A stretch of 64,000 bases of DNA from Pontibacter roseus DSM 17521 (lineage in GTDB: Bacteria; Bacteroidota; Bacteroidia; Cytophagales; Hymenobacteraceae): positions 461,432 through 525,431 of the forward strand of contig NZ_KB890766.1 of NCBI RefSeq assembly GCF_000373265.1. The letters are read 5' to 3'. Below the pieces are notes generated by a model. That model was not told the origin of the DNA. It saw nothing but the letters and a program-made list of their open reading frames with translations, and did no database searches. Shown here piece after piece: positions 1 through 64,000 of the stretch (positions within the stretch are counted from its first letter, which is position 1; each line of letters starts with the position of its first letter). Position numbers and translations under genes: made by a program.

Positions 1-1961
1 TCCTGCTCGGTGGTCGCGCTCACCAGCACGAAGCCCGTCACCTGTGCCCCCCCTGTGGAGACGGCCGTGAAGGTGGCCGTCACGGCCTTGTTGCCGTCCA
101 TGGCCACCGTGGTGGGGTTGGCTGTGCCGCTGGCCGCGCCGCTCCAGCCGGCGAACTGATAGCCCGCCGCCGGGGAGGCCGTCAGCGTGACGGTACTGCC
201 GGCTGAGTAGGTGCTCTGGTTGGGGCTCTTGGCCACCGTGCCGCTGCCAACCGTGCTCACGGCCAGGGTGTACTGAGCCGGCGGCGTGGTCACGGCCGTG
301 AAGGTGGCTGTCACGGCCTTATTGCCGTCCATGGTGACGGTAGTGGAGTTGGCCGTACCGCTGACCGCGCCGCTCCAGCCGGCAAACTCATAGCCCGCCG
401 CCGGCGATGCCGTCAGCGTGACGGTACTACCAGCCGCATAGGTGCTCTGGTTGGGGCTCTTGGCCACCGTGCCGCTGCCAACTGTCGTGACTGCTAGAGT
501 GTACTGAACAGCTGTTGCCTCAACCGTGGTGAAGCTCCAAGTGGTAGACCAATTGCTACTTCCTGCTCCGTTCGTAGCACGTGCTCTCCAGTAATAAACT
601 GTGTTATTTGTTAATCCGCTCACTTGCACCGAAGTGTTTGCTATACCGCTCTTATCATACACAGTTGAGGCAAAGCCTGATGAAGTTGCCACCTGCACTT
701 GATAGGTTTCGGCACCGGATGAGGAGTTCCAACTTAGCGTCGGATTAAGTGCTATGCCAGTAGCAGCATTGGCTGGACTCGCGAGAATGGGGGCTGCAGG
801 AACTGTAGGCTGTGGTGTTGTCGTGTTATCACTAGCTATGACTCCCGCCACAATGCCGGCAGTTGCGTCCGTAAAGAGCACTACACCATCTGGCCTGAAA
901 TTTTGCTTACTGCTAACAGGATCTCGGTAGGCATTACCTGGCATTAATGTTAGCTTTGGGCCAAATGAAATCTGAGACATTGGAGACTCATTATATAATA
1001 TGTCACCACCGTATGTTTTTGAAGCATAAATTACCCTTAGCTTACCAGCTTGTTCATTCAGGGTAACGATTGGTGTAGTTCCTGTATTAGAGACATTGTA
1101 AACGTCATCCCAACTTCCACTAGGTCTACGGACAAGCAAGGTTATCAATGGATAGCCTGAGTCATTGTATCCGGTTTTAGTGGCGCAGTACAAGGTTCCA
1201 TCACTGGCGACTTTCATGTTCATGTGGTCATCAGCCATACCCGCACCAATGCTTAGAGCGGACTGGGAAGCAGGCACTTCGTCATCAGACCAACTAGAAG
1301 GGGACGCGCCATCCGTATGCGTTTTGAACCCCCATCTTTTCGTGACTTGATTAGACCATAATACCCCTATTTTGCCTGGTAAGGCAATAACAGCAGCAGC
1401 ATCGTCGGTCCTTACACCAGTAGCTAATATCACAGGGGAACTCCAACTGGCATACGGAGAGTCACTCCACTGAGCCAAAACGCTGGTACCCCTAACATAT
1501 GCCATCCACATTCGCCCTGTACCATCCATGTCAATGGTGGCAGTCTGTACTTCACCGTCAAAAAGAAAATTCACTGTTGAAGTTCTTTGTGGCCAAATTT
1601 TAAATGTAGCCGAGGCTGCCACGTATTCAAGGGATACTAAATGTGAAGTCTTGTTCTGGAAAATCAAGACATGCAAGACATTGCCCACTACCTTGCAATC
1701 AGCCCTGCCACGCCTAGTAGCTAACATCAGTACATGCGTCCAAGACTTTCCATCCAGTCGCCAGAGGTGCGTGCCTGTAGAGTTGGCAAAGACTGCCCAA
1801 TGCTTGCCGTCATGGAAAAACGATTTGGATTGGGACTTATCCTGGGTCCCTGCACCAACATCAACAGGACTGGGGTTAAGGCTGGTTATGGAGGTAAACT
1901 GGGCTGCTGCCAGGAATGAGATGAAGAAGGTGAATACCACCAGGAGTGTAAATTTTTTCAT
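1..1961 (-). CDS. Secreted multidomain adhesin-like protein (3' end outside window)
   Basis: The reading frame starts at an ATG at 1961 and stays open to the left edge, so only the first about 653 residues are seen. Residues 1-20 form a Sec signal peptide (MKKFTLLVVFTFFISFLAAA). Residues about 25-370 are rich in short W/G-containing strands spaced like a beta-propeller. I infer a sialidase/BNR-like propeller but see no clear Asp-box. A fibronectin type III domain follows (about 385-477, with WRARATNGAG and WSTTWSFTT), then two 77-residue divergent InlB B-repeats (GSGTVAKSPNQSTY...AGWSG). The last visible residues resemble the start of a further carbohydrate-binding-like domain. A cell-surface or secreted glycan-binding role, possibly by type IX secretion, is an inference because the C-terminus is missing. 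The InlB part (1 to about 500) is far richer in GC than the rest of the gene. Confidence 0.8.
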   Translation of the reverse strand, partial: MKKFTLLVVFTFFISFLAAAQFTSITSLNPSPVDVGAGTQDKSQSKSFFHDGKHWAVFANSTGTHLWRLDGKSWTHVLMLATRRGRADCKVVGNVLHVLIFQNKTSHLVSLEYVAASATFKIWPQRTSTVNFLFDGEVQTATIDMDGTGRMWMAYVRGTSVLAQWSDSPYASWSSPVILATGVRTDDAAAVIALPGKIGVLWSNQVTKRWGFKTHTDGASPSSWSDDEVPASQSALSIGAGMADDHMNMKVASDGTLYCATKTGYNDSGYPLITLLVRRPSGSWDDVYNVSNTGTTPIVTLNEQAGKLRVIYASKTYGGDILYNESPMSQISFGPKLTLMPGNAYRDPVSSKQNFRPDGVVLFTDATAGIVAGVIASDNTTTPQPTVPAAPILASPANAATGIALNPTLSWNSSSGAETYQVQVATSSGFASTVYDKSGIANTSVQVSGLTNNTVYYWRARATNGAGSSNWSTTWSFTTVEATAVQYTLAVTTVGSGTVAKSPNQSTYAAGSTVTLTASPAAGYEFAGWSGAVSGTANSTTVTMDGNKAVTATFTAVTTPPAQYTLAVSTVGSGTVAKSPNQSTYSAGSTVTLTASPAAGYQFAGWSGAASGTANPTTVAMDGNKAVTATFTAVSTGGAQVTGFVLVSATTEQ
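67..528 (-). repeat. Tandem 231-bp repeat encoding two InlB-type modules
   Basis: Two copies of exactly 231 bp (67-297 and 298-528) encode consecutive 77-residue modules of the adhesin. They are about 90% identical by eye. Mismatches include third-position changes as well as whole-codon changes. Long identical blocks such as the stretch encoding STYxAGSTVTLTASPAAGY point to recent duplication or gene conversion. Confidence 0.85.
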
Positions 1962-3347
1962 AAGTAGAATGATAAATCTATAATTTGTTGAGGTATTGAT
2001 TCAGTAGTAAACCACCGTTTAAGTCTGGCAAGTGTATTCATGATTGTTTAAAGTACTTGCCATTTTATCAAACTATATATAAGCGGATAGGTACATAAAA
2101 GTTTTTTTATTTGTACTATACTTAGTAAAATGTATTATATTTCTAGTGAAGGGACAATTGATATCTAATGTATAGCATGCTACACTGGCTCCTCAGTAAA
2201 ATATCTTACACTTTAAATAGAAGCGGCTGCAGCTAAATTTACCCCCTCTACCCAAAAATCTAGTCTCTATACCTTCAAAATGGCAGGTATAGAGACTAGA
2301 TTTTGAATCCTTAGCAATTCATTTAGCTCTTTACTTTAATCAAGTGATTTGGATATCTTACCTGAATTAGGTGTCTAATAAAACTATCATTCCATCTTAA
2401 GCTATACTAGCCCGAGTTGGAGGGATTGTGTGTCTCACTTATACTTTGAAGACATAGTTAGGAACAGTGGGACTTATGTTGTATACCTAGATAGCTATTT
2501 GCTGCAGGCTGCCTAATAGGCAGTTAGTAAGAGAAGCAGGCACTAAAGAATACATTTGAAAGCTTTACATTCGGCCCAACTGTTGGGACATAATAATTAC
2601 AATCCCCTTTTTGTAGCACGGCATCCATTAATATATGCATATGCTGATGTCTAAAAAACATTCTATAGAAGTAGTTTGCCATCATCATGTTTGGTACCCT
2701 ATCTAGTTAAGTCGACTATATTTGATTTATCATAACATAGAATGTAAACATGTTATACAGTTTCAACTATAAGCTTCACTTGCATTCTCTCTGCCATGCA
2801 TTTTATTATACTATTGTCTAGGCTCCTGCTTTAGAATGCGTTCTTCAAATCTTAAATTAATTTATCCAAGGCTGAGAGTGAGGCATAAAGATTCTGTAAG
2901 CTTAACTCGATTTAAAAAAATACAAGTTATAATTCAATAATCTAAGAAGGTGGAACGGCACCTAGACTCATAAGGTTTTGATAAAATTTAGCATTTTTTT
3001 GAACTAATCTAATTATAACTAAGGAATTATTGATAAATAGGCTATTTGAGTGCTATTGGGTTTTTATTTTTGAGATGAACTCGCTTACATTTGCAAGAGA
3101 CATATAAGTAAAATGTGCAATTGTACAGAGCTTATTACTTCGAGAGTTAGTTAGTATTAAATGTTGAGCCTTAAAGAGAAATGGAGGATGTATGATAACA
3201 CTTTTAGGAGAGTGCACTAAGTAAAAGTTATGTTTTTAAATGCGGGATTGCCAATGTAACGCTACCGCCTTAGAAACAACCAAAAATGTATCTTAAACTA
3301 AATTAGTACAACATTAAAAAACAATTTTTCAACTTTAGCCAAACAAG
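1962..3347. other. Gene-poor AT-rich gap
   Basis: About 1.4 kb with stop codons in all frames and no convincing gene, tRNA or IS end. The one clear structure is the hairpin at 2255-2304. The AT-rich, unstructured sequence suggests decayed genes or non-coding spacer between two surface-polysaccharide-related genes. Confidence 0.6.
2255..2304. terminator. Perfect 20-bp stem-loop, probable terminator
   Basis: Arms 2255-2274 and 2285-2304 are perfectly complementary over 20 bp, with a 10-base loop. T-runs lie at the outer edges on both strands, as in a bidirectional intrinsic terminator. No intact gene ends here, so it may be left from a lost gene. The stem contains the AGGTATA word in both arms. 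Confidence 0.6.
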
Positions 3348-4142
3348 ATGAACCTTAGACTTCGTTATATTTTAACGCCCATGCTGGTGGGCGCAGTAGC
3401 ATTCTCATGCGATAAGAAAGACCTAGAGGAGATTAACCCGGGGATGGGTTCGGCGGCCACGCAGCTGGCCACCTCGGCCAGCCTGCTCTACCAGGAGACC
3501 TTCGAGGGGGGCGACCCCTTCTCCACGGCCCACGGCATCGAGGTGGGGGCCTCCCACTCGCTGACCTTCGTCTCCAAGCCGGGCGACTCGGGCAAGGCGG
3601 CCCGCTTCGAGCTGCGCCAGGACGACCCGGACGTGAAGGGCAGCCGCCGGGCGGAGGTGACCATCGTCAAGGACAACGTGCAGAAGGAGATGTGGTACGC
3701 CTTCCAGGCCTACTTCCCGGCCAAGGACTACATCGACGAGGTGGACGACGAGGTGATCAACCAGTGGTACCAGAGCGGGCTGGGCACGCCCTCGGCCATG
3801 CTGCGCACCAAGGCCGGCCGCTTCCAGCTGGTGGTGGGCAACGACTCCGACAACCGCGACAAGATCGACCTGGCCCCGGTGGCCAAGGACCGCTGGCACA
3901 GCATCGTGGTGCACATGGTGCACTCGAGCGGCTCGGACGGCCTGACGGAGATGTGGATCAACGGCAAGCAGGTGGTCTCGCGCAAGGGGGGCAACATGTA
4001 CTCGGGCGACCTGCCCAAGTGGAAGCTGGGCGTCTACAAGGACGACTGGGCCAGCGAGAAGACCACCACCGACAAGCGCGTGCTCTTCTACGACAACATC
4101 CGCGTGGGCAAGGCCGGCGCCACACTGGCTGACATCATGTGA
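3348..4142 (+). CDS. Polysaccharide lyase lipoprotein (heparin lyase I / PL20-like fold)
   Basis: 264 residues. An SPII signal with lipobox VAFSC puts the lipidated Cys at residue 21, so the enzyme is probably anchored in the outer membrane or periplasm. The mature part looks like the PF14099 polysaccharide lyase family: EMWYAFQAYFPAKDY, INQWYQ, RFQLVVGND, DRWHSIVVHM, WINGKQV and the closing YDNIRVGKA strand. Such beta-jelly-roll enzymes cut uronate-containing polysaccharides by beta-elimination. The exact substrate cannot be read from sequence. It lies beside an exopolysaccharide locus that includes a UDP-glucuronate epimerase, which fits trimming or turnover of the cell's own polymer. From about codon 30 to the stop the gene is extremely GC-rich, with nearly all third positions G or C. 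The signal-peptide codons and both flanks are AT-rich, so the gene looks like a mosaic. Confidence 0.78.
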   Translation: MNLRLRYILTPMLVGAVAFSCDKKDLEEINPGMGSAATQLATSASLLYQETFEGGDPFSTAHGIEVGASHSLTFVSKPGDSGKAARFELRQDDPDVKGSRRAEVTIVKDNVQKEMWYAFQAYFPAKDYIDEVDDEVINQWYQSGLGTPSAMLRTKAGRFQLVVGNDSDNRDKIDLAPVAKDRWHSIVVHMVHSSGSDGLTEMWINGKQVVSRKGGNMYSGDLPKWKLGVYKDDWASEKTTTDKRVLFYDNIRVGKAGATLADIM

Positions 4143-5015
4143 GTCTGAGAAATGGATAGATATACCCAGTACAACGACTTCGAACCATAGTAGCTTATAA
4201 ATTATAAAACTATGGAGAGCTGATGTTTGGTGTTGTATACTGATACTCAGATGATATTTGGTACCATTATCCAAGAAAGTCGCGGCTAGTAAAGCAAGTA
4301 TAAAAGGAATTTAACATAGCCTGTATGATAGAATATGTGCGGCATGGCAGTTAAATTTGATTTCATCTAAGAGATTTTTCGGAGCATTTCATAATAAATC
4401 AATTGAATCATAGGTAGGAGTTTAGTTTATGGTAGCGACTGCTATTCAAAAAACCTTTGCCTAAAGAAGCAATTGGATATCAGATTTTTAAATGTGATTC
4501 AGAATGTTCACAAGTAAAAATGAGCTTTCCCCTTACCAAAACTCCTCATTCACCCACCAAATAGTACCATTCCCCTTGTTTTGGGTTCTATTTCCGGATA
4601 AACATACATTTTAGAAATCTTTTATTATTAAATTAAGTATATTTAATATAAAAACTATCTAAAATTAAAGAATTTCTGTAGTTCAATATAGATGTATAAA
4701 AATTATGTTTTCTTAACCATTAAAGCTGTAATAGCACAACGCATTATGAAGCAAAGTTTACCCATATTCATTGAAGATTATTAATAAGCAGAATACTGGC
4801 GATAGGTGATTTATCATCCACTTATTACAATTAGGTTAGAAATGTCCAGTTTCTAAATAAGTTCTCCAACAGGTAGAACCAGAACCAGTCAAAAGGAGCA
4901 ATTTCTAGCATTACTTCGCTCAGTCTGTACTGGTACCTGAATGCCTTACTATTTAAAGCGCCCTTGAAAAGTAGGCTAGCTTAACTCTGTTCAAATATCT
5001 TTAAAAAGCAATACT
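4143..5015. other. Gene-poor AT-rich gap before the sugar transferase
   Basis: About 870 bp without a credible gene on either strand; the minus-strand frame through 3423-4274 is a shadow of the GC-rich lyase gene. It presumably holds the promoter of the downstream sugar transferase, but I see no clear box or operator. Confidence 0.5.
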
Positions 5016-6395
5016 ATGATAAAACCTCGACACACCTTCACACCCATGCACTTTGGAGGAGATATAGTAGCATTTTTGCTTTCATTTTTTTTATCTGTTT
5101 ACTTCTTTAATGATGGCAACTATTTAGAGTTGGAGTGGGTGATTCTATTCATTATTATTTCTATATGGGGAATAATTATGTACTGGGGGAAGTTATATGA
5201 ACTCAATATTAGACATAAGTTGTCCTTGGCTGCAGTAAATTATATTAAAGCATATATTATACTGATTGTCTCCTTGATTTTGTGTTTCTCTCTATTCCAG
5301 TTCTCTGAGCCCAGCAAAAATATTATAATAGGTTTTGTAGTAACGCTAGCAGTAGTAGGGATACCATTAAACTTCCTATTTCTGAGAATCAGTGAATTTA
5401 GAAGTATGAATAGTAGGAAGAAATATACCCTAGTAGCAGGTATAGGTAATTTAGCAGTAAACGTAGAGAAGAATTTAAAATCGCTACACAGTTCTTCTCA
5501 CGAAATCAAGGGATTCGTAAAATGCAAGAATGAGGAATGTATTGTTGGGCAGGAGAGGGTCGTTGGTAACTTAGATAATATTAATGATTATTTGAAAGAC
5601 AATCCTGTAGACGAAATAGTCATTGCTATACCTGTTAAGCCCTCTAAAAAAGTTAGAAGCATCATACAGGCAGCCGACTACCATGGTGTAAGAGTTAAAT
5701 ACATTCCCGATTACAGTGGCCTATTGGGTGAGAACTATAAGATAATGAGGTACGGTCAGATAGATGCCGTCAACGTGCGGCAGCTACCGTTAGATAACAC
5801 GCAGTCTTTCCTAATAAAAAACGTTTTCGATAAAATTTTTGCTGCAGCAGCACTTTTAGGATTAGCTCCATTGTTTTTAATTTTAGCAGTCCTAATAAAA
5901 TTTGATTCACCAGGACCTGTCTTTTATTGCCCAATTAGAGTGGGTAAAGGGGGTAAACTATTTAAGGTATTTAAGTTTAGGAGTATGCACGGTACTGACG
6001 CATCCTCTGGAGGGGTACTCTCAACTAGTAAGAACGATCCTAGAGTAACTAGAATTGGAAATGTATTGAGGAAGTATAGCTTAGATGAACTGCCACAATT
6101 TCTCAATGTGTTACTAGGCGATATGAGTGTAGTAGGGCCAAGGCCACACAGGAGCTATCTAAATCAACAACTACAAGCCAGCGTTGATAAGTATATGATT
6201 AGGCACTATTTCAAACCAGGAATTACCGGATGGGCACAGGTGAATGGATGGAGAGGACCCACAGAAACCAAAGAGCAGAAAAATCAGCGCACAATTCATG
6301 ATTTGTGGTACATGGAAAATTGGTCTTTCTGGTTAGATATAAAGATTATTGGAAGAACTATTTTTAGCAGAAATACCCATAAGAGCGCATTCTAG
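5016..6395 (+). CDS. Undecaprenyl-phosphate sugar phosphotransferase (WcaJ/EpsE-like)
   Basis: 459 residues, full length for the polyisoprenyl-phosphate hexose-1-phosphate transferase family. The N-terminal third has about four membrane segments. A CoA-binding-like Rossmann region follows (about 135-235, VAGIGNLAVNVEK, IKGFVK). The C-terminal catalytic domain (about 265-459) has a membrane hairpin, SPGPVFYCPIRVGKGGKLF, VFKFRSM, DELPQFLNVLLGDMSVVGPRPH, KPGITGWAQVNGWRG and WSFWLDIKII. The enzyme moves a sugar-1-phosphate from UDP-sugar to undecaprenyl phosphate and so starts repeat-unit synthesis on the inner membrane. It stands alone on the plus strand, facing the rest of the locus. Confidence 0.93.
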   Translation: MIKPRHTFTPMHFGGDIVAFLLSFFLSVYFFNDGNYLELEWVILFIIISIWGIIMYWGKLYELNIRHKLSLAAVNYIKAYIILIVSLILCFSLFQFSEPSKNIIIGFVVTLAVVGIPLNFLFLRISEFRSMNSRKKYTLVAGIGNLAVNVEKNLKSLHSSSHEIKGFVKCKNEECIVGQERVVGNLDNINDYLKDNPVDEIVIAIPVKPSKKVRSIIQAADYHGVRVKYIPDYSGLLGENYKIMRYGQIDAVNVRQLPLDNTQSFLIKNVFDKIFAAAALLGLAPLFLILAVLIKFDSPGPVFYCPIRVGKGGKLFKVFKFRSMHGTDASSGGVLSTSKNDPRVTRIGNVLRKYSLDELPQFLNVLLGDMSVVGPRPHRSYLNQQLQASVDKYMIRHYFKPGITGWAQVNGWRGPTETKEQKNQRTIHDLWYMENWSFWLDIKIIGRTIFSRNTHKSAF

Positions 6396-7092
6396 ATAAA
6401 AATAGAAGTAAGAAAAGAAAGGTTAATTTACTGAATTGGTTCTAGTATAAATGTTCTGTAAAGAAACTTTATATTATATGAAGAAAAGTCTATCCTAAGT
6501 CCCCAAGGTTTGTTGATGCTCTGCTTAAGAAAGTCTGAAATAATTTGCTGACACATCATTTCAAAAAGCTACTAGTTGAGGGAAGTCATTCAGTAGGCCT
6601 ATAACAGTTGATTTGTAAGCTAATACGACACTGTCAATCATTGAACCATAAGCGAATCCATTGCGTCTTTGGCAAACCTAGCTTTAATATCAGAATTCAT
6701 ACCGTATACACAAGCTTCTGGTGTGTTCAAAACAAACCTAGCCTCTAGCTGAGGGAATCAACAGCGGGATTTCATCTTACTTTACGTCCAGTAGCTTATG
6801 GATATGCACATATTTTAGGTGCCTTGACATCAATCTGATTCTAAAAATACAACAGTGAGCAAGAGTCTAAACTGGAAGTAGTGACAGCATCACAAAGAGG
6901 ATTGGCTATTTCATCTTCTGCTCCTTACTGCTCTTGATGACAAGCAGAAGGCTGAAGAGCGGTTGGACGGCTATAACTATAACGATTAACACCTGATGCT
7001 TAAAGTTAGGACACCAGTTATAGGTAAGAAACTTTCATAAAGAAGTAAACATTGCGGTAGTCTAAAATGAAGCTATTGCTATCAAAGTACAA
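6396..7092. other. Gap with small coding relics
   Basis: About 700 bp without an intact gene. On the minus strand two short open stretches abut in different frames: one of about 38 codons ending at 6638 and one at 6561-6641 (MIDSVVLAYKSTVIGLL...). They read like protein sequence with a frameshift, possibly a pseudogene. I cannot assign a family. Confidence 0.4.
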
Positions 7093-8130
7093 TCATGTAT
7101 CGTACTTCAATACTTCATCAACCATGAAACGAGTAGTATCGATACTATCTAGTATAAGCACATCTCTTACATTTTTGAACCTCAGGCGACTGGAGTCGTC
7201 ACTTAAAATATTTACAGCCTTCGCAATAGCTTCCTGTTGATCAGATTCGCTTTCGGTAAAATTAAAAACAATGCCATACCTCATCTCCTCCTCATCTGTG
7301 TAGCCCCTTCCATCGTTATCAATAAAAATGGAAGGAGTACCTAATATTGCTGCTTCTGATGCCATTGTAGCACTTTCACCAAAAAGTAAACTACTATAGT
7401 AGACAGCATCATGCATCCTGTTGAAAGGTAGCTTTATCCGATAATGTTCTAAGTCAGGTGGGAGCTCACCCTCAGCCGAAATGAACACCTTTGCATACCT
7501 AGACATAGACTTTACCGCTTTTCTTTTGTTTTCCAGCGACATTCCAGTATGGCCAAAGTCATGGGTAGCCGTCCAGGAGACGAATCTTACTATTACGTAC
7601 TTTTCCTTTTCGTGAACTCCTAATTGATTCAGGACATCGGGATTCGGAGAATAGTAGTTAGGATGCAAATAGGCTAATTCCATAAAGCCATTAAAACGAA
7701 CTTGCTTTTTGCCTAAACTTAAACGGTAGCAGGATGGTGTATATATTTTCGTGACGAATGGCAAAGTCAGTTTATGGTGGAGGTCAGCATGTTCTGTATC
7801 GCTGAATACTAAAGATACTTTTCCTAAAAGCCTGGCTACTTGAGAAGGGTAGGGATGTAAGAAATTGAGAAAGAGGTCTGGTTTGTGCTTTCTAGCTATG
7901 AGAAATAATTTAGCATTAGCGTAGATAGAGTACAAAACTTTGCCAATTCGGCCGTGTCTACCCCTTCCCCTACTTATGTAAGGAATGTTATATAAGTTAA
8001 GCAGACAGTGAGCTATTTCTTTTTTTCTAGCTACGAAAATAACCTCGTGTCCCTTCTCCTCCATTAGTTTGGAGAAGTTTCTAAAGTAGTGAACATGCGC
8101 AGGATGATTGATGTCTATAAGTATCTTCAT
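7093..8130 (-). CDS. DUF354 family protein, putative GT-B glycosyltransferase (copy 1)
   Basis: 345 residues. It starts MKILIDINHPAHVHYFRNFSK and has the GESATMASEAAILGTPSIF motif typical of the DUF354 family (PF04007), which is related to UDP-GlcNAc 2-epimerase and MurG-type GT-B folds. Members lie in surface-polysaccharide clusters and are presumed to transfer or epimerise sugars; the activity is not established. It is the last gene of the leftward glycan operon and is a tandem paralogue of the gene at 8229-9266. The two share length, start and most motifs. Confidence 0.8.
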   Translation of the reverse strand: MKILIDINHPAHVHYFRNFSKLMEEKGHEVIFVARKKEIAHCLLNLYNIPYISRGRGRHGRIGKVLYSIYANAKLFLIARKHKPDLFLNFLHPYPSQVARLLGKVSLVFSDTEHADLHHKLTLPFVTKIYTPSCYRLSLGKKQVRFNGFMELAYLHPNYYSPNPDVLNQLGVHEKEKYVIVRFVSWTATHDFGHTGMSLENKRKAVKSMSRYAKVFISAEGELPPDLEHYRIKLPFNRMHDAVYYSSLLFGESATMASEAAILGTPSIFIDNDGRGYTDEEEMRYGIVFNFTESESDQQEAIAKAVNILSDDSSRLRFKNVRDVLILDSIDTTRFMVDEVLKYDT

Positions 8131-8228
8131 TCAAGGGAGTACTTAGAGTGGGGTTTGCCTTAAGCATCTATCAATGTGCTTTTGGCTTATAAAGTATATT
8201 CATAAACAATAGATTTATGAACTGTGTA

Positions 8229-9266
8229 TTATTGCTCATACTTTAGGACCTCGTTTACCATGAACTGCGTGGTATCGGCACAGTTTATCAGGAGTTCCTC
8301 TCTTAGTTTATTATACCTTTCTTTGCCCCTATCCTCCCGAAGGATTTCTATAGCCCTATTTATTGCTTTCTCTTGGTCTTCTTTACTTGCCCTGAAATTA
8401 GATACCAAGCCATATTTATGCTCTTGCTCATCTAAATAACCTAGCCTGTTGCTATTAATGAAAATGGAAGGGGTTCCGAGCATTGCTGCTTCAGAGGCCA
8501 TTGTACCACTCTCTCCAAAAAGCAGTGAACTGTAATACAGAGCATCGTGTATTTTATCAAATGGTATCCTGATTCTGTATTTCTCAAGATCCTCCGGCAA
8601 TTCTCCCTCAGAGGAGATAAATACTTTGGCAAATTTAGATAATTCCAGTACCGCCCGCTTTTTGTTCTCAAGCGTTATCCCGGAATGGCCCATGTCGTGG
8701 ACAGCATTCCAAGACACAAACCTTACTATCACAAATTTGTCCAGAATATTCACATTCAGCAACTTTAGAATTTCAGGATTTGGTGTGAAGTACTTGGGAT
8801 GTAAATATGATAGCTCCATGAAACTGTTAAATCTAATCTGTTTCTCACCTAAATCTATACTGTAACAGGAAGGTGTGAAAACTTTTGTAGCGAAAGGGAC
8901 GGTGAGCTTGTGGTGCAAACTGGCATGCTCAGTGTCACTAAATACAAGAGAAGGTATACCGAGCAATTTAGCCACCTGTGAGGGATAAGGATGCAGGAAG
9001 TTCAAAAACAAATCGGGCTTAAACTTTAGTGAGATTTGAATCAACTTCAAATCAGCATATGCTAAGTATATTAATCTCCCAATTTTACCATCTCTGCCTT
9101 TTCCCCGGTCTATAAAAGGGATATTGTAGAGGTTGAGTAATCGGTGGGACATTTCTTTGTTTCTGGAAACGAAAAGTATTTTGTGCCCTTTCTCCTGCAT
9201 AATTTTAGAGAAGTTTCTAAAATAGTGGACATGTGCAGGGTGATTGATGTCTATGAGTATTTTCAT
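8229..9266 (-). CDS. DUF354 family protein, putative GT-B glycosyltransferase (copy 2)
   Basis: 345 residues, starting MKILIDINHPAHVHYFRNFSK exactly like copy 1 and sharing SQVAKLLGIPSLVFSDTEH, FVSWNAVHDMGHSG and GESGTMASEAAMLGTPSIF. By eye the two proteins are roughly 60% identical over the full length without gaps, so this is an old but clean gene duplication. Both copies look intact and may act on different sugars or acceptors. Function beyond a GT-B-like role in glycan assembly is inferred from context. Confidence 0.8.
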   Translation of the reverse strand: MKILIDINHPAHVHYFRNFSKIMQEKGHKILFVSRNKEMSHRLLNLYNIPFIDRGKGRDGKIGRLIYLAYADLKLIQISLKFKPDLFLNFLHPYPSQVAKLLGIPSLVFSDTEHASLHHKLTVPFATKVFTPSCYSIDLGEKQIRFNSFMELSYLHPKYFTPNPEILKLLNVNILDKFVIVRFVSWNAVHDMGHSGITLENKKRAVLELSKFAKVFISSEGELPEDLEKYRIRIPFDKIHDALYYSSLLFGESGTMASEAAMLGTPSIFINSNRLGYLDEQEHKYGLVSNFRASKEDQEKAINRAIEILREDRGKERYNKLREELLINCADTTQFMVNEVLKYEQ

Positions 9267-9347
9267 TTTGAGAGAGATAAAAATCTGACCATATGTAGTT
9301 TTTTGATAGGGGTGCTATAGTCTTTTGCTGTTCGAGTTATTTTTAAT

Positions 9348-10286
9348 TTAATTGGTGAGAACTGTGCTATAGATTTCAAATATCTGTTTAGAGATTATAT
9401 TATTATCGAATCTTTCAAGTACTGGAGTTCTGTTTGTAATGCGGTTCTGTGTAGAGGAGAGACTTTGGAGGCATCTCACATAGGCGTCAACTTCTTTATT
9501 GATTATAAAGCAGTTATCAATTCCAGAGCAAATAGCCGCCACATCACCTACATTGTTGGAGACTATGGGCAAGGAATTAATTATTGACTCTTTGATAACC
9601 TGCGGGCTTCCCTCCATTATGCTTGATAGTATAAGAGCATCTGCTGCCTGCATTATTCCGTTTAATTGGTCTCTGGTATAGCCTTTTAATTCGATGAATC
9701 TTACGGGTCTAGGAGAGACCTTAGAAAACGCATCAACCACTTTAAAAGCAAATTCTGGATCCTTCACTGGCCTATTAAAGCTTGAAGAAAAAAGTATGAC
9801 AAAATCGGCTTTGCCCCACCCATTTTCAAATCTTATTTTGTGCCTGTCGCACTGGTTTACATTTGTATCAACTCCACATGGGATGATGGAGTAATTTGAT
9901 TTGAAATACTTTACCATTTTAGGAGAGACAAGAATACTATGTGAAGCCAAGTACGAGGCGAGCAGGCCGAAATAGCGTTCAGTCTGTTTATTTATGTCAC
10001 TTCCATGGAAGGTAATAATAATCTTATGCTTACTTAATGATATTAGCTTGCTAAAAACTGCTACAAGCGCCCATAGCCCGTAATGCACGTGTACTATATC
10101 AGGTTTCTTCTTTTGGACAAAATCCCTTAGTTGAAGTATAGCAGTCAGATATCCAAATACGCCTCCCTTTGAAATCAGGAAATGCTGCACATCTACTTGG
10201 AAGTTCTTGGTTAGGAAATCAGCCTGCTCTTTAACAAAAGGGAGTGGCTTGCCGGTTTTTGACCTACTTACGAATATCACATTCAT
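9348..10286 (-). CDS. Glycosyltransferase family 4
   Basis: About 312 residues from the ATG at 10286 (MNVIFVSRSKTGKPLPFVKEQ). This start is chosen because it begins the usual first strand of the GT-B fold. The frame stays open upstream to an ATG at 10334 and a TTG at 10346, but that extension (RPPITCGLYYYLNDS) looks non-family. The C-terminal half has the retaining GT4 signature EGSPQVIKES (E-x7-E) followed by LPIVSNNVGD. IVHVHYGLWAL and TFHGSDIN are typical N-domain motifs. It probably adds one sugar of the exopolysaccharide repeat on the cytoplasmic face. No membrane segment is seen. Confidence 0.85.
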   Translation of the reverse strand: MNVIFVSRSKTGKPLPFVKEQADFLTKNFQVDVQHFLISKGGVFGYLTAILQLRDFVQKKKPDIVHVHYGLWALVAVFSKLISLSKHKIIITFHGSDINKQTERYFGLLASYLASHSILVSPKMVKYFKSNYSIIPCGVDTNVNQCDRHKIRFENGWGKADFVILFSSSFNRPVKDPEFAFKVVDAFSKVSPRPVRFIELKGYTRDQLNGIMQAADALILSSIMEGSPQVIKESIINSLPIVSNNVGDVAAICSGIDNCFIINKEVDAYVRCLQSLSSTQNRITNRTPVLERFDNNIISKQIFEIYSTVLTN

Positions 10287-10358
10287 AGAATCATTTAAAT
10301 AATAGTACAAACCACACGTGATAGGAGGCCTCATAGCAAGCCTCAATCATAAAGTCTG

Positions 10359-11477
10359 TCAAGTGAGAGCAGATTTATAAACTTGCTCAAACTCTTGACC
10401 CATTTTCTCAAGCGAGAAGGAATTCTCAATGATGCTTCTACTGACTCTTCCGAAAGATTGGCATTTTATCTCATCACTTATTAATTCTAAGATAAGCGCT
10501 GCAATTTCTTCAGCTGTTTCGTTCTCAATTAGATACCCATTTTCGTGGTGACGTAGAATTTCCTTAGTCCCTCCAGCATCATTAGCTATCACCGGCTTAG
10601 AAAGCGCCATATATTCCATAATAGAATTTGAAATGCCTTCTCCATGTATAGCCTTATTTGAAAACAATACACCTATGGTAGAGGCATTAACCAGTGCTTC
10701 TACATCATCAATCCTTCCTGGAAGCAGAATTCTAGGGTTGTTACTATTCAGGTTTAGCAACTTTTTAAATTCTTCCTTATTATGGCATGCACCCACCCCT
10801 ATGAAGGTTACGTCCTTTCTGCACTTGGTAACCAATGTGGCCACCCTGTAGAATAAGTTATAATCCTTATTTGGTGAAAATGAAGCAGACATGACTACAG
10901 TGTAAGGTGTAGTAATGCCGTATTTGGCCTTAACCTGCTCCGTAGAGGTAAGATTAATGAATCGATTTAAGTTTATACCATTATATATAATTCTACCCTT
11001 AGCTAGTGGGGGATTATAAGTATCTATCCCAGCTCTGGAATTAGATAAGATTACTTTAGAAAAGTGAAAATTCAATTTATCAATTAGGTAATCAAGAGTC
11101 CATTTATTAACCCTAGGTGGAGCTGCAGTGATTTGACTGTTTATCAAAGGGACCCTTTGACCGATGACTGTGGGTAATGTATAAAGTGATTGTATACGCC
11201 CCCAAGTATGGATAAGATGTGGCTTGAATTCTTTACAAATCTTATAAAATCTAGAAATCAATGCAGCATAGTTGTTCTTTCCTATGCTGCCGATAGCCTG
11301 GTACGGGATATCTAATTTGTAGAAGTCTGGGTAGTGCACTTCATCCTTTGTTACAACTAGCATCAACTCATAGGTGCCTTTTTTCTTTAGATAAGACAGG
11401 AGCTCGATTAAGCGCCTTTCTTTACCTCCTGATTGCAAGCTGCCGATATAAAAAAGAATGCGGGTCCTTTCCATCAT
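10359..11477 (-). CDS. Glycosyltransferase family 4
   Basis: About 372 residues from the ATG at 11477 (MMERTRILFYIGSLQSGGKERR); a TTG two codons further up is possible but unlikely. GT-B fold: a GGKERRL nucleotide-binding start, HTWGRIQSLY, YNGINLNRF, then the GT4 catalytic E-x7-E (GEGISNSIMEYMA) and PVIANDAGGTKEIL. It lies 73 bp upstream of the next glycosyltransferase and presumably shares its transcript. It is expected to transfer a sugar to the lipid-linked repeat unit in the cytoplasm; donor and linkage are unknown. Confidence 0.88.
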   Translation of the reverse strand: MMERTRILFYIGSLQSGGKERRLIELLSYLKKKGTYELMLVVTKDEVHYPDFYKLDIPYQAIGSIGKNNYAALISRFYKICKEFKPHLIHTWGRIQSLYTLPTVIGQRVPLINSQITAAPPRVNKWTLDYLIDKLNFHFSKVILSNSRAGIDTYNPPLAKGRIIYNGINLNRFINLTSTEQVKAKYGITTPYTVVMSASFSPNKDYNLFYRVATLVTKCRKDVTFIGVGACHNKEEFKKLLNLNSNNPRILLPGRIDDVEALVNASTIGVLFSNKAIHGEGISNSIMEYMALSKPVIANDAGGTKEILRHHENGYLIENETAEEIAALILELISDEIKCQSFGRVSRSIIENSFSLEKMGQEFEQVYKSALT

Positions 11478-11526
11478 TAACAAACTAAGTGGATTAACTA
11501 CTTTTAACTACAGAAATACTATTCTT

Positions 11527-12660
11527 CTAAGCTAACACTTCATTACGCTGGCTCACTTTTAGTAATTTGAGCAGATTACTTGTGAGTGCCTTGTAGTCGT
11601 GCCACCTTAATACATAATTTAAAGCGTTGCGAGACATTCCATCGTACTCCTCCTGATTTATAGAAAGAACTTGGCTTTTTAAGTCAAGGGCATCTGTATA
11701 CACTCTGCCTAATCCGTTATTTGATATTATAGAATCAGGATTGACTTTATCGCTTGTTAGTATTGGGGTTCCAACTGCCATAGCCTCCAGGAACGTATTA
11801 CTGAATCCTTCATAATGGGAAGTGTTCAGTAAGTATTTGGCTTGGGAAAGAAAGGGCAGCACTTCCTGCCGTTGTAGGAATCCTATAAATTTGACGTTAG
11901 GCAGGCTTTTCAATCTATTTAAATACAGAACAGTCTCCTCATCAATTTTAGGTATCTCTTTTCCTGCAATGATAAATTGCTCCTTCTCTAAAAGAGTAGC
12001 TATATCGAATAGCAATTTTAGGTTCTTTTGGTATTGAAAAAGCCCAATCCACGCTATGAAACTCTTGCTTGCAATTTCATCCGAGCCCTGAATGGTACTC
12101 GCAAAAATAGGATTGGAAATCTTATATACACTATTGTTAGGAAACCTCTTAGACACAATAGATAACTGATAGTCGTTTTGGCACAGAATGTAATCGGATA
12201 ACTTAAATCCCAAGTTCTGGAAGTATCGATGTGCAGCAGAATGGCTTCTAAAAAAACGGGAATCCACTAGAAAGTCATTCGATACTCGTTGCAAGAACTT
12301 TATCTTCAGCTTTCGACAAATAAGGGCCACTATAAAAGAATCCCAAGCTGGGATACCTTTGTAGACATAATCCGGCTTAGTCTCTTTTAGAGTTTTGTAG
12401 ATATAGGGCAGACGATAGTATAGCCATCTTAGCCAACGTATACCTTTAGTTCGGTCAAAGTCAGGTAGAATTGTTATATCCTGACAATCATCTTTTACTA
12501 AGCCTATTTTACTTGGGTCTGACAATACGCATACCTCATGACCAGATGCTAATAAGCCCATTATCCAACCATACGCCTGTACTGCTGCTCCCCCTGATGG
12601 TTTTTCGTCCTTCAGTAGAATATTGATAATCTTATCGTCGTAAAAAAGAAACTTAGCCAT
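11527..12660 (-). CDS. Glycosyltransferase family 4
   Basis: About 377 residues from the ATG at 12660 (MAKFLFYDDKI); the TTG at 12666 is a weaker alternative. The N-domain has PSGGAAVQAYGW and DYVYKGIPAWDS. The C-domain has AWIGLFQYQKNLKLLFDIA and the GT4 signature EGFSNTFLEAMAVGTPILTS with its E-x7-E pair. It is the third GT4 enzyme in the run, which suggests a repeat unit of at least four sugars including the one added by the initiating transferase. Confidence 0.88.
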   Translation of the reverse strand: MAKFLFYDDKIINILLKDEKPSGGAAVQAYGWIMGLLASGHEVCVLSDPSKIGLVKDDCQDITILPDFDRTKGIRWLRWLYYRLPYIYKTLKETKPDYVYKGIPAWDSFIVALICRKLKIKFLQRVSNDFLVDSRFFRSHSAAHRYFQNLGFKLSDYILCQNDYQLSIVSKRFPNNSVYKISNPIFASTIQGSDEIASKSFIAWIGLFQYQKNLKLLFDIATLLEKEQFIIAGKEIPKIDEETVLYLNRLKSLPNVKFIGFLQRQEVLPFLSQAKYLLNTSHYEGFSNTFLEAMAVGTPILTSDKVNPDSIISNNGLGRVYTDALDLKSQVLSINQEEYDGMSRNALNYVLRWHDYKALTSNLLKLLKVSQRNEVLA

Positions 12661-12740
12661 TGTCAATTTGATTAGTATATAAGCTTTTTTAGAATGACAA
12701 ATTCAATAGTATAAAAAGCTAATCATGTAGAGTGTCTCGT

Positions 12741-14015
12741 TCAATAAAGTTTTGGCTGCAGCTGTTGCTTAGGCTCACTCATTGAGTTCTTTTCTTCGAC
12801 ATCCTCATTTTCTTTAGCTAGCGGCAGGTATAAGAGCAAGAAGAGCAGAATGGTACATTCTACGCTTGTATAGCGCCCTGTTATAGTATAGACTATGAAT
12901 GCCGCTGCGCAATAAAGGAATATGTAGGTATCGGTCTTGTTAGTCGCATTTTCAAACGCTTTCCAGAAGCTAGAAGCGACCATCAGAAGGTAGAGGATTA
13001 AACCAATGATGCCTGTTGAGTGGACAATATTAGTAACATCGGAATGGAGGCTTCTCTCATCTAAAATCCCTTTTCCATAGTTACCTGCACTATTAAGAAG
13101 TTCATACCCAAACAAGGGGTCATAATCCTGATACACAAACATATCTTTGTAAAGTATATCATACTCCAGAAAACGCGTTTCCTCTCCCAGTTCCCGTTCA
13201 GCTAGTTTTCTCTGTTCATACCTTTCCACAAATACTGTCATGAAATTTGTGTTGACTGCAACTACCAATCCCATGACCAGTGAAACTGCTCCAAAAACAA
13301 CCAATTTCATTGAATTCTTTTTGTTCATCAGCAGGAATACCACCACTGCTAATGCCAATAGACACAAGCCCATAACGGAGCGCCTGAAAGATAACATGGT
13401 GATTAAGAAGGAAATCACAAGTGCTGAAAAGTATAATAAATTCCTCTTGCTAACGACACTCAGTAAGACAATGAATACAGCAGGAGCTATGATGTTGAAA
13501 TCCGTGGCGTAAAGGTTCCCATAGAGCACTCCCGATGTAATCCCATACATTAGGTTGGGGGAATAACCCATCACAGTGGAGGCTCCTGCATTCATTATGT
13601 AAATGGCCAGAATAAGAAAAGCTGAAGTCGTCAGTTCCCTTTGAACCTCCTCTCTTGAATATTTCTTATAAATAGCGCTTATCAGCGGAATAGAAAGAAA
13701 CAGCCACATGACGGCAAAGAAGCTAGGCCTTATTGTTTCAAAGTTTGATGTTCTGGTTGCCAAGACAAGGTATAGCAGGATTAGAATCAGTGAAAATACA
13801 TTCTCCCGGAAAAATGAGTTATTTCGGTAAATAAAATATAAGATGAAGAAAGAAATTACACCATAATAAAGAAGCGCCGGTGTGAATGGAGTAATGACCA
13901 CACGACAAAAAATAATCATTGGCAAGTAAAATATGGCCAATTCCTTTTTGTATAGGAATAGATATACAGCGAAGCCGTAGGTGAAAATTTCTATAGCGAG
14001 GAAAAAGAGACTCAT
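12741..14015 (-). CDS. O-antigen polymerase (Wzy)-like membrane protein
   Basis: 424 residues with about 10-12 hydrophobic segments and a long hydrophilic loop near residues 265-330 (YEQRKLAERELGEETRFLEY...LHSDVTNIVHSTGIIGLI). That layout is typical of Wzy polymerases and O-antigen ligases (PF04932-like). It would join flipped repeat units on the periplasmic side. The C-terminal tail is charged and Q-rich. Wzy proteins diverge strongly, so the call rests on topology, the loop with its H-S-T-G context and the position between glycosyltransferases and flippase. Confidence 0.75.
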   Translation of the reverse strand: MSLFFLAIEIFTYGFAVYLFLYKKELAIFYLPMIIFCRVVITPFTPALLYYGVISFFILYFIYRNNSFFRENVFSLILILLYLVLATRTSNFETIRPSFFAVMWLFLSIPLISAIYKKYSREEVQRELTTSAFLILAIYIMNAGASTVMGYSPNLMYGITSGVLYGNLYATDFNIIAPAVFIVLLSVVSKRNLLYFSALVISFLITMLSFRRSVMGLCLLALAVVVFLLMNKKNSMKLVVFGAVSLVMGLVVAVNTNFMTVFVERYEQRKLAERELGEETRFLEYDILYKDMFVYQDYDPLFGYELLNSAGNYGKGILDERSLHSDVTNIVHSTGIIGLILYLLMVASSFWKAFENATNKTDTYIFLYCAAAFIVYTITGRYTSVECTILLFLLLYLPLAKENEDVEEKNSMSEPKQQLQPKLY

Positions 14016-14027
14016 TACTTCTTTAAA

Positions 14028-14798
14028 TTAAATTTCTTCTAAGAGATTCTTCATGTAATGCACGTTTTCACTGATAGCTATCTCTCCATTTATCTCGAAA
14101 ATCCTAAGATTTTTTTCCTTTAACTTCTGGAGAATTAGGTGCTGGGTGCGCTGCCACTTTTCTGTTTCTTCTAATAAGCCTTCCGTATCTTTCCCTAGAT
14201 GTGAGGCAATCACTTTGCTTCTGTTTTCAAGTCTATTTGTAATGACGGCATTGTCTGAAACATTAATATGAAAGACAGCATGAGGCAAAGGCACCAGGGA
14301 CAGATACTTCTCTATAAATGGTGATTCGGCCTGTTCATCACTGCTAATGAGGAAAGATTTCTGCAAAAAGCCTTCCTCAATAAGACAAGCCTTTCCGTTC
14401 GCTTTTTCTCTTATCGCCTGGTATCTGCAAAAGTCACTGAATAAGAAATAAGCCGATCTGAACCGCTTATCCATATCCTTAGAGTCATTTGCATCTGATA
14501 GATGATTCCAGCAGAGGCTGGCAAGCTTTTCGTTATGATTTATAAATCGCAGTCCATAATCAACTGCCAAACTCTTGGGTCTTCTCTTGCCCAAGGCTCC
14601 GCGAAGCTTATACTCCAACCATCCACCAATATTCACAAAACCTGGATTATCAGGCGCCAACAATAAATCCTGATGCACCCACTTTAGGTTTTTATTCCAG
14701 CTTTCACATAAGGCGCTATAAATAGTTGACTTCCCTACACCAGGTGGGCCAATGATTTCGATTAGTTTGGGGCCTTGTTGGCTAGAATGCTGTCTCAT
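14028..14798 (-). CDS. P-loop nucleotide-binding protein of unknown function
   Basis: 256 residues. A Walker A motif lies near the start (EIIGPPGVGKSTIYSAL, about residues 13-29). CLIEEGFLQKSFLI in the middle resembles the LID/Walker B area of small kinases, and DNAVITNRLENRSK could hold phosphate-contacting Arg residues. The fold is probably kinase-like, but the substrate is unknown. Its start overlaps the end of the upstream gene by 4 bases (ATGA), so the two are probably translated together. The upstream partner also carries a kinase-like domain. Confidence 0.65.
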   Translation of the reverse strand: MRQHSSQQGPKLIEIIGPPGVGKSTIYSALCESWNKNLKWVHQDLLLAPDNPGFVNIGGWLEYKLRGALGKRRPKSLAVDYGLRFINHNEKLASLCWNHLSDANDSKDMDKRFRSAYFLFSDFCRYQAIREKANGKACLIEEGFLQKSFLISSDEQAESPFIEKYLSLVPLPHAVFHINVSDNAVITNRLENRSKVIASHLGKDTEGLLEETEKWQRTQHLILQKLKEKNLRIFEINGEIAISENVHYMKNLLEEI

Positions 14799-16249
14799 AT
14801 TGAATTCCAGATTGCTCGTTTTGCGTTCAACAGGACTTGGTGGTATGGCTCGCTCGCATCAATCGTCACTACCTTCGCGTGTTTGAATGTGATTGCATCT
14901 ATGTTTTTGCATTTCTGTTTTATCATCTCTAAGTCATGCTCAGGCTTTCTCTGTGATGCGATTTCAGGAGTTATATGTAGCTTTATAACAAGGTCGGGCT
15001 CTACTTCGGTGACCTCATCAAACATTTTCATCTCTTGTCGCGCAAAGAAGGAGTTGCCCTTGCCCTGAAGGTATGGGCCATCATTTATACCGAACACATC
15101 CTTTTGGGGGAATCTGTCACAGATGATGATACTGCCACCTTGGCTCATTTTCTCAGCTAAACGGAGGGAGTTCAGTTTCTCCTTTATTAAGAGCAAGTAA
15201 TAAAGCTTTCCTAAGGCTTTTCTAAAGTACCTAGGTGCTTTGTTTCCTGAGAACAGAATGTATGCCCTTGAAAACAGCGTTTTGTTATAGCTCCTGATAA
15301 AAGGGCTTTTCCCTAAATAGAAATAATGTGTATCAATCTTAAATGAAAGCCACTCTATTAATTCTCTACTCAGAGTGCTTTTCCCTGAACCGTCGCTGCC
15401 AATTAAGGCTATCACTTTTCCTCCATTGCATAGGGTTTTGCCAAACCTATCTGGACCAATGAACTTATGAGAGTGTTTTTTGAATTTCAGTAAAGACTTG
15501 TAATAGCTGGATATCATCAATGATTGCCTCCAGGGCATACGAAAAAAGGGAATAACCTGCTGGTATAGCAAGCTAGATATCTCAAGTATATCCTCGGGCC
15601 TTTTCTTATCTAGTATCGTGTTGATTTGTACTTCAAATCCATTTGGAATCTTTAGGTTCAGCTTTGAGCAGAGGTTTCTGATTTCCATCAAATCAGATTT
15701 CTGGAGCAGACTGAGTAGTTCAGCTTGTATATAGCTGGGTATTTTTGGAGTATCTTTTCTCCTCTCGTTTAGGGGCATTTTCGCCCAGATGCGGATGAAT
15801 AATACTAATGCCTCCAACTCTGGTTCTGGTATAGGCCAACCCGTCTGATCATCTATTATTACATGCTCAAAGAATACTTCAATCCAAGGCAAGTAGAGAT
15901 GTTTGACATGCTGTATGCCTGTAACTAAAGCATAGTGTGCATGAACATGCAACAGTTTTCCGGTTTCATAGTCCAGCCCAATCCAATCATCCACATCTGG
16001 GTAAGTGCTCCAAGGCTGACTTTGTATTTTTTTATAGCCAAGGTTATATAAGCAGGCTTCAAAGAGGGGCTTGTCTGTTGGGTATATCAGCAAATCCAAG
16101 TCTGTTTTCCCGGCCAAACCCTTTGACAAGTGGCTGTTACTCTTCCAGTGTGCAAACCTAATGTTACAGCTCTTAAGTTCTCCAAGAAGCTTATTAGACT
16201 CCTGTGTAGCAGTGTACTCAGGCATATCTACTATCTCAGGGCTATACAT
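14795..16249 (-). CDS. Nucleotidyltransferase - thymidylate-kinase-like fusion protein
   Basis: 484 residues in two parts. The N-terminal part (about 25-200) has a nucleotidyltransferase-like motif, FAHWKSNSHLSKGLAGKTDLDLL, whose DLD pair is the likely metal site. The C-terminal part (about 275-484) has Walker A (VIALIGSDGSGKSTLSREL), a THYFYLGKSPF lid-like stretch and IIICDRFPQKD, which resembles the DR(F/Y) motif of thymidylate kinases. I expect binding of a nucleotide and a sugar or lipid phosphate rather than dTMP, since this kind of fusion lies in polysaccharide clusters. The substrate is not established. Confidence 0.7.
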   Translation of the reverse strand: MYSPEIVDMPEYTATQESNKLLGELKSCNIRFAHWKSNSHLSKGLAGKTDLDLLIYPTDKPLFEACLYNLGYKKIQSQPWSTYPDVDDWIGLDYETGKLLHVHAHYALVTGIQHVKHLYLPWIEVFFEHVIIDDQTGWPIPEPELEALVLFIRIWAKMPLNERRKDTPKIPSYIQAELLSLLQKSDLMEIRNLCSKLNLKIPNGFEVQINTILDKKRPEDILEISSLLYQQVIPFFRMPWRQSLMISSYYKSLLKFKKHSHKFIGPDRFGKTLCNGGKVIALIGSDGSGKSTLSRELIEWLSFKIDTHYFYLGKSPFIRSYNKTLFSRAYILFSGNKAPRYFRKALGKLYYLLLIKEKLNSLRLAEKMSQGGSIIICDRFPQKDVFGINDGPYLQGKGNSFFARQEMKMFDEVTEVEPDLVIKLHITPEIASQRKPEHDLEMIKQKCKNIDAITFKHAKVVTIDASEPYHQVLLNAKRAIWNSI

Positions 16250-16432
16250 GGTGTCATTTATCTTTTAAATTAATAATCGTTTATCGTTGTTGGCTATCTA
16301 ACTGGTCTCTGTTAATTAGCAGACTAAGAGTGTGCTCCTCAATCAGTGGAAGTAGCGTTTTTATTATCACTTGCTATTGATACTATCTGGCCAGTTTAAA
16401 TCCTTTTCTGAATGTGCGAATCAGTTAAGAGA

Positions 16433-17983
16433 TTACTCTTTCTTTAGTACTTTTATTTTAGATACTGTTTCCCATACCTCTTTTCTGGCTGGACCTCCAA
16501 GACCAGAAAACCAAAATATGAAAGCTGTGGTAACCGCTGTGGCGAAACCGGCGGCAAATAGTTGTATCCATCCATCTATCGATACCCATTGACTTAGGTA
16601 TGCTGCCGATACAAGGAGCAAAGCAGATGTCAGAAAGGGCTGAATCATTTGTATGGCAATCATACGGGAGTCATCCCTCATGCTCTCTTTCAATATCAGA
16701 GGATATCCTATTGTTAGAATAAACCTGCCTAAAAGAACACTGCTGCATAACCCGATAATAGCGTATTCTCTTACCAGGAAATAAGCAAACAGGAAAGTAA
16801 TGGCTGATGCAATAGAGGAGTAAAGGACTTTTCTCTTCATATCCAGCGTGACATTAATAATCAAGCTATCAATTTCAAAGAATATTAGCTGCACCGCTAC
16901 AAACAGAATCAACAGGTTTTCAATAGAGCCAGCAAAGTGCTCTTCACCTATCCAGAGCTTGATGAATGATTCATTCAGCAATACAACAGCAACTCCTAAA
17001 CTGCAAGCAAGCAACCAGTTTAAAGAAACAATAATTCTTCTGGCTTTTATGACTTTGTCATATTCCTGCTTCCCAAAGAGGCCGCCTATACCTGGTATGA
17101 TACCTGACACTACTGAACTCACCACGCCCTGCAATGCGCTTGAAGCGAACATAGTGATGGCATACTTGGTGACAAAGACGGGCCCGGCTATGTATCCTAG
17201 TACGATTTTGTCGCTGTGTAGAAGTAACATTTTGGAGCCGGTAAAAGCCATGAACCAGCCGCTTAGTTTTCCATAGGAAACTACTTTAGATAGGTTAGTA
17301 GAACCGAAGCCAAACCAACCTATGTTTTGCTTTACGATGTAATAAAAGGTGAACCCTGTTACAAGTGATACCACCACGTCAACAGCAGACAGGCCAATTA
17401 TTCCATACCCCTGTGTAACTGCCAGAACTTTCAAACCTCCACCAAGTGCCACAATGCCAGCCCGAAACCCCATACGCCTGAAGCCCAGGTTCATTCCCCT
17501 TAGTACAGATTCAAACAGACTGAAGACCTTGTTGATGACCAGAGAGAGAATCAGGATAGAACACGTGAGTCTGATAAGTTGATAGTGTTCTACGCCTGCT
17601 TGTGTAAGGTATGGCGCATACCAGATGATTATACCTCCAATGATTAGGACAATCGGCAAAATAAGAACGGTAACTAAGAGAGCTGTTGTTACTTCACTCC
17701 TTAGTTCCTGCTCATCGACTGTATCCCTTTTATTGGCGATTGACCATTTGAGTACCTGGGATGCCCGAATATCAGCCATGCCAGCATACCCGGTCATCTG
17801 GCTGAGCATTTGCCAAATGCCATATAATGTGCTCCCTAAGCCGCCTACAATAAAAGGACTTACAATAAAGCCCGTTATCTGAGCTCCTGCGTAGTCAATG
17901 ATACTTGTTAGAGAATTCAGATAAGCTCTCTGCTTAAGATTCTCCTTCTTCTTTACTGGGGCGGTAATCAATTCTCCATTCAA
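16433..17983 (-). CDS. Polysaccharide flippase (Wzx-like, MOP superfamily)
   Basis: 516 residues with about 12-14 membrane segments and the usual MOP-family opening after a short polar N-terminus (LTSIIDYAGAQITGFIVSPFIVGGLGSTLYGIW). It should flip undecaprenyl-linked repeat units to the periplasmic leaflet. The only reasonable start in frame is a TTG at 17983 (NGELITAPVKKKENLKQ); the next ATG is about 40 residues in and would remove the first membrane helix. A TTG start or a lost ATG is therefore a small oddity. Confidence 0.85.
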   Translation of the reverse strand: MNGELITAPVKKKENLKQRAYLNSLTSIIDYAGAQITGFIVSPFIVGGLGSTLYGIWQMLSQMTGYAGMADIRASQVLKWSIANKRDTVDEQELRSEVTTALLVTVLILPIVLIIGGIIIWYAPYLTQAGVEHYQLIRLTCSILILSLVINKVFSLFESVLRGMNLGFRRMGFRAGIVALGGGLKVLAVTQGYGIIGLSAVDVVVSLVTGFTFYYIVKQNIGWFGFGSTNLSKVVSYGKLSGWFMAFTGSKMLLLHSDKIVLGYIAGPVFVTKYAITMFASSALQGVVSSVVSGIIPGIGGLFGKQEYDKVIKARRIIVSLNWLLACSLGVAVVLLNESFIKLWIGEEHFAGSIENLLILFVAVQLIFFEIDSLIINVTLDMKRKVLYSSIASAITFLFAYFLVREYAIIGLCSSVLLGRFILTIGYPLILKESMRDDSRMIAIQMIQPFLTSALLLVSAAYLSQWVSIDGWIQLFAAGFATAVTTAFIFWFSGLGGPARKEVWETVSKIKVLKKE

Positions 17984-18112
17984 GGGTGTGTGTGGATGTA
18001 AAGTGGTGTATGTAACCTCGTTACCAACTCAAATCAGTAAGTGTAATCTGTTCAAATTTGAATGCCAATATGGCAATAGGATAAACCTTGATTAGTTATT
18101 CCAAACTTTCTT

Positions 18113-19204
18113 CTAGGCACTCTGCTGCTCCAAATCAGCTCCTGTAAATTTGTTGACGGCATAATAGTCTTTGTACCAATCCACGAACTTCTTCAAACCA
18201 TACTGTATGGTGGTGCTCGGTTTATAGTTGAAGTTCTGCATGAGGTCATCCACATTTGCCCAAGTGGACGTCACATCTCCTGGCTGGATATCTTTCATCT
18301 CAATTATCGCCTTTTCCCCGATACATGTCTCTATCTCCTTTATGAAGCTCATTAGTGAAACTGGACTGTTGTTGCCTATGTTATAAATGCAATAGGGCGC
18401 AGTGGAGCGAGAGGGATCAGGTTGCCTGCTATCCCATTCTGCACAGGGCTCCGCTGGCTTCTCCATCACATTGATGATGCCATTCGTGATATCATCAATG
18501 TAAGTGAAGTCCCTTTTCATTTTACCATGATTGAAGACCTGTATAGGTTTTTTATTAGATATTGCATCAGCAAATAAGAAATATGCCATATCTGGCCTGC
18601 CCCATGGACCATAGACTGTGAAGAACCGAAGCCCGGAGGTCGGTATCTTGTACAGGTGGCTATAAGTATGAGCCATGAGCTCGTTAGCTTTTTTACTGGC
18701 CGCGTAAAGGGATACTGGGTGGTCTACAGTGTGTTTGACTGAAAAAGGCATGGTAGAGTTGAGTCCATATACACTGGATGAACTGGCATAAACCAAGTGT
18801 TTGATTTTGTTATGTCTGCTGGCTTCCAGAATGTTCAGAAAGCTTATCAGGTTGGACTGCGCGTAGGCATCTGGGTTTGTGATGGAATATCGGACGCCTG
18901 CCTGTGCGGCTAAATGTACTATCACATCGAAATCTTCCCGGGCACAAAGCGTCATGAGAGCTTGTTTATCTTCCAGGTTCATTCTGATAAATCGGTATCC
19001 ATGATGCTTGAAGCTGGTCACCTCTTTGTTCCAGTCAATATGTTCGTAAGCTATTCCACTCTCCGCGAGTCGGTCAAATTTGAGCTTAGGGTCATAGTAG
19101 TCGTTGATGTTGTCGATACCTACTACTTCATCGCCCCTAAGGAGGAGTTTTTCTGCTAAGTGAAACCCAACAAAGCCTGCTGTTCCTGTGACTAAAATTT
19201 TCAT
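18113..19204 (-). CDS. UDP-glucuronate 4-epimerase (extended SDR family)
   Basis: 363 residues. The NAD-binding GxxGxxG is TGTAGFVGFHLAE at residues 7-19. INDYYDPKLK at 38-47 is typical of UDP-glucuronate/UDP-glucose 4-epimerases. The catalytic S-Y-K set is SSSSVYG plus YAASKKANE (Tyr near 167). FFTVYGPWGRPDMAYFLFADAI is the classic motif of the uronate-specific group. The reaction interconverts UDP-GlcA and UDP-GalA, so the polymer probably contains galacturonate or a derivative. A UDP-glucose dehydrogenase to make UDP-GlcA is not in the window. Confidence 0.88.
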   Translation of the reverse strand: MKILVTGTAGFVGFHLAEKLLLRGDEVVGIDNINDYYDPKLKFDRLAESGIAYEHIDWNKEVTSFKHHGYRFIRMNLEDKQALMTLCAREDFDVIVHLAAQAGVRYSITNPDAYAQSNLISFLNILEASRHNKIKHLVYASSSSVYGLNSTMPFSVKHTVDHPVSLYAASKKANELMAHTYSHLYKIPTSGLRFFTVYGPWGRPDMAYFLFADAISNKKPIQVFNHGKMKRDFTYIDDITNGIINVMEKPAEPCAEWDSRQPDPSRSTAPYCIYNIGNNSPVSLMSFIKEIETCIGEKAIIEMKDIQPGDVTSTWANVDDLMQNFNYKPSTTIQYGLKKFVDWYKDYYAVNKFTGADLEQQSA

Positions 19205-19431
19205 CTATTGACTCGTTTAAAGGTTTATAAAGCATTCAAAGTGTAACTATCAATGTCTTGATAATCGGCTTCGGCAAACTAACCAGGGTATAGCTTCGCC
19301 AATCTCAGCCAAACAGTGTGACAGAGTAAATGGCTTACAGCCTGCTACAGCTACTGCCAAGTGATTCCTGTTTCTTCTACTTTTACTTTTGAGGGTAAAG
19401 CTTTCGGGGCACCGTAGAATACAGAGTTAAG

Positions 19432-21756
19432 TTATGCGCTGGCAGCTGCACTCCTTCTTCCATATGCTTTGTCCTTGTATCTCTGCTCATAGCCGTAACC
19501 GTAGCCATAGCCATAGCGTCCCTTGACAAATCCCCTTGGCTTGACTCCGTTAAAAACGATGGCTAAATTGCTTAAGGCTTGAAGCTTATTATTTTTATGC
19601 AGACGCTGTATGAGGTTTTTAGGTGTATGAGCATGTCGCATCACGAGCAGCGTGATATCACAGTATTCTCCTAATAGATAAGCATCCGAGACTAAATCCA
19701 CAGGGGGGGTATCAATGACTAGGTAATCAAATGCTTCCTCAAGTTGAGCGAAGAGTCCCTCCAGTTTTCCGTTTAGGAGGAGCTCTGTATGGTCTCCGAT
19801 ATCTATACCTGCTGGCAATATACTGAGGTTATTGTAGCCGGTTTCTTGGATAAAGCTTTCAAGAGGTTCATCTCCAATTAGGTATTCGATTATCCCTTTT
19901 TGCTTGTAGAGGCCAAATTGACAGGAGGTATTGGGATTCCTTAAATCGAAATCAACCAGGGCCACTCTTTTGCCTGATGAGGCTAGGCTATACGCAATAT
20001 TATTGCTCACATAACTTTTGCCCTCTCCAGGGATACTAGAGGTGACCATGATTTTCTTCTTAGCAAAGATGCGCCCGTATAGCCCCATCGTTACCCTTAA
20101 CTGCCTGAATTGTTCTATTACCGAGGCCTCAGTTGGTGGCGTGAAGCTATCCTCCTTCTGGGTTTTCACATAGGACAACTCTGCTACTATTGGGGCGCTG
20201 ATGTAATCCGTGATTTCAGACCGGAAAAGTAACTTGCTGTTCAGCAATTCTTTGCCTGTAATCAACAACGCTCCTATTGAAAAGGCCCCGATTATAGCCA
20301 TCAAATAGATGTAAAAGGGGTTTGGGCTAACAGGCAATGCTGAAGAGCCTGCCATGTCAATTATCTTACTATCCTCCGCAGTGGGGGCGTACGAAAGCAC
20401 CGTTTCTTCCCTCTTCTGCAAAAGGAAGCTGTAGGCATTGTTCTTTACAATTTGCTGTCGACTCAATTCCATCAATTCCCTTTCTTTCTCAGGAATAGAC
20501 TGTAGTGCCGAATTATACCTGTTGTTAGTAGCTGTCAGATTCGCTCGGCTTGCCTGCAGGTTAACCCGTTGATTGCGGACGTTTTCAATAATCCTTGGGC
20601 GTATGTTTTCAATTTCATTGATGATTGATACGAGCATGGGGTTGTTTTCTGCAGTTGTGTTCTTGAGCCGTTGGTATTGAATTTCAGATTCATAAAGCTG
20701 CTGCAGAAGCTGAGACAAGGCTTCGTCGTTTATTCCTAGTGTGGAAGGCACAAAGTTGGCTGAGCTGTTTCTCGACCTGACGTAGCTTTCTACTTTGTCC
20801 AGAACAGCTAACTGGGTATTTATTTCAGAGACTTTACGATCATTATCCCTTACGTTCTCTAGGTATAATTTCCCTTGTTCACTGAGATTGACGCCACCCT
20901 GGGTAGATTTGTACTCTACGACTTCCTGTTCCAAATCCTTCAGCTCCTCAACTACACGTTTTATGCGGTCCTCTACAAATTCTAATGTGTTTGCTGCGAG
21001 TTTGTTCCGTTCTATCACAGCCAATTGTTTATAAAAGGCAATCAAGTGGTTGAGAATATCTTCTCCTCTTTGTGGCTCAGAATCTTTCAAGTAGAGGTTT
21101 ACAACCGATGAGAATTTACTGGACGCTTGAATCCTAACTTTGCTCAGCAGGTTATCTGTCACGTTATTAGGATGGATGATTGAGAAATACAAAGGACCCT
21201 CAGCATCTGAAGTCTTATGAGGGTTTTTTGAAAACCTCATCCTTCCATAGGCTGTGTTGACCCACTGATTAAGCGGATAGCCTTTACTACCAATAACTAC
21301 CTTCTGTTGTGCCTCATTAAAAGTGAAACCAACCTTGGGCTGGGGTATTGCTTTATCTGGTTTTTCAAGCTCTACTACAATAGGTGAAGAAGTATAGGCT
21401 GACACGGAATTAAGCTCACTGTCTTCATAGATTGGCGCATAGAGTTTAAGTTCATGTACAACTTGGCTCATGAGTGCCCTGGATTGAATTACATTGATTT
21501 CATTGTCTACAGTTTTGTTTGATGTGAAAGCATCAATTGATTCCGTCATCTTGGAATCATTCACCCCCTTTTTTTCATCCTTAATCATTAGGGATGCGGT
21601 GATTTCATATATGGGTACTGCGTAGACGCGAAGATATGCCCATGCTCCGATTAGAGAAATTAGTAGTAAGCCGACGAATAGGGGCCAGTAAGGCAAGTAC
21701 TTATGGATAATTGAGAAGGCAAAACCGCCTTGAGGGCTTTGTAGATTGTTGTTCAT
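19432..21756 (-). CDS. Exopolysaccharide co-polymerase / BY-type tyrosine kinase (Wzc-like)
   Basis: 774 residues. The Wzz-like N-terminal part has a membrane helix near 28-50, then a long periplasmic coiled-coil region (about 230-440) and a second helix near 480. The cytoplasmic BY-kinase has Walker A TSSIPGEGKSYVSNN (about 570-580), Walker A' ALVDFDLRNPN and Walker B YLVIDTPP. The tail carries an alternating Gly-Tyr run (RYGYGYGYGYEQRY, about residue 745-760), the expected autophosphorylation cluster. It sets chain length and gates export with the Wza-like protein encoded 19 bp upstream. Confidence 0.92.
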   Translation of the reverse strand: MNNNLQSPQGGFAFSIIHKYLPYWPLFVGLLLISLIGAWAYLRVYAVPIYEITASLMIKDEKKGVNDSKMTESIDAFTSNKTVDNEINVIQSRALMSQVVHELKLYAPIYEDSELNSVSAYTSSPIVVELEKPDKAIPQPKVGFTFNEAQQKVVIGSKGYPLNQWVNTAYGRMRFSKNPHKTSDAEGPLYFSIIHPNNVTDNLLSKVRIQASSKFSSVVNLYLKDSEPQRGEDILNHLIAFYKQLAVIERNKLAANTLEFVEDRIKRVVEELKDLEQEVVEYKSTQGGVNLSEQGKLYLENVRDNDRKVSEINTQLAVLDKVESYVRSRNSSANFVPSTLGINDEALSQLLQQLYESEIQYQRLKNTTAENNPMLVSIINEIENIRPRIIENVRNQRVNLQASRANLTATNNRYNSALQSIPEKERELMELSRQQIVKNNAYSFLLQKREETVLSYAPTAEDSKIIDMAGSSALPVSPNPFYIYLMAIIGAFSIGALLITGKELLNSKLLFRSEITDYISAPIVAELSYVKTQKEDSFTPPTEASVIEQFRQLRVTMGLYGRIFAKKKIMVTSSIPGEGKSYVSNNIAYSLASSGKRVALVDFDLRNPNTSCQFGLYKQKGIIEYLIGDEPLESFIQETGYNNLSILPAGIDIGDHTELLLNGKLEGLFAQLEEAFDYLVIDTPPVDLVSDAYLLGEYCDITLLVMRHAHTPKNLIQRLHKNNKLQALSNLAIVFNGVKPRGFVKGRYGYGYGYGYEQRYKDKAYGRRSAAASA

Positions 21757-21775
21757 AATCCTCCAAATAATATAA

Positions 21776-22570
21776 TTATCTTGTAAGACGATCTATTGCA
21801 ACGAAGACTACTGTTAATCCACTGAACACGACTGGTAACCACTGCCTTGCTGGGCTTACACTTTGAATTTTAGTCTGGTTCGGCTCGACGTAAATTATGT
21901 CATTCGATTTCAGGTAGTAGTAAGGCGAAGTGAAGAGCTCATCTGATGTCAAATCAATTCTGGTGAGTTTCTTTTTCCCTTCTTCTTCTCGGATAAGCAG
22001 CACATTGTTTCTGCTCGCGTAAATGGTTAAGTCACCGGCAAGGCCAAGTGCCTCTAGCAGGGTCACCCTCTCATTGGGTATGGTGAGAACAGAGGGACGT
22101 GCCACCTCCCCTAAGACAGAGACTTTGTAGTTGAGGTATCTGATATCTACTATTGGCTCGATAAGTAGCTTTCTTCGAACAAGTTGGTCTCTTATACCTT
22201 CTTGAAAATCTTTCTTTGTTAACCCAGCAGCTTTGATTCTACCTAGCAGGGGCAACTGTACATAGCCTTCCTGGTCAACTAGGTAACCGATAGCCGGTGA
22301 GACGGTACTTGTTGCGGTCGTATTGGAAGCTCGGGTAGGACTTGGGTTGGAAACATTGAATATCTCAGATGCAGCTGGATTAAGACTGCTGACGTTTATA
22401 TTCAATAAATCGTTTGCTTGTATCACAGGTTCGAGGCTTTCAACTTTCCCCATAATTTCTGTGCTACCTATGCTGTTGAAGTAAACGACGTCTTTCGTGC
22501 TTGTACAAGAAGAGGTAATCGATAGAAATACTATTGAACAAACTATTGCAGTAACAGTTATGCGCTTCAT
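21776..22570 (-). CDS. Polysaccharide export outer-membrane lipoprotein (Wza-like)
   Basis: 264 residues from the ATG at 22570 (MKRITVTAIVC). This start gives a proper SPII signal with lipobox ITSSC, lipid Cys at 22; an upstream extension to 22609 would bury it. The Poly_export domain (about 55-140, QANDLLNINVSSLNP, GYLVDQEGYVQLPLLGRIKAAGLT) is followed by an SLBB domain (VSVLGEVARPSVLTI...LLEALGLAGDL). A C-terminal hydrophobic helix (VVFSGLTVVFVAIDRL) would cross the outer membrane, as in Wza. It forms the export pore for the polymer and is the first gene of the leftward operon. Confidence 0.92.
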   Translation of the reverse strand: MKRITVTAIVCSIVFLSITSSCTSTKDVVYFNSIGSTEIMGKVESLEPVIQANDLLNINVSSLNPAASEIFNVSNPSPTRASNTTATSTVSPAIGYLVDQEGYVQLPLLGRIKAAGLTKKDFQEGIRDQLVRRKLLIEPIVDIRYLNYKVSVLGEVARPSVLTIPNERVTLLEALGLAGDLTIYASRNNVLLIREEEGKKKLTRIDLTSDELFTSPYYYLKSNDIIYVEPNQTKIQSVSPARQWLPVVFSGLTVVFVAIDRLTR

Positions 22571-23102
22571 ATTTATAAGGAAAGGGTGGAGTGGAACATC
22601 AATAGCCAAAAGTAAATGAGCGGTTAGAAAAATTAAATAAAATAGTAGTTGATTACAATACGAGTGACTGTATATCTTAGTTACCTAATGTGTAGTGTAG
22701 GGTGTCATTTGGAAATAAAAAAGGGTGAATAGACCTTTTTAGAGGGTGAATGCAAAAATGGGGAAAAATATTGCTAGTAGAAGTATATCACTGGTAATAT
22801 TGGTGTATCGGAATAACAAAGTATTCTATTTGAAACGATTGCTTACTCTAACACCCTGCGGCCCGGGAGGAATATGAAGGGTATAGCTAATGTTTTAGTA
22901 GTTTTGATACCTGCATTACTGATGATGAAGTGTTGTTGCTTAATGCAGGAAGTAATTAGAGTTCGATATCAACCTCTATTATAATGCGAAGGGGTTACAT
23001 TCTAGCATACGGATAGGCATCCGAATTGCCATTTTTTAGCAATTGAGAGAAAATTTGCGCGAAAAGTAATTGAATTACAGATTAACTACTTTTCTGGAGC
23101 TG
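22571..23102. other. Regulatory gap upstream of the exopolysaccharide operon
   Basis: About 530 AT-rich bases with no gene. It holds the candidate -7 box at 22607-22614 and a weak A-rich/T-rich hairpin near 22717-22740. It marks the change from the AT-rich polysaccharide locus to the more GC-rich flank. Confidence 0.5.
22607..22614 (-). promoter_or_regulatory. Candidate -7 promoter box for the exopolysaccharide operon
   Basis: On the minus strand TACTTTTG matches the Bacteroidota -7 consensus TAnnTTTG, 36 bases before the ATG at 22570. No convincing -33 TTTG is seen at the usual distance, so this is only a candidate. Confidence 0.35.
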
Positions 23103-24647
23103 TCATTGGCTTTTCTTTAACACCTTTCCGGCTCTTTCCGCCCCAGGCTGCTGGCCCTCTTTCACCACCACGCCATTCACCAGAATATACCTGAACCCAG
23201 AAGCTTCTTGGTGTGGGTTCTCATAGGTGGCATTTTCCTTTACTTCCTCAGGGTTGAACAGCAGGAGGTCCGCTTTATAACCCACCTGGATTACACCACG
23301 TTTCCGCAGGCCGATAGTCTGTGCAGGAAGCCCTGTCATTTTCCGGATAGCTTCCTCAAGCGATAGGAGCTCCCTCTGGTTTACATAGGTCTCTATGATT
23401 CGGGCGAAAGCACCGAAACTGCGGGGGTGGCGCATGGTAGGGCTACCGTCGGTGCAAACCATGATGTGGAGGTCCTTCAGGAAGGTTTCCTGCAGGGCCT
23501 CGTCCATAATAAAGTAAGCGCCGTCTGCCCCATAAGGACCTATATCCTCCATCAATGCTAATTCAAAAGGCTTATCAAGTTCCTCGGCTATCTGCTTCAA
23601 CGTTTCCCCCTTGAAGGGGCCGGAGCCTATCAATGTAGCCTCAGGGCCGTTACGCTGGATTATCTTGTTGCGCAGGAAGGTCGCCAGTTCTTTTTTTCTG
23701 GTTCTCAGTACCTTTTGGTAATCGTTGGGCTTCTTCGCCCAATCCGGGAACAGGATTTCGATGCCGGTATAGCTGGCTGTATATGGGTAGAAGTCAGCTG
23801 TCACTTGGACTCCTTGCTGGCGGGCACTGTCCAGCAACTGTAGAATCTCCCTTGCTCGGTCCTCGCCTTTGCCATATACCACCTTAATGTGTGACACATG
23901 CACCGGACAGTACTTTCCTTGGCTTAGCAATTCCCGAATAGATTTCTCTACGTAAGCATCGTCCTCGTTACGCATGTGACTCATGATTAACCCACCTTTG
24001 CTACCCACCACCTTGGCTAGACGGTTCAGTTCTGTGCTGTCTGAGTAGTAGCCTGGGTTGTATTCTAAGCCAGTTGACATGCCAAAGCAACCTGCTTCCA
24101 TTGCATTTGCCAAAAGCTTCTCCATAGCCGCCATACCTGCCTCTGAAGGTATAGAGTCATACTGCACTCCGGAGAGCATGCGCAGCGTGTTATGTCCTGC
24201 GAACAGCGCCACGTTCACTGCCGGTCTCTTAGCCTCCACATCTTTCATCCATACCTGCAGGTTCTCCTGTTTGGGGCTGAAGCCATCTTGCCCCAAGCAA
24301 ATGGTCGTGACGCCCATAGAAAGGAAATTGGTGAACTCCGGCGTCTCCAGTGGGTCACCGTGTGCGTGCGCGTCAACGAAGCCGGGGGTCAGGTATAGCC
24401 CATGAGCGTCAATCGTTCTGGAGGCGGGGTAGGAGGAGGTGGTATCGGTGTCTATCAAAGCAATTGAATCGCCGCTAATGAGAACGTTGGCTGAGTAGGC
24501 TGCCTTCCCGGTGCCGTCTATGACTAGAGCTCTTTTTATGAGCAGGTCATAGCCCACGACCTGTTGCGGACGCTGGCATGAGGTGGCTACTGCTGCCACA
24601 AGTACACAGGCAGTTAAGTGAGGGAGTAGTTTCTTGAGCATCGACAT
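23103..24647 (-). CDS. N-acyl-D-amino-acid deacylase family lipoprotein (amidohydrolase)
   Basis: 514 residues. SPII signal with lipobox AVATSC (Cys 24). The metal-dependent hydrolase fold shows ALVIDGTGKAAYSANVLI, then GLYLTPGFVDAHAHGD with the HxH metal ligands near residue 92, SMGVTTICLGQDG, FGMSTGLEYNPGYYS, ISHMRNEDD, HVSHIK, and the late CTDGSP. These fit D-aminoacylase/N-acyl-D-glutamate deacylases that free D-amino acids from N-acyl forms. The lipoprotein signal places it in the periplasm or outer membrane, where it might act on peptidoglycan-derived or dietary N-acyl D-residues; the true substrate is not shown. Confidence 0.85.
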   Translation of the reverse strand: MSMLKKLLPHLTACVLVAAVATSCQRPQQVVGYDLLIKRALVIDGTGKAAYSANVLISGDSIALIDTDTTSSYPASRTIDAHGLYLTPGFVDAHAHGDPLETPEFTNFLSMGVTTICLGQDGFSPKQENLQVWMKDVEAKRPAVNVALFAGHNTLRMLSGVQYDSIPSEAGMAAMEKLLANAMEAGCFGMSTGLEYNPGYYSDSTELNRLAKVVGSKGGLIMSHMRNEDDAYVEKSIRELLSQGKYCPVHVSHIKVVYGKGEDRAREILQLLDSARQQGVQVTADFYPYTASYTGIEILFPDWAKKPNDYQKVLRTRKKELATFLRNKIIQRNGPEATLIGSGPFKGETLKQIAEELDKPFELALMEDIGPYGADGAYFIMDEALQETFLKDLHIMVCTDGSPTMRHPRSFGAFARIIETYVNQRELLSLEEAIRKMTGLPAQTIGLRKRGVIQVGYKADLLLFNPEEVKENATYENPHQEASGFRYILVNGVVVKEGQQPGAERAGKVLKKSQ

Positions 24648-24941
24648 GCTTAAAGATAAATATTTAGGTTACTAAAACAATCAATGGGAGGATTTACTAC
24701 TACTTGGATTGGGGGTTTCCTGTGGCGTCTGTATTCTTTTTCTGATTTTGCTGAATTAGGTATAAAGAAATTTATGTTATTTAATCAATTGATTTTCAAA
24801 TATATAAAATTTGTTTTGAAAGAGATGACCCTGCGGGAGCCAAAAAATAGTATGCAGAGCGCATACCTAAAATTAGCTTTGGCATACTACTTGTAAATAC
24901 ACCATCAACACAGTTAGATTTTCTTACTAAAAGAGAATGTT

Positions 24942-25526
24942 ATGAAAAAAGTAACTTATATGTTAAGCCTGGCACTGATGGTATCAGTGGTTGCAGGTGG
25001 TTCAGCTGAGGCGCAGGAACAAAGAAAAGGTTGGAGCCCTCAGGCAAAGGGCGCTGTGATTGGCGCCGGTACGGGTGCCGCTGCAGGTGCCATCATCCAC
25101 AAGCGTAACCGCGTAGTGGGCGGTGTTGTAGGCGGTGTTGCTGGTGGAGCCGTTGGATATGGTATAGGCAAGCACATCGACAACAAAAACAAGCAGCGCG
25201 AAGAAGAGGCACGAATCGCCGCAGCTGAGCGTGCGGCAGCCGAAAGAGCTGCGGCTAACAGGGCAGCTGCTAACCGTGAAGCGGCCAGTAGAGCTACGGT
25301 AGCTAAGAATACACCGGCTCCTGCCAAGGCAAAGCCGGCCAGACAATCAAGCTTGGTAGCTGCTACGGCGGCTGAGGAGAATGCTGCGAACTCTGTGGCC
25401 ATGATGTACAACACAACCGGGGAGCCAATACCGCATATGGTCAGTGCTGCTTATTTGCCTAACCTGGACTATGGTGACCGTACCAAACCTTACCATACCT
25501 CTGAGTACAGGAGAAAGAGTTGGTAA
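24942..25526 (+). CDS. Glycine-zipper protein, exported
   Basis: 194 residues. A Sec signal (residues 1-25, ending GSAEAQ) is followed by a glycine-zipper membrane hairpin (about 34-76: GAVIGAGTGAAAGAIIH and VVGGVVGGVAGGAVGYGIG). Next comes an Ala/Arg/Glu-rich helix (about 80-130, repeated AERAAAERAAANRAAA), probably a coiled stalk. The C-terminal 50 residues are polar with a YLPNLDYGDRTKPYH motif. Similar small proteins associate with the outer membrane or envelope. The function is unknown. A strong terminator follows at 25548. Confidence 0.75.
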   Translation: MKKVTYMLSLALMVSVVAGGSAEAQEQRKGWSPQAKGAVIGAGTGAAAGAIIHKRNRVVGGVVGGVAGGAVGYGIGKHIDNKNKQREEEARIAAAERAAAERAAANRAAANREAASRATVAKNTPAPAKAKPARQSSLVAATAAEENAANSVAMMYNTTGEPIPHMVSAAYLPNLDYGDRTKPYHTSEYRRKSW

Positions 25527-25547
25527 CAGGTATACTTTAAGGAAATG

Positions 25548-25581
25548 CTCAGATGGCCGGGAATTTTCCCGGCCATCTGAG
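25548..25581 (+). terminator. Intrinsic terminator after the glycine-zipper gene
   Basis: Perfect 16-bp stem (25548-25563 with 25566-25581) and a 2-base TT loop, centred 38 bp after the stop at 25526. Very stable GC-rich core GGCCGGGAA/TTCCCGGCC. There is no long T-run after it. Confidence 0.75.
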
Positions 25582-25644
25582 TAAAATCCCATAGCCTACT
25601 TTATCCGTATGAGCTGTGGTTTGTTCAACTTAACATCTGAAATC

Positions 25645-26100
25645 ATGAAAAATTTACTCTACATACTATTTGCCACATTTTTCCTGGCATCCTGCTCTGA
25701 TTCCAAAGAGGAGGTGAATGTGCAGGAACTCAACCAGCAGTTCATAGGGGCCTGGAACTCGCGGGACTCAGACAAAATAATCTCGCTGCTGGCTGATGAT
25801 GTTCATTTTCTGCAGGGCGAAGTGCACTTCAGTGGAAAATCTGAGGTATCGGACAAGTGGGTGCGTGAAACACTGGGCACCATCACGGATTTAAAAACAA
25901 ATGTGGTGAGCACTGGCACTGATAGCCAGATTGCCTACGAAGCGGGCACATTTTCAGTAGATGTGCTGCCATCGACGCCTGATGAGCCCCATGCCTACGG
26001 CGAGGGTAACTTCATCCTGCTCTGGAAGAAAGCAGAGGACGGCAACTGGAAGCTCAGCTATGCTCAACTAGAGGACATGCCCGTAGTGGCTAGAAACTAA
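25645..26100 (+). CDS. NTF2-like (SnoaL/DUF4440-type) lipoprotein
   Basis: 151 residues from the ATG at 25645 (MKNLLYILFATFFLASC); this start gives a clean lipobox FLASC with Cys 17, while a start 12 codons up would not. The mature part has the cone-shaped NTF2 pattern: LNQQFIGAWNSRDSDKIISLLADDVHFLQG, then alternating beta strands ending in WKLSYAQLEDMP. Such proteins bind small ligands or act as isomerase-like or unknown accessory proteins. No catalytic residue can be assigned, and the biological role is unknown. Confidence 0.78.
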   Translation: MKNLLYILFATFFLASCSDSKEEVNVQELNQQFIGAWNSRDSDKIISLLADDVHFLQGEVHFSGKSEVSDKWVRETLGTITDLKTNVVSTGTDSQIAYEAGTFSVDVLPSTPDEPHAYGEGNFILLWKKAEDGNWKLSYAQLEDMPVVARN

Positions 26101-26154
26101 CTTTGCTTAGCTGTACCTAGTGCGGTACAGTATTTAAAATCGTCTACAAGCCTA

Positions 26155-26190
26155 ATGCCGCTTATTCAGAAGAATAAGCGGCATTTTTTA
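26155..26190 (+). terminator. Intrinsic terminator after the NTF2-like gene
   Basis: Stem 26155-26167 with 26172-26184 (13 bp, perfect), loop AGAA, followed by a run of six T. It lies 55 bp after the stop at 26100. Confidence 0.85.
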
Positions 26191-26670
26191 TTCATCTTCT
26201 TCCCCCTTACTGCTAGCTTTTTGCTACCTCGAAATCTGCTACAGTAGGGAAAGTGACAATTATACTTTCTATTATATATTCACTGGATACCTCTATACCT
26301 TCATAGTTTGCAACCTAGCTGATGTGCCATTGCTGTTTGTCTACCTGTAAACAGAGTTCCTATACCATAAATACACAATATGACAAAACATATTTTAATT
26401 TGCATTAGTATACCTAGCAGTTACTGTTAGAGTATCGACATCCCATATAGCTTGCTCAAGAATCTATAAACGATTTAGGCAGGCACTACATCCTGAGCCA
26501 TACGTATTTCAGAACACTACATGGCTATTGTCCCCCTCTCACTCACCCCCGAGAGTATTACATCTAATAACCTCATTTCTGCCGCTCCTGTGAAAGGACC
26601 CCTAATTCTATACGCCCGGAATCAATCTGTACATCTTAGACCTTGAATTTTTCACTTAAAGCTATAGATT
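26191..26670. other. Non-coding gap before the repeat protein
   Basis: About 480 bases, AT-rich, without a gene. It presumably carries the promoter of the T9SS repeat protein; no box could be fixed. Confidence 0.45.
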
Positions 26671-28836
26671 ATGAAAAGACTTTATCCGGATTCAATTTGT
26701 ATGAATGGGTATCACGGCTACAGCAAAGCTCTGTTCCTCTGGTTGGCGTTATTATATTCCTTTGCTCTCCAAGGCCAAGAGTTAGAATGGGACAGGACGT
26801 TTGGTGGCAATGATAGAGAGGGCTTTGAGTATATTCATGTTACCAACGATGGAGGCTATATCCTTGGAGGTACTTCTTGGTCAGGAATTAGCGGGGATAA
26901 ATCCGAACCGCATTATGGCACTAGCGGCGACTACGAGAGGGGAGGTGATTATTGGGTTGTAAAGGTAGATGCTGAAGGCACAAAGGAGTGGGATAGAACC
27001 ATAGGTGGAGATAAAGATGATAGGCTGGTTGCTGTTCAGCAGACCACTGATGGAGGGTATATTTTAGGTGGAACTTCCTGGTCTGACATAAGTGGAGACA
27101 AAACAGAGAATACGAATGGAGAAAACGACTATTGGTTGGTAAAGCTTGACGCAGATGGCAATAAAGTATGGGATTTAACCATTGGAGGAGATGGTAGAGA
27201 CTTTCTTAGCTTTTTACAGCAGACCAGAGATGGGGGCTACATTCTAGGAGGTACTTCTGACTCAGGAATTAGCGGGGATAAAACTGAAGACAATCTTGGG
27301 ATAGATTATTGGGTTGTAAAGCTAGATGCTGCTGGGAACAAGGAATGGGACCAAACTATGGGAGGAGATTCCTATGATGGTCTTCAAACACTTCAACAGA
27401 CTTTCGACGGAGGATATATACTGGGGGGTAGCTCTTTCTCTAACAAAAGCGGAGATAAGTCAGAAGACAATAGAGGGGAGTGTGGCCCAGAGGATTACGA
27501 CTGCTCCACAGACTACTGGGTAGTGAAATTAGATGCGAGTGGCAGAAAAGAATGGGATAGAACTATCGGGGGGGCTAGTTTTGATGAATTGCTATCGCTC
27601 CAGCAGACAAGCGATGGGGGCTATATTCTGGGAGGATACTCTAACTCCAATGCCAGTGGAGATAAGACAGAGGACAACATAGCCCTTTGTGACTCCGATG
27701 ATGAAGAGATTTGCCCTCCTGACTATTGGGTAGTGAAGCTAGACGCCACTGGCAATAAGGAATGGGATAATACAGTAGGTGGCGATAAAGGCGACAGACT
27801 GGCTGCTGTGCGGCAAACAAGCGATGGGGGCTACATTCTGGGAGGCTCCTCCTCGTCTAGAATCAGTGGCGATAAAACCGAAGACAACATAGGTATATGT
27901 GACCCGGAGGATGGTGTTTGTCCTGCTGATTATTGGATTGTGAAGCTGGACGCTACTGGAAAAAAGGAATGGGATAGAGTCTTCGGGGGCAGCCATTACG
28001 ATGCTTTACAATCACTACAACTATCTCCCGATGGAGGGTATATCCTAGGAGGGGAGTCTTCATCTGGGATAAGTGGTGACAAGAGTGAAGCTTCACGCGG
28101 ATTCACTGACTACTGGATTATCAAACTAAGTGGAGATGAACAATGCACACCTCCTGCGCCTGTCATCACGGTAGAGCCTACTTCCAACGTCTATACCGGT
28201 GGTGACGCCAATACCATCTACCTGGGCTATGGCCCGCAGAGCGTGCGGCTGGTGGCTAGTGGTGCAGAACGCTATGAGTGGAGTCCGGGAACAGGTTTAA
28301 GCGATGCCACTGTTGCTAACCCAGTTTTCACTCCTAGCACTGCCGGCACCTATACCTTTACGGTCAGGGGCTATAACGGAACCTGCTCTGCTACTGCCAC
28401 GGTCACCATAAACGTGGTGGATGTGCGCTGCGGCAAAGGCAAAGTGCTGGTATGCCACAAAGGGAAGTTGATTTGTATTTCTACCTCCGCTGTAGCGGCG
28501 CACCTCCGCAACCACAAGGACGACAGTCTAGGCGATTGCGCTTCCCAGTTTGCTCCGGAAAAGGTGCTGACTATCAACCTTTCGCTGAAGGTCTTCCCGA
28601 ACCCATTCCGCGATTGGGCGAATGTGGAATTCTTCCTGCCGCAACAGGGTAAATTCCGAATCGAGCTGTACAGTTCCAATGGCAAAATGCTGGGAGTAAT
28701 CGCCGAGGGGCAGGCACAGGCAGGCCAACTAATTAGCCGGGAAGTTCGGGCCGACAAGTTGCGAGAAGGCGTCTATTACCTTAAATTAATTACGAATGAG
28801 GAGGTCCGTACAGTACGACTGGTGCTAAAAAACTAA
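26671..28836 (+). CDS. Repeat-rich secreted protein with T9SS type A sorting domain
   Basis: 721 residues. A Sec signal (about 1-36, ending LQGQ) is followed by seven repeats of about 60-70 residues (residues about 37-490). Each runs W-D-x-T-x-G-G, ..., LQQTxDGGYILGGxSxSxISGDKTE, ..., DYWVVKLDAxGxKEWD. The regular strand pattern suggests a closed beta-propeller of seven blades. Repeats four to six carry acidic inserts with Cys pairs (CGPEDYDC). A PKD/Ig-like domain follows (about 490-590), then a Cys-containing stretch (CGKGKVLVCHKGKLIC). The end is a type A sorting domain (LKVFPNPFRDWANVEF...GVYYLKLITNEEVRTVRLVLKN). This means export through the type IX system and cell-surface attachment or release. 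A sticking or binding role is inferred only from the architecture. Confidence 0.85.
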   Translation: MKRLYPDSICMNGYHGYSKALFLWLALLYSFALQGQELEWDRTFGGNDREGFEYIHVTNDGGYILGGTSWSGISGDKSEPHYGTSGDYERGGDYWVVKVDAEGTKEWDRTIGGDKDDRLVAVQQTTDGGYILGGTSWSDISGDKTENTNGENDYWLVKLDADGNKVWDLTIGGDGRDFLSFLQQTRDGGYILGGTSDSGISGDKTEDNLGIDYWVVKLDAAGNKEWDQTMGGDSYDGLQTLQQTFDGGYILGGSSFSNKSGDKSEDNRGECGPEDYDCSTDYWVVKLDASGRKEWDRTIGGASFDELLSLQQTSDGGYILGGYSNSNASGDKTEDNIALCDSDDEEICPPDYWVVKLDATGNKEWDNTVGGDKGDRLAAVRQTSDGGYILGGSSSSRISGDKTEDNIGICDPEDGVCPADYWIVKLDATGKKEWDRVFGGSHYDALQSLQLSPDGGYILGGESSSGISGDKSEASRGFTDYWIIKLSGDEQCTPPAPVITVEPTSNVYTGGDANTIYLGYGPQSVRLVASGAERYEWSPGTGLSDATVANPVFTPSTAGTYTFTVRGYNGTCSATATVTINVVDVRCGKGKVLVCHKGKLICISTSAVAAHLRNHKDDSLGDCASQFAPEKVLTINLSLKVFPNPFRDWANVEFFLPQQGKFRIELYSSNGKMLGVIAEGQAQAGQLISREVRADKLREGVYYLKLITNEEVRTVRLVLKN
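26776..28133 (+). repeat. Seven tandem protein-level repeats (DGGYILGG units)
   Basis: Units begin at the WDxTxGG codons near 26788, 26988, 27170, 27348, 27552, 27762 and 27970. Spacing is about 180-210 bp, varying because of the acidic inserts. DNA similarity between units is moderate; the protein motif is strict. Confidence 0.85.
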
Positions 28837-28883
28837 GACAGGTATAGGTAGTAGAATGAAGCTACCTGTGATAGTACCGTAGA

Positions 28884-28926
28884 AGCAAACAGCCCCTTTA
28901 CCAAGTCGGTGAAGGGGCTGTTTGCT
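28884..28926. terminator. Bidirectional terminator between convergent genes
   Basis: A 19-bp stem (28884-28902 with 28908-28926) with one G-T pair and a 5-base loop lies between the T9SS protein gene and the opposing SpmAB-like gene. It can serve both strands. Confidence 0.85.
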
Positions 28927-28957
28927 ATACCTGTATTGTGGTAATTTGAATTTGGTC

Positions 28958-30190
28958 CTAGTGGAAGAACAGATATGTGATGAAGATGGCCGCTATGATA
29001 CCTGCGAAGTCAGCAATCAAGCCGCAGGTCAGGGCGTAACGGGATCGCTTGATGCCGACGGACCCAAAGTATACAGCCAGGATATAGAAGGTGGTCTCGG
29101 TTGAGCCCTGGAACACAGATGCCATACGCCCTACGAAGGAGTCAGCACCGTAATTCGTCATGGTCTCCACCATCAGGCCGCGGGCGCCGCTGCCGCTCAG
29201 CGGCTTCATAAAGGCAACTGGCAGGGCTGGGACAAAGTCGGTATTCACGCCCGTTAAAGAAATCAGGTACCCCAGGCCATTTACCAGCATGTCCAAAGCG
29301 CCGGAAGTCCGGAACACGCCGATGGCAACCAGGATGGCGACCAGGTAAGGTATGATGGTAACGGCAACCGAGAAACCCTCTTTGGCGCCTTCAATGAATG
29401 CCTCGTACACATTCACTTTTTTAACCAATGCCAGCCCTATGAAGGAGATGATGATGGAGAATAGGATGACGTTACTAGCCACTGTGGAGATGACGCTAAT
29501 CTGCTCCTGCGAAATGGTGCTGAAGTAGTAGATGAGCGCAGCTATGAGGGCAATGAGTGTACCCAGGTAGGCAAGTATCACCGGGTTGAAAAGGTTGATG
29601 CGCTGGTAGATGGCCACGGCAATCAAGCCGGACAGGGTAGAGAAGAAGGTCGCCAGCAGAATCGGGATGAAAATGTCAGAAGGGTCAACGGCGCCGAGTT
29701 GTGCCCGGAATACCATGATGCTAATCGGAATAATCGTCAAGCCCGAGGTATTTAGCACGAGGAACATGATTTGTGCATTGGAAGCCCGTTCCTTGATAGG
29801 GTTGAGCTCCTGCATCTCCTTCATGGCCTTGAGCCCGAGGGGAGTAGCGGCATTGTCGAGGCCCAGCATGTTGGCCGAGAAGTTCATCAGGATGGAGCCG
29901 AACACCGGGTGGTTTTTGGGAAGCTCGGGAAACAGGCGGTTGAAGAAGGGGGCCACCAGTTTAGCGAATATAGCGATGATGCCGCCGCGCTCGCCCACCT
30001 TCATCAGTCCCAGCCACAGGGTCATCACGCCGGTCAGGCCAAGGGAAATCTCAAAGCCCAGTTTGGCGTTGTCGAAGGTGCTGGCCACCAGTTTCTGGAA
30101 TATCTCAACGTCATTGAAGAAGATGAGCTGAAACAAGGCAATGGCAAAGGCAATCAGGAAGAAGGTTGCCCACAGATAGTTTAATACCAT
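28958..30190 (-). CDS. Nucleoside-recognition (Gate) domain membrane protein, SpmA-SpmB-like fusion
   Basis: 410 residues with about 10 hydrophobic segments. The first half matches the SpmA type (LGLTGVMTLWLGLMKVGERGGI, NMLGLDNAATPLGLKAM). The second half matches SpmB (VTIIPYLVAILVAIGVFRTSG, PVAFMKPLSGSGARGLMVE, DSFVGRMASVFQGSTETTFYILAVYFGSVGIK). Both halves belong to the Gate/nucleoside recognition family (PF07670). In spore formers SpmA and SpmB are separate, but fusions occur in Bacteroidota. The transported molecule is unknown; sporulation is not implied. Confidence 0.85.
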   Translation of the reverse strand: MVLNYLWATFFLIAFAIALFQLIFFNDVEIFQKLVASTFDNAKLGFEISLGLTGVMTLWLGLMKVGERGGIIAIFAKLVAPFFNRLFPELPKNHPVFGSILMNFSANMLGLDNAATPLGLKAMKEMQELNPIKERASNAQIMFLVLNTSGLTIIPISIMVFRAQLGAVDPSDIFIPILLATFFSTLSGLIAVAIYQRINLFNPVILAYLGTLIALIAALIYYFSTISQEQISVISTVASNVILFSIIISFIGLALVKKVNVYEAFIEGAKEGFSVAVTIIPYLVAILVAIGVFRTSGALDMLVNGLGYLISLTGVNTDFVPALPVAFMKPLSGSGARGLMVETMTNYGADSFVGRMASVFQGSTETTFYILAVYFGSVGIKRSRYALTCGLIADFAGIIAAIFITYLFFH

Positions 30191-30286
30191 GAAAAAAGGT
30201 TGGTTGGTCAGGAATCAGCCTGTAAGTTACAAACTGATTCCAATAACCGATTATCTGAAAGAAGAGAAATTTGGATTGGCAGCGGG

Positions 30287-31735
30287 TTAGTGCAGCAGCC
30301 CGTGGAAGAGCGAGGGGCGGGCGCCTTGGAGGTCGCACACAAAGCCGTTCACAATGCCATACCGGATTTCTCCTTCCTTGTCCTGCAGCACGAAGTTGGC
30401 ACCTCCCTCCAAGGTCAGGCTGTGGTCAACGGCACTGGAAACGCCCGTCACGTTGAGCGGGAGTTCCACTGGGTCGGGCAGCTCCTGCGGCAGCGTGGCC
30501 AATCTTATGGTGGTATAGCCCTGCCGCAACAAATCAAGGGCACGTTCAGGTGTCAGGTCGGTCAGCGTCTGGAAAGGCTGTTCGTATACCTTGCCTGGTA
30601 CTAACATGAGCCCCTCCGCATCCAGCTCTTCATAGCCGTAGAACACGCTCATGTCGCCTATCTCCTCCACCACGCTGGTGTGGTAGAAACCGAGTGTGTT
30701 CTGCGCCTGTACTTCCTGACGGTTTATCCCGATGTCGAGCAGGATGCTGCGGCCACCCTGTTCATACTGCACCTTCCGCACGATGAGGTCGAACAGGTAG
30801 CGCTGGTTCTCAGGTATGGCATAGTAGTCTTCCAGTGCATAGGAGGTATAGCCTTGGGTGCCAATCAGGTATAGCGCCGATACGATAGCGGCGAAGTTGA
30901 GCTGCCGGATGTACTGCTTCTCCGGGTCACCGAAGTAGCCGCCTGATTCTATCAATATCACGCTGGTGCCCCACTTCTGTATGTTGTCGCCAAAGGCCCT
31001 CGGTTCGTGCTCGTCTGAGAACTTGGCTATGTGACCGGGAATGAACTGCTGCAGCGCCTCGTTCAAACCCACAATGGAGCGCATGGCGCGGCCACGGACT
31101 TCGTTTACCGTTTGGGCATGGTCAAAGGCGGGGGCGAGGAAGGAGATGGTAGCCGTTTTGTGGCTCGTGCCCACGGTATAGTGCCGGCTCTGGTCGTGCA
31201 GGTTGAAGCCAAAGGCAGGCTCCAGGGTGTCGCGCAGGTCTTTGAGCAGCTGTGCCTCGGGGCTCTGCAGCCGGAGCGCATCCCGGTTCAGGTCAATCTC
31301 CAGGGCGTTGCGGCGCGTGTAGCGCTCGGCACCGTCCGGGTTCAGCATGGGCACGATGTAAAGGGTCATGTTCTGCAGGATGCTCTGCCGCACGGGGTCC
31401 AATTGGTCGGACTGTTGCAGGAAGTTGAGCAGGTCGAAGAGCGCCATGGTGGCAGTCGGTTCATCGCCGTGCATCTGCGACCAGAGCATGACTTTAGTTT
31501 TTCCGGTGCCCGCCTTAACCAAATAAATATCTCGGTCCTCAGCCGATTTGCCTGCTACCTGCACGTCCAGCAGTGGGTGTTGGCGCAACTGCTCCAGCAG
31601 CGGCACGATGTCCTGGTGCTTGAAGCGGCGGTGCTGCAAGGCCTGTTCTTTGAAGGTAGTGTGTTGCTCGTATACCTGGCGCGCCACCTGCTGTATGGGC
31701 AGGGTGGCCTCCGATTGGTTTTGTGATGATGCCAT
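30287..31735 (-). CDS. M14 family zinc carboxypeptidase
   Basis: 482 residues. The zinc site HxxE appears in WSQMHGDEPTATMALFDLL, and NLHDQ may provide the third ligand. The substrate-binding set is MLNPDGAERYTRRNALEIDLNRD. The catalytic Glu is likely in SVILIESGGYFGDPEKQ. A C-terminal region of about 190 residues beyond the catalytic domain probably forms beta domains. No signal peptide is visible (MASSQNQSEATLPIQQ), so it may act in the cytoplasm. Zinc carboxypeptidases of this kind trim C-terminal residues of peptides or murein peptides. The exact specificity is open. Confidence 0.88.
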   Translation of the reverse strand: MASSQNQSEATLPIQQVARQVYEQHTTFKEQALQHRRFKHQDIVPLLEQLRQHPLLDVQVAGKSAEDRDIYLVKAGTGKTKVMLWSQMHGDEPTATMALFDLLNFLQQSDQLDPVRQSILQNMTLYIVPMLNPDGAERYTRRNALEIDLNRDALRLQSPEAQLLKDLRDTLEPAFGFNLHDQSRHYTVGTSHKTATISFLAPAFDHAQTVNEVRGRAMRSIVGLNEALQQFIPGHIAKFSDEHEPRAFGDNIQKWGTSVILIESGGYFGDPEKQYIRQLNFAAIVSALYLIGTQGYTSYALEDYYAIPENQRYLFDLIVRKVQYEQGGRSILLDIGINRQEVQAQNTLGFYHTSVVEEIGDMSVFYGYEELDAEGLMLVPGKVYEQPFQTLTDLTPERALDLLRQGYTTIRLATLPQELPDPVELPLNVTGVSSAVDHSLTLEGGANFVLQDKEGEIRYGIVNGFVCDLQGARPSLFHGLLH

Positions 31736-31850
31736 GTAAAAATAGGTATGCTAGTTTATGTCTGCTGTCTGCCGCCAGTGTTTCAGCGGGTCCGCTAAGT
31801 TAGCAAATCAAACGAATCCTGCTGCCCAACGCCTGCCATACCTTCTGATA

Positions 31851-31903
31851 AACCGAAACGCCTCCCGACCCAGGCTATACCTGGAACGGGAGGCGTTTCG
31901 GTT
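31851..31903 (-). terminator. Long hairpin terminator downstream of the small membrane protein
   Basis: Stem 31851-31867 with 31887-31903 (17 bp, perfect). The 19-base loop holds its own CCAGG/CCTGG mini-stem and one copy of the CTATACCT word. It ends the leftward transcript from 32375. Confidence 0.8.
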
Positions 31904-31940
31904 CGGACTGAAGAAAAGAGCAGCCCTAGCTCAAAATGGC

Positions 31941-32375
31941 TTAGTTACCTGGCCATTCACCCCATGGAATACGAGCCAGGATGAGGATGAGCGCCAAGGT
32001 ATAGAAAACAGCGATGCTACTGAAGCGCTTCTTGTCGTCTTGCAAACGTTTGGAACGGGCATATCCCACTGTAATCAATATCAAAGCGATAATCATGGTG
32101 AGCGGGTGCTCCAACACATAGAATCGCTGCTCGCTCACTTTCATGAAGCCTTCGGTAGCCATATCAATCCCCTTTGGCGAGAGAAAGTAGAGTATTACAC
32201 CCAACACCCACTGCAGGTGCGCAGGTATAAGCCCCAGCAGACCCCTTTTTCTGTCTTTGTCGGTGAATGGCTTGTTGCCAGACATACCCATGAAAGCAAA
32301 AACGATGCTGATGATAAGACCTAGCAGTACCAGGTAGGCCATAAACGAGTGAAAATGCTGTAATCCTGTATACAT
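31941..32375 (-). CDS. Small membrane protein, four helices, unknown function
   Basis: 144 residues with four hydrophobic segments (about 10-30, 50-66, 87-105 and 118-135). Motifs are YTGLQHFHSFMAYLVLLGL, a cytoplasmic-looking GNKPFTDKDRKRGLLGLIPAHLQWVLGVILYFLSP, and RFYVLEHPLTMIIALILITVGYARSKR. Conserved His residues (H7, H9 and two more) in and next to helices could bind a metal or heme, but this is an inference. The type is common in Bacteroidota. Confidence 0.75.
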   Translation of the reverse strand: MYTGLQHFHSFMAYLVLLGLIISIVFAFMGMSGNKPFTDKDRKRGLLGLIPAHLQWVLGVILYFLSPKGIDMATEGFMKVSEQRFYVLEHPLTMIIALILITVGYARSKRLQDDKKRFSSIAVFYTLALILILARIPWGEWPGN

Positions 32376-32475
32376 TTCGGAGAATAGGTTAGTGTCAGCT
32401 GTAAATATAGGAATTTTAAAATTATCTCAGCTGTGGGGATTCTATTTTAAGCTACCTGTCAGGCAGGCAAAGCAA

Positions 32476-32505
32476 AGCCCCGCGCATGTAGACATGGGCG
32501 GGGCT
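32476..32505 (-). terminator. Intrinsic terminator of the exported methyltransferase-fold gene
   Basis: GC-rich stem 32476-32483 with 32498-32505 (AGCCCCGC/GCGGGGCT), extended by a weaker inner pairing. On the minus strand it is followed by a T-rich stretch. Confidence 0.7.
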
Positions 32506-32525
32506 ATGGTGCGAGTAGGTGATGC

Positions 32526-33107
32526 TTAGCGACCTTTGGCTGGTGACTTCTTCTCCGGCACGGTCCAGAGGTAAATGGTGGAGCCATCCACCACCTGGGT
32601 TTCTTCCGGCTCCCAGTCGCCCATGTCAAAGGCGTGGGACACGATACGCGTTCCGGGCTTGAGCTGTTCCAGCAGCATCGGGCGGAGCTTCATGTTCACG
32701 GTTGGCAGCAGGTATAGCGTGACCACCGTGGCCGGTCGGTAATCCACTTTGAACAAGTCACCTTCCACAAATCTCACCTTATCGGTCACATCCGCCTTCT
32801 TGGCATTGGCGTTCGCCTCTTTGATGCGCTCCGGGTTTATATCAAAGCCAGTAGCATTGGCGCCATATTCCTTAGCCGCCGTCACCACGATGCGACCGTC
32901 ACCACAGCCTAGGTCATAGAGCACGTCCTTCTCCGTCACGTTAGCTAGTTTCAGCATCGCATCCACCACTGCCTGCGGCGTAGGCACATAGGGAACATCC
33001 AGCTTCGGTGTGGTTGCTTTGGTAGCCGTCTGGGTAGGCTGTGCGAAAGCGGCTGTCGCGCACAGCATCAGGAGTAACGTCCAGAGGGAATGTCTGATTG
33101 ATTTCAT
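32526..33107 (-). CDS. Exported class I SAM-methyltransferase-fold protein
   Basis: 193 residues. The start is a clear Sec signal peptide (MKSIRHSLWTLLLMLCATAAFA, cleavage after about 22). The mature part is a Rossmann methyltransferase fold: motif I VLYDLGCGDGRIVVTAA (about 62-78), ATGFDINPERIKEA as the acidic ribose-binding loop, VRFVEGDLFK, and VVTLYLLPTVNMKLRPML. SAM is not known to be present in the periplasm, so export of an intact SAM-binding fold is odd. It may be inactive, bind another nucleotide or lipid, or the signal may be an uncleaved anchor with the domain kept inside. Neighbours give no clue. Confidence 0.8.
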   Translation of the reverse strand: MKSIRHSLWTLLLMLCATAAFAQPTQTATKATTPKLDVPYVPTPQAVVDAMLKLANVTEKDVLYDLGCGDGRIVVTAAKEYGANATGFDINPERIKEANANAKKADVTDKVRFVEGDLFKVDYRPATVVTLYLLPTVNMKLRPMLLEQLKPGTRIVSHAFDMGDWEPEETQVVDGSTIYLWTVPEKKSPAKGR

Positions 33108-33307
33108 AGGAATTGACTTTGGTTAAAGATTAAGTATGGAAATGAATGAGTCTTGAGAAACGACGTAACCGCCCGCCCGCCTAAGCAACCCGAAGGTGGC
33201 CATTCAACGCAGAACCTACCGGCTTTTCAGCAGGTATAGCAGATCATACTAGTACGTATATGCTTGATTTACAGTTCAACTAGATGTAGGCGCTAGATAA
33301 ACTTAGC

Positions 33308-34702
33308 CTATACCCGTACCTGTTTCCAGGTGCCGCGCCGGAACAGCCACCAGCTGACCAGGGCATGGAACGAGTGGCAGAAAGCGATGGCGATAAAAAT
33401 GCCGGTTTCCGCAAAACCAAGTGAAAGCGCCAACACATAAGCCAGTGGGATTTCAATCAGCCACAGCACCACGACGTTGATGAGGGAGGGCGTGCGGGTA
33501 TCGCCTGCTCCGTTGAAGGCCTGCACCATCACCATGCCCAAGCCAAAGAAGACATAGCCCAGCGTGATGATGCGCAGTGCTTCGGAGGCGATAAGGACAA
33601 CGCCTGCCTCGTTGGTGAAGAAAGCCGCCAGATACTCCCCGAACAGCAGGAAAATCAGTGTAATCACCGCCATGAAAATCACATTGTAGCGCGCCGTCAG
33701 CCAGACCGCCAGCTCTGCCCGTTTGGCTTTCTGGGCACCGAGGTTCTGTCCCACTAGCGTAGCCGCCGCCGACGAAAGGCCCCAGGCAGGCAGCAGTGTG
33801 AACATGATAATCCGGAACGCAATGGTGTAACCGGCCAAAGCGGTGCTCCCAAACTCGGCTATGATGCGGGTCAGGAATATCCAGCTGGCGGAATCAATCA
33901 GGTACTGGCCCATACCTCCAGAGGACACTTTGAGGATACGGCCAATCATGGCCAGGCTGATGATGAAGTTCTCCCGCCCGATTTTGAGCAGGTGTTTCCC
34001 GTTTAGGAGGTGGTACAGTTGGTATACTACCCCGATGCTGCGCCCTATGGTCGTGGCCCACGCGGCTCCCTCCAATCCCATACCTGGAAAACCGCCTATC
34101 CCGAAAATCAGGAGCGGGTCCAGCACGATGTTCGCTCCGTTGGCCAGCCAGAGAGTACGCATGGCCAGATGCGGCTGCCCCGCCCCGCGAAAAGCTCCGT
34201 TGATGAGGAAAAGCAGGATGATGGCCAGGTTGCCGGCGAATATAACTTGGGCGTAGCGCAGACCAGTTGTGATAATGGCCTCCTCGGCTCCCATCAGGGC
34301 GAAGATGTCCGCAGCAAAATAAGTGGCAAGGAAGCCCATCACGATGGCCAGAACGGCTCCTGTCACGATGAGCTGGAAGGTGACGCTGGCCGCCTCCCGG
34401 TAATCCTTTTCGCCGACTCGTCTGGATACAAGGGCCGTGGCGGCAATGCTCACGCCCATACCTACCGAGTAGATAATCATGAGAACCGTTTCGGTCAGGC
34501 CAACCGTAGCCAGAGCGTTGGGCCCGAGCCTGCCCACAAAGAAGATGTCCACCACCGCGAACAAAGACTCCATCACCATCTCCAGTATCATGGGCACCGC
34601 CAGCAACACAATTCCCTTCCGGATGCCCAGCGTGGTATAATCCTGCTCCTTGCCCTTCACGGCAGACCAGATAAGGTGGAAAGACTCTTTATAGCTGCTC
34701 AT
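33308..34702 (-). CDS. MATE family efflux transporter
   Basis: 464 residues with 12 membrane segments in two six-helix halves. Typical motifs are RKGIVLLAVPMILEMVMESLFAVVDIFFVGRLGPNALATVGLTETV in the first half and its counterpart TALAGYTIAFRIIMFTLLPAWGLSSAAATLVGQNLGAQ in the second. It exports cationic drugs or metabolites against Na+ or H+ at the inner membrane. No regulator is adjacent. Confidence 0.92.
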   Translation of the reverse strand: MSSYKESFHLIWSAVKGKEQDYTTLGIRKGIVLLAVPMILEMVMESLFAVVDIFFVGRLGPNALATVGLTETVLMIIYSVGMGVSIAATALVSRRVGEKDYREAASVTFQLIVTGAVLAIVMGFLATYFAADIFALMGAEEAIITTGLRYAQVIFAGNLAIILLFLINGAFRGAGQPHLAMRTLWLANGANIVLDPLLIFGIGGFPGMGLEGAAWATTIGRSIGVVYQLYHLLNGKHLLKIGRENFIISLAMIGRILKVSSGGMGQYLIDSASWIFLTRIIAEFGSTALAGYTIAFRIIMFTLLPAWGLSSAAATLVGQNLGAQKAKRAELAVWLTARYNVIFMAVITLIFLLFGEYLAAFFTNEAGVVLIASEALRIITLGYVFFGLGMVMVQAFNGAGDTRTPSLINVVVLWLIEIPLAYVLALSLGFAETGIFIAIAFCHSFHALVSWWLFRRGTWKQVRV

Positions 34703-34800
34703 GCGCGTGGGCTACCGGGTATGGAGTGGATGGAGAGACTACGGATTTTCACCTGCCAAATGTTTTGAGCCAAGTATACCTGTAGTTAAAGGCAATTGAT

Positions 34801-36267
34801 TCAGTCTACTTCCACGTACTTCTTGTCCTCGTTCATCCGCACAATCTTCGGGTAGAAAGTGCCCACCACCTCTACCAAATCCTGCTGGTAGGTCATCACC
34901 TGGTGGATGTCTTTGTAAGCCATGGGAGCCTCGTCCAGGCCGGCGCCCACCAGGTCCACGCCGGCCTTCTTTAGGAATTGGCGCATGTCAGGAGGCGAGA
35001 GCGTCTTGATGGCCTTCGTGCGGGACATGGTTCTTCCCGCTCCATGCGAAGCGGAATTGATGGCGGCCGCCTCACCCTTACCCCGCACGATGAAACCAGG
35101 AGTAGCCATGGTGCCGGGTATGATGCCTATCACACCCTTGCCGGCCGGTGTGGCTCCTTTGCGGTGCACAATCACTTCCTGGCCTTTGGCGTCCTTTTCT
35201 TTCCAGGCGAAGTTATGGTGGTTCTCAATCCGGGCTATCGGTGTCTCGCCCAGCTGTGCCGCCAGCCGTTCGTGTATCTGGTGATGGCACGCGGAGGCAT
35301 AGTCGCCGGCCAGGTTCATGGCGAGCCAATATTCCTGACCCGCCTCGGAGTCTAGGTCGAGCCAGGCCAGGTGCTTCGCCTCTTGGGGCAGGGGGCAGGC
35401 ATCCATCGCTACTTTGGTATAGTAACCCGCCACATTGGCGCCCAGCCGCCGTGAGCCGGAGTGGGAGAGGATGGCCAAATATTTGCCTGAGGGTAGATTG
35501 AACTCGTTGTCCGCCTCGTGCAGCTCCACCGTGCCGAACTCCACGAAATGGTTACCTCCGCCCGATGTGCCCAACTGCTGGAAAGCGCGGTCCTTGAGCT
35601 CCCGCACCACCGGAATCTCGTGGAACTCCGGCCGGCTCATGATTTCGTGGTCTATAGGGCGTTTGAACGAGGTGTTGCCAAAGCGGGTGCTGTCGGTCAG
35701 CATCTTGATGAGCCTCTCCCGGTTCTTGTCGATGTAGCCGGTGTGGATGTCGAAAATGCTCATGCTCATGCGGCAGCCGATGTCCACGCCCACCCCGTAA
35801 GGTATAACAGCATTGTGCGTGGCCAGCACGCCACCCACCGGCAGACCATAACCCTGATGGGCGTCGGGCATCAGGGCGCCGCCTCGGGTCACGGGCAGGC
35901 GCATGGCGATGTTCATCTGGTCCAAGGCACCTTGCTCTATACCTTCGGCTCCGTATACAGCATACTTCGGTTTGTCAGTTTTCAGGGCGATGGGCGCGGC
36001 TTCTTTCTGCGCCAGAATCGCCTGGGCCAGGGGTGCCAGCGTGGTGTGCATCTGGTACTGCTCGGGGGCAGCCAGCACATCCTGCAGCAGCTCTATCTGG
36101 TGCCGCTTGCCCAAGTCGGTGTAGAAGGTATGGATGAGGTTGAGGGCGGTGCCGGTAGGCTTACCGGAAGGATACCCAAGGCTCAGCAGGTCTTTTGACG
36201 ACAGCTTGTCTGACTTAGAGCTCTTTTTCTGCTTTTCTGGTTTCTTGCTATTCTTCTTGTTTTTCAT
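34801..36267 (-). CDS. rtcB: RtcB family RNA ligase
   Basis: 488 residues, full length. A polar Lys-rich head (residues 1-25) precedes the RtcB core. Core motifs are MRLPVTRGGALMPDAHQGYGLPVGG, VIPYGVGVDIGCRMSMSIF (metal-binding D and C near 162-165), LGTSGGGNHFVEF, LSHSGSR, ENHHNFAWK, HRKGATPAGKGVIGIIPGTMATPGFIVRG and SASHGAGRTMSR, where the guanylylated His lies. It joins 2',3'-cyclic-phosphate or 3'-phosphate RNA ends to 5'-OH ends with GTP and Mn. No archease or rtcA gene is near, so it probably acts in general RNA repair here. Confidence 0.95.
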   Translation of the reverse strand: MKNKKNSKKPEKQKKSSKSDKLSSKDLLSLGYPSGKPTGTALNLIHTFYTDLGKRHQIELLQDVLAAPEQYQMHTTLAPLAQAILAQKEAAPIALKTDKPKYAVYGAEGIEQGALDQMNIAMRLPVTRGGALMPDAHQGYGLPVGGVLATHNAVIPYGVGVDIGCRMSMSIFDIHTGYIDKNRERLIKMLTDSTRFGNTSFKRPIDHEIMSRPEFHEIPVVRELKDRAFQQLGTSGGGNHFVEFGTVELHEADNEFNLPSGKYLAILSHSGSRRLGANVAGYYTKVAMDACPLPQEAKHLAWLDLDSEAGQEYWLAMNLAGDYASACHHQIHERLAAQLGETPIARIENHHNFAWKEKDAKGQEVIVHRKGATPAGKGVIGIIPGTMATPGFIVRGKGEAAAINSASHGAGRTMSRTKAIKTLSPPDMRQFLKKAGVDLVGAGLDEAPMAYKDIHQVMTYQQDLVEVVGTFYPKIVRMNEDKKYVEVD

Positions 36268-36384
36268 AGGTATGCATCGGCTACACGAACCCTACTATAC
36301 GCGGAATCTGGTGCAGGTGATAGGGTATAGAAAGTACCTAGCAATTCGGTGTTTTGAAAACTCGGGAGGTCTGCAGGTATAGGT

Positions 36385-37794
36385 CTAGTTGTTGCGCTTC
36401 ATCCGTCTCTCGAGCATGGGCAAGGCCAGCAGGAGAAGCCCGCCCACCGCCAGAACAGCTATACCTACAAGGGCCCCCAATCCGGTATACATCAGACTGG
36501 AATAGAGCAGGTAGGCGCTCGTGAGGCAGAAAAGCAGGGGCGTGATGGGGTAGAGGGGAACCCGGAAGGGACGTGGCCGGTCAGGCTCTTTCCTCCTCAA
36601 CACGAACAGCGCTATACCTACCAGCAGCAGGAAAAACCAGAAGACGGGCGCCGTATACTCCACAATCGTCTCAAAGCCGTTACGCGTCAGGAAGCCCAGT
36701 GCCACCAGTGCCAGCGATATGGCCCCTTGCACCAGGAAAGCATTGACAGGGGAGGAGGTCTGCCCGTTCCACTTGCCTAGAAATCCGAACACCGGGAAAT
36801 CGCGGCCGAGGGCGTAATTGGTGCGGGCGCCCGTAAAGATAGTGGCATTGACCGAGGTCAGGGCAGCCAAGGTGACAATCAGGGCGATTATCACGACACC
36901 TGCCTCGCCGAAAGTAGCTCTTACCAAATCGCTCGCCACCGCCTCCGATTGCGCCATGCCCCCAAGTCCCAGCACGTTGAGGTAAGCTATGTTGATCAGC
37001 AGGTAGATGAGTGTAATAATGGCGATGCTGGCCATGAGGGCGGTGGCCATACCCCGGCGCTCGGTCTTGAGCTCGGCCGAGATGTAGGCTGCTTCGTTCC
37101 ATCCCCCGAAGGTCAGTAATACGAACACCATGGCCAGACCGAGTGAGGTGGTTCCGCCGCTTGAGGCAGGGGCGGCAGTCGCTGCGGCATCAGGTGCGAA
37201 CAAAAAGCTGGCCGCCAGGATAAACAGGATGCCCAGTATTTCCAAAATGGTCAGGAGCCTCTGCGTGCCGGCCCCGAAAGTCACCCCCACAATGTTGATG
37301 GCCGTAAGGGAAATGACCACCAGCGCAGCATAAAACACGGATGTAAACTCCCCAAAGCTGTAAATCTGCGCCAGGTAATCTCCAATGATGAAGGAGAGCA
37401 GCGCGATGGAGCCGGTCTGGATAACGCTCATCCTAGCCCAGGCAAACAGGAAAGCCGGTTTCTTGCCGAATGCCCTGGTCAGGAAATGGTAGTCGCCGCC
37501 GGCATTGGGGAAGGTGGTGGCAAGTTCGGCATAGCACATCGCCCCAATCAGCGACACGAGCCCGCCCAACACCCAGGTAGCTAGGAAAATCGTGCTGCTC
37601 TCCGTGTTGGCTGCTACCAGCGATGGCGTCCGGAAAATGCCCGCACCCACCACAATGCCCACGATTACGGCGATGGCGTCCAGCATGCCCAGCGCTGGTC
37701 TCGGTTCCGCTTTTTTGTCAGTAGTGGATGGGGTGGCTTCTGTGAGTTGGCTTTCGGTGGCGGCGGTTCTGAATTCCTGGTCCATTTCTTCCAT
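36385..37794 (-). CDS. APC family amino-acid permease
   Basis: 469 residues with 12 membrane segments. The N-terminal tail is polar and acidic. Helix 1 has the APC signature (LGMLDAIAVIVGIVVGAGIFRTPSLVA) with the GxG break that binds the amino-acid carboxylate. TTFPNAGGDYHFLTRAFGKKPAFLFAWA and LTFGGWNEAAYISAELK are typical of the AAT/LAT-type group. It imports or exchanges amino acids at the inner membrane. The substrate is unknown. Confidence 0.92.
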   Translation of the reverse strand: MEEMDQEFRTAATESQLTEATPSTTDKKAEPRPALGMLDAIAVIVGIVVGAGIFRTPSLVAANTESSTIFLATWVLGGLVSLIGAMCYAELATTFPNAGGDYHFLTRAFGKKPAFLFAWARMSVIQTGSIALLSFIIGDYLAQIYSFGEFTSVFYAALVVISLTAINIVGVTFGAGTQRLLTILEILGILFILAASFLFAPDAAATAAPASSGGTTSLGLAMVFVLLTFGGWNEAAYISAELKTERRGMATALMASIAIITLIYLLINIAYLNVLGLGGMAQSEAVASDLVRATFGEAGVVIIALIVTLAALTSVNATIFTGARTNYALGRDFPVFGFLGKWNGQTSSPVNAFLVQGAISLALVALGFLTRNGFETIVEYTAPVFWFFLLLVGIALFVLRRKEPDRPRPFRVPLYPITPLLFCLTSAYLLYSSLMYTGLGALVGIAVLAVGGLLLLALPMLERRMKRNN

Positions 37795-38034
37795 AAGCTT
37801 TAATCAATCAGTGGGTCACGGCACAACGTGTGGCCTGAGAACATTGTACGGTTAACAGCTGAATTTTACTGAGTTAGCTTCACAAAATTACCTACAGGAG
37901 CAGGTGCGGCAGAGCTGAACATTCACACACCTGACACGTTATGAAAGGAAGCCTGCCGGTATCTGCTGCGGTAAGTAATAAGGAGCAGAGCATTCTGGGA
38001 AATCTTGAATAGAAGTAAAAAGCGAGTATAGAAC

Positions 38035-39522
38035 ATGAAGAAAGCTGGAATTGTGATTTTGATTGCACTGCTCTCTGCCACGTTGGCCATTGCAGGGTAT
38101 AGGTACTTGGACAACAGACAGGAGCAGCAGGCCCTGCAGGGGCAGCAGGTGCATTTTGCAGGTGGCAGAATCGCGACGGTCGGCTCGGCCGGAAGTCCTG
38201 ACTTTGTGCAGGCCGCCTCGGTGGTGACGCCTGCAGTGGTGCACGTCAAAACACTATATGAGGCAGCCCAACCCGCTGCCGGCAATCCCATTTACGAGCT
38301 GTTCGGCATGCCGCAGCAGGCTATACCTGCCCGTGGTTCGGGTTCGGGTGTGATTATCTCGAACGACGGTTACATTGTGACCAACAACCACGTGATTGAC
38401 AAAGCCTCTGCCATCGAGGTGGTGCTACCAGACAAGCGCAGCTACAAAGCCAAACTGATTGGCCGCGACCCCAGCACCGACCTGGCACTGGTCAAAGTGG
38501 AGGGAAAGCAGCTGCCTGTGGTGTCCATGGGCGATTCTGACAGTGTGCAAGTAGGGGAGTGGGTGCTGGCGGTTGGTTATCCACTTTCTTTGAATTCTAC
38601 AGTGACGGCCGGCATCGTCAGTGCCAAGGGCAGGAGCATTGGCATTCTCAACCAACCCAGCCAGGGAGGTATGGCCGACCCCTCACAGGTAGGCAACACG
38701 GCCATTGAATCCTTCATCCAGACGGATGCGGCCATCAACCCAGGGAACAGTGGGGGCGCACTGGTCAATGCCAGTGGCCAACTCATCGGCATCAACACAG
38801 CCATCGCCTCCACAACGGGCAGTTACACAGGTTATGGCTTTGCTATACCTGTCAACCTGATGCAGAAGGTGGTCAGCGACTTCCAGAAATTCGGTGAGGT
38901 GAAGCGCGGCTATTTAGGTGTAAGCTTTCCGGCTCCGGCCGTAGAGGACCAGATTCTTAAAGCCGAAGGCATAGACCCTGCTGAAGTGCGGGGCGTGTAC
39001 ATCATGGGTGTGCAGCCCGGCAGCGGTGCCGACGAGGCCGGTTTGAAGCAAGGTGACATCATACAAGGTATAGACGGCGTGCCTGTGGCCTCATCGGCTG
39101 AACTCTCGGAGCGGATTGCGCGCCAGTACCCGGGGGACAAAGTGGAGCTGAGCCTGCTGCGGAACGGGCGCCAGCGTGATGTGGCAGTGGTGCTCAAAGG
39201 GGAAGAAACCAGCGAGGTCGAGGTAGCGGGCAAGGGGCTGGAAGCCCGATTGGGAGCGTCTTTCGCTCCGCTGCCGGACCGCGCCAAGCAACGCTTTAAA
39301 CTAGACCACGGCGTGTATGTGAAAGAAGTGTCGCGCGGCGGCTTCTTCGACTCGGCAGGTATACCGGCCGGAACCATCATCACCCGCGTGAACGGCAGGA
39401 CAGTGAGCAGCATGGCCGACATCAGCAAGGCATTGGCCGTCTCCAAGAGTAGCATGGTCCGCATAGACGGCATCACACCCGATGGCACGGCCTTTGTCTT
39501 CAATTTCCCGCTCGGCGCCTAA
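38035..39522 (+). CDS. htrA: Do/HtrA family serine protease with two PDZ domains
   Basis: 495 residues. An N-terminal signal or anchor helix (about 4-24) is followed by a trypsin-like domain with catalytic His119 (TNNHVID), Asp149 (STDLALVKV) and Ser239 (NPGNSGGAL). Two PDZ domains follow (about 280-385 and 400-490). The protein degrades or refolds misfolded envelope proteins in the periplasm. The gene stands alone and is closed by a strong terminator. No sigma-E-type box is recognisable upstream. Confidence 0.95.
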   Translation: MKKAGIVILIALLSATLAIAGYRYLDNRQEQQALQGQQVHFAGGRIATVGSAGSPDFVQAASVVTPAVVHVKTLYEAAQPAAGNPIYELFGMPQQAIPARGSGSGVIISNDGYIVTNNHVIDKASAIEVVLPDKRSYKAKLIGRDPSTDLALVKVEGKQLPVVSMGDSDSVQVGEWVLAVGYPLSLNSTVTAGIVSAKGRSIGILNQPSQGGMADPSQVGNTAIESFIQTDAAINPGNSGGALVNASGQLIGINTAIASTTGSYTGYGFAIPVNLMQKVVSDFQKFGEVKRGYLGVSFPAPAVEDQILKAEGIDPAEVRGVYIMGVQPGSGADEAGLKQGDIIQGIDGVPVASSAELSERIARQYPGDKVELSLLRNGRQRDVAVVLKGEETSEVEVAGKGLEARLGASFAPLPDRAKQRFKLDHGVYVKEVSRGGFFDSAGIPAGTIITRVNGRTVSSMADISKALAVSKSSMVRIDGITPDGTAFVFNFPLGA

Positions 39523-39544
39523 AGCAAGTAAACAAAGGTATAGA

Positions 39545-39588
39545 AACAGACACAGCCGCCCGGAGTAAACCGGGCGGCTGTGTCTGTT
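39545..39588 (+). terminator. Terminator after the HtrA gene
   Basis: A perfect 19-bp stem (39545-39563 with 39570-39588) with a 6-base loop, 22 bp after the stop. On the plus strand it ends in TGTCTGTT, and it faces the convergent LysR gene, so it may work both ways. Confidence 0.85.
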
Positions 39589-39626
39589 AAAAGGCAGGTA
39601 TGCTATAGCGCCAGTATTGGGTATGG

Positions 39627-40523
39627 CTATACCTCCTCTTTCAAGGCGAACTTCAGAGCGGTTTCCTGCACCTGGCTTATCACGTTACGTATCACCGGGC
39701 TCTTGTCTTCTTTCCGCCAGGTCACATAGAGGTTCACCTTGTAGGGCAGCTGGATGAAACGCACATTCGGTAGGGAACTGAAGGAGTAGGAGCCGGGTAA
39801 AATGGAAACGCCCAGTCCCTTGGACACCAATCCCAGCACCATGCCGCCAAAGTCCGTCTCGATGTAGACGTTCGGTTTGAAGTTATAATCATCGAAAATC
39901 TGATGGAGGCTGGAGATATAAAAGGACTTCTGTTCCAAGCCGGAGAGGATGAACTTCTCGTCCTTCAAGTCGTGCAGACCATTGAAATTCTGCTCGTTCA
40001 GGTAATGCTTCTCCGGTACCACCAGGGCAAAATTTTCAGAGTACAGGCAGATGGACTGCAGGGCTGGGTTCGTTGCCGGATCCCGCCGGAAGGCGATGTC
40101 CATCTGATAGTCGAGCAGCAGTTGCTCGAAACTGATGTCAGTTGGCTCCACCAGCACCACCTTGAGCTCAGGCAAGGCGTGGGAAATGCGGGGGATGAGC
40201 TCTGGCATGAAACTGTAGGCGATAGAGCCCGGATAGCCGATGGTGATAGTCCCATAGGCGCCTTCGTGTATTTTCCGGGCCTGCCTGTTGATGCGGTTTA
40301 TCTCGTCGAGCAGCGGGAGCCACTGGTCTCGCAGGAAAGCCCCGGCCGCCGTCAGCTTCACGCTCCGCTTGCTCCGCTCAAAAAGCTGCACGCCCAACTC
40401 CTCTTCCAGCGCCTTGATTTGCCTGCTCAGCGCCGACTGCGTGATGAACATGCGCTCGGCGGTGTTCCAGAAATGCAGTTCCTGCGCCAGCACCAAGAAA
40501 TACTTTATTTGCTGCAGCTCCAT
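39627..40523 (-). CDS. LysR family transcriptional regulator
   Basis: 298 residues. The winged HTH (residues 1-60: MELQQIKYFLVLAQELHFWNTAERMFITQSALSRQIKALEEELGVQLFERSKRSVKLTAAG) is followed by a periplasmic-binding-like effector domain (about 90-295). It is divergent from a small membrane protein gene at 40619, with a 95-bp shared gap, so it may control that gene and itself. The effector is unknown. Confidence 0.92.
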   Translation of the reverse strand: MELQQIKYFLVLAQELHFWNTAERMFITQSALSRQIKALEEELGVQLFERSKRSVKLTAAGAFLRDQWLPLLDEINRINRQARKIHEGAYGTITIGYPGSIAYSFMPELIPRISHALPELKVVLVEPTDISFEQLLLDYQMDIAFRRDPATNPALQSICLYSENFALVVPEKHYLNEQNFNGLHDLKDEKFILSGLEQKSFYISSLHQIFDDYNFKPNVYIETDFGGMVLGLVSKGLGVSILPGSYSFSSLPNVRFIQLPYKVNLYVTWRKEDKSPVIRNVISQVQETALKFALKEEV

Positions 40524-40589
40524 ACCTGCTGAATCGGTTTATGCATTAGTCAATCCAATATTAGCATTTTTAGAGCGATGCACGCACAC

Positions 40590-40597
40590 TAATTTTG
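40590..40597 (+). promoter_or_regulatory. Candidate -7 box for the small membrane protein gene
   Basis: TAATTTTG fits the Bacteroidota TAnnTTTG consensus, 21 bases before the ATG at 40619, inside the LysR-divergent gap. The -33 element is unclear. Confidence 0.4.
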
Positions 40598-40618
40598 GAT
40601 AAACTAAAGTGAAGACCG

Positions 40619-40867
40619 ATGTTAGCAGCAAGAAAGTTCGCAAAAGAAGGCATAGGGTGGGTAGGCGCACTGTTTTCCCTCACGGCCTTCAGCCTCAATA
40701 GCCTGAACATGATTGGGAGCCAGTCGCTGGAGTACCTGATGATGAACATCATAGGGTGTTTCTTCTTGATTATGTACGCTTTTTTCAAAAAGGCGCATGC
40801 TAGCTGGGTACTCAACTCCATCTGGCTCCTCATGACTGCCTTTGCCCTGCTGCGGGTGTACATGTAG
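40619..40867 (+). CDS. CBU_0592-like small membrane protein
   Basis: 82 residues with three hydrophobic helices (about 12-32, 37-55 and 60-78). The pattern IGWVGALFSLTAFSLNSL...YLMMNIIGCFFLIMYAFFKKAHASWVLNSIWLLMTAFALLRV is that of the CBU_0592-like family. Its role is unknown. It is divergent from the LysR gene and followed by a terminator, so it forms its own unit. Confidence 0.75.
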   Translation: MLAARKFAKEGIGWVGALFSLTAFSLNSLNMIGSQSLEYLMMNIIGCFFLIMYAFFKKAHASWVLNSIWLLMTAFALLRVYM

Positions 40868-41291
40868 CTATAGACAAACCATTAGTATTAGGAAAGCCCG
40901 AACCATACCAAGTATAGTTCGGGCTTTTTTTGCAGGGGTAGTTGCGCCACACCAAAGTCACGATTCCCCATTCTTTGATGTTGATTTACTAAGTATCTGT
41001 AATACAGTAATTTGAGATTTGGATTTAAGTTGTAATAATCCGTATTATAGTTGAGCTGCAGTAAGAAGGTCATACTCCGTTAAGGCGGAACCTGTACCAG
41101 CTTTGCCCTCCTCTCTTTCCTCTGGTTCTGACAACAGAGCTCTTGCCAATTATGAGCTAACCTCATTGCTTGATTGAAACGCATTTACGAGGGTGATGTA
41201 TTCTTCCTTCGTTTGCAGTGCTGCAACAAGAGGCTTATTGAGTCAGCTAATTATCATGCTATACCCTGGGATTTTTAAACCAATAGAAGTA
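40868..41291. other. Gap with terminator and long leader of the EF-hand lipoprotein
   Basis: About 420 bases without a gene. It holds the terminator at 40893-40930. The upstream reading extension of the next gene (from 41193) lacks signal-peptide character, so I treat it as leader. Confidence 0.5.
40893..40930 (+). terminator. Terminator after the CBU_0592-like gene
   Basis: An AAAGCCCGAAC stem pairs with GTTCGGGCTTT around a short TATA-containing loop, followed by a run of seven T. A textbook intrinsic terminator. Confidence 0.9.
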
Positions 41292-42173
41292 ATGAAAAGG
41301 TGTACTTGCTACTTCTTTATCTTGACCTGCCTTGCTTTTGTGGCATGCGACGAGGAGGATGTTGCTCCTGTTAACAAGCTGCTGCCCGATACTGTTGCCC
41401 CGACAGTCGCCATTCAGGCGCCGGCAGCCAACGACTCTCTGCTGATAATTGATGTAATTGGAGTAGTTGCTGAAGTGGCTGATGACAAACGGATTGAAAA
41501 TGTACGGGTGTCTTTAGCTGAACCAGGTCGTGCCAGCCAGGTCATATCAGATGTCAAAGTCCCATTCAGTGAAGAAAAAAATTACACGGCAGGTGTACTT
41601 CATCGCTTGCCCAAAAACGCCGCCGCTTCAGGGGTGTATACGCTAACGGTTGAAGCCAGAGACATTGGCCAGAATGTGACCATCAAAACGGTTACGTTTT
41701 CCGTGAAGGCGCCGAGCGTGAGTAGAGCTACATTTGAACGTTCTTTCGATAATGCGTTCTATGAGAAACTCTCTGCCCCCTTGGATTGGTTCGCCTATAA
41801 TTTTTGGGATGAAGGGTATGCTTTCAGTGAGAATTGGTTGAGCACAGTGCTGTACCTCATGGTAACAACTTCTGATGACGAGTATAGTATCTCTGAGGCT
41901 GAATGGACAAAGTTTATGGCAGACTTCGGCATGAAGAATCAGTCCTGGGCGAAGTGGGACGAAGACAATGACGGAAACCTGAATGATATGGAATTTGAAC
42001 TGGGAATCAGCCGCTTGGGCTTGTTTAAAGAATGGGACAGGAGCAAGGATAAAATAGTCAACCTGGAAGAGCTAGCTACAGGGGTTTTTTCTCATTGGGA
42101 CCAGAACAAAGACAATCTGTTAGCAAAGGAGGAGTACTTAGAAAAGTTCAACACTTATCTATACCCCCGATAA
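41292..42173 (+). CDS. EF-hand lipoprotein with Ig-like N-terminal domain (copy 1)
   Basis: 293 residues from the ATG at 41292 (MKRCTCYFF), which gives lipobox AFVAC with Cys 19; the frame is open further up but without signal character. Residues about 35-135 look like a bacterial Ig/DUF4625-type beta domain (PDTVAPTVAIQAPAANDSLL, GVYTLTVEARDIGQN). The C-terminal 75 residues hold three EF-hand-like loops. The first, DEDNDGNLNDMEF (about residue 223), has D1-D3-D5-G6-E12 exactly as in calmodulin loops. The others (DRSKDKIVNLEEL and DQNKDNLLAKEEY) are also complete or nearly so. It is expected to bind Ca2+ at the cell surface or in the periplasm. Function is unknown. A paralogue follows 60 bp downstream. 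Confidence 0.78.
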   Translation: MKRCTCYFFILTCLAFVACDEEDVAPVNKLLPDTVAPTVAIQAPAANDSLLIIDVIGVVAEVADDKRIENVRVSLAEPGRASQVISDVKVPFSEEKNYTAGVLHRLPKNAAASGVYTLTVEARDIGQNVTIKTVTFSVKAPSVSRATFERSFDNAFYEKLSAPLDWFAYNFWDEGYAFSENWLSTVLYLMVTTSDDEYSISEAEWTKFMADFGMKNQSWAKWDEDNDGNLNDMEFELGISRLGLFKEWDRSKDKIVNLEELATGVFSHWDQNKDNLLAKEEYLEKFNTYLYPR

Positions 42174-42233
42174 AGTTGTATCTGTAGTAGCAAAGCCATA
42201 AAAAAACCATGATGCTTTAGAGCCAGGAAATTT

Positions 42234-43133
42234 ATGAAAAGGTACACTCGCTTCTATTTACTTCTACCTTTTCTGGCGTTGCTGGCATGCGACGAAGAGG
42301 TAGATGCACCGACTCCTAAGTTGGTGCCCGACACCGTTGCCCCGGCAGTGACCATTCTGACACCGATGGCCAATGACTCTTTGTTGGTTATAGGTGCGAT
42401 ACACGTAACTTTTGAAATTATGGAAGACAAGGAACTCGACAATGTACGGGTTGTCCTGGCTACACCTGGTAGCGATGCTCAGATAATTTCAAATGCTAAC
42501 ATTACTTCTTATCATGAATACCAGCGATACCACATGAACTTGGATTATCTGCTACCCAAAAACTCACAAACCGGAACCTATACCCTAACGGTTGAAGCCA
42601 AAGACAGAAGCCAGAACATGGGGAACCGTACGGTTGTTTTCACCTTGCATGATTCGGATATTAGCCAGCCGGATTTTAGTATGCCTTTCTTTTCTGCGTT
42701 TTCAAACTCCAAAGTCGCTGAGGCTCTGAATGGGGAAAGATTTAACTACTGGGAGGCTGGATTCAATAATTGGGACTACGGGTATGTGTTTGATGCCAAC
42801 TGGTTAAGCAAGGTGCTGTTGATTATGGCAGCCACAAATGCCGATTACACTGTCTCTGAGGCTGATTGGCAAAGGTTTATGGTAGACTTCGGCATCAAGA
42901 ACCAGTCCTGGACAAAGTGGGACCAAGACAAGGACGGAATCTTAACCGAAGCGGAGTTTGAGAAGGGTATAGACGGCCTGGAATTGCTCAAAGAGTGGGA
43001 TAAGAGCCAGGATGAACTTGTGGACCTAGATGAAATGGCAGTCGGGGTTTTCACTCGTTGGGACCAGAACAAAAACGGCAAGTTGAGCAAGGCGGAGTAC
43101 CTGGAGAAATTTTACGCTTATTTCTACCGTTAA
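42234..43133 (+). CDS. EF-hand lipoprotein with Ig-like N-terminal domain (copy 2)
   Basis: 299 residues. Lipobox ALLAC, Cys 19. Same layout as copy 1: Ig-like domain (PDTVAPAVTILTPMANDSLLVI...GTYTLTVEAKDRSQN), a W-rich middle (YWEAGFNNWDYGYVFDANWLSKVLLIM) and three EF-hand loops (DQDKDGILTEAEF, DKSQDELVDLDEM, DQNKNGKLSKAEY). By eye the last 75 residues of the two copies are roughly 55-60% identical. The conserved NQSW.KWD before the first loop suggests a helix that packs on the EF hands. The pair probably arose by tandem duplication and is co-transcribed. Confidence 0.78.
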   Translation: MKRYTRFYLLLPFLALLACDEEVDAPTPKLVPDTVAPAVTILTPMANDSLLVIGAIHVTFEIMEDKELDNVRVVLATPGSDAQIISNANITSYHEYQRYHMNLDYLLPKNSQTGTYTLTVEAKDRSQNMGNRTVVFTLHDSDISQPDFSMPFFSAFSNSKVAEALNGERFNYWEAGFNNWDYGYVFDANWLSKVLLIMAATNADYTVSEADWQRFMVDFGIKNQSWTKWDQDKDGILTEAEFEKGIDGLELLKEWDKSQDELVDLDEMAVGVFTRWDQNKNGKLSKAEYLEKFYAYFYR

Positions 43134-43261
43134 TGCAGCCAGGGTGTATCAGCTGGAGTGTCTACCACGGTAACCAAGGTATAGCCTGTATGACCGAACG
43201 AGGATAGACTTCCTCAGGGGAAAACCTTCGGAATGAGGTATACAAAACTCGGCTGCACAGC

Positions 43262-43942
43262 CTATACCTCCTTATCAGAAGGCAGGGCTGCCAGCACACG
43301 CACCACTACGGCATCGCAGCGCTTGTTGCCAAACTCAAACACATCTCCGCTAGAAGACAGCTTGAAGAGGCTCTCTTTAAGCATAGCCTTGGCACGGTGC
43401 AATCTCACCTTCACGTTCGCCTCTGACAGGTCCAGGCATTGGGCAACGTCCTGAATGGGCATCTCCTCCACTTCGCGCAGGGTATAGATGATTCTGTACT
43501 TCTCCGGTATGCTGTCAATGGCTTTCTCAAGCAGCAGCTTCACTTCCTGCCGTATGGCGATTTGCTCGGGGTTCATGGCGTTTGTCAGGTTTAGGAAATG
43601 GGGCAACACTTCTGGCTGGTCTACCAACAGCGCGTAGGGTGAAATCCGCTTCTGCTCCCGCAGCCGGGCCAATGCGTTGTTTATCCCAATCCGGATGAGC
43701 CAGGTGGAAAACAGGGCGTCGTTTCGGAACTGGTACAGCCTCTCATAAGCCCTCAGGTAGGTATCCTGCATGGTGTCCTCCACTTCCTGCTCCTGCTTCA
43801 GGTAGCTCCTGATTACGCGGTAAAGCTTCTGGTTATACCGCCGCATCAGGAGTTCATACAGCGATATGTCTCCTTCGAGCACGCGCGCGACGATGGCCGC
43901 ATCCGTCAGCTCAGTTTTCTCTACTGCCGTTACATGTTTCAT
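43262..43942 (-). CDS. ECF sigma factor (RpoE/SigW-type)
   Basis: 226 residues. Region 2 (about 20-85): YELLMRRYNQKLYRVIRSYLKQEQEVEDTMQDTYLRAYERLYQFRNDALFSTWLIRIGINNALARLRE. Region 4 (about 135-190): IDSIPEKYRIIYTLREVEEMPIQDVAQCLDLSEANVKVRLHRAKAMLKE. It directs RNA polymerase to a small regulon. No anti-sigma gene follows or overlaps. The divergent neighbour is a DoxX-like membrane protein with an ECF-type promoter in front of it. Confidence 0.93.
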   Translation of the reverse strand: MKHVTAVEKTELTDAAIVARVLEGDISLYELLMRRYNQKLYRVIRSYLKQEQEVEDTMQDTYLRAYERLYQFRNDALFSTWLIRIGINNALARLREQKRISPYALLVDQPEVLPHFLNLTNAMNPEQIAIRQEVKLLLEKAIDSIPEKYRIIYTLREVEEMPIQDVAQCLDLSEANVKVRLHRAKAMLKESLFKLSSSGDVFEFGNKRCDAVVVRVLAALPSDKEV

Positions 43943-44002
43943 GGTTCTGAATGGTCGATGTCAATGATTAGATGCACTGCTGGTCATATGGTTACAGGAT
44001 GT

Positions 44003-44032
44003 TGTAACGAATTTCAAACCGCTTCATCTAAT
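44003..44032 (+). promoter_or_regulatory. Candidate ECF-type promoter of the DoxX-like gene
   Basis: TGTAAC (44003-44008) and CATCTAAT (44025-44032) are 16 bases apart. This fits the GTAAC...CGTCTAA-type promoters used by ECF sigma factors in Bacteroidota. It sits between the divergent sigma gene and the DoxX-like gene, ending 16 bases before the ATG at 44049. GTTACA and TGTAAC around 43991-44008 also form an inverted repeat. Confidence 0.45.
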
Positions 44033-44048
44033 TATAAGATTTAAACGA

Positions 44049-44486
44049 ATGGAGGAAAACATCATGGAAACAATTGCATCAACTGGCGTACCCAGTGCCG
44101 AGCGCCCTGCCTACGACCGAATCGCCACCGCTATCGCGCTACAGAAGTATACGTATGCGCTGGTTCCTATAGTGGCGGGACTTGACAAATTCACGCACCT
44201 GCTCACCGACTGGGGCCAATACCTGGCGCCGGTGGTGGCTGATATGCTGCCTTTCAGCACGGCTACCTTTATGGGTGTGGTGGGTATAATCGAAATCCTG
44301 GCTGGCCTGCTGGTGCTGATTAAGCCTAGAATCGGGGCGCTGGTGGTAGGGCTGTGGCTGGTAAGCATCTCTGTGAACCTGCTGCTCACCGGCCAGTATT
44401 TGGACATAGCGGTGCGTGACCTGGTCATGGCTGTCGGTGCCTTCTCGCTATACCTGCTGCTGGGTGAGGTGAAAACGCAGCGGTAA
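44049..44486 (+). CDS. DoxX-like four-helix membrane protein
   Basis: 145 residues. A polar head of about 35 residues precedes four hydrophobic helices (YALVPIVAGLDKFTHLL, FMGVVGIIEILAGLLVLI, IGALVVGLWLVSISVNLLL and LVMAVGAFSLYLLLG). This resembles the DoxX/DUF417-like group, often linked to redox or thiol stress. It is divergent from the ECF sigma gene, which probably drives it. The exact activity is unknown. Confidence 0.7.
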   Translation: MEENIMETIASTGVPSAERPAYDRIATAIALQKYTYALVPIVAGLDKFTHLLTDWGQYLAPVVADMLPFSTATFMGVVGIIEILAGLLVLIKPRIGALVVGLWLVSISVNLLLTGQYLDIAVRDLVMAVGAFSLYLLLGEVKTQR

Positions 44487-44570
44487 TGTTCCCTGCTTGC
44501 TCTACTTACCTGTTTCCAAGCAGTGCCCATCAGGAGCAGGTATAGCAGGGTTTGAACCTGTAGCCTTTAC

Positions 44571-44646
44571 TGCCCCCATATAACACGACAAGGCCAGATA
44601 CAAGGGAATAACCTTCTATATCCGGCCTTGTCGTGTTATATGGGCA
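44571..44646 (+). terminator. Very long stem-loop after the DoxX-like gene
   Basis: Arms 44571-44600 and 44619-44646 pair over about 28 bases. The central 19 bp (44577-44595 with 44624-44642) is perfect, and the left arm has two extra C. The 18-base loop contains AAGG/CCTT that can pair again. It lies 85 bp after the stop. It is longer than a normal terminator and could also be a small repeat element. Confidence 0.65.
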
Positions 44647-44731
44647 CTATTTCCCCTCACTTCCTCATACCTGGCAGGGGCTATACCTGAACTGTACCGT
44701 ATACCTGCAAAAAATAATTAAATCATATTGC

Positions 44732-44761
44732 TTGACTTTGCGTAAAGCCTTATTAACTTTG
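44732..44761 (+). promoter_or_regulatory. Promoter of the membrane-protein/winged-helix operon
   Basis: TTG at 44732-44734 and TAACTTTG at 44754-44761, with 19 bases between, match the Bacteroidota -33/-7 promoter. The -7 box is overlapped by the palindrome at 44756. Confidence 0.55.
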
Positions 44762-44779
44762 AAACACAAAGTACTTTAA
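44756..44779 (+). promoter_or_regulatory. Operator copy 1 for the winged-helix regulator (inferred)
   Basis: An inverted repeat ACTTTG-N5-CAAAGT, followed by ACTTTAA, ends just before the ATG at 44781 and covers the -7 box. The same 24 bases recur with a single mismatch at 45738-45761, before the next gene set. Both sites flank the regulator gene at 45412, so autoregulation by that protein is the simplest reading. Confidence 0.6.
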
Positions 44780-44780
44780 C

Positions 44781-45404
44781 ATGAACCAGCAGCAAGACCA
44801 ATTAGCCACCCTGCACGAAATCCGGAACATCATGGACCGCTCGTCGCGTTTTATTTCGCTGAGCGGACTTTCAGGAGTAGCAGCCGGCGTCTCGGCGCTC
44901 ATCGGTGCGGCTGTCGTCAAGTGGTACCTGGTAACGCACAACATCAACTATCAGCAGGATGCAGGACTGAACCTGACCAGGGAAGCGGTTCTTTTTATGG
45001 TGGCCGTGGCGGCGTTTGTATTTATTCTCGCCTTCTGCTCGGCAGCCTATTTTACTATTCGCAACGTTCAGAAAACCAACCACCGGATATGGGACAGCAA
45101 AACGGAGCGGATGCTGGTCAACTTGTTTATACCCTTGGCAGCAGGCGGCATTTTCTGCGCCATCCTGATTTACCACAACCTGCTATACCTGGTGGCGCCT
45201 GTGATGCTTATTTTCTATGGATGTGCTTTGCTACATGCCAGCAAGTACACCCTGAGCGATATCCGGTACCTGGGCTTGTTTGAGATAGCATTGGGTTTGC
45301 TTGCCAGCTTCTTTGTAGGGTATGGTTTGCTGGCTTGGACTGTGGGTTTCGGGTTGCTGCACATCGTGTATGGTACGCTGATGTATTTCAAGTACGAACG
45401 CTAG
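44781..45404 (+). CDS. Membrane protein encoded with a winged-helix regulator
   Basis: 207 residues. A soluble head (MNQQQDQLATLHEIRNIMDRSSRFISLSGLSG) precedes six hydrophobic helices; YFTIRNVQKTNHRIWDSKTERML lies in a polar loop. The family is seen in Bacteroidota directly before small winged-helix regulators, but has no known function. The stop lies 7 bases before the GTG of the regulator gene, so translation is probably coupled. Confidence 0.75.
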   Translation: MNQQQDQLATLHEIRNIMDRSSRFISLSGLSGVAAGVSALIGAAVVKWYLVTHNINYQQDAGLNLTREAVLFMVAVAAFVFILAFCSAAYFTIRNVQKTNHRIWDSKTERMLVNLFIPLAAGGIFCAILIYHNLLYLVAPVMLIFYGCALLHASKYTLSDIRYLGLFEIALGLLASFFVGYGLLAWTVGFGLLHIVYGTLMYFKYER

Positions 45405-45411
45405 CAGGCCT

Positions 45412-45720
45412 GTGAAAGATTACCTTGAAAATATAAATAAGGCCTTCGAAAGCAAGGCGCGGTTGGGCATTATGTCTGTGCTGATGGTGGAAGAGAGGGT
45501 TGACTTCAGTACGCTGAAAGACACGCTGCAACTGACAGACGGCAACCTGGCCAGCCACCTGCGCGCGCTGGAAGAGGCCGAATACCTGCAGGTGGAGAAG
45601 CAGTTTGTGGGCCGTAAGCCGAACACCACCTACCAGGCTACCCCAGCTGGCCGTGAGGCGTTCAACGCGCATCTGGATGCACTGGAACAGCTTATTTTGA
45701 ACAACAGGAAGGACGCCTGA
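45412..45720 (+). CDS. Winged-helix DNA-binding regulator (PF13601-like)
   Basis: 102 residues with a GTG start at 45412; no ATG fits. The whole protein is one winged helix: KARLGIMSVLMVEERVDFSTLKDTLQLTDGNLASHLRALEEAEYLQVEKQFVGRKPNTTYQATPAGREAF. The recognition helix is DGNLASHLRALEEA and the wing is VGRKPNTTYQ. It is MarR/PadR-like in fold with no ligand domain, so it may sense through dimer contacts or the membrane partner. The likely targets are the two near-identical palindromes at 44756 and 45738. Confidence 0.85.
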   Translation: MKDYLENINKAFESKARLGIMSVLMVEERVDFSTLKDTLQLTDGNLASHLRALEEAEYLQVEKQFVGRKPNTTYQATPAGREAFNAHLDALEQLILNNRKDA

Positions 45721-45737
45721 TATTTTTTTGCATTCAA

Positions 45738-45761
45738 ACTTTGAAACTCAAAGTACTTTAA
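45738..45761 (+). promoter_or_regulatory. Operator copy 2 for the winged-helix regulator (inferred)
   Basis: A perfect inverted repeat ACTTTGA-AAC-TCAAAGT plus the ACTTTAA tail, 17 bases after the regulator's stop and 41 bases before the ATG at 45803. One mismatch in 24 separates it from copy 1. Confidence 0.6.
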
Positions 45762-45802
45762 ATAAAAATAACGAATTCACGCACACATTAAATTATAATA
45801 TC

Positions 45803-46141
45803 ATGAACAAGAGAGACAATGCATCATCACAGCCAATTCACTCCAACCCACTAGGTATGCGCATGCTGGTGGGCGCGGGTATCGGGTTGGTACTCATCTC
45901 ATTTTTCCTGCTCGGTGCAGGCGAGCCTGAACCAGAATGGTCCAGGTACTGGATGGTCAAGCCCCTGCTGGTTGTACCGTTGGCAGGTGCTATGGGTGGG
46001 CTGTTTTACCACCTCATGGATTATCTACGGTATGAAGGCGGCTGGCGCAGGGTATTGGCAAATGTCCTGAGCCTGCTGGTGCTCTTCCTTGTGCTTTGGC
46101 TAGGTATTGTGCTGGGACTGCACGGCACCATGTGGGACTAA
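45803..46141 (+). CDS. Small membrane protein, unknown function
   Basis: 112 residues from the ATG at 45803 (MNKRDNASSQPIHSNPLGMRML). The frame is open upstream but covers operator copy 2, so that start is rejected. Three hydrophobic helices (about 17-40, 57-75 and 88-107) are separated by GEPEPEWSRYWMVK and YLRYEGGWRR. It opens the second half of the regulated cluster. Confidence 0.7.
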   Translation: MNKRDNASSQPIHSNPLGMRMLVGAGIGLVLISFFLLGAGEPEPEWSRYWMVKPLLVVPLAGAMGGLFYHLMDYLRYEGGWRRVLANVLSLLVLFLVLWLGIVLGLHGTMWD

Positions 46142-46175
46142 GCATTCCGGCGAATCTGAAATCAGAACAGTGAAT

Positions 46176-47441
46176 ATGACTCAAAAGCCTAATACCATGA
46201 AAGACGAAATACTGAACCATCTAAACGACCCCGGGCAGCTCGAGAGGTTGTACCGAACCAACAAAGCACCGTTCAAGCGGGAGTTCAGCACGCTATACCC
46301 TGAACTGAGAGGCAACTCCCTGGCCGATTTCTGGAACGAAAGGCTGTACTACGAAAGTGATGAGATAAACTGGGGGACAGGCAGGGAGCTGTGGTTCGTG
46401 GTTGTCGCTTCACTCATCGCTGGTTTGATTGCCAAAATACCGGCCATGTTCCAGATAAACGAAGAGTTCTTCTACCCTAGGAATATTGGCTTCATCTTTC
46501 TGCCGCTCCTCACGGCCTACTTTGCCTGGAAAAACAACTTGCCCACCAGACAAGTTGCCATACTCTATGGCGTAATGCTGATTTCTCTCGTCTACATCAA
46601 CTTCCTGCCTGTCTCCACCACAAGCGATACCCTGGTGCTGGCCTGCATCCATTTACCCTTGCTGCTGTGGGTGCTCCTGGGGGCCGCCTATGTAGGCCGA
46701 AACCTCTCGGATTATACCCGGCGGCTCGACTACCTCAGGTATAACGGCGACCTGATTGTGATGACGACCCTCATCCTGATTGCAGGCGGCATTATGACAG
46801 GGCTCACCATTGGGTTGTTTGCCTTGATTGGGTTCCAGATTGAGCAGTTCTATTTTGAGTACGTCGCCATTTTCGGGCTGGCAGCTGCGCCTATCGTAGG
46901 TACCTACCTCACCCAGACCAACCCGCAGCTGGTAAACAAGGTCTCTCCGGTTATCGCTAAGATTTTCAGCCCGCTGGTTTTAATCATGCTGGTGATATAC
47001 CTGGGCGCCATCGTCTATTCCGGGAAAGACCCCTACAACGACAGGGAGTTCCTGATTATCTTCAACCTGCTGCTGATTGGGGTGATGGCCATCATTTTCT
47101 TCTCGGTGGCAGAAGGCTCCAAAACAGGCAGGAACACGACGGCTACCTGGGTGCTGTTCCTTTTGTCATCTGTAACGATTGTGGTGAATGGAATAGCCTT
47201 GTCGGCCATTCTGTTCCGGATAGCGGAGTGGGGCATTACCCCCAACAGGCTGGCCGTAATGGGCAGCAACCTGCTGATGCTGCTGAACCTGCTCTTCATT
47301 ACAGTACAGCTTTTCAAGTCACTCACCAGGAAATCCGATATCGCGGCGGTTGGCAAATCCATCGCCCTCTTCCTGCCCATCTACTGCGCCTGGGCAATTG
47401 TCGTGATTTTCCTCTTCCCCTTGATTTTCAGCTTTGCATAA
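46176..47441 (+). CDS. DUF4153 family membrane protein
   Basis: 421 residues from the ATG at 46176 (MTQKPNTMKDEIL); the ATG at 46197 is an equal alternative. A soluble head of about 60 residues (DPGQLERLYRTNKAPFKREFSTLYPEL) precedes about 10-11 hydrophobic helices. GRNLSDYTRRLDYLRYNGDLIVMTTLILIAGGI and FEYVAIFGLAAAPIVGTYLTQTNP are typical of the DUF4153 family. Function is unknown. It lies in the cluster of small membrane proteins under the presumed winged-helix control. Confidence 0.8.
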   Translation: MTQKPNTMKDEILNHLNDPGQLERLYRTNKAPFKREFSTLYPELRGNSLADFWNERLYYESDEINWGTGRELWFVVVASLIAGLIAKIPAMFQINEEFFYPRNIGFIFLPLLTAYFAWKNNLPTRQVAILYGVMLISLVYINFLPVSTTSDTLVLACIHLPLLLWVLLGAAYVGRNLSDYTRRLDYLRYNGDLIVMTTLILIAGGIMTGLTIGLFALIGFQIEQFYFEYVAIFGLAAAPIVGTYLTQTNPQLVNKVSPVIAKIFSPLVLIMLVIYLGAIVYSGKDPYNDREFLIIFNLLLIGVMAIIFFSVAEGSKTGRNTTATWVLFLLSSVTIVVNGIALSAILFRIAEWGITPNRLAVMGSNLLMLLNLLFITVQLFKSLTRKSDIAAVGKSIALFLPIYCAWAIVVIFLFPLIFSFA

Positions 47442-47479
47442 TCCCTTACAGACAATAAAATTTTAACCATAAGAAATTT

Positions 47480-47794
47480 ATGAACAACGAATCAAGTGCC
47501 TCAGAGTTGAGAATCAATCCTTTGACCATCATCAGCTGGATTTTTGGACTGCTCTTTTTCGCAGCCGGTTTTGTGAACACGTTTTGGGGAGGCGACACGG
47601 GCTTCGGGATTTTCATCATCCTGCTTTCGCTCGTGTACTTCCTTCCCGTGAATGACATCTTGAAGAAAATGGTAGGCTTCACTATACCTAGAATGAGGAT
47701 AGTGAAAATCGTGCTGGGCATCTTCATCATTTGGGCCACGATGGGAGTAGGGGATTTACCCGACAAAGTAGAAATGATGCTGATGGATTTGTAA
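47480..47794 (+). CDS. Small three-helix membrane protein (paralogue 1)
   Basis: 104 residues. ISWIFGLLFFAAGFVNTFWGG, GIFIILLSLVYFLPVNDILKK and MRIVKIVLGIFIIWATMGVGDL form three helices and a short polar end. The gene at 48136 has the same plan (SWI-G-F-G-N, FLILSLLY-P, IKIILGL-IW-T-GV-DL), so the two are paralogues separated by one gene. Function unknown. Confidence 0.7.
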   Translation: MNNESSASELRINPLTIISWIFGLLFFAAGFVNTFWGGDTGFGIFIILLSLVYFLPVNDILKKMVGFTIPRMRIVKIVLGIFIIWATMGVGDLPDKVEMMLMDL

Positions 47795-47842
47795 TGCTAG
47801 AAAACTATTATAATTATATCCTTAACCTAAAACAGAACCATT

Positions 47843-48133
47843 ATGCTTACACACAACAAAAGACTTATCGGTATTATGCTTACAGTAGTGTTTATACTAC
47901 TCATTCCGCTGGTAGCCATGCAGTTCACCGACGAAGTAAACTGGGACGCATTTGATTTCTTGGTCATGGGTGTCCTGCTGTTTGGCACGGGCTTACTCTG
48001 TGAACTGGTCTTGCGAAAGATAAAAAGCCAGGACAATGCACTCGCTGTCATAGCCGTAATCCTAGTGGTGCTCTTCCTCATCTGGGCTGAGCTTGCAGTT
48101 GGTATATTTGGGTCACCATTCGCCGGAAGCTAA
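47843..48133 (+). CDS. Small three-helix membrane protein, different family
   Basis: 96 residues. LIGIMLTVVFILLIPLVAMQFTDEVNW, FDFLVMGVLLFGTGLLCELVLRK and ALAVIAVILVVLFLIWAELAVGIFG. The short conserved TDEVNWDAFDF between helices 1 and 2 recurs in similar Bacteroidota proteins found beside DUF4153-type genes. Unknown function; 2 bases before the next ATG, so surely co-transcribed. Confidence 0.72.
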   Translation: MLTHNKRLIGIMLTVVFILLIPLVAMQFTDEVNWDAFDFLVMGVLLFGTGLLCELVLRKIKSQDNALAVIAVILVVLFLIWAELAVGIFGSPFAGS

Positions 48134-48135
48134 AC

Positions 48136-48417
48136 ATGAACACTATGAAAGACAACGTTATGACACTGAACATTACCAGCTGGATACTGGGTATAGTTAT
48201 TTTCGCGATTGGTGTACTGAACCTGGTTTTGGTACATCCCGTTCCGGGGCTGGTTTTCCTGATTCTATCCTTGCTCTACATCCCACAGACCGATGCACAA
48301 CTCAGGGGGAAACTCGGCTTTTCGATTCCGCTTGCTATAAAGATAATCCTGGGTCTGGTGAGTATCTGGTTCACGCTGGGTGTGAGCGACCTGGGCGACA
48401 TGCTTGACAAATTGTAA
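48136..48417 (+). CDS. Small three-helix membrane protein (paralogue 2)
   Basis: 93 residues, paralogue of the protein at 47480. TSWILGIVIFAIGVLNLVLV, LVFLILSLLYIPQTDAQLRGK, LAIKIILGLVSIWFTLGVSDLGDML. It ends the cluster; the terminator lies at 48532. Confidence 0.7.
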   Translation: MNTMKDNVMTLNITSWILGIVIFAIGVLNLVLVHPVPGLVFLILSLLYIPQTDAQLRGKLGFSIPLAIKIILGLVSIWFTLGVSDLGDMLDKL

Positions 48418-48531
48418 AGGTATAGGGGACAGCAGCCGATTCAGGCAAACGGAGGTATGGATTTCCTCAGAACCCGTTGGAGGTGACACCTATACCTGCT
48501 GCGCCTCTTGAACAATATACAATTAACTGAC

Positions 48532-48567
48532 TGAAAAGCCCCTCAGCCCAAGAGGAGGGGCTTTTCA
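48532..48567 (+). terminator. Terminator of the membrane-protein cluster
   Basis: A 13-bp stem (48532-48544 with 48555-48567) with a 10-base loop, followed by a TTTT run. Confidence 0.85.
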
Positions 48568-48807
48568 TTTTAGTAGGTACTGTCAGTCATCAATCTATTC
48601 CAAGGTATGCAGTTGCCACTGAGCCATACCTGCAGAAGGCGAGCAGTAGGTTTACTGAACTACAAACTCTTTGAAAGCCTGCGCAGCAAGCCAGGTATAG
48701 TCCGATGGACAACAGAGCTGGTAGAATGAAGCGAACGAACAACCTGATTGTGTACACCAGAAAGACAAAAAAGCAGGATGTGCGTTATAAGGAGAAACAG
48801 GTATACT

Positions 48808-49770
48808 ATGAATTCTCCATGGCCCCCGCTTGCTTTCTCCGAAGCTAAAGACACGTACGAGACCCTGCACCTGTGGACGCAGATAGCAGGGAAAATACGC
48901 CTATCCAAAATGCACTGGATAAACCATTCCTGGCATGTCGCCCTATATGTGACGCCTACGGGCCTGTCTACTGGCGCCATACCTGACCAGGAGAAATACT
49001 TTCAACTCGACTTCGATTTCACAAAGCACCAACTGCAGGTCAGCACCAGCACGGGTGAGGCTCACAGCATCAGCCTGCAGGAGCTGTCAGTGGCCTCTTG
49101 CTACGAGAAGACATTACAAGCTCTGCGTGCGTTTGATATTCAAGTGAATATTCACGAAGTGCCGAATGAACTGGAAAATCCGATTCCTTTTCCAAAGGAT
49201 TTCCAGCATGCCACCTATCATCCGGCGCATGCTGCAGCGCTCCACCAGGTGCTGATGCAAAGCCACAAAGTCCTCACCGAGTTTCGCGCCGCTTTCCAAG
49301 GCAAATGTAGTCCGGTCCATTTCTTCTGGGGGAGCTTTGACTTGGCCGTGTCCCGCTTCTCCGGTCGCGATGCGCCCAAGCATCCGGGAGGGGTGCCCAA
49401 CCTTCCTGATTGGGTGGCACAGGATGCCTATTCAAAAGAAGTGTGCAGTTGCGGCTTTTGGCCAGGGAATGAGGCCTTTCCCAAGGCAGCGTATTACAGC
49501 TACATCTATCCGGAGCCAGAGGGGTATAAAGAAGCAGACATAACACCCAAACAGGCATACTACGAGGCACAACTGCGGGAATACATTCTACCCTATGAGG
49601 CGGTGCAGCAGGCCGACGACCCTGCAGGTATGCTTATGGATTTCTTGCAGAGCACCTATGAAGCAGCGGCAAATCTGGCAAAGTGGGACAGGGAAGCACT
49701 GGAAACAATAAATTTCAGCAAGGGGAGCAAAGGGGTCAGGAACGCTTACAAACAGACAAAAGGAGAATAG
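48808..49770 (+). CDS. DUF5996 family protein
   Basis: 320 residues from the ATG at 48808 (MNSPWPPLAFSEAKDTYETLHLW). The frame is open upstream, but the sequence there is not family-like. Matches to DUF5996 (PF19459) are WTQIAGKIRLSKMHWINHSWHVALYVTPTGLSTGAIP, FDFTKHQLQV, VHFFWGSFDLAVSRFSGRDAP and CSCGFWPGNEAFPKAAYYSYIYPEP. It is soluble and cytoplasmic by sequence. Conserved His, Cys and Trp positions suggest an enzyme or binding protein, but the role is unknown. An AGGTATA word sits 8 bases before the start. Confidence 0.82.
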   Translation: MNSPWPPLAFSEAKDTYETLHLWTQIAGKIRLSKMHWINHSWHVALYVTPTGLSTGAIPDQEKYFQLDFDFTKHQLQVSTSTGEAHSISLQELSVASCYEKTLQALRAFDIQVNIHEVPNELENPIPFPKDFQHATYHPAHAAALHQVLMQSHKVLTEFRAAFQGKCSPVHFFWGSFDLAVSRFSGRDAPKHPGGVPNLPDWVAQDAYSKEVCSCGFWPGNEAFPKAAYYSYIYPEPEGYKEADITPKQAYYEAQLREYILPYEAVQQADDPAGMLMDFLQSTYEAAANLAKWDREALETINFSKGSKGVRNAYKQTKGE

Positions 49771-49927
49771 ATTTCAAATTTCCCTGCCCGTTGTTGAAGG
49801 TATAGGCCCGCTAAGGGATTATTCGGGACAGGATTTCCGTTGCTTCCATGCGACAAGTCACACAGATAGGACTTGACTAGATTGAGTAGAAAAACCATCT
49901 ATAAAAACAGTTTAGCTATTAGTGTTT

Positions 49928-50878
49928 ATGGCCTGCCAGGTAGATTTTAAAGGCGAGAAAGTGGTGTCTGTAGAAGGTGGTCAGACCTTGTTGCAAGCAT
50001 CACTGGCTGCCGGTATACCCCATTACCACGCCTGTGGCGGGAAAGGGCAATGTACTACCTGCCGCGTACTGGTAGTGGAAGGGCAGGAGAAGCTGACGCC
50101 GCCCACAAGCTACGAGCGCGCCATCCGGAACGTGAAGAAGTTCCCGGATATCGTACGGCTGGCTTGCCAATCTTATGTAACCGGCGAAGGGGTGGAGGTG
50201 CGTCGGTTGATTCGTGACGAAACAGACCGCTATATTTTTATAGACAGCCAGGAGGACAGCACCATGACCGTGATGGGAGAACGGCGCAAGCTGGCGCTTT
50301 TCTTCATCGACATTCGCAGCTTTACCCCCTTCATAGAGGCCAATCTTCCCTTCGATGTCATCCACATCATGCGAAGGATTTTTGGGCTCTTTCGTAATGC
50401 CATCGCCTTGTACCAAGGCGAAATCATCGATACGTCTGGGGACGGGCTGTACGCGGTTTTTGGGCTTAACAGCCGCATCAAGAAAGCAACTGAGTCGGCT
50501 GTGCTGGCAGGCCTGAAAATTCTGGAAGATATCAAAATCTTCAACAACACCTACATGCGACCCTACTTCAACCATACCTTTGAGGTAGGTATAGGCGTGC
50601 ACGTGGGAAATGTGATTGTGGGGAATGTGGGCATTGGTATAAGTAATAACCTCACGGTGATGGGCTTTCCGGTGAATATAGCCGCCCGGTTGCAGGCAGC
50701 CACCAAGGAGCTCGACAATAGCTTTGTGATTTCAGCCATTGCGTATCGCTTGCTTCGGAACCCGCCGTATGCCGTAGGTTGCAATTACCTGAACCTAAAG
50801 GGTGTCAGCAATGCCTACGAGGTCAAGCTGATAGGAAAACCCTACGAGGTAAAACAAGGAAAAGAAGGTCTTGGCTAG
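49928..50878 (+). CDS. 2Fe-2S ferredoxin - class III nucleotide cyclase fusion
   Basis: 316 residues from the ATG at 49928 (MACQVDFKGEKV); a GTG two codons earlier is possible. Residues 1-95 are a ferredoxin domain with C36, C42, C45 and C80, a C-x5-C-x2-C...C pattern that should bind [2Fe-2S]. Residues about 120-300 are a class III adenylate/guanylate cyclase domain. The metal-binding Asp residues are D128 (FFIDIRSFT) and D172 (DTSGDGLYAVFG), and the transition-state residues lie in GFPVNIAARLQ. There is no membrane helix. A redox-gated cyclic-nucleotide output is an inference from the architecture. Whether it makes cAMP or cGMP cannot be read safely. Confidence 0.88.
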   Translation: MACQVDFKGEKVVSVEGGQTLLQASLAAGIPHYHACGGKGQCTTCRVLVVEGQEKLTPPTSYERAIRNVKKFPDIVRLACQSYVTGEGVEVRRLIRDETDRYIFIDSQEDSTMTVMGERRKLALFFIDIRSFTPFIEANLPFDVIHIMRRIFGLFRNAIALYQGEIIDTSGDGLYAVFGLNSRIKKATESAVLAGLKILEDIKIFNNTYMRPYFNHTFEVGIGVHVGNVIVGNVGIGISNNLTVMGFPVNIAARLQAATKELDNSFVISAIAYRLLRNPPYAVGCNYLNLKGVSNAYEVKLIGKPYEVKQGKEGLG

Positions 50879-51055
50879 CCTGATTTTACCTCTTGCACTC
50901 TACGCGCACCTGCTTTAGAGCCTTTCCCCAACTCACCACATGGGTCAGTCAGGCTATAGTGAAGTACTTGAAGACATATTGAACGTAGCGTCTGGCCACT
51001 AAGCTCGTAGTACAAGTATAGGGTTTTAGAACCGTTTCACTCACACAATCACTAC

Positions 51056-52033
51056 ATGAACCAACTGAGAGGAATACACCACGTCACAGCCATCACCAGC
51101 AGCGCAGAAAAGAACTATGACTTTTTCACGAACGTGCTAGGTATGCGCCTGGTGAAAAAGACAGTCAACCAAGACGATATACAGACCTATCATCTGTTTT
51201 TTGCCGATGACAAAGGGAGCCCCGGTACAGACATGACTTTCTTTGACTTCCCAGGCATTCCGAAAGGGGTGCACGGCACCAATGAGATTTCCAAGACATC
51301 CTTCCGGGTCCCGACAGATGCAGCTCTAAGCTATTGGGAAAAGCGGTTTGACCGTCTGGAAGTTAAACACACCGGAATCAAAGAACAGTTTGGCAAGAAA
51401 GCACTCTCTTTTGTCGATTTTGAGGACCAGCAATACCAATTGATTTCAGACGAATTGGATAAGGGGGTGGCGCCCGGCATACCTTGGCAGAAAGGCCCGG
51501 TTCCGCTGGAGCATGCCATTAGGGGACTCGGCCCTGTTTTTGTGCGCATATCCCAATTTGATGCCTTGAAAGGGATATTCGAGAAAGTGCTTCTATTCAA
51601 AGAGACTGCGCAAGAAGGAGCGTTTCATCTATTTGAAATGGGGGAGGGTGGAAACGGTGCCTCCGTGATAGTAGAAGACAACCCCAATCTGCGGCAGGCC
51701 CAGCAGGGTTTTGGCACGGTCCACCATGCGGCATTCAGGGTAGCAGACCGAGCCGTGCTAGACGAGTGGACCGAATGGATGAGCCAGGTAGGGCTTCCTA
51801 CATCGGGTTACGTCAACCGCCACTTCTTCGAGTCCTTGTACACCCGGGTCGCGCCACAGATTCTATTTGAATTGGCCACAGATGGCCCCGGTTTCATGGG
51901 GGATGAGCCCTACGAAACGCTTGGGGAGAAACTATCCTTGCCTCCCTTCCTAGAGCCGAAACGGGCACAAATAGAAAAACTAGTACGCCCGATTGACACC
52001 ATGAGAAGCACTAAGGAATTTACTAAGGAATAA
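51056..52033 (+). CDS. VOC-family ring-cleaving dioxygenase
   Basis: 325 residues in two vicinal-oxygen-chelate halves. First half: LRGIHHVTAITSSAEKNYDFFTNVLGMRLVKKTVNQDD and TDMTFFDFPG. Second half: FGTVHHAAFRVADRAVLDEW. The likely Fe2+ ligands are His in GIHHVT, His in VHHAAF and Glu in LFELATDGPGFMGDE. The close family cleaves hydroquinones or similar aromatic rings and includes the MhqO/MhqA-type enzymes of quinone stress. It is soluble and cytoplasmic. No regulator or partner gene is adjacent. Confidence 0.85.
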   Translation: MNQLRGIHHVTAITSSAEKNYDFFTNVLGMRLVKKTVNQDDIQTYHLFFADDKGSPGTDMTFFDFPGIPKGVHGTNEISKTSFRVPTDAALSYWEKRFDRLEVKHTGIKEQFGKKALSFVDFEDQQYQLISDELDKGVAPGIPWQKGPVPLEHAIRGLGPVFVRISQFDALKGIFEKVLLFKETAQEGAFHLFEMGEGGNGASVIVEDNPNLRQAQQGFGTVHHAAFRVADRAVLDEWTEWMSQVGLPTSGYVNRHFFESLYTRVAPQILFELATDGPGFMGDEPYETLGEKLSLPPFLEPKRAQIEKLVRPIDTMRSTKEFTKE

Positions 52034-52042
52034 AAAAAGGTA

Positions 52043-52064
52043 TGGCTAGCCATCAAGCTAGCCA
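52043..52064 (-). terminator. Hairpin between the dioxygenase and SulP genes
   Basis: 8-bp perfect stem (TGGCTAGC/GCTAGCCA) with a 6-base loop. On the minus strand it is followed, 5 bases later, by a seven-T run, so it probably ends the SulP transcript. Confidence 0.5.
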
Positions 52065-52088
52065 GGAAGCATGAAGTGAAGTCTCGAA

Positions 52089-53864
52089 TCAATGTTGAGC
52101 AGGCGCTGCTTCATCTTCCAGCAGCCAGGCTTCTGCGTCAACCACCGCGTTATGCGTGGAGAGTCCGAGAACAGGTTCTACCTTGAAAGCTTTTACCGGC
52201 CCGTTTATACGCAGTTTGTCGGAGTTCATCACCTCCCGGTATACCTGTTCGCTGACCCCGGTCAAGTATAGCTTTCCTTTCTGGCTCTGTAACAGGCTGG
52301 AGTAGTCTGCCAGTACAGAAATGAGGGTGGCTCCCAGGTGCGTGCGTCCTCTCAGGCGCAGTATAACCACGGGGTTTTCAACGTTACCTGGTTTTGGCAG
52401 CAGATGCTCCAAGGTCCTGGCGCCTGCATAAAACAGGTTCCCATACACATTGAGTACCGTCACCTGATTCCCTGTCAACTTTTTGGGAGGCGTATGTTCT
52501 TCTATTTTCCCATCCGAACGCTTTCGAAGTTCCACTAAGGATACTTCAGTGGACGAACGGGTCACGAAAAGGAAAGCGGAGAGGAGCACGCCTATACCTA
52601 CCGCAGTAGGTATAGGCAGAATCAGGGTGGCCCCAAAGGTAACTCCCCCTGCGAGCAATGACGGCCACGATTTCCAGCCGGAATTCCAGGTAGAGACAAT
52701 ATCAGAAAGCTTGATGCTCCGGATACCGGCCAGTATGAGCATGGCACCCAGAGAAGGCATGGCGGTATGAGCCACTATACTTGACAGCGCAACAACAATC
52801 AGAGTCATCGAAAGCCCTGAGAAAATGACCGACCATCTGGTTTGTGCCCTGGCCAGCACATTGACGGCAGTGGTGCCTAACGAGCCACCTACTGGAAGCC
52901 CCTGAAAAAAACCGCTCGCCATATTACCAACCCCCTGCGCCACGAAATCACGCGAGGTGCTGGTGCTCTGGCCATTTTTGTTTGGAACGTTCTGGCTGAC
53001 ACCGGCTCCCTGTATGAGAATGACAATCGCTACCGCCATAGCCCCGGTTATGATGTCCATATTGATAGCAGAAAAAGGCGGTACGGCCAGTCTAGGGAAG
53101 CCACCGGTGATGTCACCGACATCCTGCACTACTTTTACATCTTCCAGCCCTACTATAAAGACAATCAGTGACGGGATGGCGATGGCAATCAAGGCAAAGA
53201 ACTTCTTAAGCGGGGTTTTTTGCAGGAAGATGGCAAGCAATATGGTTAATGCAGCCATTGAGGTGGTAGGCAAATGCACCTGATTTATATGCCATAGCAG
53301 ATTAAATGTCCTGACAATGCTGTTGCTCCCGCTAGCTTCATAACCTGTAGCAGTCGGGAGTTGGCTCATGACCAACAGCACTGAGATGCCGGTCAGGAAA
53401 CCAGTCATCACCGAGAATGAAACAAACCGTGTCAAACGTCCCATACCTAGCAGCCCCATTGCCGCCTGAAAAACCCCGATAAGCACTACCAGCAGAAAAA
53501 ATACCTTCGACCGCTCCTCCGCCGGTAAACTACCCAACGTCTGGCCCGCCATGATTGCCGAAGCGCTGGTTGCGGTAATCACCATCAGTTGCGTGCTAGA
53601 AAAAAGGCCTCCTACCAATGGTCCCGCTATACAGGCGTAGAGACCGTAGATGGGGTTCACGCCGGCCAGCAAGCCATTCGCCATACCATCTGGCAGACTG
53701 CTGACGGCGGTAGTCAACCCGGCGATGCCGTCCTGCTGGAGTTTGTTGCGTGGCGGTACTTTTCTGGAGGCGTTTTGAACCGCATCGCGCAGCACGGTGA
53801 GACCGGGCAGATGAAATTCCTCGTCTGTCGTTGTGTCCTTGTCCTCAGTAGAAGTTTCCCGCAT
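52089..53864 (-). CDS. SulP family anion transporter with STAS domain
   Basis: 591 residues from the ATG at 53864 (MRETSTEDKDTTTDEEF). After an acidic head come about 12-14 membrane segments of the SLC26/SulP fold (DGIAGLTTAVSSLPDGMANGLLAGVNPIYGLYACIAGPLVGGLFSSTQLM; VAQGVGNMASGFFQGLPVGGSLGTTAVN). A C-terminal STAS domain (about 465-570) carries VVILRLRGRTHLGATLISVL. It moves sulfate or another anion across the inner membrane. Two bases separate the upstream sulfatase stop from the TTG extension, so it is the last gene of the sulfatase operon. An inverted pair of the AGGTATA word lies within it at about 52590-52616. Confidence 0.9.
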   Translation of the reverse strand: MRETSTEDKDTTTDEEFHLPGLTVLRDAVQNASRKVPPRNKLQQDGIAGLTTAVSSLPDGMANGLLAGVNPIYGLYACIAGPLVGGLFSSTQLMVITATSASAIMAGQTLGSLPAEERSKVFFLLVVLIGVFQAAMGLLGMGRLTRFVSFSVMTGFLTGISVLLVMSQLPTATGYEASGSNSIVRTFNLLWHINQVHLPTTSMAALTILLAIFLQKTPLKKFFALIAIAIPSLIVFIVGLEDVKVVQDVGDITGGFPRLAVPPFSAINMDIITGAMAVAIVILIQGAGVSQNVPNKNGQSTSTSRDFVAQGVGNMASGFFQGLPVGGSLGTTAVNVLARAQTRWSVIFSGLSMTLIVVALSSIVAHTAMPSLGAMLILAGIRSIKLSDIVSTWNSGWKSWPSLLAGGVTFGATLILPIPTAVGIGVLLSAFLFVTRSSTEVSLVELRKRSDGKIEEHTPPKKLTGNQVTVLNVYGNLFYAGARTLEHLLPKPGNVENPVVILRLRGRTHLGATLISVLADYSSLLQSQKGKLYLTGVSEQVYREVMNSDKLRINGPVKAFKVEPVLGLSTHNAVVDAEAWLLEDEAAPAQH

Positions 53865-53872
53865 TGTCAAAC

Positions 53873-55519
53873 TTAGTGATTAGTCTCGTCGCCCGTTTTT
53901 CGGGTCCCGAATAGGTTCAGGTCAAAGGGTGCCTGGTCGTCGCCTATTTCTTCCACAATAAGATGGTGCAGTTTCTGGAGCATTTTCTCAGCCGCTTGCG
54001 GGTCATGCTTCGGGTGGTCTGGGTGCGCCAGGTTGTCCAGTTCCAGCGGGTCGTTGATCAGGTCGTGCAGGGTGACATCACTGTGGGCGTACAATTCTTC
54101 TAATGTGGCAGGGTTACCATAGTTACTCGGGCTGAACCAGCGTACTAGTTTATACTGTCCGTCCACCACAGTCCGGTAGAAGGTCCGGTTATTGAAATCT
54201 GGAGCACCGTATTTTTTCCCGGCTGCCTGCATGTGCTCTTGTCTGTCTTCTGTCGCTGGTATTCCCGTCAGTGCCTGGAGAGCACCCGATACAGACCACT
54301 TTTCATCCAGCATGTGCAGGCCATCCCAGCAGTAGAGCGCCCCTTTTCCCGGCTCACTCTGGCTGCCGCGGGGGCCTGCCGTAGTTGGGTTCATAATGGC
54401 CGATTTGAGGCTGTTGCCTTTCAGGTGCGGGTATCGGGTTTTGATTTCATGTTCTTGGAGTCCTGCGAATTCCAGCAGGGTTGGAGCCAGGTCCAGGTGG
54501 GAACCCACAGCGGAAGTACGCGCACCTTTTGGTCCATCCGGTACGCAAACTGTCAAGCTGACAACAGCCGCTTCATCGTAATGGATGCCACCTTTCTGGC
54601 TCATCCTGTGCGCGCCATTCATTTCGCCGTGGTCGCAAGTAAACACGACGATAGTATCTTTCCAGAGGTCGAGCCTGTCCAGTGCCTCGATGATTTTGTT
54701 GAATTCATAGTCCACCAGCCGCATGGCGTTGATGAGGTAATTCCGTCTTTTGCGCCAGAGTTCGGGCCGGTTCTCCGGTACCTTTCCATAGTTTTTGTCG
54801 ATAAAATCTTTGTAATGCTGTACCGCGAAAGGCTGGTATTGTAAATCGTCCTCGAAGTTTTCTGGCAGCTCAACCGGCCATTCTTTCTCAAACCAGCTCA
54901 AACGCTGTGCAGGAGTTTTCATACCGGCTATTGCGCCATTCGGAACCGGTTCCTCAATCGGGTCGCTCTGAAAGAACATGATGTCATGCGGATTGATGAG
55001 ATTGCAGAGCAGGAGCCAGGGTTGGTCTAGCTGTGAGGATTTGTGTTCAAGCCAGTCGATAGTCTCGAATACGGCGGTGCCATCTACCTTAGCGCCTTCC
55101 AGGGGCATGCCAAACATTTCTCCCCATTGCTGAAAATCTGAGAACCCATAGCGCTCCAGTGCATCCTCGCTGTGCGGGACTTCTGAAAGATGCCATTTGC
55201 CCTTGAAAGCAGTATAATAGCCTTGCTCCCGCATCATATGCCCAATGGTTGGAAACTCTTGGCTTAATTCGTGTATCCAGGCGAAGTTGGTGTTATCCCA
55301 CAAACCCGTTTTTATGGCGTGGACCCCCGTCCACATAGTTGCCCTTGAGGGCGTACAGATGGGCACGGTGCAGTATTGCCTTTCGAAGGTAACCCCCTGC
55401 GCCTCCAGCCTTTCCATTGCTGGGAATCTGACTCCTTCGGGTACTTCCATGTGTGTTTGCCATTGGTCCATGCACAGTATCAGGATATTCTTTTGGCCGG
55501 CGCCTTGTTTATTTTCCAT
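53873..55519 (-). CDS. Intracellular type I sulfatase (choline-sulfatase-like)
   Basis: 548 residues from the ATG at 55519 (MENKQGAGQKNILILCMDQWQTH). It overlaps the upstream stop by 11 bases; the long upstream extension is out-of-frame sequence of the neighbour. The formylglycine motif C-x-P-S-R is present (VPICTPSRATMWTG, Cys near residue 72). The metal site MDQW, KGKWHL, FTCDHGEMNGAHRMSQKGG and the late W-F-S-P fit the alkaline-phosphatase superfamily. There is no signal peptide, so it acts inside the cell on an imported sulfate ester, as choline-sulfatases do. The FGE-like gene two places upstream would make the formylglycine. Confidence 0.88.
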   Translation of the reverse strand: MENKQGAGQKNILILCMDQWQTHMEVPEGVRFPAMERLEAQGVTFERQYCTVPICTPSRATMWTGVHAIKTGLWDNTNFAWIHELSQEFPTIGHMMREQGYYTAFKGKWHLSEVPHSEDALERYGFSDFQQWGEMFGMPLEGAKVDGTAVFETIDWLEHKSSQLDQPWLLLCNLINPHDIMFFQSDPIEEPVPNGAIAGMKTPAQRLSWFEKEWPVELPENFEDDLQYQPFAVQHYKDFIDKNYGKVPENRPELWRKRRNYLINAMRLVDYEFNKIIEALDRLDLWKDTIVVFTCDHGEMNGAHRMSQKGGIHYDEAAVVSLTVCVPDGPKGARTSAVGSHLDLAPTLLEFAGLQEHEIKTRYPHLKGNSLKSAIMNPTTAGPRGSQSEPGKGALYCWDGLHMLDEKWSVSGALQALTGIPATEDRQEHMQAAGKKYGAPDFNNRTFYRTVVDGQYKLVRWFSPSNYGNPATLEELYAHSDVTLHDLINDPLELDNLAHPDHPKHDPQAAEKMLQKLHHLIVEEIGDDQAPFDLNLFGTRKTGDETNH

Positions 55520-55847
55520 AGCTGATGTTGGGTTTGGTTGTTTCTTCTTGTTTTCCTTTTTCATGCCACCAGGCAAGGGGGAACAGGATGGCCATGCTGG
55601 TGAGCGAAAGGATGACGACCATGACCAGCGGGCCCTTACTTTCAAAACTGAGTGTGGTGACTATGATGAAAATGGTTAGGACTGGAACCAGCAAGCAGTC
55701 GGCAGCTATCATTAACATACCCCTCTTTTTATTTCGGAGCGGTTTGACGATTTCATGGAAGGTATACGCCAATCCGGCAGAGAGCATGCTGAGTACCGAA
55801 AACACTGGCACAATGATGTTGAGGAACTTTGGCAGAAGACCATCCAT
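55509..55847 (-). CDS. Small membrane protein in the sulfatase operon
   Basis: 112 residues with three hydrophobic helices (about 8-30, 43-66 and 74-93) and a charged C-terminal tail (HEKGKQEETTKPNISYGK). No family recognised. It lies between the FGE-like gene (19 bp gap) and the sulfatase (11-bp overlap), so it should be made with them. A subunit or adaptor role is possible but unsupported. Confidence 0.7.
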   Translation of the reverse strand: MDGLLPKFLNIIVPVFSVLSMLSAGLAYTFHEIVKPLRNKKRGMLMIAADCLLVPVLTIFIIVTTLSFESKGPLVMVVILSLTSMAILFPLAWWHEKGKQEETTKPNISYGK

Positions 55848-55866
55848 TCAGTCTGAGTTTAATTTG

Positions 55867-56847
55867 TCACAATTCCCCTGCAGATGGGTTTGGTTTCCTG
55901 ACGATGCAGCGGAAGCCGATGTGGCTGGCGGAGGATTCAATCGCCTCGCCTTGTCGGGCTGCCGGCCGGTAGCGAAGGCAATAATTGGGAGCACACAGAA
56001 AGGAACCTCCTTTCAGCACTTTCTTGGGGATATTGCTTCCTGGTTGGTTTTGGACGAAGCCAGATTCTGCTGTTGATACCTTTGGATTGCGTGGCACGCA
56101 ACAAGCTTTGGCTGCATCTTCCGGGTGCCTCGGGCGAAAGAAGTCATCGGTCCATTCCCATACATTACCCGTCATGTCATACAGGCCATACCCGTTTGCT
56201 GGGAAAGCACCTACCGGGGAGGTGCCTTCGTAGCCATCGGTTTGCAGGTTATGCCAGGGAAACTCCCCCTGCCAGGTGTTGGCGAGTATCTGTCCGTCCG
56301 GGGTAAAATCGTCTCCCCAGGTATAGACGGCTCCTTCCAGTCCGCCGCGTGCGGCAAATTCCCATTCGGCCTCGGTAGGCAGGCTTTTCCCCACCCATTC
56401 GCAGTAGGCGGCTGCATCCTCGTGCGTAACATGCACTACCGGATGGTCTTCCCGGCCGTGCAGGTTGCTGGTTGAGCCTTCGGGGTTTTTCCAGCAAGTA
56501 CCTGGTACATAGGCCCACCAGGAAAGGTGATTTTTCAAGCTTACCTTACAAGCCGGCTTTTGGAAGACAAGGGAACCTGGCACCAGCAAGGCGGGGTCAA
56601 CTCCAGGGTAATCCGTCGGGTTAGGGAAGCGTTCAGCGACGGTCTGGTAACCTGTCGCTTTGACAAAAGCGCTGAATTCTGCATTCGTCACCAGGTATTT
56701 GTCCATCCAGAAACCGTCTACCGCCACGCGGTGCACCGGTTTTTCCTCCGGGTAAAAGTCGTTGGAGCCCATCTCAAACGTTCCTCCGGGAATCCATACC
56801 ATCTGGTCAAAGGCCTGGTTTGTGTTTGTTTCCAGCAGCTCCAGCAT
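55867..56847 (-). CDS. Formylglycine-generating enzyme family protein (SUMF1-like)
   Basis: 326 residues. The whole protein is one FGE-sulfatase domain: VWIPGGTFEMGSNDFYPEEKPVHRVAVDGFWMDKYLVTNAEF, PVVHVTHEDAAAYCEWVGKSLPTEAEWEFAARGG, TSPVGAFPANGYGLYDMTGNVWEWTDDF and KGGSFLCAPNYCLRYRPAAR. It oxidises the sulfatase Cys to formylglycine. The first copper-binding active-site Cys is present (C290), but the second, five residues later (RYRC in human SUMF1), is Pro (RYRP). That change occurs in other bacterial family members of uncertain activity. It has no signal peptide, matching a cytoplasmic sulfatase, and is first in the operon. Confidence 0.85.
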   Translation of the reverse strand: MLELLETNTNQAFDQMVWIPGGTFEMGSNDFYPEEKPVHRVAVDGFWMDKYLVTNAEFSAFVKATGYQTVAERFPNPTDYPGVDPALLVPGSLVFQKPACKVSLKNHLSWWAYVPGTCWKNPEGSTSNLHGREDHPVVHVTHEDAAAYCEWVGKSLPTEAEWEFAARGGLEGAVYTWGDDFTPDGQILANTWQGEFPWHNLQTDGYEGTSPVGAFPANGYGLYDMTGNVWEWTDDFFRPRHPEDAAKACCVPRNPKVSTAESGFVQNQPGSNIPKKVLKGGSFLCAPNYCLRYRPAARQGEAIESSASHIGFRCIVRKPNPSAGEL

Positions 56848-57105
56848 ACTTCTTTGAAATAGAATACTTTAGGGTAAACGTATAGGCATTCAGTGGGTTG
56901 ATGAAATTCGAATTGTACAGGTAGCAGGGAGAAGTATAGGTGTGTGCATACCTATACATGGCTTAGGAAAAAAAACCAAGAAGGCTTAGTTCTGTGCAGT
57001 GAATCAGCTTGTAGTGATTCAGTGAACCAAATGCAGATAAATCTGCTGGTGTCGCTCCGGACTCAGATTTATGGAGACAAGTGCCATGACCTGCATTCAC
57101 CAAGA

Positions 57106-57918
57106 TCAGCGCTGAGCTAATGTTCTTTGTCTTCTTTCAGCGTTTCGGAAGAAGGAGACTATAGCTGTCAGAGCCACAACTGCTAAACAAACCCAGGCAG
57201 TGGTAATGATTTGAGGGCTTTCTTCCAGGTCTAGCTGGCGGTGTTTTAAAATGATACCGTAGAGTGCCCATACACCTACTAGACCAATATAGGGGTTAGT
57301 CCGGGTGAAGACAACGAATACGACAATCAAAGTGGCAGTCACTATCATAATCGTAGTCCAGGTACCAGCACCCAGGGCGAAGCCATCCCATCCTAAACCA
57401 ACCAAAGCAGAACTAATGTTGGCCACTGTGGCGATAATAATCCAACCAAAATATAAGCTAAGGGGCACCTGTGTAAACCACTTGGAGGCAGCAGAACGAC
57501 CTTTGTCGAATATGCCTAGCCGCAGATGCATCGCCAGCAGCGTTGCCAACTGCGTCAGGATGAGCACCACCGACAGCACCAGCCATTCGTTCACCCAGGC
57601 AATAGTCCAGGCACCTGTGGCCAGGTTGTTCAGCATGAATAAGTAGCCTAGTCGCTGCAGGTCCACATTTGCCTCATGCTGAGGTGACTCCTTATAGGCT
57701 TTGATTAAATGGTAAATGCAGAAAGCGGAAAGGGCTACGTAGATAATGCCCCAGATGGAGAAGGTTATACCTGCGGGCGTGAACAGCGCCGGGTATTTAT
57801 CCGACACGTCGCCGATGGTCTGGTCATTGAAAAGCCTGAGCTGCGTTAGCTGCGACGGCAACAAATGCAACAGGAAGAAAAGCGTGTTCAGGACGGCCAG
57901 AGTTTTGACATTTCTCAT
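57106..57918 (-). CDS. TspO/MBR-related membrane protein
   Basis: 270 residues with about 7-8 hydrophobic helices. YPALFTPAGITFSIWGIIYVALSAF and LFMLNNLATGAWTIAWVNEWLVLSVVLI match the enlarged TspO-like group (often named tryptophan-rich sensory proteins). WFTQVPLSLYFGWIIIATVANISSALV is also typical. Classic TspO has five helices and about 160 residues, so this is a longer relative. Ligands such as porphyrins are known for TspO itself; none is shown here. Confidence 0.8.
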   Translation of the reverse strand: MRNVKTLAVLNTLFFLLHLLPSQLTQLRLFNDQTIGDVSDKYPALFTPAGITFSIWGIIYVALSAFCIYHLIKAYKESPQHEANVDLQRLGYLFMLNNLATGAWTIAWVNEWLVLSVVLILTQLATLLAMHLRLGIFDKGRSAASKWFTQVPLSLYFGWIIIATVANISSALVGLGWDGFALGAGTWTTIMIVTATLIVVFVVFTRTNPYIGLVGVWALYGIILKHRQLDLEESPQIITTAWVCLAVVALTAIVSFFRNAERRQRTLAQR

Positions 57919-58074
57919 AGTGTAGGCGACATATTTACATGAAGCTATACTTTACGCAAAATAGTTGCTTTCAACTATGAGTCTGTTATTAGTAAGGGGT
58001 TGGCCCAGCATTTTAAGATGTGCAAGAGGCAGTTGCAATGTAAATCTTGTAGAGTTGCTTTTGAAAGCGATTCA

Positions 58075-58467
58075 TTACAGGATTCTGGAGCCTGTACACT
58101 TGTTCTGGAAGCGGTAGAAAAGAAGGCCTCCCACTGCGTAAAGTGCTACATCGACCCAGTCGCCGGTATAGCGGGGCATAAACATCGGGAACAATACCTC
58201 GAAGGCCAGCGTGAAATATAGCACCGTAAAAGCCACGTGGTACCAGGAGAGGCGCAACTGAGTACCGTAAAAAAATCGCAATACAAACAACGTAATGGAA
58301 AGTACCAGCGGAAGACAGAGCAAATCATCAAGGTAGTGCTGCACCCACTCTGGTCTTGATAAGCCTAGCCAACGCCACCCCCAATGCCCCAGATATACTG
58401 CTGCCAGCATCCAGAAGAGCCATCCAAAGGTGCTCCAGTTTAACCGGCTAGCAATGCGATAAGCCAT
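58075..58467 (-). CDS. Small membrane protein overlapping a zinc-ribbon gene
   Basis: 130 residues from the ATG at 58467 (MAYRIASRLNWSTFGWLFWMLAAVYL); a TTG start 25 codons up would lie deep in the neighbour. Four hydrophobic helices; WVQHYLDDLLCLPLVLSITLFVLRFFYG and AFEVLFPMFMPRYTGDWVDVALYAVGGLLFYRF. Similar Bacteroidota proteins are sometimes labelled as magnesium/citrate transporters, which I cannot support. It overlaps the upstream gene by 28 bases. Confidence 0.7.
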   Translation of the reverse strand: MAYRIASRLNWSTFGWLFWMLAAVYLGHWGWRWLGLSRPEWVQHYLDDLLCLPLVLSITLFVLRFFYGTQLRLSWYHVAFTVLYFTLAFEVLFPMFMPRYTGDWVDVALYAVGGLLFYRFQNKCTGSRIL

Positions 58468-58736
58468 ATGATGAGAGAAACAATGGACGCAAATGCAATC
58501 TGAAATCCCAAGCCTATGCGCTTGTAGAATTTGGTGAACCAAGAATCATCCGGGTTTATTTGGATGAACTCAATCGAGAAGCGCTTTTCCTCCTCTTGTT
58601 CGCGTTGTTGCCGTGCTTTCTGGCGTTCCACGGCTTGCGGATCAAGTATAGCTTGACAGTGTTCGCAACGGTCAGAGGGGCTTTGGCTCCATCGGGACCA
58701 CTGACCGCACTGTGGACATTTTTTGCTGGAATTCAT
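58440..58736 (-). CDS. Zinc-ribbon protein with C-terminal membrane helix
   Basis: 98 residues from the ATG at 58736 (MNSSKKCPQCGQWSRW). A rubredoxin-like zinc ribbon (CPQCGQW...CEHCQAIL, CxxC pairs) leads into a charged helix (VERQKARQQREQEEEKRF) and one C-terminal membrane helix. Probably tail-anchored with the ribbon in the cytoplasm; role unknown. It is divergent from the TetR gene, and the palindromes in between could also control it. Confidence 0.75.
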   Translation of the reverse strand: MNSSKKCPQCGQWSRWSQSPSDRCEHCQAILDPQAVERQKARQQREQEEEKRFSIEFIQINPDDSWFTKFYKRIGLGFQIAFASIVSLIIWLIALLAG

Positions 58737-58799
58737 AGGAATCAAGGTATATAAGCGACCAGCTCTGCTATCTGCTGAAACGATTATCGGTATCTAAGA

Positions 58800-58889
58800 G
58801 CTAATTAGCACATTAAATAGTTTACGTATAGCTCAATTGAGCTAATACAAAGGTAGTAGTTTTTCGTTAATTTAGCTCCAAAGAGCTAA
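58800..58889. promoter_or_regulatory. Cluster of three palindromic TetR-type sites
   Basis: GCTAATTAGC (58800-58809), TAGCTCAATTGAGCTA (58829-58844) and TTAGCTC-CAAA-GAGCTAA (58872-58889, ending one base before the TetR ATG). All contain the GAGCTAA half-site. The spacing of about 35-45 bases and the position between divergent genes fit autoregulation by the TetR protein. Confidence 0.65.
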
Positions 58890-58890
58890 T

Positions 58891-59523
58891 ATGAAAGAAA
58901 AGATTATCAGTCAGGCAGTAGAGGTGTTCAACCGGAAGGGCATCAGCAAGACCACACTTCGGGATATTGCCCATGAACTGGCCATCAGCGACGGGCACCT
59001 GCGGTATTACTTCAAGACCAAGGAAGAACTGGTGCTCGCTATCTTTTCAGAAATGGAGAGAGAAATCACATCTTTCGCCACCAAGGCTGTCACCAATTTC
59101 ACAGATGCCCAAGCCTTGGTGGCCCCTCTCACTGACATTTACCAGGTCATGTACCGGTATGTCTTCTTTTTCATAGAATCTGCGCCCATTTTAGAGACAT
59201 TCCCTAGGGTGTACGTGGCTTACGAGCAGCTTTTCCAAAGCAGGAGGGAATTATTTTTAGCCTTGTTTGAGGAATACAAAAGCAACGGCATTTTTGAGGA
59301 TGAAGTAGCTGTCCACATATTTCCGCTCCTGTTCGAGCAGGTGTTCATTATCTCTGATAGTTGGGTAAGGTATGCGCGGCTGCCTCAAAACAGACATCAT
59401 ACCCAGGAGAAGCAGATAAAATACTATGTGGCAGTCACTGTGGCTTTGTTTCTCCCATACTTCAATGCGTCACTAAAAGACGAAGTCTCAGCCTGGCTCA
59501 AGCAGGTTGATGAGTTACAATAA
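58891..59523 (+). CDS. TetR family transcriptional regulator
   Basis: 210 residues. N-terminal HTH: MKEKIISQAVEVFNRKGISKTTLRDIAHELAISDGHLRYYFKTKEELVLAIF. The C-terminal helical ligand domain (about 60-205) ends with a second aromatic-rich part (TVALFLPYFNASLKDE). The ATG lies directly after the third palindrome, so binding there would block both transcription and the leader. The ligand is unknown. Confidence 0.92.
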   Translation: MKEKIISQAVEVFNRKGISKTTLRDIAHELAISDGHLRYYFKTKEELVLAIFSEMEREITSFATKAVTNFTDAQALVAPLTDIYQVMYRYVFFFIESAPILETFPRVYVAYEQLFQSRRELFLALFEEYKSNGIFEDEVAVHIFPLLFEQVFIISDSWVRYARLPQNRHHTQEKQIKYYVAVTVALFLPYFNASLKDEVSAWLKQVDELQ

Positions 59524-59934
59524 CATGTGGTAAACAAACCATATCCAGAAGCCTCAGTAGCCTCCTTTATCTGGATAGGGTTGATTGATAAAACTTTCAG
59601 TAGGTTGCTTTGCAGACGGTTTTGCGGCAATCATCAATATCAGCCATAGCGAGTAGGATGTGGTGATACTGGGCAATATGCTGACAGGTATAGCTGGTAT
59701 AAAAATCTGCAAAATCACCCGAAGGCGGAACATTGAGTGCTTGTCATTATAAAGGTACTCATCTGGCAATTACCCTGTTGGCTGTATTGCCATCGACGAG
59801 GCTTCGGATTCCTGCAGTCATTCAATATACGGCATAAGGAGTGTGCATAAAATCCACTCTTGGAACACCGGCAAACGTTTAACAGAAGGTAATACTACCG
59901 CAACGCTTAGACGAAACTCTTTAGGATAAACAAG
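59524..59934. other. Gap with no firm gene
   Basis: About 410 bases. A 71-codon minus-strand frame (59554-59769) has one hydrophobic stretch but no family or start signal, so I do not call it. No terminator is seen after the TetR gene. Confidence 0.45.
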
Positions 59935-60591
59935 ATGAATGGATTGATTTACATGCTAGCTCTGCTTGTGATTACCTCCTGCAAAGACAAAACGGCTTCC
60001 ATGGAAGAATCTGCTCTGCAAGCCGAGACTACCACCATAGCTAATTCTCAGATGAAACCTTCTGAAAAGTTGCGGGAGGCACGGGCTATAAGGAATGTTG
60101 AGGACATCAGGGAGGAGTATGCCTACATTACCTCCGTGTTGGAAAGCGGCAGGCTTGATTCAGCCTCGTTCAGCTACAATTGTAACGATGAGAAGAAAGG
60201 AACGGCGACTTATTTTTCTGAGAAAGGGCAGCTCCGGATGGTCAGGCACACCTACAGTGAGTACAGTCACTTTTCAGCCGTTGACAGCTATTATGTAAAA
60301 GAGGATGCTCTGTTTTTCGTATTTCACAATCGTTTGACGTGGAGTTTTGTACATCAGGGCCAAACCAGGGATAATGTGACAGAGAATCGGGTTTACATCA
60401 TAGATGACGAACCAGTAAAGTGCCTTCAAAAGAAGTATACTGAATACTCGAGAACGAATGGCGCTCCCCAATCCGAACAGGTTGACAACAAGGAGGTTGA
60501 CTGCTCTTCACTTGGATTCGTACAGAAGGATTTTCAGTCACTTGCAAGGTATAGGAAGCAGCGGGAGGACCTTCAGTGTCTGGAGCTCTGA
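59935..60591 (+). CDS. Lipoprotein of unknown function
   Basis: 218 residues. Lipobox VITSC with Cys 16. The mature part has an acidic helical linker (about 20-65, EKLREAREAIRN-like) and a beta-rich domain (YAYITSVLESGRLDSASFSYNCNDEKKGTATYFSEKGQLRMVRHTYSEYSHFSAVDSYYVKEDALFFVFHNRL). Four Cys in the mature part could form disulfides. No family recognised. It stands alone between two gaps. Confidence 0.72.
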   Translation: MNGLIYMLALLVITSCKDKTASMEESALQAETTTIANSQMKPSEKLREARAIRNVEDIREEYAYITSVLESGRLDSASFSYNCNDEKKGTATYFSEKGQLRMVRHTYSEYSHFSAVDSYYVKEDALFFVFHNRLTWSFVHQGQTRDNVTENRVYIIDDEPVKCLQKKYTEYSRTNGAPQSEQVDNKEVDCSSLGFVQKDFQSLARYRKQREDLQCLEL

Positions 60592-60961
60592 TTCTAAACA
60601 GGTGCACCCTCCCTACCCAGCGGGCTGCGTCATGCAGTATGTCTCCAGTCCGCAACAACTGCTTCGCTGTTTTGCTGCTCTTCCGATACCGGCAGAGGCA
60701 CCCGTCTAAATACATTCTTTTAGCTTATTGATATTTTGAGGTATTGGTAGCTGGGTTGGGAAGTCCAGTGTTCGCCGTGGGCTCTACTTTCCCTTCAGTC
60801 TTAGTGAAAGCTTTGTCTGCTGTTGTGCTGTGCGTCCACAGCCTTTTGTACTTAATGACAACGCAAATTCCTATTTTGAGCCTTTACTTATAAGCCAAGG
60901 TATGCATTAAAAAGCTACGTAAGCCGTAACTCAATTCCTGGTTGCCGTAACAGGTATAGTC
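60592..60961. other. Gap before the metalloprotease gene
   Basis: About 370 bases with no gene beyond antisense shadows. One AGGTATA word lies directly before the ATG at 60962. Confidence 0.45.
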
Positions 60962-61642
60962 ATGTTTGGATTCCAGGACATACCGAAGTTTGTACTAGCC
61001 TTCTTTCTGGTGCTTCCGATAATTTCCTTTCTGCACGAGGCCGGCCATGTGTTCTTTGCCTGGCTAATGGGCGGCAGAAACATCAGAGTAACTGTTGGCA
61101 CCGGAGATGTACTTTTTCGGTTGGGCATGCTGGAAGTACGCAAATACTATTTCTGGTATGGCCTCTGCTCTTTTGATAACCTGAAGTACAAGCACCGAAT
61201 AGCTAACATCCTCATCTTTTCAGGCGGAATGCTGTTCAATGCGATAGCAGCCATTGCTGTGATGTACTTTGTCGAAAAAGGAACAGTGGAGGCAGGTATG
61301 CTTACCTATCAGTTTACTTACTTTTCCATGTACTACATCTTCTTCGCGCTGCTGCCCATGCCTTACCCGGATGGAAGCTACAGTGATGGAAAAATCATAC
61401 TCGACCTGATTCGGAACAAGCCTCACTTGGCTGAAAATACCTACCGGATTACCTGGAGTGAGGAAGAGGAGCAGTGGCAAGTGTTGGATTATGCCAATAC
61501 GACGTTAGGGACTTTCAAAGAGGAGGAGGACGCGCTTGACCGGGCGCACCAATTAGCGCAGGAAAACCGGCCTAGCCGCTTGCTTCATACAAAAAGTGGC
61601 AAAGAAGTAGAAGTCTCTAATTATCCCCGGGTGCCGTTATGA
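60962..61642 (+). CDS. Minimal M50-like intramembrane metalloprotease
   Basis: 226 residues. Helix 1 carries HEAGH at 25-29 (ISFLHEAGHVFFAWLMGG), the zinc motif HExxH of site-2 proteases. A second core helix is LIFSGGMLFNAIAAIAVMYFV, and FALLPMPYPDGSYSDGKII may be the third-ligand loop (in S2P it is NPxxxDG; here a P-D-G-x-x-x-D-G variant). The C-terminal 75 residues are soluble and acidic (SEEEEQWQVLDYANTTLGTFKEEEDAL). There is no PDZ domain. It could cut membrane-anchored regulators, but the substrate is unknown and the variant ligand loop leaves activity open. Confidence 0.7.
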   Translation: MFGFQDIPKFVLAFFLVLPIISFLHEAGHVFFAWLMGGRNIRVTVGTGDVLFRLGMLEVRKYYFWYGLCSFDNLKYKHRIANILIFSGGMLFNAIAAIAVMYFVEKGTVEAGMLTYQFTYFSMYYIFFALLPMPYPDGSYSDGKIILDLIRNKPHLAENTYRITWSEEEEQWQVLDYANTTLGTFKEEEDALDRAHQLAQENRPSRLLHTKSGKEVEVSNYPRVPL

Positions 61643-61681
61643 ATCTTTACGGTTGTTCATACCTCTAGAGTCCTATACCTG

Positions 61682-62560
61682 CTACTGCCTGATAACGTCC
61701 TCAGAATACACCAGCCAAAGCGGCACATTAATATCGGTATTGTACATTTCGGTTGGTACACTCCCCAGGCTTAGCGATGGCAAGGGGTTGTTTCCTTTCA
61801 GCCCGAGTACCAGCAAATCATGGCCGCCTTTTTCCAGGTGCAGGACAATGCGCTCGGCTATGCTTTTGTTGGCCGCTCGCACCAGGGTATAAGGCACACC
61901 GGCAATCTCCTGGTGTCGTTTCTGCAAGTCAGCGAATTTTTCTTTCACCACTTCCTCGGCTTTCCGGACAGCTTTTTCTTCGGATATCAGCGGGAAGAAC
62001 TGCGATGGCAGCCGGTACACGTGCATAATCTCCAGTTGCAGCCCCAACTGGTCTGATAGCTCCTTGCTGAGCCGGAGTGCGTGTACCGAAGTATCTGAAA
62101 AGTCAATCGGCACCAGTACTTTCTGAATGGTCGGGGCGGCTGTTTCGGGGAACACGAGCACGCTGCACGGAAGTATGCGCAACAGCTTTGTGCCCAAGGC
62201 TCCGGTACTTTTGTCGCTCGTTTTCTTGCCCAGCAGCGTCAGCTTGATGCCATAGCGCTTTACCAGGTCGGCCAGTATAACTTCGGTGTTAGGCTCCTCG
62301 CTTACCAATACCTCATAATCTGCGGTGTTGCCAAACTGCTCAGCTACTAAATCGGCGATGTTCTCCTCTACTTCTTTGCTCAGGTCAATATCCCCAATCA
62401 TTTCCCGGAAGTCATCGCCCAGCTCGTATAGTTTGATGTTGTGTACGAAATATACCTTGCGCACCTCCAGCCGCTCGCAGATGGAGCGGGAGAAGGCAAC
62501 CAGTTTCTCGTCTATATCGCTCAGGTCGAGGCAGACCATCAGGGCATCTATCGTTATCAT
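61682..62560 (-). CDS. Universal stress protein, two UspA domains
   Basis: 292 residues made of two Usp folds (about 1-140 and 145-290). The second has GVPYTLVRAANKSIAERIVLHLEKGGHDLLVLGLKGNNPLPSLSLGSVP, the region where ATP-binding Usp proteins have G-x2-G-x9-G(S/T). The start ATG overlaps the stop of the BCCT transporter gene by 4 bases (ATGA), so the two are co-translated. A link to osmotic or solute stress is an inference. Confidence 0.9.
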   Translation of the reverse strand: MITIDALMVCLDLSDIDEKLVAFSRSICERLEVRKVYFVHNIKLYELGDDFREMIGDIDLSKEVEENIADLVAEQFGNTADYEVLVSEEPNTEVILADLVKRYGIKLTLLGKKTSDKSTGALGTKLLRILPCSVLVFPETAAPTIQKVLVPIDFSDTSVHALRLSKELSDQLGLQLEIMHVYRLPSQFFPLISEEKAVRKAEEVVKEKFADLQKRHQEIAGVPYTLVRAANKSIAERIVLHLEKGGHDLLVLGLKGNNPLPSLSLGSVPTEMYNTDINVPLWLVYSEDVIRQ

Positions 62561-64000
62561 AGTGCATTAGGGTTTGGAGGTATAGAACTGTCTTTCTGTG
62601 GTACGGCTGTTCTTGAGTCTTGCTTTTGTGCACGCTTGGCCAGCATTTCGGTAATCAGCTGCTGGTAGGCTTTACGTTGCTGCGCCCTTCCCAGCTTTGT
62701 CTCCTCCGCGGCTTCCTCGTCTAAGCCGCGATACAGGCTGTAGCACATCAGCAAAAGGATAAAGGCGAACGGAAGTCCCGTGATGATAACGGCTGTCTGC
62801 AAGGCTTGTAAGCCGCCACCGAGCAACAGTACAGCCGCCACAGCGCCACCTGACAGCGCCCAGAAAACACGTAAGCCCACCGAAGGATTGGGGTTGCCGC
62901 CGGAGGTAAGACTTACCACTACCAGCGAACCAGAATCGGAGGAGGTGACAAAAAAGCCCGCCACCAGAAAAATGCCAATCACGGAAAGTATGGTGGAGAA
63001 AGGCAGTTGCTCAAAGAACACAAACAGTGCGGTGGACACATCCGCAGCCACTGCATCTGCAATAGCCGGATTGCCCGCCAAGGTTTCGCGTAGGGCGGTG
63101 CTGCCAAAGGCGGTCATCCAGAGAAAGGAGAGGAGCGAAGGAGCGATGAGCACGCCAAGCACAAACTCCTTGATGGTTCGGCCCTTGGATACCCTTGCAA
63201 TGAAAATCCCTACAAACGGTGCCCAGGAAATCCACCAGGCCCAATAGAAAACAGTCCAGGAGCCCTGCCAGTTGTTGTTAGAAAAAGCTTCGTTCCAGAA
63301 CGAGAGCTGCATGAAATTGCCGATGTAAGAGCCTGTATTCTGGACATAGGAGCCCAGTATAAACACAGTAGGCCCCAGTACAAGCACAGCCACAAGTACA
63401 AACAAGGCAATCCGGATGTTCCATTCACTCAGGATGCGAACGCCTTTGTCTACACCAGTTACCACAGATACAGTGGCAATGCCCGTGATGACAATGATAA
63501 GTATAATCTGGGTGGTGATATTGTTTACAATGGCAGGTATAACGTGGTTCAGGCCCGCCGCCACCTGTTGCACACCCAGCCCCAGCGAAGTAGCCAGTCC
63601 AAAAAGGGTCGCAATCACGGCCAGCGTATCAATCACATGCCCCACTATACCATGGATGCGCTCTCCGAGGAAAGGATAGAAGGCAGAACGCACGGTAAGC
63701 GGTAACTGCCGGTTATAAGTAAAGTATGCCAGCGCCAGCGCCACCAGCGCATAGATAGCCCAGGCGTGCAGTCCCCAGTGCAGAAACGTAAAGTTCATGG
63801 CCTGCCGGGCAGCCGCAGGCGTGCCGGGCTCACCGAGCGGGGGCGTCTGGAAGTGGTTGATAGGTTCGGCTATACTCCAGAAGAGTAAACCTATACCCAT
63901 ACCTGCGCTGAACAGCATAGCGAACCAGGAAGAGGTGCTGAACTCCGGTTTGGCCTCCTTGCCCCCCAGCCTTATCTTTCCAAACCGACTGAAGGCCACA
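62557..64000 (-). CDS. BCCT family betaine/choline/carnitine transporter (5' end outside window)
   Basis: The frame is open to the right edge; about 480 residues are visible and the first about 50-60 (including helix 1) are missing. Family motifs are SSWFAMLFSAGMGIGLLFWSIAEPINHF, LHWGLHAWAIYALVALALAYFTYN, GLATSLGLGVQQ, FYWAWWISWAPFVGIFIARVSKGRTIKEFVLGVLIAPS and FFVTSSDSGSLVV. It imports quaternary ammonium compounds, mostly with Na+. Coupled by overlap to a universal stress protein. The cytoplasmic tail is polar (AEETKLGRAQQRKAYQQL). Confidence 0.92.
   Translation of the reverse strand, partial: VAFSRFGKIRLGGKEAKPEFSTSSWFAMLFSAGMGIGLLFWSIAEPINHFQTPPLGEPGTPAAARQAMNFTFLHWGLHAWAIYALVALALAYFTYNRQLPLTVRSAFYPFLGERIHGIVGHVIDTLAVIATLFGLATSLGLGVQQVAAGLNHVIPAIVNNITTQIILIIVITGIATVSVVTGVDKGVRILSEWNIRIALFVLVAVLVLGPTVFILGSYVQNTGSYIGNFMQLSFWNEAFSNNNWQGSWTVFYWAWWISWAPFVGIFIARVSKGRTIKEFVLGVLIAPSLLSFLWMTAFGSTALRETLAGNPAIADAVAADVSTALFVFFEQLPFSTILSVIGIFLVAGFFVTSSDSGSLVVVSLTSGGNPNPSVGLRVFWALSGGAVAAVLLLGGGLQALQTAVIITGLPFAFILLLMCYSLYRGLDEEAAEETKLGRAQQRKAYQQLITEMLAKRAQKQDSRTAVPQKDSSIPPNPNAL

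Follow-up and report, generated by a model that had tools for sequence, protein, structure and literature searches.

A conserved cassette of a membrane protein, a winged-helix protein and two near-identical putative operators ahead of envelope genes in Bacteroidota

In the 64,000-nt stretch of Pontibacter roseus DNA analyzed here (the window), two near-identical copies of a putative operator (sites A and B) flank a gene pair encoding a membrane protein, A, and a winged-helix protein, R, and site B stands before an operon of membrane proteins, in line with the placement of the second copy ahead of a second gene set in an earlier note on this DNA (Table 1). The same arrangement recurs across the phylum and, judged from sequence, is best explained as a module set before different envelope genes in Bacteroidota.

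Table 1. Features of the cassette and its cargo (window coordinates)
Feature	Position	Strand	Remarks
A-R operon promoter	44732..44761	+	TTG 44732-44734; 19-bp spacer; -7 box TAACTTTG 44754-44761
Site A, copy 1 of element	44755-44779	+	AACTTTGAAACACAAAGTACTTTAA; 22-bp core 44756-44777; third half-site CTTT 44774-44777
Gene A, 207-aa membrane protein	44781..45404	+	N-terminal helix and six further long helices (all predicted); member of no known family
Gene R, 102-aa HTH_34 winged-helix regulator	45412..45720	+	GTG start; profile search, alignment, predicted structure
T7 tract	45723..45729	+	fixed spacing ahead of site B; tract conserved at site-B sequences
Site B, copy 2 of element	45737-45761	+	AACTTTGAAACTCAAAGTACTTTAA; 22-bp core 45738-45759; third half-site CTTT 45756-45759
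Cargo gene B, 112-aa membrane protein	45803..46141	+	related genes in 29/142 loci
Cargo gene C, 414-aa polytopic membrane protein	46197..47441	+	not demonstrably DUF4153; related genes in 32/142 loci
Cargo gene D, 104-aa small membrane protein	47480..47794	+	paralogue of F
Cargo gene E, 96-aa small membrane protein	47843..48133	+	related genes in 39/142 loci
Cargo gene F, 93-aa small membrane protein	48136..48417	+	paralogue of D

The element and its conservation

The two copies, each 25 bases long, differ from each other at one position and lie 982 bp apart; the earlier note had given the same single mismatch and distance. Its description of the element as a palindrome held only in part: copy 2 is indeed perfect (7 + 3 + 7) and copy 1 carries one mismatch, but the core conserved at loci across Bacteroidota, ACTTTG-N-A-NNN-CAAAG-TA-CTTT, exceeds the palindrome and comprises three half-sites. 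Palindromes with up to 3 mismatches were not in excess over chance in the window (4 found versus 3.56 expected); the DNA stands out by its near-exact pair, not by palindrome frequency. In the 4.58-Mb genome, the exact pattern ACTTTGN5CAAAGT occurred at 2 sites, both flanking A-R (control pattern, 1), and the stricter ACTTTGAAACWCAAAGT also at 2 sites (control, 0).

Loci for comparison were collected by homology to A or R, without regard to the motif. Both sites were present at all 29 loci from other genomes (L004-L032) and at all 39 longer loci, which cover six genera. A larger set of 142 loci, deduplicated on a 200-base stretch of A and excluding the P. roseus window itself, was drawn from 39 loci picked by R, the 29 best phylum matches (L124-L152) and the best 80 of 571 confirmed matches. 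In this set, which is biased to relatives with a well-matching A, and with one mismatch in ACTTTGN5CAAAGT tolerated, a site was found at most 120 bp ahead of A in 133 loci, at most 400 bp behind R in 125, and at both positions in 122. Loss of the element from orthologous loci that keep the genes, the outcome named beforehand as speaking against the proposal, was looked for at these loci, and the result does not refute the proposal.

The extended motif was present in 63 of 296 genomes of the phylum (reversed control, 0/296). Among the sampled genomes, it occurred in 59 of the 98 that encode A versus 4 of the 198 that do not, counts uncorrected for relatedness, and 3 of these 4 have an R homologue beside the site. 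The exact extended motif was absent from 39 of the 98 genomes with A, and relaxed matching recovered sites in several of them. One genome (G212, locus L298) carries the extended motif, and neither A nor R was found in it.

The gene pair and its cargo

R proved to be a small winged-helix protein without a sensor domain, as expected from the earlier reading. It belongs to the HTH_34 family (PF13601; 2.2e-32, 111.5 bits against a cut-off of 27, profile positions 2-80 of 80), matched 1ub9 (PH1061) at 1.5e-8, and is predicted from 19 sequences to fold as a winged helix with helices and two wing strands (pLDDT 88.2). Its scores for PadR (PF03551; 18.6 bits, cut-off 27) and for the ArsR/SmtB metalloregulators (NF033788; 29 bits, cut-off 55) fell below the respective cut-offs. 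The putative recognition stretch of R, TDGNLASH, is invariant across 19 aligned R proteins, as expected if the operator is fixed, and R is the presumed binder of the element at both sites. For A, a search of a PDB library yielded no fold match at E ≤ 0.001. In 108 of 109 loci R follows A, and the single exception ends at a contig end. Since A is the constant neighbor of R, it is a likelier candidate than the variable cargo if a membrane protein signals.

All six proteins A to F look membrane-bound, and cross-matches between D and F bear out the paralogous pair, both as the earlier note had suggested. Its assignment of the large membrane protein C to DUF4153 (PF13687) was rejected: C matched no Pfam family at E ≤ 1, its relatives matched DUF4153 weakly (9 of 16 scanned C-family members, best 8.5e-4), and profile-profile comparison (hhalign) of the C family with true DUF4153 cargo, the latter represented by 3 sequences, gave a probability of 0.5%. 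An earlier hhalign comparison of C, DUF4153 and CreD alignments also indicated no relationship; because the C alignment entering it was of low quality (507 columns, against 414 residues), we relied on the later comparison.

In relatives, the same cassette precedes genuine DUF4153, CreD and DUF1361 genes, the cargo differing by lineage (DUF4153, CreD, DUF1361 or exosortase). Members of the clusters B, C, D/F, E, DUF4153, CreD or DUF1361 were found as cargo in 121 of 142 loci, where clusters were built from longest-ORF picks (at most 4 per locus) and named after scanning a few members of each against Pfam. The CreD cluster spans 21 loci, 17 near full length and 4 with short fragments, and its one scanned representative matched Pfam at 3.5e-153. 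Cargo of the DUF4153, CreD and DUF1361 kinds would fit an envelope role.

Promoter at site A and A/T tract at site B

The -7 box of the A-R operon overlaps the left arm of copy 1, just as first noticed; it resembles TAnnTTTG, given as the sigma-A -7 consensus of F. psychrophilum in PMC9723704. By strict rules, the same -33/-7 pair overlapping the left arm was recognized in 85 of 133 site-A sequences, so that in these, as in the window, the operator lies over the regulator's own promoter, one criterion for an autoregulated repressor operon. Because site A sits on a sigma-A promoter, R probably represses its own operon through this site.

Site B has different surroundings. A sigma-A promoter was recognized by rule in 1 of 125 site-B sequences versus the 85 of 133 at site A, and we rejected the idea that both sites are of the same promoter type; a simple promoter block at site B would therefore be an assumption. 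AAAA or TTTT followed by TTT occupied positions -15 to -9 in 115 of 125 site-B sequences versus 1 of 133 at site A. This tract was rejected as a normal intrinsic terminator, given no excess of hairpins before the T run: hairpins below -6 kcal/mol preceded it in 6 of 115 sequences (5.2%) versus 2.9% in shuffles, and the median hairpin energy was -0.6 kcal/mol versus -0.75 kcal/mol for shuffles. Also conserved at site B are TTTR and TACTTT, 23 bp apart, the latter a poor match to a -7 box. Among 71 motif copies from mostly unlinked loci, chosen among the matches listed and including the A-R loci L247 and L253 and the R-bearing loci L299-L301, 38 matched none of the promoter or tract rules.

Candidate modes of control and related systems

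We lean slightly toward a joint reading in which R would repress both A-R and the cargo via the two sites while A supplies the signal. The HTH_34 protein R would recognize the 22-bp three-half-site element at sites A and B. As the -7 box of the A-R promoter and its probable start both lie under the element at site A, we propose that R shuts off the A-R operon there; at site B it would hold down the adjoining envelope-protein operon. R has no sensor domain, and the signal would most likely come from its constant partner A, perhaps holding or releasing R via the conserved N-terminal helix of A. Repression by R at both sites is what we infer from these arrangements, and A as signal partner is the weakest of the inferred steps.

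A broader version of this scheme is possible but rather doubtful: throughout the phylum, one winged-helix protein on the same three-half-site element might work in two modes, blocking the promoter of its own membrane-protein operon and, at site B, which would be no ordinary promoter, controlling envelope cargo by either gating the end of transcription on a fixed A/T tract without a hairpin or remodeling an over-long promoter. In its gating form, which we consider unlikely, polymerase that started at site A would read through A-R, meet R bound at site B, stall over the T tract and be released, so that cargo would be transcribed only when R lets go. The near-absence of sigma-A promoters at site B (1/125) together with a T tract directly upstream (113/125) and no hairpin excess would suit such a gate, as would the 13 loci, among 16 whose site B lies more than 40 bp behind R, that retain the tract alongside the operator, and four cargo operons without a nearby A or R that keep a promoter-type site followed 143-367 bp on by a tract-type site. 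Repressor roadblocks have precedent in LacI, CcpA and CodY, as described in PMC4132739 and PMC10310618. However, the tract reads AAAATTT rather than TTTTTTT in 8 of 125 sites, which would weaken U-tract release, and for at least one tract-type site, L280, the gene upstream runs divergently rather than on the same strand.

The remodeling form, in which R would activate an over-long-spacer promoter in MerR fashion (TTTR at -11 to -8, 23 bp, TACTTT as the -7 box), seems to us quite unlikely. MerR-type promoters have over-long spacers, which the site-B operator could likewise fill, and the A/T tract could serve as an upstream promoter element. A purine stands at -8 in 120 of 125 site-B sequences; with spacers of 22-25 bp, the -33/-7 boxes fall most often at (-11, +16) (68/125), partly since these columns are conserved anyway; and TTTG at -7 to -4 in L257, L276 and L280 gives, by eye, a 19-bp spacer to TACTTT. 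Yet R is an HTH_34 protein outside the MerR family, and conservation of the extension is just as high at site A, which has no need of it as a -7 box. Moreover, 11-14% of site-B sequences have another base in place of T16 or A17, a G ends the -7 box in 4 of 125, and first start codons, taken from longest-ORF picks, sometimes fall at +22 to +28. We regard it as highly improbable that the element, as the target of another regulator or as a variant promoter, lies beside A-R by coincidence. The related element family with a copy beside a PadR-like gene (see below) and the motif in G212 would fit such an origin, but the exact sites of this genome occur only at A-R, the motif tracks A-R through the phylum, the element lies on both sides of A-R in 122 of 142 loci, and its left arm forms a -7 box at site A and none at site B.

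Compared with known systems, the preferred joint reading, with R as repressor and A as signal source, has partial counterparts. Like R, HTH_34 proteins such as PH1061 (1ub9) consist of a single winged-helix domain of about 100 aa; the open-licence literature, preprints aside, yielded no operator, membrane partner or regulon for HTH_34 or PH1061. Autoregulated PadR-type repressors with a membrane-protein gene adjacent are small winged-helix proteins with an operator on their own promoter, features that R would share; however, R scores below the PadR cut-off, A has no known family, and the A-R cassette differs in its three half-sites and in the second operator downstream of R. In Mlc-PtsG, a repressor is sequestered by a membrane protein. 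The protein families differ, but control of a sensor-less repressor by a membrane protein may be a common logic, the A-R contact here being a proposal. In E. coli, the CreBC two-component system controls creD; CreD is also cargo at some Bacteroidota loci, where it is one of several cargoes and stands behind a winged-helix and membrane-protein pair instead.

No description of the cassette was found in the open-licence literature (preprints aside). To our knowledge, the roles of DUF4153, CreD, DUF1361 and exosortase cargo in Bacteroidota are poorly understood. The cassette connects an unnamed membrane-protein family, the uncharacterized regulator R and an operator across Bacteroidota, and would thereby offer a regulatory handle on these envelope genes. 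The pattern points to a widespread envelope control circuit in the phylum, and site B offers a clean test case for control unlike that at a standard promoter.

A larger regulon in this genome was rejected. When up to 3 mismatches were tolerated, the extended motif had 11 forward and 7 reverse matches (control, 4 and 5), only two of them perfect, and TACTTTGN5CAAAGTA with up to 2 mismatches gave 21 matches over the whole genome versus 18 for the control, indicating no wider regulon. Several of the imperfect extended-motif matches belong to a related element family present in the genome, TAC[CT]TTGN5CAA[AG]GTAC, of which a degenerate copy lies beside a PadR-like gene (L315).

The element at the A-R cassette of P. 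roseus

The cassette comprises A, a gene for a 207-aa membrane protein, and R, the gene directly downstream for a 102-aa winged-helix regulator; site A, the first copy of the element, lies ahead of A, and site B, the second, lies behind R and ahead of the cargo genes B to F. The near-identical pair claimed in the earlier note was recovered as two 25-base copies differing at one position and spaced 982 bp apart. Its proposed overlap with a −7 box also held: copy 1 shares part of its left arm with TAACTTTG, and a TTG precedes that sequence by 19 bp; the −7 consensus given for sigma-A of Flavobacterium psychrophilum is TAnnTTTG (PMC9723704). Within the window alone, palindromes with up to 3 mismatches were no more frequent than expected by chance (4 found, 3.56 expected). 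In the whole genome, exact ACTTTGN5CAAAGT occurred twice, both times at the A-R cassette (control pattern, 1), and a stricter form of the element also twice (control, 0).

Coordinates of features in the window and of related elements elsewhere in the genome
Feature	Position	Strand	Remarks
Two tandem similar lipoprotein-like genes	41193-42173, 42234-43133	+	EF-hand-like repeats, bacterial Ig-like matches
Sigma-70 family (ECF-like) sigma factor gene	43262-43942	-	Regions 2 and 4
Long inverted repeat	44575-44644		Arms 26 nt, 96% complementary, 18 nt between
Site A, element copy 1	44755-44779		25 bases
Site B, element copy 2	45737-45761		25 bases
2Fe-2S ferredoxin domain fused to adenylate/guanylate cyclase catalytic domain	49922-50878	+	
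TAC[CT]TTGN5CAA[AG]GTAC family and degenerate copies	C2:209340, C5:624060, C8:89311, C5:63421, C9:159888		L305, L307, L309, L315, L320

The sigma factor gene lies upstream of the cassette on the opposite strand, and the terminator-like inverted repeat separates site A from the gene at 44064-44483. Elsewhere in the genome we found a sister family of elements, TAC[CT]TTGN5CAA[AG]GTAC, together with degenerate copies, which may constitute a distinct regulon under a sister operator. The copy at L315 adjoins a PadR-like regulator gene, as judged by eye.

Conservation and extent of the element

Conservation at orthologous loci, on which the earlier note had staked its reading, was found within the family: both sites were present with at most 1 mismatch in all 29 loci from other genomes (L004-L032), and in all 39 longer loci, from six genera, one site preceded A and a second followed R at a distance of no more than 1.2 kb. 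R was present in 198 of the 200 genomes of the family, P. roseus included. Within the genus, G097 was the only one of the 49 other genomes to lack R, and it also lacked an exact site; the other genome without R, G199 (83% complete), had one exact site, and G039 and G041 had R and no exact site. The 50 genus genomes, including P. roseus, together held 119 exact sites (24 for the control pattern).

In a phylum-wide sample of 296 Bacteroidota genomes, A was detected in 98, with loci among the best 80 of 571 matches in Adhaeribacter, Rufibacter, Runella, Pedobacter, Flavobacterium, Chryseobacterium, Gramella, and Saprospiraceae. R followed A in 108 of 109 loci, the exception (L221) stopping at a contig end, and the gap between the two genes was at most 421 bp, with a single exception of 1.9 kb. 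In 142 unique loci, a site was located at most 120 bp ahead of A in 133, at most 400 bp behind R in 125, and at both places in 122.

Column counts at both sites indicated that the element extends beyond the palindrome, reading ACTTTG, A at position 7, CAAAG, and then CTTT at positions 18 to 21. Conservation of the arms is partly built in, because they belonged to the search pattern; A at position 7 (92% at site A and 98% at site B) and CTTT (95 to 98% and 98 to 100% per column; complete in 121/133 and 122/125 sequences) lay outside it. The extended pattern ACTTTGNANNNCAAAGNACTTT was found in 63 of 296 phylum genomes (reversed control, 0/296); of the 98 genomes that have A, 59 contained it, as did 4 of the 198 in which A was not found (Fisher P of ~1e-30, genomes being counted as independent despite their relatedness). 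In sequence terms, promoter overlap at site A, conservation, and co-occurrence with A-R are shown for the element. Of the four genomes that have the pattern but not A, those with loci L299, L300, and L301 carry an R homologue adjoining the site and an A-like gene whose divergence puts it below the profile cut-off; at the fourth, L298, neither A nor R was found.

Sequence context of site B

The two sites differed in their surroundings. A −33/−7 pair overlapping the left arm was found in 85/133 site-A sequences but in only 1/125 site-B sequences, whereas a preceding run of six T was present in 6/133 and 113/125, respectively. The T run ended at position −9 in 105/125 site-B sequences; defined as AAAA or TTTT plus TTT at −15 to −9, the tract was present in 115/125 site-B sequences (the AAAA version in 8) versus 1/133 site-A sequences, and a purine occupied −8 in 120/125. 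Hairpins upstream of the site-B tract showed little or no excess. Where site B lay more than 40 bp behind R, the tract still adjoined the operator in 13 of 16 loci. Together with the cargo loci and the loci lacking a nearby site B described next, these observations speak against site B being an ordinary promoter. It may instead serve as a gate for read-through, or may be a promoter that is over-long or of an unrecognised kind.

At four cargo loci (L243, L244, L246, and L295), where the stretch examined contained neither A nor R, a promoter-type site was followed 143 to 367 bp on by a tract-type site. Seventeen loci had no site in the 400 bp behind R. Of these, L083, L085, and L097 had one farther downstream; by eye, L227 had a weaker copy with a tract, and L129, L169, L209, and L214 had hairpin-like sequence behind R in place of the site.

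Among loci chosen from the matches listed for the exact-site and extended-pattern scans, motif copies also preceded E homologues as well as DUF4153-like, ABC, and other genes. Four of the 71 copies in this set were site-A-like, 16 had a T run, and 14 had TAnnTTTG just downstream (one had both); since 38 fitted none of these strict rules, most copies away from A-R fell outside these classes. At L283-L287, on the Flavobacteriia side, paired extended elements lay behind hairpin-like sequences and were followed by two small genes, one of which resembles Coq4, with no match to A or R within the stretch.

The proteins, their proposed roles, and the cargo

R consists of a single HTH_34 domain (111.5 bits; cut-off, 27), is related by sequence to PH1061 (1ub9; 1.5e-8), and is predicted to fold as a winged helix (pLDDT, 88.2). 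The predicted structure of A (pLDDT, 79.1; residues 18 to 26 below 50) has an N-terminal helix, which loop charges suggest is cytoplasmic, and six further long helices. The window's A matched no Pfam family above cut-off, and at an E value of up to 1 it had two NCBIfam matches, both far below cut-off. No Pfam family matched more than 4 of 19 A members (best E value, 8.4e-4, for a single member), NCBIfam gave one match (0.0092), and the fold had no PDB match at an E value of 0.001 or lower. Of 40 invariant columns in the 19 sequences, 16 lay in the first 43 residues.

We slightly favor a reading in which R would bind at site A and repress its own A-R operon, would control the cargo at site B, and would have A as its likely signal partner; that A acts on R is the step we hold less firmly than the whole. 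Winged-helix autoregulators and membrane neighbours are known component types. What is unusual is the fixed three-half-site operator and the second copy of it that follows the regulator and has an A/T tract, as well as the spread over the phylum with exchange of cargo. We found no published description of the A-R cassette in open-licence literature.

Downstream of the cassette, the 142 loci held clusters of DUF4153-like proteins (50), E (39), C (32), B (29), the paralogues D/F (26), CreD (21, of which 17 near full length), DUF1361 (14), and Coq4-like proteins (13); Coq4-like proteins aside, one or more of these clusters was represented in 121 loci. Single representatives matched Pfam DUF4153 (5.2e-43), CreD (3.5e-153), and DUF1361 (6.4e-42). 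The earlier assignment of the window's C to DUF4153 was not supported; the single DUF4153 gene of P. roseus is on a different contig. The envelope is the shared theme of the cargo, some of which is other than membrane proteins; a radical SAM protein is among the further cargo. Some genomes had a second, diverged cassette (e.g., L099 and L100, with R 76% and 73% identical), which precedes genes for an exosortase-family protein and a VIT-domain membrane protein.
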